The notes beneath the pieces are model-generated. The model was not told the DNA's origin and ran no database searches. It saw only the letters and a list, made by a program, of their open reading frames with translations. Source: Actinomycetospora sp. (GTDB lineage Bacteria > Actinomycetota > Actinomycetes > Mycobacteriales > Pseudonocardiaceae). Taken from it: 18,480 nucleotides of DNA. The stretch covers positions 1 to 18,480 of the forward strand of contig JAICLN010000031.1 of assembly GCA_025925615.1 (NCBI GenBank), read 5' to 3'. Positions 1 to 18,480 of this stretch are shown one piece after another (position 1 is the first letter of the stretch; each line of letters opens with the position of its first letter). Made by a program: the position numbers and the translations under genes.

Positions 1-658
1 CGAGGCCCGTCTCGGTCGCGCTGGCGTGGACCACCAGGTCGCACCCGCCGGCGGCGGCGTCGGGGAGCGCGAACCCGACGCCGAGGGCCGCGGCCACGGT
101 CGCGCGGGCCGGGTCGACGTCGACGAGCTCCACCCGCGCCCCGGGGATCCCGCCGAGCAACGCCGCGACCGCGCACCCGACCATCCCGGCGCCGACCACC
201 GCGATCCGGTCCCCGACCCGCGGCGCGGCGTCCCACAGCGCGTTCACCGCGGTCTCGACGGTGCCCGCGAGCACGGCCCGGGTCACGGGGACGTCCTCGG
301 GCACGACGGCGACCGCCGAGGCCGGGACCACGAAGCGGGTCTGGTGGGGGTGCAGGCAGAACACGTCGCGGCCGAGCAACGACGCCGGGCCCTCCTCGAC
401 GGTCCCCACCGCGAGGTAGCCGTAGGTCACCGGGCCCGGGAACTCGCCGGACTGGAACGGCGCCCGCATGATCCCGTGCTGGCTCGCGGGCACGCCGCCG
501 CGGAACACCAGCAGCTCGGTGCCCCGGCTGATCGCGCTGTGACGGGTGGCGACGACGACGTCGTCGGGCCCGGGTTCGGGCAGCTCGACGTCCACGAGGG
601 CGCCGTGGCCGGGTTCGAGCACCCGGTAGGCACGCGCGCTCCGTCGTTCCCCGCCCAC
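1..658 (-). CDS. MDR-family (zinc-type) alcohol dehydrogenase-like oxidoreductase, 3' end cut by window edge
   Basis: The first 219 residues are present; the C-terminus lies beyond position 1. The N-terminal part is a GroES-like domain (about residues 8-120) with the SRGTE motif at 44-48. It is followed by a Rossmann fold with the dinucleotide motif GAGMVG (156-161) and an acidic residue ending strand beta-2 (LVDVD, 178-182), which suggests NAD rather than NADP. The usual catalytic-zinc Cys is a Ser (RHSAIS, 39-44), the GHE motif is replaced by YGYLAVG (79-85), and no four-Cys structural zinc loop is visible, so it is probably zinc-independent despite family naming. The GTG at 658 is the first possible start after an in-frame stop 12 bases upstream. 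It has no good Shine-Dalgarno, but CACGAT lies six bases upstream, so it may be leaderless. It diverges from the fused phosphatidyltransferase gene. The substrate is unknown. Confidence 0.85.
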   Translation of the reverse strand, partial: MGGERRSARAYRVLEPGHGALVDVELPEPGPDDVVVATRHSAISRGTELLVFRGGVPASQHGIMRAPFQSGEFPGPVTYGYLAVGTVEEGPASLLGRDVFCLHPHQTRFVVPASAVAVVPEDVPVTRAVLAGTVETAVNALWDAAPRVGDRIAVVGAGMVGCAVAALLGGIPGARVELVDVDPARATVAAALGVGFALPDAAAGGCDLVVHASATETGL

Positions 659-660
659 CT

Positions 661-670
661 CACGATCGTG
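661..670. promoter_or_regulatory. Palindrome CACGATCGTG between divergent genes
   Basis: A perfect 10-base palindrome sits in the 38-base gap between the divergent start codons at 658 (minus) and 697 (plus). Its left-facing half forms the -10-like hexamer CACGAT for the minus gene. The plus gene has GACGAT at 685-690, six bases before its ATG. The two promoters must therefore overlap, and a protein bound here could affect both. Short palindromes arise easily in GC-rich DNA, so operator function is only a suggestion. Confidence 0.35.
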
Positions 671-696
671 TCATGGGCCGGGGTGACGATGGGCGG

Positions 697-3066
697 ATGT
701 CCCCGCGCGCCGTGGCGCTCGTGCGCCCCCCGGTCGCCGTGGTCCTGGCCACGTCCGCCGCCGTGGCGCTCGTGCTGTTCGCGGTGCTCCGGGTGGCCGC
801 CGGGCTGGGGACCGCGGGCTGGCTCGGCGGTGGGACGTTCCTCGTGCTCGCGGGCGCGGTGGTCGCGCGGGCGGCGCACGAGGCCGGCGTGACGAGTCTG
901 GGCCCGGCCGGGACGGTCACCGCGCTGCGCGCCGTGCTGACCGGGGGCGTCGCGGCGCTGGTGGCGCAGGACCTGGCCCGCCCGGGCACCGTGTCCGCGG
1001 TCCCGATCGTCGTCCTCGCCGCCCTCGCGCTCGCCCTCGACGGGGTGGACGGGCTCGTCGCGCGCCGCACCCGCACCGCGTCCGAGCTCGGCGCACGCTT
1101 CGACTCGGAGCTGGACGCCGCGCTGCTCGCCGTGCTGTCGGTCCACGTCGCGACCGGGCTGGGCGGGTGGGTGCTCGCCATCGGCCTGATGCGGTACGTC
1201 TTCGTCGCCGCCGGGTGGGTGCTGCCGTGGCTGCGGGGCCCGCTGCCGGTGCGTCGCTCGGCGAAGCTGGTCGCGGCGCTGCAGGGGATCGCGCTCACGG
1301 TGGCGAGCGCCGAGCTGCTGCCGCCGGTCGTGGCGACGGGGCTGGTCGCCCTGGCGCTCGCCGCGCTGGCGTGGTCCTTCGGGGTGTCGGCGGTGTGGCT
1401 CACCCGGCACCGGGAGCAGGGCGGGGCCCCCGACGACGAGGAGCCGTCCCCACCCGCTCGTTCCACCGGCCGCCGCGTGGTGGGCACGGTCATGACCGCC
1501 CTCGCCGTCGTCGTCCTCGCCGTGGTCCTCGTGGCCCCGCAGGACGCGTCGGGGCTGCTGCCGGAGGCCTACCTGCGCCTGCCCCTCGAGGGGGTCGCCG
1601 GCCTCGCGGTGCTCGTGCTCCTGCCCGCCCGGGCCCGTCGACCGCTCGCGCTCGCGGCCGGGGCGCTGCTGGGGCTGTGGGCGGTCCTGACCGCCTTCGA
1701 CGTCGGGTTCGCCACGGTCCTCGCCCGCCCGTTCGACCCCGTGCTCGATCGGGCGCTCGTCGCCGACGGGGCCGAGTTCGTCGGGAGCACGTACGGGGCG
1801 GCGGCGCAGGTGGTGGCGGTCGTCGTGGTGATCGTCCTCGGGGTGGTGCTGCTCGTGGGCGGCGCGCTGGCCGCCCGCCGCGTGGTGAGCCGGGCCGCGG
1901 CGCACCGGCGGCCGGTGCTCCGGGCGCTCGGGGTGCTCGCCGCGGTCTGGCTGGTGGCGATCGTGAGCGGGGCGACGACCGCGCCCGGCGTCCCGCTCGC
2001 GGCCGCCAACACCACGACCGGCGCGGCCGCCCGGGTGCACCTCACGGACTCCTCGCTGCGCGACGCCGGGGCCTTCGCGGCGCAGTCGCGGGCCGACGCG
2101 TGGGCCGCGACACCGGGGCCGGACCTGCTCACCGCGCTGCGCGGCAAGGACGTCGTCCTCGCGGTCGTCGAGAGCTACGGCCGGTCCGCGCTCACCGACC
2201 CCGGCCTCGCGTCGACGGTCACCCCGGTCCTCGACCGTGCCGATCGGGACCTGCCGGCCGCCGGGTGGGGCGCGCGCAGCGGGTTCCTGACGTCGTCGGT
2301 GGTCGGCAGCGGCAGCTGGCTCGCCCACGCGACGCTGCTCTCCGGACTGCGGGTGGACAACGAGCAGCGCTACCTGACGCTCACCTCGAGCGACCGGTTC
2401 ACGCTCTCCGCGGCGTTCCGCCGCGCCGGCTGGGACACCTCGGCGATGCAGCCCGGCACCACCCGCGCCTGGCCCGAGGGCGTCTTCTACGGCTACGACC
2501 GGGCCTACAACGTGACCGGTCTCGGTTACCGCGGCCCGACGTTCGGCTGGGCCTCGATGCCCGACCAGTACGTGCTGGACCGCTACGACCGCCTCGAGCG
2601 CGACCGCCCGCAGCCGCGCGCACCGATCATGTCCGAGATCGACCTGGTCTCCAGCCACGCGCCCTGGGCGCCCCTGCCGCACATGATCGGGTGGGACGAG
2701 CTCGGCGACGGCTCGGTGTTCTGGTCGCAGACCGCGGATCCGGGGCCGCGCGACACCGCCGCGGTCCGTGCGGGGTACGCCACCTCGATCGCGTACACGA
2801 TGGACGCGCTGACCTCGTGGGTGCAGCGCTCGAACGATCCGAACCTCGTCGTGATCACCGTCGGCGACCACCAGCCCGCCCCCCTGGTGACGGGCCCCGG
2901 GGCGGGCCGCGACGTCCCGATCTCGATCATCTCGCGCGACCCGGCCGTCCTCGCGCGCACCGCGGACTGGGGCTGGACCGACGGCCTGCGCCCCGCGCCG
3001 GACGCCGCGACCTGGCCGATGGAGGCCTTCCGGGACCGGTTCCTGTCGTCCTTCTCGCGACCCTGA
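697..3066 (+). CDS. Fusion: CDP-alcohol phosphatidyltransferase plus sulfatase/LTA-synthase-like membrane protein
   Basis: 789 residues. After two N-terminal TM segments comes a CDP-alcohol phosphotransferase domain (about 70-195). It carries the complete signature D-x2-D-G-x2-A-R-x8-G-x3-D-x3-D at 115-140 (D115, D118, G119, A122, R123, G132, D136, D140), the metal- and CDP-binding site of enzymes that move a phosphatidyl or phospho group onto an alcohol. More TM helices follow (about 200-235, 262-282, 300-342, 368-395, 405-427). The C-terminal domain (about 475-780) looks like an alkaline-phosphatase-superfamily enzyme: AVVESYG (metal Glu 492), a Ser/Gly-rich nucleophile region (GSGSW, 537-541), SSHAPW and GDHQP (metal Asp-His 724-725). 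By family topology this domain should face outside. ATG 673 is an in-frame alternative adding 8 residues; 697 is preferred because GACGAT lies six bases upstream. Donor and acceptor lipids are unknown. Family calls are firm, the combined role is inference. Confidence 0.85.
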   Translation: MSPRAVALVRPPVAVVLATSAAVALVLFAVLRVAAGLGTAGWLGGGTFLVLAGAVVARAAHEAGVTSLGPAGTVTALRAVLTGGVAALVAQDLARPGTVSAVPIVVLAALALALDGVDGLVARRTRTASELGARFDSELDAALLAVLSVHVATGLGGWVLAIGLMRYVFVAAGWVLPWLRGPLPVRRSAKLVAALQGIALTVASAELLPPVVATGLVALALAALAWSFGVSAVWLTRHREQGGAPDDEEPSPPARSTGRRVVGTVMTALAVVVLAVVLVAPQDASGLLPEAYLRLPLEGVAGLAVLVLLPARARRPLALAAGALLGLWAVLTAFDVGFATVLARPFDPVLDRALVADGAEFVGSTYGAAAQVVAVVVVIVLGVVLLVGGALAARRVVSRAAAHRRPVLRALGVLAAVWLVAIVSGATTAPGVPLAAANTTTGAAARVHLTDSSLRDAGAFAAQSRADAWAATPGPDLLTALRGKDVVLAVVESYGRSALTDPGLASTVTPVLDRADRDLPAAGWGARSGFLTSSVVGSGSWLAHATLLSGLRVDNEQRYLTLTSSDRFTLSAAFRRAGWDTSAMQPGTTRAWPEGVFYGYDRAYNVTGLGYRGPTFGWASMPDQYVLDRYDRLERDRPQPRAPIMSEIDLVSSHAPWAPLPHMIGWDELGDGSVFWSQTADPGPRDTAAVRAGYATSIAYTMDALTSWVQRSNDPNLVVITVGDHQPAPLVTGPGAGRDVPISIISRDPAVLARTADWGWTDGLRPAPDAATWPMEAFRDRFLSSFSRP

Positions 3067-3482
3067 CGGCGTTCGCGCGCTCCTGACGGTGATGTGACCG
3101 TCGTCACACGCGAGTGGCGGTAACAGCTCGCGGGGGTCCGGACGATGTGGAGTGTGAACCCGGTGCCGTCAGACCCCCGACCTGACGGCCCGGGTTCACC
3201 CATGTCCGGGCCCGGCTGTGCTCCGGTGCGACGCCGGTCTCAGCATGATCAACTGCCTAGTGCGCCCGTGGCGGCTTCCGACGCTCGGCGGACGGCGATC
3301 GGGTGAGCGCTCGCGATCGCTGGTCCGGGTCGGACGCCGTGGGGACGGAGCCCGAACCGGCCGTCCCCCGACGGCGGCCGGACCGGGCAGCACTGATCCT
3401 ATCGTGTGACGGCGCGGGGTTGCCGGACTGTGAGCGACCGACCACGGCCCGTCCGCCTCCGCTGCCGACCTGACCGGCCGGC
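3067..3482. other. 416-base non-coding gap between convergent genes
   Basis: This gap lies between the stops of the fused phosphatidyltransferase gene and the sorbosone-dehydrogenase-like lipoprotein gene. It holds a small hairpin right after the first stop (GACGGT 3085-3090 with ACCGTC 3097-3102), the long hairpin annotated separately, and a 7-bp inverted repeat (GCGATCG 3295-3301, CGATCGC 3314-3320). The short frames show no credible protein. TATCGT at 3401-3406 resembles a -10 hexamer but has no recognisable partner or gene. No RNA gene was recognised. Confidence 0.6.
3154..3199. terminator. Long stem-loop, probable bidirectional terminator
   Basis: The left arm 3154-3172 (GTGAACCCGGTGCCGTCAG) pairs with the right arm 3182-3199 (CTGACGGCCCGGGTTCAC). 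This gives 18 uninterrupted base pairs apart from one bulged T at 3164, closing a 9-base loop. It lies between two converging genes, where a bidirectional terminator is expected. No U-tract follows on either strand, which is common for actinobacterial hairpin terminators. It could instead be a small structured RNA or a protein-binding site. Confidence 0.6.
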
Positions 3483-4880
3483 TCACGTCCCGGGCGGCGC
3501 CACCCGATAGATCGCGCCGGCCTGGTCGTCGCTCACGTAGAGCGCGCCCTCCGGGCCGAACACCGCCGCGACCGGCCGCCCCCAGCGCGAGCCGTCGGTG
3601 GCCTGGAAGCCCCCGACGAGGGTCTGCTGGTCGCCCAGCTTCCCGTTCGCCCAGGGGAAGTAGGACACCTCGGGCGCCCGCGGCTGGGTCCGGTTCCACG
3701 ACCCGTGCACGCCGACGACGGCGCCCTGGCCCATCCCGGGCACGGTCGCGAACGTCAGGCCCAGCGGTGCCGAGTGCGCACCGAAGGTCTGCTCCATCGG
3801 CGGGAGCGTCGAGCAGTCCAGCGTCGAGCCGTTCCCGTTGGTCTCGACGTCGCGGGTGTAGCCCAGGTCGGCGTGGCGCAGCGGCGTCCCGGGGACGCCG
3901 GGCTGCTGGTCCGGCTCCGGGTTGCAGTACGGCCAGCCGAGGTCGCGGCCCGGGGTGAGGGCGGCGAGCTCCTCCGGCGGGTGGTCGTTGACATAGCCGG
4001 GGATGACCTGGCCGTACGCGTCCCCGTCGCCGCCGTAGGGCTGGTGGTACGGGTACTGGATGTTGTCGCGGTTGTTGACCGCGGTCCACATGCGGCCGTC
4101 GGGCCCGACGGCGAGGCCGGTCCCGTTGCGCACGCCGCGGGCGTACACCTGCGGGGTGCCCCCGCCCGGCGGGATGCGCAGGATCGACGCCCGCTGCGGG
4201 TCCGCGTCCCGGTCCTGCGGGGAGATGTTCGCCGTGGAGCCGACGGAGACGTAGAGCGCCTTGTCGGGGCCGACGACGACCGTCTTCAGTGCGTGCGCGT
4301 AGGCGCCCTTCAGGTCGGGGCTCTTGGAGTCCGGGAGATCCGGCACGACGACCTGCGGTGCGGTCGCCGCCCCTCCTCCGTAGGTGTACCGCGACACCTG
4401 GTTGCTCTCGGCGACGTAGAGCGTCGAGCCGTCGAAGGCGAGCCCGTGGGGCTGCGTGAGGCCGGAGAGCAGCGTCGTCCGCGCCGGAGCCGCGCCGTTC
4501 GCGCCGGGCACGAGCCGCACGACGTCCCCGGAGTCCGGGACCGAGACGAGCAGCGACCCGTCCGGGGCCCAGGCCTCCAGGCGTGCGCCGGGGACGCGCG
4601 CCCACACCGACGCGGTCCACCCCGCCGGGATCTGCACGGTCCGGGAGGTGTCGAACGGTGCGTCGCCCATCCCGGGGCCGACCCGCAACGGGGTCGGCAC
4701 CAGGCCCGCCGTCGTGGCCGAGGTCGGGGCCGCGTTCGAGGAGGAGGCCGGTGCGGCCTCCGCGTCGGGGGCGGAGTCCGAGGAGGAGCAGGCGGGCAGG
4801 AGGAGCGTGAGCGCGGCGAGCGCGGCGAGGCCGATCCGGGCGGTACGGCGGCCGGGGGAGGAAGCAGTCATGTCGGTCAT
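3483..4880 (-). CDS. PQQ-dependent sugar/L-sorbosone dehydrogenase-like lipoprotein (beta-propeller)
   Basis: 465 residues. The N-terminus has twin Arg at 11-12, a hydrophobic stretch and a lipobox LLPAC with Cys31, so it should be exported and lipid-anchored. A Ser/Ala-rich linker (about 32-60) leads into a six-bladed beta-propeller of the glucose/sorbosone dehydrogenase family. Recognisable blade motifs are QPHGLAFDGSTLYVAE (about 143-158), VVGPDKALYVSVGS, YARGVRNGTGLAVGPDGRMW and FGPEGALYVSDD. The GRDLGWPYCNPE region matches the LGWPYC-type segment of sorbosone dehydrogenase relatives. Known members oxidise sugars or sugar aldehydes with PQQ and calcium. No PQQ biosynthesis gene is in this window, so cofactor and substrate are unproven. 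ATG 4880 has a GGGGG stretch about six bases upstream. ATG 4871 is an alternative. Confidence 0.85.
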   Translation of the reverse strand: MTDMTASSPGRRTARIGLAALAALTLLLPACSSSDSAPDAEAAPASSSNAAPTSATTAGLVPTPLRVGPGMGDAPFDTSRTVQIPAGWTASVWARVPGARLEAWAPDGSLLVSVPDSGDVVRLVPGANGAAPARTTLLSGLTQPHGLAFDGSTLYVAESNQVSRYTYGGGAATAPQVVVPDLPDSKSPDLKGAYAHALKTVVVGPDKALYVSVGSTANISPQDRDADPQRASILRIPPGGGTPQVYARGVRNGTGLAVGPDGRMWTAVNNRDNIQYPYHQPYGGDGDAYGQVIPGYVNDHPPEELAALTPGRDLGWPYCNPEPDQQPGVPGTPLRHADLGYTRDVETNGNGSTLDCSTLPPMEQTFGAHSAPLGLTFATVPGMGQGAVVGVHGSWNRTQPRAPEVSYFPWANGKLGDQQTLVGGFQATDGSRWGRPVAAVFGPEGALYVSDDQAGAIYRVAPPGT

Positions 4881-4990
4881 GGCGGCCCCCAGCCTGTCGG
4901 GCGGTGGCGCGACGCACCACTCGGGGGGCCGCGCCGAACGCGCGCCCGGGCGGCCGTCCTCCGTACGATCTGGGCCCGGGAGGAGCCACC

Positions 4991-5905
4991 ATGACCAGCA
5001 CCACCAGCCGGAACGACGCCGCGTCGTCGGCGCCGGACGGGCCGCACCGCCCGCCCGGCACCGTGCCGCCGGCGCGGTTCCGGCCCCGTTTCCATTACGA
5101 GCTCCTCACGTGCGGGCTGCGCGGCCACGCCCTGCTCGGCACCGACGCCGCCGCGCTCACCTCCGACGACGAGGGCTTCGACACCGCGATCGTGGTGCGG
5201 GAGACCACCGCTCCCGACGACGGCAGGACCGTCCGCTGGCACCGGTGCCTGCGCTGCGACTCGTGGATCCCGCTCGCCCCGCCCGCCGCGCCCTCGCAGC
5301 ACCACCTCCCGACCCGCGCCGAGGTCGACCTGCCGCTGCGGGGCCGAGCGCTGCGCGACCGCTTCGTGCTGCGGCTCATCGCCGTCGACCGGGTGATCCA
5401 CTTCGTGGGCCTCGCGCTCGTCGCGGTGGCCGTGTTCGTCTTCCTCGCCGACCGGGACGCCCTGCGCACCCCGTTCTTCGCGGTGCTCGGCACGCTGCGC
5501 GACACCGTCGGGATCGGGGACGGCGACGACGGCGTGCTGGGGGAGGCGAGCCGGGCGTTCTCGGCGAGCGCCACGTCGATCGTGCTCGTGGGGGTCGTCG
5601 TCGCGGCCTATGCGCTGCTCGAGGGGGTCGAGGCGATCGGGCTGTGGCAGGCCCGGCGCTGGGCCGAGTACCTGACGCTGGTCGCCACCACGGTCCTGCT
5701 CGTCCCCGAGATCTACGAGCTCACGGGGCGCATCACCACGACGAAGATCCTGGCGCTGATCATCAACCTCGCCGTGATCGCGTACCTGCTCTTCGCGAAG
5801 CGGCTCTTCGGGCTCCGGGGCGGCGGGCCGGCCGAGGAGGCGGCGCGGGCCCGCGACCAGGGCTGGGACGCCCTCGTGCGGACCGCCCCCCTCGCGCGTG
5901 GCTGA
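4991..5905 (+). CDS. DUF2127 family integral membrane protein
   Basis: 304 residues. A hydrophilic N-terminal part (1-130) contains RWHRCLRCDSW (about 80-90), with two Cys in a CxxC spacing, and ALLGTDAAAL. It is followed by four likely TM helices: about 133-153, 193-217, 222-240 and 250-270, the last ending in LLFAKRLFGL. The segment ALLEGVEAIGLWQARRWAEY is characteristic of DUF2127, whose function is not known. The ATG at 4991 is chosen over an in-frame start 87 bases upstream because it follows a strong Shine-Dalgarno (GGGAGGAG). Its stop overlaps the start of the next gene by eight bases (GTGGCTGA), so it is translationally coupled to a cation diffusion facilitator. A shared role in metal handling is an inference from that coupling. 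Confidence 0.85.
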   Translation: MTSTTSRNDAASSAPDGPHRPPGTVPPARFRPRFHYELLTCGLRGHALLGTDAAALTSDDEGFDTAIVVRETTAPDDGRTVRWHRCLRCDSWIPLAPPAAPSQHHLPTRAEVDLPLRGRALRDRFVLRLIAVDRVIHFVGLALVAVAVFVFLADRDALRTPFFAVLGTLRDTVGIGDGDDGVLGEASRAFSASATSIVLVGVVVAAYALLEGVEAIGLWQARRWAEYLTLVATTVLLVPEIYELTGRITTTKILALIINLAVIAYLLFAKRLFGLRGGGPAEEAARARDQGWDALVRTAPLARG

Positions 5906-6953
5906 GCCGGCCGCCGAGGAGACCGGCGGGGGCAGCACCCTCACCGTCGTGCTCGCGCTGGGCGCCAACGTCGGCGTCGGGGTGCTCAAGCTCGTCGCCG
6001 GCCTGCTCACCGGCTCGTCGGCGATGCTGGCGGAGGCGGCCCACTCGGTCGCGGACACCGCGACCGAGGTCCTGCTGCTCACCGCCCTGCGCCGCTCGGC
6101 CCGCCCGGCCGACCGCTTCCACCCGTTCGGCTACGGCAAGGAGCGGTTCTTCTGGGCCCTCATCGCGGCGGTCTCGGTCTTCGTCACCGGCGCGACCTTC
6201 GCGGTCTACGAGGGGATCGCGACGATCGTCGAGGGCGGCGGGGAGCAGACCCTGGCCTGGGTGGCCTACGGCGTGCTGGCGCTCTCCGCGGTCATCGAGG
6301 GCACGTCCTGGCTGCAGTCGGTCCGCCAGATCCGCGGGGAGTCCCGGGAGCAGGGCATCTCGGTGGTCCGCTACCTGCGCCTGTCCGACGACCCGACCGT
6401 GAAGAGCGTCTTCTTCGAGGACTCCGCCGCGCTGATTGGCCTCGCCGTCGCGGCGCTGGGGGTCGGGCTGCACCAGCTCACCGGCTCGGGGGTCTGGGAC
6501 GGGATCGCGTCGCTGCTCATCGGCGTGCTGCTCGCGGGCGTCGCGTTCGTGCTCGGGCGGACCAACCGCTCGCTGCTGATCGGCCGCACCGCCGGCCCCG
6601 GACTGGTGCACGACGCGTTCGACCTGCTCGCGGACGCCCCCGAGGTCGAGGTGGTGGTCGACATCCAGACCATGGTCACCGGCACGGACTCGGTGCTGCT
6701 CTGCGCCCGGGTGGACTTCGTCGACACCCTCACCGCCGCCGACCTCGAGCGCGCCTGCGTCCGGCTGGACGACGAACTGCGCGACGCCCTCCCGGACCTC
6801 GACGAGATCTTCATCGAGCCGGTGCCCCGCAACGACCCGGCCGTGCGGGCCGCCGTCCTCGAGCGGTACGGCGACGTCCTCACGCAGTGGCAGGCCCAGC
6901 GGGACGGCCAGGCCCGACGGGAAGGCGCTCAGGGCTGGCGGGCCGCTCGGTAG
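5898..6953 (+). CDS. Cation diffusion facilitator (CDF) transporter, ZnT9-like subgroup
   Basis: 351 residues, starting at a GTG inside the end of the DUF2127 gene. The CDF core has about six TM helices (roughly 16-38, 43-62, 84-107, 121-140, 172-192, 202-218). The TM2 metal site is AEAAHSVADT (about 45-54), with His and Asp in the HxxxD spacing. TM5 carries FFEDSAALIG in place of the common HxxxD/DxxxD pattern. RFHPFGYGKERFFW after TM2 and the EDSAA motif resemble the SLC30A9/ZnT9-type branch rather than ZitB or FieF. The C-terminal soluble domain (about 225-320, VVVDIQTMVTGTDSVLL) is the usual cytoplasmic dimerisation domain. Likely a divalent metal/proton antiporter; the metal cannot be read from sequence. 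Its stop overlaps the convergent TetR gene by 25 bases. Confidence 0.9.
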   Translation: MAEPAAEETGGGSTLTVVLALGANVGVGVLKLVAGLLTGSSAMLAEAAHSVADTATEVLLLTALRRSARPADRFHPFGYGKERFFWALIAAVSVFVTGATFAVYEGIATIVEGGGEQTLAWVAYGVLALSAVIEGTSWLQSVRQIRGESREQGISVVRYLRLSDDPTVKSVFFEDSAALIGLAVAALGVGLHQLTGSGVWDGIASLLIGVLLAGVAFVLGRTNRSLLIGRTAGPGLVHDAFDLLADAPEVEVVVDIQTMVTGTDSVLLCARVDFVDTLTAADLERACVRLDDELRDALPDLDEIFIEPVPRNDPAVRAAVLERYGDVLTQWQAQRDGQARREGAQGWRAAR

Positions 6954-7654
6954 GCCTCCGCGCTCGGGGCGGGCCGGGCGTGCCACGGCGACTCCGCCCA
7001 CATCGAGCGCCAGGCGGGGCAGGTCAGGATCGGCAGCAGGCCCTCCCACGACTCGGTCATCCGCGCCCACAGGTCGTCCGGCCCGTCGGCGAGCGCGTAG
7101 TTGCCGGTCGCGATGGAGACGATGGCGCGGGCCGCGCGGCGGGCGTCGACCTCGGCCGCGAGCAGGCCCGCCGCCGACGCCTCAGTGAGGAGATCGGCGG
7201 TGCCGGTCTCCCAGCGCTCGAACCAGGGCCCCCGCAGCGTCAGCAGCTCGGGGTCGTCGAGGGCCTGGCTGGCGCCCCGGACGAGCGAGTCGTACATCCA
7301 GCGCGCGACGTAGGCATCGGTCTCCACGAGCAGCCGCCAGACCGGGTCGAGCCCGCGACCGGTGATCTGCGCGGCCACCGCGGTCCACGACTGCTGGACC
7401 TCGGTGATCAGGGCCTCGGCGAGCGCGTACTTGGAGCGGAAGTGGAAGTACAGCGCGCCCTTGGTCAGGCCGGCGGCGGCGAGGATGTCGGCGACCGAGG
7501 CCCCGTGGTAGCCCGCTTCCTCGAACAGCCCGGCCGCGGCGAGCAGGAGACGGCGGCGGGTGCGCCGGGTCCGGGCTCGGACGCCGTCGTCGGCCCAGGT
7601 CGACACCGGCGCCACGAGCGCGGACGCCGCCAGCGGCTCCGTCGGGGGCGTCAC
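6929..7654 (-). CDS. TetR-family transcriptional regulator
   Basis: 241 residues. The DNA-binding domain is at about 30-83, with helix-turn-helix residues SVADILAAAGLTKGALYFHF followed by RSKYALAEALI. That TKGALYFHF-x-SK-x-ALAEAL pattern resembles the gamma-butyrolactone receptor-like (ArpA/ScbR) branch of TetR proteins, but the ligand domain is too variable to confirm this. The open frame extends further upstream, but GTG 7654 is chosen because the minus-strand -10 hexamer TACGAT ends six bases before it, as in actinobacterial leaderless genes. A palindrome overlaps that -10, so autorepression is likely. The 3' end overlaps the CDF gene tail to tail. Its targets may include the neighbouring minus-strand genes, but nothing here proves it. 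Confidence 0.85.
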   Translation of the reverse strand: MTPPTEPLAASALVAPVSTWADDGVRARTRRTRRRLLLAAAGLFEEAGYHGASVADILAAAGLTKGALYFHFRSKYALAEALITEVQQSWTAVAAQITGRGLDPVWRLLVETDAYVARWMYDSLVRGASQALDDPELLTLRGPWFERWETGTADLLTEASAAGLLAAEVDARRAARAIVSIATGNYALADGPDDLWARMTESWEGLLPILTCPAWRSMWAESPWHARPAPSAEAYRAARQP

Positions 7655-7655
7655 C

Positions 7656-7675
7656 CCGCCATCGTACGATCCCGG
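7656..7675. promoter_or_regulatory. Probable TetR autoregulatory operator overlapping a leaderless promoter
   Basis: The sequence CCGCCATCGTACGATCCCGG has a perfect 10-base palindromic core, ATCGTACGAT (7661-7670), extended by matching CCG/CGG ends with two non-pairing bases on each side. The minus-strand -10 hexamer TACGAT lies inside the core, six bases before the TetR GTG start. A dimer bound here would block the promoter. Size, symmetry and position fit a TetR operator; binding itself is inferred. Confidence 0.6.
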
Positions 7676-7748
7676 ATGATCAAGCCTCGCGCTGGTGACC
7701 AGCACTGAATGTCCGGACAGGACGCCCGCGGATCGCGCGCCTCGCCTG

Positions 7749-8204
7749 CTAGATCGTCGGCAGGATCCCGACGACGAGCAGCGCCACGACCGAGACGACC
7801 ATCCCGACGACGGCGACCGGCCGGCGGACCGGGGTCCGCAGGGCCACGCCACCGAGGACCAGGCCGACGACGGCGACGGCGAGCGCGACGTAGGTGTCCC
7901 ACGACATCGCCATCGAGCCGAACGCCAGCGGACGCAGGCTGACCACCAGGCCGAGCAGGCCCACGATCACCGAGAGGGCGGCCAATCCGTTGCCGGCCGG
8001 CCGGGGGTCGTCCTCGTCGGCGGCCGGGTCCCAGCCGTAGGGGTAGGCGCCGGGGAGGACGCCGTGCGGGCCGGTCGGCATCGGCGGCCGCGGACCGGGC
8101 ACGTACGGGCCGGGGTGGGGCACGCCGACGGGGCGGGGCGGCCCGGGGGGCGTCACCGGTCCGGAACCCGTCGTCGAGCTCCGCTGCACGTCCTGACTCG
8201 TCAT
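7749..8204 (-). CDS. Proline-rich membrane protein, DUF4190-like
   Basis: 151 residues. The first 70 are rich in Pro and Gly (PPGPPRPVGVPHPGPY, PGPRPPMPTG) and end in an acidic patch (DPAADEDDP), so this part is probably disordered and cytoplasmic. Three hydrophobic segments follow, at about 73-90, 103-123 and 128-149. NGLAALSVIVGLLGL and the GGVALRTPVRRPVAVVGMVVS turn resemble the DUF4190 type of small actinobacterial membrane protein. The protein ends right after the last helix. ATG 8204 has GGGGG eight bases upstream. It lies 81 bases downstream of the SDR gene on the same strand and may be co-transcribed with it. No specific function is known. Confidence 0.7.
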   Translation of the reverse strand: MTSQDVQRSSTTGSGPVTPPGPPRPVGVPHPGPYVPGPRPPMPTGPHGVLPGAYPYGWDPAADEDDPRPAGNGLAALSVIVGLLGLVVSLRPLAFGSMAMSWDTYVALAVAVVGLVLGGVALRTPVRRPVAVVGMVVSVVALLVVGILPTI

Positions 8205-8285
8205 CCCGTCGGCCCCCGAGGCACCGGTGTCCCCGCTCCGTCACGGGGCCCTTCACCCGACGCATCGACCGGGACGGGTCCAGCG

Positions 8286-9278
8286 TTAACCGACGACGCC
8301 ACCGTGTTGACCCGTGGCGTCAACGCAGAGCGCCCAGAGGGCCGCACGCTCCTCCGGAGCCTCCTCCCCGCCCGGGAGGTAGTGCGTCGGGCGCGGGGCG
8401 CGGTCGTGCCAGAACACCCCGCTGCACCGCCCCGGCTCGCGCGCGGCCTGGAGCCAGACGGCGGTGTCGGCGCCCTGTCCGGCGGTGCGCAGCAGGGGAC
8501 CGGTGACGCGGCGGAAGCCGGGCAGCGAGGCGGTCACGCCCGGGGTGTCGGCCCAGCCCGGGTGCATGCTGTGCACGGCCACGCCGGCCGCCGCGTGGTC
8601 GTCGGCGAGCAGCTCGGCGAGGACCACCTGCATGCGCTTGGTGCGGGCGTAGGCGGCCCCGCCGGAGAAGCGGCCCTGGAGGAACTCCGGGTCGTCGGTG
8701 CGCAGCGAGGCGGTGTACATCCCGCCCGAGGACACGAAGACCACGCGGGACGGGGAGCCGGGGCGGTCGGGCGGTGAGCCCGCGCGCAGCAGCGGCAGCA
8801 GTTCCCGGGTGAGCAGGAACGGCCCGAGGACGTGGGTGGCCAGGCACAGCTCGTGCCCCGCGGCGGTCTCCGTGCGCTCGTCGGGGAGCACGCCGGCGTT
8901 GTGCACGATGCCGTGCAGCGCGATCAGCCGGTCCCGCGCGTCGGCGGCGTAGCGGCGCACGTCGTCGAGGTCGGCGAGGTCGCAGCGGGCCACGCTCACC
9001 CGCGCGCCGGGGTGCGCCTCGAGGATCCGGGCCCGGGCCGCCTCGCCGCGGGCCCGGTCGCGCACCAGCATCTCGACCTCGGCGCCCAGCCCCACGAGCC
9101 CGGCGGCGGTGGCCTCCCCGAGGCCGCCGTTCGCCCCCGTGACCGCCACGGTCCGGCCGGAGAGGACGTCGGGCGGCAACGCGGACCACCCGGCGGCCCG
9201 GGCGAGGTACCCCAGTCGGGAGTAGCCCGGGAGCACGAGACGGTCGAGCGCGGCGTCGAGCAGTCGCGGCAACGGCAC
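8286..9278 (-). CDS. Short-chain dehydrogenase/reductase, DHRS12-like
   Basis: 330 residues, somewhat longer than classical SDRs because of an N-terminal extension (1-40) with GYSRLGYLARAAGW. The cofactor motif is TGANGGLG (47-54), followed by RD at 73-74, compatible with NADP. Other landmarks are CDLADLDDV (99-107), HNAGVL (126-131), catalytic Ser in FVSSGGMY (181-188) and YARTK (Tyr210, Lys214). At the tetrad Asn position (N-x-L-G) it has His149 (THVLG). The extension and the HPGWADTPGV segment recall the DHRS12/retinol-dehydrogenase-like group; the substrate is unknown. The start is GTG 9278. The minus-strand hexamer TAGGCT ends six bases before it and there is no Shine-Dalgarno, so it is probably leaderless. 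A 12-base palindrome lies about 40 bases upstream. Confidence 0.87.
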   Translation of the reverse strand: MPLPRLLDAALDRLVLPGYSRLGYLARAAGWSALPPDVLSGRTVAVTGANGGLGEATAAGLVGLGAEVEMLVRDRARGEAARARILEAHPGARVSVARCDLADLDDVRRYAADARDRLIALHGIVHNAGVLPDERTETAAGHELCLATHVLGPFLLTRELLPLLRAGSPPDRPGSPSRVVFVSSGGMYTASLRTDDPEFLQGRFSGGAAYARTKRMQVVLAELLADDHAAAGVAVHSMHPGWADTPGVTASLPGFRRVTGPLLRTAGQGADTAVWLQAAREPGRCSGVFWHDRAPRPTHYLPGGEEAPEERAALWALCVDATGQHGGVVG

Positions 9279-9316
9279 GGCGCGAGCCTACGGGCGCGGC
9301 GCGACCCCGGCACGGG

Positions 9317-9328
9317 CGATGATCATCG
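9317..9328. promoter_or_regulatory. Perfect palindrome CGATGATCATCG upstream of the SDR gene
   Basis: A 12-base perfect palindrome centred about 44 bases upstream of the SDR start codon, in the 73-base gap before the hydrolase gene's 3' end. After two non-pairing positions the symmetry resumes (CG at 9313-9314 with CG at 9331-9332). The position suits an operator or activator site for the SDR promoter, whose -10 would be TAGGCT. The binding protein is unknown. Confidence 0.4.
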
Positions 9329-9351
9329 TTCGCGGCCGGGTCGTCCCGGCG

Positions 9352-11031
9352 TCACGGGGGGCAGACGGTCTCCTCGCGGGGGATCCCGCCGTCGACCAGG
9401 AAGTCCTCCACCACCCCGGCGATGCACGGGGTCCCCGGGTAGGCGCCGTGCCCGGCGCCCAGCCACGACACCAGGACCGAGCCCTGCATGCCCGCGGCGA
9501 CCCGCTGGCTCTCCGCCAGCGGTACCGCGGGGTCGGCGGCGGTCCCGAGCAGCAGCGTCGGGGTCGGGGTGCCGGCGAACGGGGACGGGGCGTCGGTCGG
9601 CACCGGCCACGAGGCGCACGTCAGCGGCCGCTGCGCGAACCAGCCGCCGAACACCGGATCCCCGGTCGCGGCGCGACGCGAGGCCGCAGCGACCTGATCG
9701 ACGGTCTGACGGCTCGCGTCATCGTTGCAGGTCTGGACGAGCCCCAGGTCGTACCCGGGGTCGCCGGCGGTCCCCGAGGCCCCCGCGCTCCCGAGGCCGC
9801 CGGGCGCGGCGTCCTCCTGGGCCTCGGCGAGCGCGAGGAGCCCGGCGGGGTCGCCGGCCCGGGCGCTCGCCAGGGCGGTGGCGAGGGTCGGCCAGGAGTC
9901 GGGGTCCCCGAGCCGGTCCACCAGCACGGACACGACGGTCCCGGCCGTCACCTCGCGCCCCGGGACGGGGCCGGTCGCCGTCGCGGCGGCGGGTAGCGGG
10001 GCGGCGTGCAGGCGCGCCACGATGTCGGCGACCGCGGCCCGCGGGTCCGGCCCGAGCGGGCAGGTCCCGTCCGCGACGCAGGCGGTGGCGAAGGCGTCGA
10101 GGCCGGCGCGGGCGGCGGCCCCCCGCTGGTCCGAGCCGACCGGTTCGGAGGCGGTCGGGTCGGGGAGCGCGTCGAGGACGAGGCGGCCCTGCGCCCCGGG
10201 GTGCGCCTGGGCCCAGCGGGCGAGGGTGGACGCGCCGCCGCCGAGCCCGACCGCGTTCAGCCGGCTCGCGCCGAGCGCCTGGCGGACCTCCTCGAGGTCG
10301 TCGGCGTCGGTCGCGGTGGTGAAGTCGGTGAGGGAGTCCTCGAGCAGCTGGGAGCACGTGCGCGCCGCGCTGCCCGCGGCGGCCGCCAGCGGGGCGAGGG
10401 CCACCGGATCCGCGGCGAGCGGGTCGGCGTCGTCGAGGGCGGCGCGGGTGGTCGGGGTGACGCAGTCGACCGCGGTGCCCGAGCTCCCGCGGACGTCGAC
10501 CCCGTAGAGGGTGCGCCCGGTGAGCAGGTCCGCCGGGCCCCGCGCCGCCAGGCGCACGGCTGCCTCGGTGCCGGTCCGCCGGCCCGGGTCGCCGAGGACC
10601 GCGATCGGCACGGTCGCCGTCGTCGGGGCCGCGCCGATCGTCACCCGGGTGAGGCCGACCTGGGCAGCCGAGGCCTGTGACCCCGTCGCGAACCCGCCGC
10701 CCACCGGCACCGTCGCGCAGCCCATCCGCAGGTCGCGTCCCCCGAGGGCGGCGGGGCCGCCGACGGCCGCGACCACCGCGGCCGGGCCGGCGGTGAAGTC
10801 CACCGACGGGGTGGCCGGCTGGAGCGGGGGCAGCAGCGCCGGCGGCGGGGGCGCCGACGACGGGGGTGGGGGTCCGGTCACCGGCGCGTCGCTGTTCACC
10901 GTCGCGACCGGGGGCCGCAGCGAGGGGCCGACCGCGCAGCCCGCGAGCGCGAGGACGGCCACGGCCAGCACCGCGACGGCCGTGACGGCGCGGCGGGCAG
11001 GGCGGGGGAGCGCGACGCGGATGGTTCTCAG
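9352..11031 (-). CDS. TAP-like alpha/beta-hydrolase lipoprotein lacking the nucleophile serine
   Basis: The coding part is clear, but the start is unusual. From the CTG at 11031 the protein has 559 residues and a proper lipoprotein signal: RPARR at 10-14, a hydrophobic stretch, and LALAGC with Cys32. The first ordinary start (GTG 10971) would remove all positive charges from the signal. A Pro-rich linker follows the lipobox. The fold matches secreted tripeptidyl-aminopeptidase-like hydrolases: LTGRTLYGVDVRGSSGT near the oxyanion region, the acid in ADPAVPLAES and the catalytic His in GAGHGAYPGTPC near the C-terminus. At the nucleophile elbow, where G-x-S-x-G is expected, it reads GLGGGAS, with Gly at the Ser position. 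It is therefore probably inactive as a peptidase, or works differently. It lies 100 bases downstream of ligC on the same strand. Confidence 0.8.
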   Translation of the reverse strand: MRTIRVALPRPARRAVTAVAVLAVAVLALAGCAVGPSLRPPVATVNSDAPVTGPPPPSSAPPPPALLPPLQPATPSVDFTAGPAAVVAAVGGPAALGGRDLRMGCATVPVGGGFATGSQASAAQVGLTRVTIGAAPTTATVPIAVLGDPGRRTGTEAAVRLAARGPADLLTGRTLYGVDVRGSSGTAVDCVTPTTRAALDDADPLAADPVALAPLAAAAGSAARTCSQLLEDSLTDFTTATDADDLEEVRQALGASRLNAVGLGGGASTLARWAQAHPGAQGRLVLDALPDPTASEPVGSDQRGAAARAGLDAFATACVADGTCPLGPDPRAAVADIVARLHAAPLPAAATATGPVPGREVTAGTVVSVLVDRLGDPDSWPTLATALASARAGDPAGLLALAEAQEDAAPGGLGSAGASGTAGDPGYDLGLVQTCNDDASRQTVDQVAAASRRAATGDPVFGGWFAQRPLTCASWPVPTDAPSPFAGTPTPTLLLGTAADPAVPLAESQRVAAGMQGSVLVSWLGAGHGAYPGTPCIAGVVEDFLVDGGIPREETVCPP

Positions 11032-11131
11032 GCCTTCCTGGGACGGGCCGGGACCGACTCCGGGGTGGGGGACAGGCGCGCAGGATGACCGGCGGCCGGT
11101 CGTGGTGCGGTGAACCGGGGGCCGGCGAGTC

Positions 11132-12208
11132 TCAGCGCGGGGCCGGGGGCAGGATCTCGGCGAGGTCGAAGCTCACCGGCCGCTCGAGCTGGTCGTAGGT
11201 GCACGACTCGGGCTCGCGGTCGGGGCGCCACCGCACGAACTGCGTGGTGTGGCGGAACCGGTCGCCCTCGAGGTAGTCGTAGCGGACCTCGACGACGCGC
11301 TCCGGGCGCAGCGGGGTGAACGAGAGGTCCTTGCCCGCGTTCCAGCGGCTCGTCTCGTTCTTGCGCGGGGTGCGGTCGCCCGCCTCGTGCGCGGCCCAGT
11401 TCCACGGGTGCCCCTCGAAGGTCGTCACCAGCGGCTGCAGCTCGGCGAAGAGCTCCCGGCGCCGGGCCATCGTGAAGGCCCCGACGACGCCGACCGAGGC
11501 GAGCGTCCCCTCGGCGGTGTGCAGGCCCAGGAGCAGCGACCCGATCGCGTCCGGCCCGGACTTGTGCACCCGGTAGCCGGCGACGACACAGTCCGCGGTG
11601 CGCTCGTGCTTGATCTTGCTCATCACCCGCTTGTCGGGCTGGTAGCGCAGGTCGCCCTTCTTGGCGATGAGGCCGTCGAGCCCGGCGCCCTCGAAGCGCA
11701 CGAACCATTCCCGGGCCTCGTCCGCGTCCGACGTTATGGGGGTGACGTGCACCGGGGCGCGCCCGGCCGGCCCCAGCGCGTCCTCGAGGGCCGCCCGCCG
11801 CTGCGCGAACGGCCGCGGGGTCAGGTCCTCGTCGCCGAGGGCGAGCAGGTCGAAGACGACCATGCTCGCGGGCGTCTCCGCAGCCAGGAGGTTGACCCGG
11901 GAGACCGCGGGGTGGATGCGCTGCTGGAGGGCCTCGAAGTCGAGCCCGTGCCCGTCCCGGCTCGCGACGATGATCTCGCCGTCGACCACGCACCGCTGCG
12001 GCAGGTGCTCGCGCAGCGCCTCGACGACCTCGGGGAAGTAGCGGGTCATCGGCCTGGTGTTGCGGCTGCCGATCTCCACCTCGTCGCCGTCCCGGAAGAC
12101 GATCGCGCGGAACCCGTCCCACTTGGGCTCGTAGTGCTGGCCCTCCGGCACGGACTTCACGGGCTTCGCCAGCATCGGCAGCACCGGCGGCATCACGGGC
12201 AGGTCCAC
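11132..12208 (-). CDS. ligC: ATP-dependent DNA ligase, LigC type
   Basis: 358 residues. The adenylation domain contains motif I with the AMP-accepting lysine (EPKWDGFRA, about 28-36), followed by RNTRPMTRYFPE, VDGEI (motif III), VFDLLALGDEDL, EGAGLDGLIAKK (motif IV) and KIKHERTADCVV (motif V). A C-terminal OB domain (about 220-340) includes HPWNWAA, GKDLSFTPLRPERVVEVRYD and FRHTTQFVRWRPDR. Length and order match mycobacterial LigC, a small ligase linked to nucleotide-gap repair, rather than the larger LigD. The start is GTG 12208, because the residues after it (DLPVMPPVLPMLAKPV) align with the N-terminus of LigC. The open frame continues upstream, but that part overlaps the AmaP gene. CAGACT lies seven bases before the GTG and no Shine-Dalgarno is seen. 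It begins 29 bases after the AmaP stop and may also be read from that operon. Confidence 0.92.
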   Translation of the reverse strand: MDLPVMPPVLPMLAKPVKSVPEGQHYEPKWDGFRAIVFRDGDEVEIGSRNTRPMTRYFPEVVEALREHLPQRCVVDGEIIVASRDGHGLDFEALQQRIHPAVSRVNLLAAETPASMVVFDLLALGDEDLTPRPFAQRRAALEDALGPAGRAPVHVTPITSDADEAREWFVRFEGAGLDGLIAKKGDLRYQPDKRVMSKIKHERTADCVVAGYRVHKSGPDAIGSLLLGLHTAEGTLASVGVVGAFTMARRRELFAELQPLVTTFEGHPWNWAAHEAGDRTPRKNETSRWNAGKDLSFTPLRPERVVEVRYDYLEGDRFRHTTQFVRWRPDREPESCTYDQLERPVSFDLAEILPPAPR

Positions 12209-12237
12209 ACCGACCAGTCTGGCCCAGCCCCGGTGGT

Positions 12238-12840
12238 TCAGAGCACCCGCGGGGTCTTCGACGCGGCGGCGTCCAGCTCGATGCGCACCGCGGTCGGCAG
12301 CACCTCGACGGCGAAGGCCTGCCGGGCGCGCGCGAGCACCCGGCCGTCGACCTCGGCCCAGACGTCGCGCACGTCGGCCTCCTCGACCAGCCACAGCGTC
12401 ATGCGCATCGCGGGACGGCGCTCGTGGCCGACCAGCCGCACCCGCGCGCGGCTCACCCCGTCGATGGCCTCCGCGTCGCTGCGGACGGCGTCCGCGATCG
12501 CCGAGTGCTCGACGGTGAGGCGCTGCCCGGGTACCTCGGAGAGCAGCACGTCGGGGCGCGGCTCCGGGCGCAGCGAGCGGACCGCCCAGATCAGGCCGAT
12601 CACCAGCAGCACGATGCCGATGCCGACGGCGATCCAGCGTGTGGCGGTGGCGTTGGCCGTCATCCAGCCGCTGATCTGGGGATCGATGAGCGGGCGCTGG
12701 GCCCGGTAGACGCCGAAGACACCTTGGCCGAGGAGCAGGACGAGCACCGCGACGGCGAGCAGCACCAGTCCGGAGAGGAGGACGAGGGTGCGGTCGGAGG
12801 CGGTGGAGCGGGCGACGGCGGCGCGGGAGCGGCTGCTCAC
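12238..12840 (-). CDS. amaP: Alkaline shock response membrane anchor protein AmaP
   Basis: 200 residues. TM helices lie at about 19-43 and 68-88, joined by a short loop (YRAQRPLIDPQISGW). A soluble C-terminal domain (about 95-200) contains LTVEHSAIADAVRSDAEAIDGV and ARVRLVGHERRPAMRMTLWL, resembling the Asp23-like fold found at this place in AmaP proteins. AmaP tethers Asp23/Gls24 proteins to the membrane in Gram-positive bacteria. It is the last gene of the seven-gene operon, and its ATG overlaps the DUF6286 stop by four bases. Confidence 0.8.
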   Translation of the reverse strand: MSSRSRAAVARSTASDRTLVLLSGLVLLAVAVLVLLLGQGVFGVYRAQRPLIDPQISGWMTANATATRWIAVGIGIVLLVIGLIWAVRSLRPEPRPDVLLSEVPGQRLTVEHSAIADAVRSDAEAIDGVSRARVRLVGHERRPAMRMTLWLVEEADVRDVWAEVDGRVLARARQAFAVEVLPTAVRIELDAAASKTPRVL

Positions 12841-13379
12841 TTGACCCCCTTGGTGGCGGCGACGGAGACCGACACGCGCGGCCGGCGCGCGAGCGGGAGA
12901 CGGGTGAAGAGGGTGTCGATCCGCTCGCGGACCGCGGCGCGCACCTCATCGGGGGCGTCGAGGGTCCCGGCCTTGACCACGACCTTCTTCGACGACGCGA
13001 CGACGGACGCGGAGACCACGTCGGAGTGTGAGCGGACCTCGTGGCCCACCGCGCGGGCGAGCGAGCGCGGCGAGGTGGTGACCGTGACCTCGGGGACCGG
13101 ATCGGTGAGGCGGACGTCGTGGCGGCGGGCGACGAGCGGGACCAGCGCGACGAGCACCCCCACGATGCCGATGACGATCGCGACGAGGCGGACCGTCGGG
13201 GAGTCCCAGGTGACGCCGGTGAGGGCCGCCTGCCAGTCGGGCCACGGGATCACGAGCGGGGACGAGGCGGGCGCGACCCAGGCCGTGATCACCTCGAGCA
13301 GGGTGATGACGCCGATCGCGGCCACCACCAGCCCGAGCAGGGGGGAGAGCAGGCGCAGCAGGAATCGCACGGCGGTCAC
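12837..13379 (-). CDS. DUF6286 family membrane protein of the Asp23 cluster
   Basis: 180 residues. Two TM helices lie at about 7-36 and 62-84, with the short segment SSPLVIPWPDWQAALTGVTW between them. A soluble domain follows (about 95-180). DUF6286 proteins accompany Asp23/AmaP genes in Actinobacteria. The pattern of two helices followed by a small mixed domain parallels AmaP, so the two may be paralogues acting as alternative anchors. This pairing is inference. It overlaps the neighbouring genes by four bases on both sides. Confidence 0.8.
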   Translation of the reverse strand: MTAVRFLLRLLSPLLGLVVAAIGVITLLEVITAWVAPASSPLVIPWPDWQAALTGVTWDSPTVRLVAIVIGIVGVLVALVPLVARRHDVRLTDPVPEVTVTTSPRSLARAVGHEVRSHSDVVSASVVASSKKVVVKAGTLDAPDEVRAAVRERIDTLFTRLPLARRPRVSVSVAATKGVK

Positions 13380-13837
13380 TCCGTCCGTCGGGTGGGGGCC
13401 GGGGGACCGGCCGGGACGGCGAGCGCGGAGACGGTGACGTCGAGCGCCCGCACCGCGTAGCCGGTGAGGGTCTCCACGCGCTCGCGGACGTTGCCGCGGA
13501 CCGCCTCGACCGTCAGCGCGATGGGTGCCGGGTAGGCGAGCGGGACCTCGAGGCGCAGGTCCACCTGGTCGCCGTAGCCCGAGACGCGGGCGGTCGCCCC
13601 GGACTCGCCGAGGCCGACCCCGACCACCCGCCGCTCGGTGCGCACGGTGCCCTCGCTCGTGTCCGCGGCGTGCTCGGCGATCCGGCGCACCACCGAGAAG
13701 GCGATGTCGAGGCTGCCGCGCTCACCGGGGTCGGCCCGGCCGTCAGCTGGGGCCCCGGCCGCGCCGGGCGCCGAGGCCCCGTCGGAGGCTCCGGCCACCG
13801 GGACCGGCGTCGTGTCGTCGCGGGAGGGTTCGCTCAT
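13376..13837 (-). CDS. Asp23/Gls24 family envelope stress protein (second full copy)
   Basis: 153 residues. A low-complexity Ala/Gly/Asp-rich head (1-42) precedes an Asp23 domain (about 43-142). That domain includes IAFSVVRRIAEHAADTSEGT, GYGDQVDLRLEVPLAYPAPI, VRGNVRERVETLTGYAVRAL and DVTVSALAV. The usual pattern (helix, variable strand, V-x-L-x-V-x-YG region, then R-x-x-V-x-x-V-x-x-x-T-G) is visible. Asp23 proteins bind the membrane anchor AmaP and form envelope-associated oligomers. This copy is more divergent than the one at 14782-15279. Confidence 0.82.
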   Translation of the reverse strand: MSEPSRDDTTPVPVAGASDGASAPGAAGAPADGRADPGERGSLDIAFSVVRRIAEHAADTSEGTVRTERRVVGVGLGESGATARVSGYGDQVDLRLEVPLAYPAPIALTVEAVRGNVRERVETLTGYAVRALDVTVSALAVPAGPPAPTRRTE

Positions 13838-14013
13838 CGGTCGCGGCCGCGGCCGGTGAACTGGGTGAGGTCGAGCTCGCCGTCGAGGACCCGTCCGACG
13901 ACGAGGCCGAGGATGCCCAGGACGAGGGCGATGAAGAAGCCGACGAGACCGCCCGCGGCGGCGGCGACGCCGAGCAGGAGGCCGACGAACAAGCCGACCG
14001 TGGTGGCACTCAT
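13834..14013 (-). CDS. Small DUF2273-like membrane protein
   Basis: 59 residues, almost entirely hydrophobic from about 5 to 42, in two Gly-rich stretches (GLFVGLLLGVAAAAGGLVGF and FIALVLGILGLVVGRVL) that can form a two-helix hairpin. A charged tail follows (DGELDLTQFTGRGRDR). Its size, composition and place between Asp23-type genes match DUF2273 proteins of Asp23 operons. The ATG at 14013 has a consensus Shine-Dalgarno GGAGGT seven bases upstream. It has the clearest ribosome-binding site after the only non-overlapping junction of the operon, so translation may re-initiate strongly here. Confidence 0.8.
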   Translation of the reverse strand: MSATTVGLFVGLLLGVAAAAGGLVGFFIALVLGILGLVVGRVLDGELDLTQFTGRGRDR

Positions 14014-14057
14014 GGGATGGACCTCCAGGCGAGGGGCGGGTCGTGCGGGTGTGTGGG

Positions 14058-14414
14058 TCAGACGACGCGGCGGTGGCGGACGGGGCGCAGCGGCGCCCGG
14101 CCGAGCAAGCGACGGCCGGCGCGCAGCGTGCGGGGCACGACGTGGCCGGAGACCGCGACGACGGGCGCGTCCAGGCGCGGGTCGTCGTCGGGGACCGACC
14201 ACGCGGCGGGCCGCGGAGCGGGGGGCCCTGCAGCGGGGGCGGACGGGACCGCGGTGAACGGGGACCGGCCCGCGCGGAAGGCCTCGACGCCCCGGCGGAA
14301 GACCTCCGGGTCGCCGCCGACGTCCGGGTGGTGACGGCGCGCGAAGGCGCGGAACCCGGCGGCGCCGTCGAGCGGGCCGGGGCCGTCGAGGCCAGGGTCG
14401 TCGAGGGCCGTCAC
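14058..14414 (-). CDS. J-domain-like protein with HPD motif
   Basis: 118 residues. FRAFARRHHPDVGGDPEVFR with VEAFRAG right after it reads like helix II, the HPD loop and helix III of a DnaJ domain; HPD is at 29-31. Helix I is missing or very degenerate, and the remainder (60-118) is Pro-rich then strongly basic (LRAGRRLLGRAPLRPVRHRR) at the C-terminus. HPD is the residue triplet by which J-proteins stimulate Hsp70 ATPase. Whether this shortened version can do so is unknown. Its start overlaps the preceding Asp23-like gene by four bases, and 44 bases separate its stop from the DUF2273-like gene. Confidence 0.7.
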   Translation of the reverse strand: MTALDDPGLDGPGPLDGAAGFRAFARRHHPDVGGDPEVFRRGVEAFRAGRSPFTAVPSAPAAGPPAPRPAAWSVPDDDPRLDAPVVAVSGHVVPRTLRAGRRLLGRAPLRPVRHRRVV

Positions 14415-14785
14415 GGTGTCGCGCTCCCGGGCTCGACGTCGGCGATGACCACGTCGACCCGCCGTGCGCCGGTCTCGGCGGCGACGAGGGCCCGCAGCGC
14501 GTCGGCCGTGGGGTGGACCCGGGCGCCGAGCCGCAGCACGACCCCGATCCGCGTGGGCTCGTCACCCTCGCCGAGGGAGACCCCCACGAGGCGGCGCCCG
14601 GGTCGGTAGGTCGCGATCGACCCGAAGGTGCCGCCCGAGAGCCGCACCACGTCGGGGTGGGCGAGCAGCGCGTCCGCGACCCGCTCGGAGAGCGGGCCCC
14701 GGCCGGGTGCGGTCGGGTCGTGCGGGCTGGTGGCGCGCACCCCGGGCGCGGACGCCGGGATCGCGCCCGAGGGCGTGCCGGTCAC
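14411..14785 (-). CDS. Asp23-like protein, short divergent copy
   Basis: 124 residues. After a disordered head (1-30) comes LSERVADALLAHPDVVRLSG, then GGTFGSIATYRPGRRLVGVS, VVLRLGARVHPTADALRALV and RRVDVVIADVEP. The arrangement of helix, beta hairpin, strand, helix and final V-x-V strand parallels the Asp23/Gls24 fold but is shorter and lacks the V-x-YG region. Both its start and stop overlap neighbours by four bases. Assignment to the Asp23 superfamily rests on pattern and context and is less certain than for the flanking copies. Confidence 0.65.
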   Translation of the reverse strand: MTGTPSGAIPASAPGVRATSPHDPTAPGRGPLSERVADALLAHPDVVRLSGGTFGSIATYRPGRRLVGVSLGEGDEPTRIGVVLRLGARVHPTADALRALVAAETGARRVDVVIADVEPGSATP

Positions 14786-15279
14786 TCGACGCGCGAGGTC
14801 GGGGCCGGCGCGGGCTCCGGGGAGTCGTTGTCGTCGCCGGGCATGTGGATGTCGTTGACCGCGATGTTGACCTCGATGACCTCGAGCCCGGTCATCTGCT
14901 CGACGGCCCCGATCACGTTGCGGCGCACCGCGCGGGCGAGCTCGACGATCCCGGCGCCGTACTCGACGATGATGTCGAGGTCGATCGCGGCCTGCTTCTC
15001 GCCGACCTCGACCTGCACGCCCGCGGCCTGGGAGGTGCCGGTGCCGCCGGGGATGCGCTCGCGGATCGCGCCGAAGGCGCGCGAGACCCCGCCGCCCATC
15101 GAGTACACGCCCGAGACCTCGCGGGCGGCGATGCCGGCGATCTTCTGGACCACGCCGGAGGCGATGGTGGTCTTGCCCTGGCCCGAGTCGTCGGCGAGCC
15201 GGGAGGGGGTGGCCCCGCCGGTGCGCGGGGCCGTCAGGGGAGCCGAGCTCGTCACGGGGGAGTCCGAAGGGGACGTCAT
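14782..15279 (-). CDS. Asp23/Gls24 family envelope stress protein (first gene of operon)
   Basis: 165 residues. The Asp23 domain spans about 34-145: GKTTIASGVVQKIAGIAARE, VSGVYSMGGG, VQVEVGEKQAAIDLDIIVEY with Gly following, VRRNVIGAVEQMTGLEVIEV and NIAVNDIHMP. This is a textbook Asp23/Gls24 sequence with Ser/Thr/Pro-rich ends. The start is ATG 15279, preceded by GAGGAG at good spacing. An upstream in-frame start at 15396 would cross the RibD-C gene end and has no such signal. As the first gene it should follow the operon promoter in 15280-15392. The acidic tail (PGDDNDSPEP) may mediate contacts. Known relatives oligomerise and bind AmaP at the membrane. Confidence 0.92.
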   Translation of the reverse strand: MTSPSDSPVTSSAPLTAPRTGGATPSRLADDSGQGKTTIASGVVQKIAGIAAREVSGVYSMGGGVSRAFGAIRERIPGGTGTSQAAGVQVEVGEKQAAIDLDIIVEYGAGIVELARAVRRNVIGAVEQMTGLEVIEVNIAVNDIHMPGDDNDSPEPAPAPTSRVE

Positions 15280-15363
15280 GGGGGCGCTCCTCTGCGCTCG
15301 GGGACGGGCGTCGTGTGGTGAGCCATGCGACCGCCCTCTCGGGTGGCCGACTACCCGTAGGAC

Positions 15364-15397
15364 TGTCACCGCCGCGGAATCGTCACGGGATGTCACC
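15364..15397. promoter_or_regulatory. Three direct repeats of (T/C)GTCAC upstream of the Asp23 operon
   Basis: TGTCACC at 15364-15370, CGTCACG at 15381-15387 and TGTCACC at 15391-15397 lie 85-118 bases upstream of the first Asp23 start, partly over the end of the RibD-C-like gene. Spacings are 17 and 10 bases. The outer copies are identical. Direct repeats near one or two helical turns suit an activator or response regulator. Which regulator is unknown; MtrA-like sites use similar GTCAC repeats, so that is one possibility. Confidence 0.4.
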
Positions 15398-16220
15398 CGA
15401 ATGGGCTAGGCTGGGCCATCGACCGGGCCTCCTCGTCCCCGCGCGCCGTCCGGTACCGCAGGAGCAGCGCGTCGTCGTGGGCGAGGACGGACGCCAGCCG
15501 CAACGGCGCCGCGCCTGCTCCGGGAGATTCGGCAGATCCGGGAGATCCGCCGTAGCCGTCCAGGATCCGGCCGGGCCCGGCGCCCGCCAGCTGCGGGGCG
15601 AGGCTCAGGCACAGCTCGTCGACCAGGCCCGCCGCCGCGAAGGAGCCGAAGAGCGCCGGTCCGCCCTCGCAGAGCACACGGTGCAGCCCCCGCGCCCCCA
15701 GCTCCGCGAGCACCGCGCCCGGGGTCACGTCCCGCTCGCCCACGGCGACCACCTCCGCGAGGTCACCGAGCCGTTCCCCCGCCCCGGGCGCCGCGGTGGC
15801 GGTGGTGAGCAGCAGCGGCGGGACGGCGGTGTCGGTGAGCAGGGCGGCGCCGGGCGCCACGGTCGCCGTCGTCGTCACGACCGCGACCGGCGGGACCTCC
15901 GCCTGTCCCCGCTCCCGGCGCCGGGCGCGCAGCTCGGGGGAGGTGCGCACCCCGCGGTAGTCCTCGGCGCGCACCGTGCCCGCGCCGGCGACGACGACGT
16001 CGGCCAGCTCGCGCAGCAGCCCGAACACCGTCCGGTCGCCGGGCGCGTCCAGCCCGCCGGAGCGCCCGCTGGCCCCGTCGGCCACCGCGCCGTCGGCGCT
16101 GGCGACGAAGTTGACCCGGACGAACGGGCGCCGCAGGGCCGCCGGATAGGCGTAGACCCCGGCCAGCGCCGCACGGTCCAGCTCGCCCGACGGCCCGTCC
16201 GGGGGCCAGACGTGTCTCAT
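15393..16220 (-). CDS. RibD C-terminal-type (pyrimidine/dihydrofolate) reductase
   Basis: 275 residues, of the stand-alone reductase family resembling the C-terminal half of RibD. Landmarks are RPFVRVNFVASADGAVADG (about 34-52), GDRTVFGLLRELADVVVAGAGTVRAEDY (about 61-88), LCEGGPALFGSF (about 188-199) and LVDELCLSLAPQLAGAG. Relatives reduce pyrimidine or pterin intermediates with NADPH. The deaminase half of RibD is absent and no riboflavin operon is nearby, so the true substrate is open. ATG 16220 follows GGGAGGG at about eight bases; an in-frame extension to 16325 overlaps the DUF3072 gene and is rejected. Its 3' part has a 9-base tandem repeat (15522-15548). Its stop lies 113 bases upstream of the Asp23 operon. 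Confidence 0.83.
   Translation of the reverse strand: MRHVWPPDGPSGELDRAALAGVYAYPAALRRPFVRVNFVASADGAVADGASGRSGGLDAPGDRTVFGLLRELADVVVAGAGTVRAEDYRGVRTSPELRARRRERGQAEVPPVAVVTTTATVAPGAALLTDTAVPPLLLTTATAAPGAGERLGDLAEVVAVGERDVTPGAVLAELGARGLHRVLCEGGPALFGSFAAAGLVDELCLSLAPQLAGAGPGRILDGYGGSPGSAESPGAGAAPLRLASVLAHDDALLLRYRTARGDEEARSMAQPSPFG
15522..15548 (-). repeat. Three imperfect 9-base tandem repeats inside the RibD-C-like gene
   Basis: Read on the coding strand, the units are GGATCTCCC, GGATCTGCC and GAATCTCCC, encoding Gly-Ser-Pro, Gly-Ser-Ala and Glu-Ser-Pro in a surface-loop-like segment (YGGSPGSAESPGAG). All three use TCT for Ser, rare in the surrounding codon usage. This looks like a recent slippage expansion. 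Confidence 0.6.
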
Positions 16221-16242
16221 CCGCCGCACCCTCCCACCGGGG

Positions 16243-16779
16243 TCATCCGCGGCCGGCCTTCTGCTGCAGGTCGTCGATCGCCCGGGAGGCCTGGGACTTG
16301 GTGAGGTCCTTCGGCGGCTCCTCACCCGCCTGCTGGGCCAGGGTCTCGAGGTAGCTCGCCTGCGGCCCGGTCATCGGTTCCTCCCCGGTGACCCACTGGT
16401 CGGTGGGCCGCTCCACCCGGAGGGTCGAGCTCCGCTGGGCTGCGTCTCCCCGGCGGTCCGGGTTGCCCGCCGGGTCGGGCCCGGAGGACTGGAGGCGCTC
16501 GATCGCGTCCGAGGCCTGCGCCTTGGTCAGCCCCTCCGGGACGTCCTCACCCGCCTGGTGCGCCAGCGTCTCGAGGTAGCTGGCCTGCGGGCCGGTCATC
16601 GGCTCGTCCCCGGTGACCCAGTTCGCCGGGTCCTTCTCGGCCGAGGAATCGCCGTCCGGCGCCTTCACCGCGTGCGGATCCGGCGCCGTCGACGTGCGCG
16701 TGTCGGCCGTGTGACCTCCGGGGTCTTGGCCGGACGGCGTGTCGGACGGCAGACTGTCGCGCGTGTCGGTCTCACTCAT
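16243..16779 (-). CDS. Tandem DUF3072 protein
   Basis: 178 residues. A polar head (1-48, rich in Asp, Thr, Ser and Pro) precedes two DUF3072 units, at about 51-99 and 126-175. Each has the same order: W-V-T-G-(D/E)-E-P-M-T-G-P-Q-A-S-Y-L-E-T-L-A, then Q-A-G-E, then L-T-K-x-Q-A-S-x-A-I-x-x-L-Q. The end of the unit resembles a small SAP/HeH-like helical motif, but DUF3072 has no known function. The start is ATG 16779, with GGGAG seven bases upstream; the open frame continues far upstream, but there it has no family resemblance and crosses the regulatory region. A perfect SOS box lies 140 bases upstream. The gene ends 22 bases before the RibD-C-like start and may be co-transcribed with it. Confidence 0.88.
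   Translation of the reverse strand: MSETDTRDSLPSDTPSGQDPGGHTADTRTSTAPDPHAVKAPDGDSSAEKDPANWVTGDEPMTGPQASYLETLAHQAGEDVPEGLTKAQASDAIERLQSSGPDPAGNPDRRGDAAQRSSTLRVERPTDQWVTGEEPMTGPQASYLETLAQQAGEEPPKDLTKSQASRAIDDLQQKAGRG
16249..16624 (-). repeat. Internal duplication: two DUF3072 units
   Basis: The unit at about 16249-16402 repeats the unit at about 16487-16624. The strongest DNA identity is in the stretch encoding the shared M-T-G-P-Q-A-S-Y-L-E-T-L-A core. The two copies differ mainly at synonymous sites and in the acidic/Pro linker, which points to an old in-gene duplication held by selection. Confidence 0.75.
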
Positions 16780-16918
16780 GATGGCTCCCGAGGTCGTGGC
16801 CGTCGTGGGTCGTCCTGCTCGCACGGGTGATCGGATCGTCGCGGGGCGCCGTAGACGCGGCCCGCGGTGCCCCCACCGGATGGGGAGGGCCCGCGGGGGG
16901 CCCGGGTGCGCCGTGCGA

Positions 16919-16934
16919 TCGAACACCCGTTCGA
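16919..16934. promoter_or_regulatory. Perfect LexA (SOS) box
   Basis: TCGAACACCCGTTCGA matches the mycobacterial/actinobacterial SOS box consensus TCGAAC-N4-GTTCGA at all 12 fixed positions. A further A-T pair outside extends the inverted repeat to 7 bp per arm. Promoter-like hexamers touch it on both strands: TACGAT at 16935-16940 (plus) and TATCGT at 16941-16936 (minus). The minus orientation would place the box over the transcription start of the DUF3072 gene (140 bases downstream). The plus orientation would give a 500-base leader before gltB. LexA control is inferred from the match. Confidence 0.75.
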
Positions 16935-17005
16935 TACGATAAGGGCATACCCCGACACCGGAACCCCGATACCCGTCGGTCCCCGCAGATCGGGCTGCGG
17001 CACGG

Positions 17006-17091
17006 ACCCTCGGTGGACGGGGAACCACGACCCTCGGTGACAACGTCGTCACCCAGAGGTGGTCCGGTGGACCGGAGGGTGACCGGAGGGT
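17006..17091. repeat. Two pairs of complementary direct repeats in the gltB leader
   Basis: ACCCTCGGTG occurs at 17006-17015 and 17030-17039. ACCGGAGGGT occurs at 17071-17080 and 17082-17091. The second sequence is the reverse complement of ACCCTCCGGT, so each member of one pair can base-pair with each member of the other with a single bulge. In RNA this would allow alternative stems. Confidence 0.5.
17036..17053. promoter_or_regulatory. Near-perfect palindrome GGTGACAACGTCGTCACC
   Basis: Nine-base arms match at eight positions (one A/C mismatch at 17042/17047). It lies between the two repeat pairs, about 400 bases upstream of the gltB start. It could be an operator or, in RNA, a six-pair hairpin with a six-base loop. 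No known regulator is assigned. Confidence 0.4.
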
Positions 17092-17293
17092 TGCCACGAC
17101 GTGGCGATCAGCACGTTGCCGATCTCGTCCGGGCTCGTGCGCAGGGGCGTCGACACCGTTAACGTCGGGTTGCTTCGGACCACACCACTTCAGGCGTCCG
17201 CCGCTCGGGCCGGCCGTCGGTGCTCCGGCCCGACCCGGGACGCCGTCCCCCGACTCCCGCCTCCGGCCCACCCCCGCCATCCCCACCCGCACC

Positions 17294-17318
17294 GGGCGGC
17301 GGCCTCCTGCCGCCACCC
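17294..17318 (+). promoter_or_regulatory. GC-rich hairpin in the gltB leader with CTCCT loop
   Basis: GGGCGGCGGC (17294-17303) pairs with GCCGCCACCC (17309-17318), with one C-A mismatch, around the loop CTCCT (17304-17308). The loop is complementary to Shine-Dalgarno-type sequences, including the GGGAG before the gltB start about 120 bases downstream. It may be a leader-RNA element or chance structure in very GC-rich DNA. Confidence 0.3.
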
Positions 17319-17444
17319 GCCGACTCCCGGTCGCCCGCCGGAACCAGTCAGTTGCAACGCTTCCCGCAGCGCCGGTCGGCCGAGAAGGCCACACCCCCGC
17401 CGCGGAACGGCTCTCCACCACTTCGTCGACGACGGGAGGGGCAC

Positions 17445-18480
17445 GTGGCCACCACCGCCACCGGCACCAGCACGACCGGCCCGCGCGCGGGCTCCGTGCA
17501 GGGGTCGGGCCCGCAGGCCCAGGGTCTCTACGACCCCGCGCACGAGCACGACGCCTGTGGCGTCTCGTTCGTCGCCGACATCGCGGGCCGCCGCGGTCAC
17601 GACATCGTCGCCAAGGGCATCACCGCGCTGATCAACCTCGAGCACCGCGGGGCCCGCGGCGCGGAGCCCGAGACGGGCGACGGCGCCGGGATCCTCATCC
17701 AGCTCCCGGACGGCCTCTTCCGGCCGCTGCTCGCCGAGCAGGGTGTCAGCCTGCCCGCGGTCGGGCGCTACGCGGCCGGGGTGGCGTTCCTGCCCCTCGG
17801 CGACGCCGAGGCCGACGAGGCCCGCGCGATCGTCGAGCGTCTCACCGGCGAGGAGGGCCTGGAGTTCCTGACCTGGCGGGACCTGCCGACCGACCCGGAC
17901 GGGGCGGGCATCGGCCCGACGGCGCGCGAGGCCATGCCGCGCTTCTCCCAGCTGTTCGTCGGTCTGCCCGACGACGTGACCTCCGTCGTCGACACCCCCA
18001 ACGCCGGCGACGACGACGCGGGCGTCGTCCTGACCCTGGAGCGGCGGGCCTTCGCGCTGCGCAAGCGCGTGGAGCACGAGACCGGCGCGGCCGACTGTGC
18101 GACCTACTTCCCGAGCCTCTCGGGACGCACCATCGTCTACAAGGGCATGCTCGCCGAGGGCCAGCTCGCGCCGTTCTACGCCGACCTGCGCGACGAGCGG
18201 ACCACCAGCTCGCTCGCCCTGGTGCACAGCCGGTTCTCGACGAACACCTTCCCGTCCTGGAGCCTGGCCCACCCGTACCGCTACCTCGCCCACAACGGCG
18301 AGATCAACACGCTGCGCGGCAACCGCAACTGGATGACCGCGCGCGAGTCGCTCCTGTCCACGGGGGCCTTCTCGGGGACGAACTCTCCCGGCGAGGAGAT
18401 CGACCGGCTCTTCCCGATCGTGACGCCGGACGCCAGCGACTCGGCGAGCTTCGACGAGGTGCTCGAACTGCTGCACCTCG
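17445..18480 (+). CDS. gltB: Glutamate synthase large subunit, 5' part (runs off window)
   Basis: The first 345 residues are present. A 37-residue Thr/Gly-rich leader precedes Cys38 in HDACGV, the N-terminal nucleophile of class-II glutamine amidotransferases, so the leader should be removed by autoproteolysis as in other GltB proteins. Family landmarks are ALINLEHRGARG (with GDGAGI shortly after), FLPLGD, LALVHSRFSTNTFPSWSLAH, LAHNGEINTLRGNRNWM and the D-S-x-S-F-D-E-V-L-E-L-L stretch at the edge. The enzyme uses glutamine and 2-oxoglutarate to make glutamate, with GltD supplying electrons; the synthase half lies outside the window. The start GTG 17445 has GGGAGGGG a few bases upstream. The long regulatory gap before it suggests leader or operator control. 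Confidence 0.95.
   Translation, partial: MATTATGTSTTGPRAGSVQGSGPQAQGLYDPAHEHDACGVSFVADIAGRRGHDIVAKGITALINLEHRGARGAEPETGDGAGILIQLPDGLFRPLLAEQGVSLPAVGRYAAGVAFLPLGDAEADEARAIVERLTGEEGLEFLTWRDLPTDPDGAGIGPTAREAMPRFSQLFVGLPDDVTSVVDTPNAGDDDAGVVLTLERRAFALRKRVEHETGAADCATYFPSLSGRTIVYKGMLAEGQLAPFYADLRDERTTSSLALVHSRFSTNTFPSWSLAHPYRYLAHNGEINTLRGNRNWMTARESLLSTGAFSGTNSPGEEIDRLFPIVTPDASDSASFDEVLELLHL

Follow-up and report, generated by a model that had tools for sequence, protein, structure and literature searches.

The window, by which we mean the whole stretch of 18,480 nucleotides that was analysed, carries on its minus strand a DUF3072 gene followed by a gene for a RibD_C-type pyrimidine reductase; gltB, of which the window has the N-terminal part, faces away from both on the plus strand (Table 1). 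The DUF3072 protein scores 178.8 bits against PF11272, for which the Pfam cut-off is 27.5, and its two domains are encoded at 16486-16641 and 16249-16413. Two further Pfam matches, to TPR_23 (E 4.6e-4) and GemA (E 8.4e-4), stay below their cut-offs. NCBIfam gave no match to the protein up to E 0.01, and three weak matches to PHROGs are all of unknown function (best E 0.0098). A search with one 62-aa query brought up 3712 protein clusters of the family; among 50,697 phage records, one 62-aa query matched no DUF3072 protein at E 0.01. Both domains were matched in all 18 genomes of the genus, Actinomycetospora, and one domain in each of 68 other genomes of the family; two genomes of the genus (G003 and G011) have a copy that seems to be interrupted or to contain a frameshift. 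A literature search on DUF3072 and PF11272 found no paper. Searches on the LexA regulon and on LexA together with SigB/SigF or EcfG extend to titles and the beginnings of abstracts, and among the matches listed none named the family there.

The RibD_C gene comes directly after DUF3072 in every one of the 18 genomes. If the first aligned residue is taken as the start, the two genes overlap by 4 nt in 14 of these genomes; in the other four they are separated by 7 nt (twice), by 22 nt in the window and by 38 nt. We predict that it is the second gene of a DUF3072 operon. Its best NCBIfam match is NF010664, for which it scores 223.6 bits where the cut-off is 226, and a RibD_C gene was found nearby at one of 130 DUF3072 loci outside the genus. 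The mycobacterial relative Rv2671 reportedly has dihydrofolate reductase activity. Further along the window, a gene for an ATP-dependent DNA ligase (11132-12175; NF006078, 541 bits) is separated from the DUF3072 operon by a cluster encoding Asp23 and DUF6286 proteins (12238-15396), one of the DUF6286 matches being below the cut-off. DNA ligase genes likewise lie near DUF3072 in Sphingobium (L282) and Rhodococcus koreensis (L290).

Table 1. Genes and predicted regulatory elements around the SOS box of the window
Feature	Position	Strand	Remarks
RibD_C-type pyrimidine reductase gene	15393..16220	-	PF01872; 22-nt gap after DUF3072
DUF3072 gene, 178 aa	16243..16779	-	two PF11272 domains; Pfam E 1.6e-53
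Predicted LexA operator (SOS box), TCGAACACCCGTTCGA	16919..16934	.	palindromic half-sites; TCGAAC-N4-GTTCGA, 0 mismatches
Further -10-like hexamer, TATCGT; perhaps an overlapping promoter of the SigA type	16936..16941	-	TANNNT in 8/8 aligned genomes; weak
SigB/SigF-type -10, GGGTAT, predicted for DUF3072	16947..16952	-	12 nt before the box
Putative -35, GTAT	16969..16972	-	16 nt from the -10; same word in 8 genomes of the subgroup
Conserved block before gltB, CACCGTTAACGTCGGGTTGCTTCGG	17154..17178	+	mostly kept in the 8-genome alignment
gltB, glutamate synthase large subunit, N-terminal part	17445..18480	+	predicted start 17445; PF00310; NF008730 (protein part)

The original prediction had placed a complete SOS box between the tandem DUF3072 gene and gltB, touching -10-like hexamers on both strands. 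A pattern scan of the window bears this out: the box matches TCGAAC-N4-GTTCGA at every fixed base, the two neighbours are those that were named, and a -10-like hexamer is present on the plus strand (TACGAT, 16935-16940) as well as on the minus strand. The window contains three matches with at most two mismatches, compared with a mean of 0.53 in shuffled sequences, of which 4 of 200 had at least three. The genome to which the window belongs (an assembly of 3.52 Mb in 382 contigs, 59.8% complete) possesses 11 perfect boxes, that of the window included, whereas the reversed pattern used as a control does not occur in it. Across the genus there are 6 to 16 perfect boxes per genome, and the reversed pattern is missing from 16 of the 18 genomes.

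The operator word resembles that of LexA in this group. According to excerpts of a ChIP-seq study, LexA of Streptomyces venezuelae recognises tCGAAC-N4-GNNCGa, and the box of the window resembles the members of that regulon both in this word and in its place near a promoter (PMC9380542). It differs from them in that its predicted target belongs to a family without known function and that the promoter appears to be of the SigB type. The excerpts of the S. venezuelae study, which include part of its Table 1, do not name DUF3072 (PMC9380542). We also viewed the ten further perfect boxes of the window's own genome. One (L006) is some 20 nt away from a dnaE2-like gene with PHP and DNA_pol3_alpha domains, three (L009, L010 and L011) are at or near the starts of three DUF222 genes, and L004 is situated between another gene and a HEPN_SAV_6107 gene at a distance of a few hundred nt. 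L007 shares its contig with L006; the gene there had no Pfam match and reads like imuA'. The remaining four are L001, L002, L005 and L008.

A lexA gene was matched in 16 of the 18 genomes of the genus; there was no match in the window's own assembly, which is 59.8% complete, nor in that of G014, which is also incomplete. In all 16 genomes with a match, lexA is preceded by two adjoining boxes with one mismatch each, for example TCGCACACGCGTTCGA and TCGAACGCGTGTGCGA. They lie at 294-423 nt, a distance which was measured to the matched part of lexA and not to its start codon, and a divergent gene may start on their far side. At 10 of the 16 lexA loci (L291-L306) the paired boxes form one perfect 32-bp palindrome.

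The comparison proposed with the original prediction, a search for boxes upstream of DUF3072 in other actinomycetes, was carried out. DUF3072 is preceded by a perfect box in each of the 18 genomes of the genus, the window's own included, the half-sites being exact and the middle bases variable. A sample of 200 genomes of the family contained DUF3072 in 78, ten of which belong to this genus. Judged by its best match within 500 nt, the box had no mismatch at 18 of the 68 other loci, one at 25, two at 7 and at least three at 18. Boxes with at most one mismatch were thus present at 43 of 68 loci as against none of 290 control windows of 500 nt from the same loci, 22 of which had a box with two mismatches. 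Of the 20 DUF3072-bearing genera in the family sample, 17 had at least one such locus; among the genera without one were g27 (0/9) and g3 (0/5). The association becomes weaker with distance. In the order the numbers of loci with 0, 1, 2 and at least 3 mismatches were 0, 6, 6 and 5 (at most one mismatch in 6 of 17), and in the class they were 1, 13, 11 and 20 (14 of 45). These counts include L182, for which just about 35 nt of upstream sequence was available (2 mismatches), and leave out G537 (below the Pfam cut-off; the locus L165) and further matches in G235 and G575. As they run across related species, the counts do not represent independent samples.

A looser word, TCGAAC-N4-(G/A)NNCGA, was found at 18/18 loci of the genus, 27/68 of the family, 7/17 of the order and 14/45 of the class; of 1019 control windows, each 300 nt long, 4 contained it. 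Among 80 named loci, in which the same species is partly repeated, 36 had a box with at most one mismatch within 300 nt, as against 1 of 1297 control windows. If either the looser word or one mismatch is accepted, the site is regular in Lentzea (5/5), Saccharothrix (6/6) and Umezawaea (2/2), frequent in Mycobacterium (12/20) and of mixed occurrence in Amycolatopsis (5/10) and Actinokineospora (1/4); by the same measure it is absent from the loci of Rhodococcus (0/5), Nocardia (0/3), Cellulomonas (0/4) and Paractinoplanes (0/3). In Geodermatophilus (4/4) and Williamsia (2/2) it reads TCGAACACATGAGCGA, and the likely start codon is part of this sequence. Since the start codon lies within or before the box in these two genera and in a form found early in the coding sequence within the class, the match may there stem partly from coding sequence. 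A site near the gene was found at 13 of 20 mycobacterial loci. Its half-sites are kept in 12 or 13 of 13 sequences at each position and its four middle bases vary; each box starts inside a GTTT word and has GGNTAT after it, and the second half-site has GTG instead of GTT. The box follows DUF3072 across genomes, which strongly supports the gene as its target. We also noticed that a contig labelled Candidatus Melainabacteria (L218) carries an actinobacterial-looking DUF3072 gene with a one-mismatch box; the label may be wrong.

The promoter that precedes the box on the minus strand seems to be of the SigB/SigF type. In all 18 genomes of the genus a -10 word GGGTA(T/A/C) lies 8-13 nt before the box, and all 18 encode sigma factors of the SigBFG family. 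GGGTA occurs within 130 nt upstream of DUF3072 at 89 of 146 loci (148 minus L164 and L182, which have no predicted start), compared with 14 of 146 on the other strand and 157 of 2410 control windows. The GGGTA word was picked after the sequences had been viewed. The -35 was not: when the 89 promoters are aligned on GGGTA it emerges by itself, the frequency of G being 0.87 at -20 and that of T 0.76 at -17. According to excerpts of the source, promoters of the SigB homologues of Streptomyces coelicolor have a -35 of GTTT or GNNT and a GGGTAT-like -10 (PMC8346170). The DUF3072 promoters agree with this consensus in a GGG(T/A)A(T) -10 and in a -35 whose G and T are at fixed spacing and at the usual distance, and it is from the published consensus that the assignment to SigB/SigF is drawn. 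They differ in having a LexA operator built in, and their spacer is 15-16 nt if counted from the four-letter -35 word.

The TATCGT hexamer is absent at the equal offset from the other ten genomes of the genus. A PafBC-type promoter on the minus strand was also considered, as there is by eye a partial resemblance to the consensus, but this reading was not adopted. Just beyond the -35 there is an inverted repeat, CCGCAGATCGGGCTGCGG (16983-17000), without any difference among the eight aligned genomes of the genus; it is possible that it represents the site of a further regulator.

A comparable arrangement was found outside the actinobacteria. One DUF3072 protein query matched 74 plasmid records, those listed being mostly from Rhizobium, Agrobacterium, Azospirillum and Paracoccus. 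From 40 of these 74 records we took 14 alphaproteobacterial loci, picked to spread genera but including three each of Azospirillum and Rhizobium. General-stress promoters of EcfG are described, in excerpts of the source, as GGAAC-N16-CGTT, with TGTT as a reported variant of the -10 (PMC7083833). The strict form, GGAAC-N16/17-CGTT, was present no more than 250 nt from the domain at 9 of 14 loci as against 1 of 322 control windows; if TGTT is allowed the count, which has no control of its own, rises to 12 of 14. The alphaproteobacterial LexA motif, similarly excerpted, is GTTC-N7-GTTC (PMC3323433). In either orientation it was present at 11 of the 14 loci and in 1 of 130 control windows, the stretches scanned being about 220 to 380 nt long and the control windows 250 nt. 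Spacer 7 was favoured: near the start, spacers of 4 to 11 occurred 0, 1, 0, 8, 1, 0, 0 and 0 times. The last four loci had been chosen before the LexA motif was noticed, and all four possess it. The most upstream in-frame ATG was taken as the start, so that distances are unreliable for L312, L314 and L287. In Rhizobium acidisoli, R. leguminosarum, Agrobacterium and Ensifer the CGTT of the EcfG -10 falls inside the LexA motif (e.g. GAACGTTTAGAGAAC).

The pattern is not universal among these loci. The Sphingomonas locus had neither element, the LexA motif was absent from those of Sphingobium and R. gallicum, and the Paracoccus locus lacked the EcfG promoter. Two loci were not counted, namely that of the betaproteobacterium Caballeronia (L289), which had neither an EcfG promoter nor the alphaproteobacterial LexA motif, and that of Rhodococcus koreensis (L290), where the EcfG-like match was loose and the two half-sites were of mixed kind. 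Elements known from excerpts on EcfG promoters and on alphaproteobacterial LexA thus both precede alphaproteobacterial DUF3072 genes (PMC7083833, PMC3323433), although phylum, sigma family and operator are all different from those in Actinomycetospora. In other words, two phyla show the same wiring in different words.

It might be thought that a palindrome so close to a plus-strand hexamer serves the plus strand, and the original prediction had left it open whether the box controls DUF3072 or, alternatively, a damage-inducible leader of gltB or an unannotated small RNA. TACGAT does follow the box directly on the plus strand, and TA-rich words follow three other boxes of the same genome (L005, L006 and L010). 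Moreover, gltB is the other neighbour of DUF3072 at 16 of 18 loci of the genus; because of this adjacency, synteny within the genus separates nothing. In an alignment of eight genomes, the window's own included, the box lies together with the minus-strand promoter in a single conserved block. A separate block before gltB, 220 nt further on, probably belongs to the control region of gltB itself, and the stretch between the two is poorly conserved. The plus-strand hexamer conforms to TANNNT in the window only. Outside the genus, gltB was near none of 130 DUF3072 loci, of which about 1.5 kb was read on each side. Conversely, gltB was present in 40 genomes of 40 genera, and 30 loci could be read, one locus per genome, a second gltB-like match in many genomes being left out. 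Within 700 nt the window's own gltB has its perfect box, one other locus has a box with two mismatches and 28 have at least three, so no box with at most one mismatch was found before gltB in 29 other genera. An Rfam scan of 16200-18480 gave one match, far under the gathering score. On these grounds of conservation we rejected gltB or an RNA as the target, and consider control of the plus strand scarcely credible; of the two possibilities that had been raised, the one in which DUF3072 is the target stands.

A palindrome of this kind might also be read by a regulator other than LexA with a GAAC-N4-GTTC-like site, for a motif by itself cannot name its protein. This is very unlikely, however, because nearly identical words precede lexA in the genus, a perfect word lies at the dnaE2-like gene, and the alphaproteobacterial loci switch to the LexA motif of their own group, as excerpted (PMC3323433). 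A more serious alternative, which we nevertheless regard as rather unlikely, is that DUF3072 is a plain stress gene of the SigB type, whose LexA site tightens basal repression or is a relic, so that DNA damage alone hardly alters expression. The GGGTA word persists at loci without a box (e.g. L071, L079, L089 and L140), and some genera have no boxes at all. Against this alternative speak the exact half-sites around variable middle bases in the 18 genomes of the genus, the similar constancy of the mycobacterial half-sites, and a LexA motif of the appropriate kind at alphaproteobacterial loci.

Taken as a whole, the explanation that we consider quite probable is that the box serves as LexA operator for DUF3072-ribD, a minus-strand operon which is transcribed from a SigB/SigF-type promoter and subject to an AND-type gate. 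DUF3072 is likely to be a LexA target, and it is likely to be a general-stress gene too. What the sequences display is the box, the promoter-like elements, the order of the genes and the conservation of all these; LexA binding, the identity of the sigma factor, the start site and cotranscription are what we infer from them. RNA polymerase with a sigma factor of the SigB/SigF type would use GTAT-N16-GGGTAT and start on the minus strand near 16940. Because the box begins 8-13 nt past the -10, LexA would be placed across the first part of the transcript; a dimer bound at the operator would cover the early transcribed stretch and block transcription. DNA damage would lead to RecA-triggered self-cleavage of LexA and the block would be lifted. 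Consequently, high expression of DUF3072 would require that a stress sigma factor is active and that LexA is lost as well. It is this geometry that suggests an AND gate formed by the two regulators. The SigB-type promoter, the RibD_C partner and the alphaproteobacterial parallel go beyond the original prediction.

An AlphaFold model of the two-domain protein was of low confidence (pLDDT 61.8) and had no significant Foldseek match. The model of a single domain was better (pLDDT 85.4); its best structural neighbour was the C-terminal domain of Red-beta of phage lambda, with a middling Z score and a Foldseek E value of 3.5, which is not significant. In excerpts of the source, this domain is described as binding SSB and lambda exonuclease (PMC8303780). 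Both are small helical folds; DUF3072, in contrast to Red-beta, is a stand-alone protein without an annealase domain. Our boldest guess would be that DUF3072 acts at single-stranded DNA through SSB.

DUF3072 is a family of unknown function with thousands of members, for which the response to DNA damage now offers a testable place. The recurrence of the arrangement in alphaproteobacteria implies that the protein would be useful when general stress is accompanied by DNA damage. That a general-stress sigma factor and LexA are combined in two phyla by means of different words argues for selection on when the protein is made. The comparison suggests that the family may answer both DNA damage and general stress, which would make DUF3072 a candidate link between the general stress response and the SOS response.
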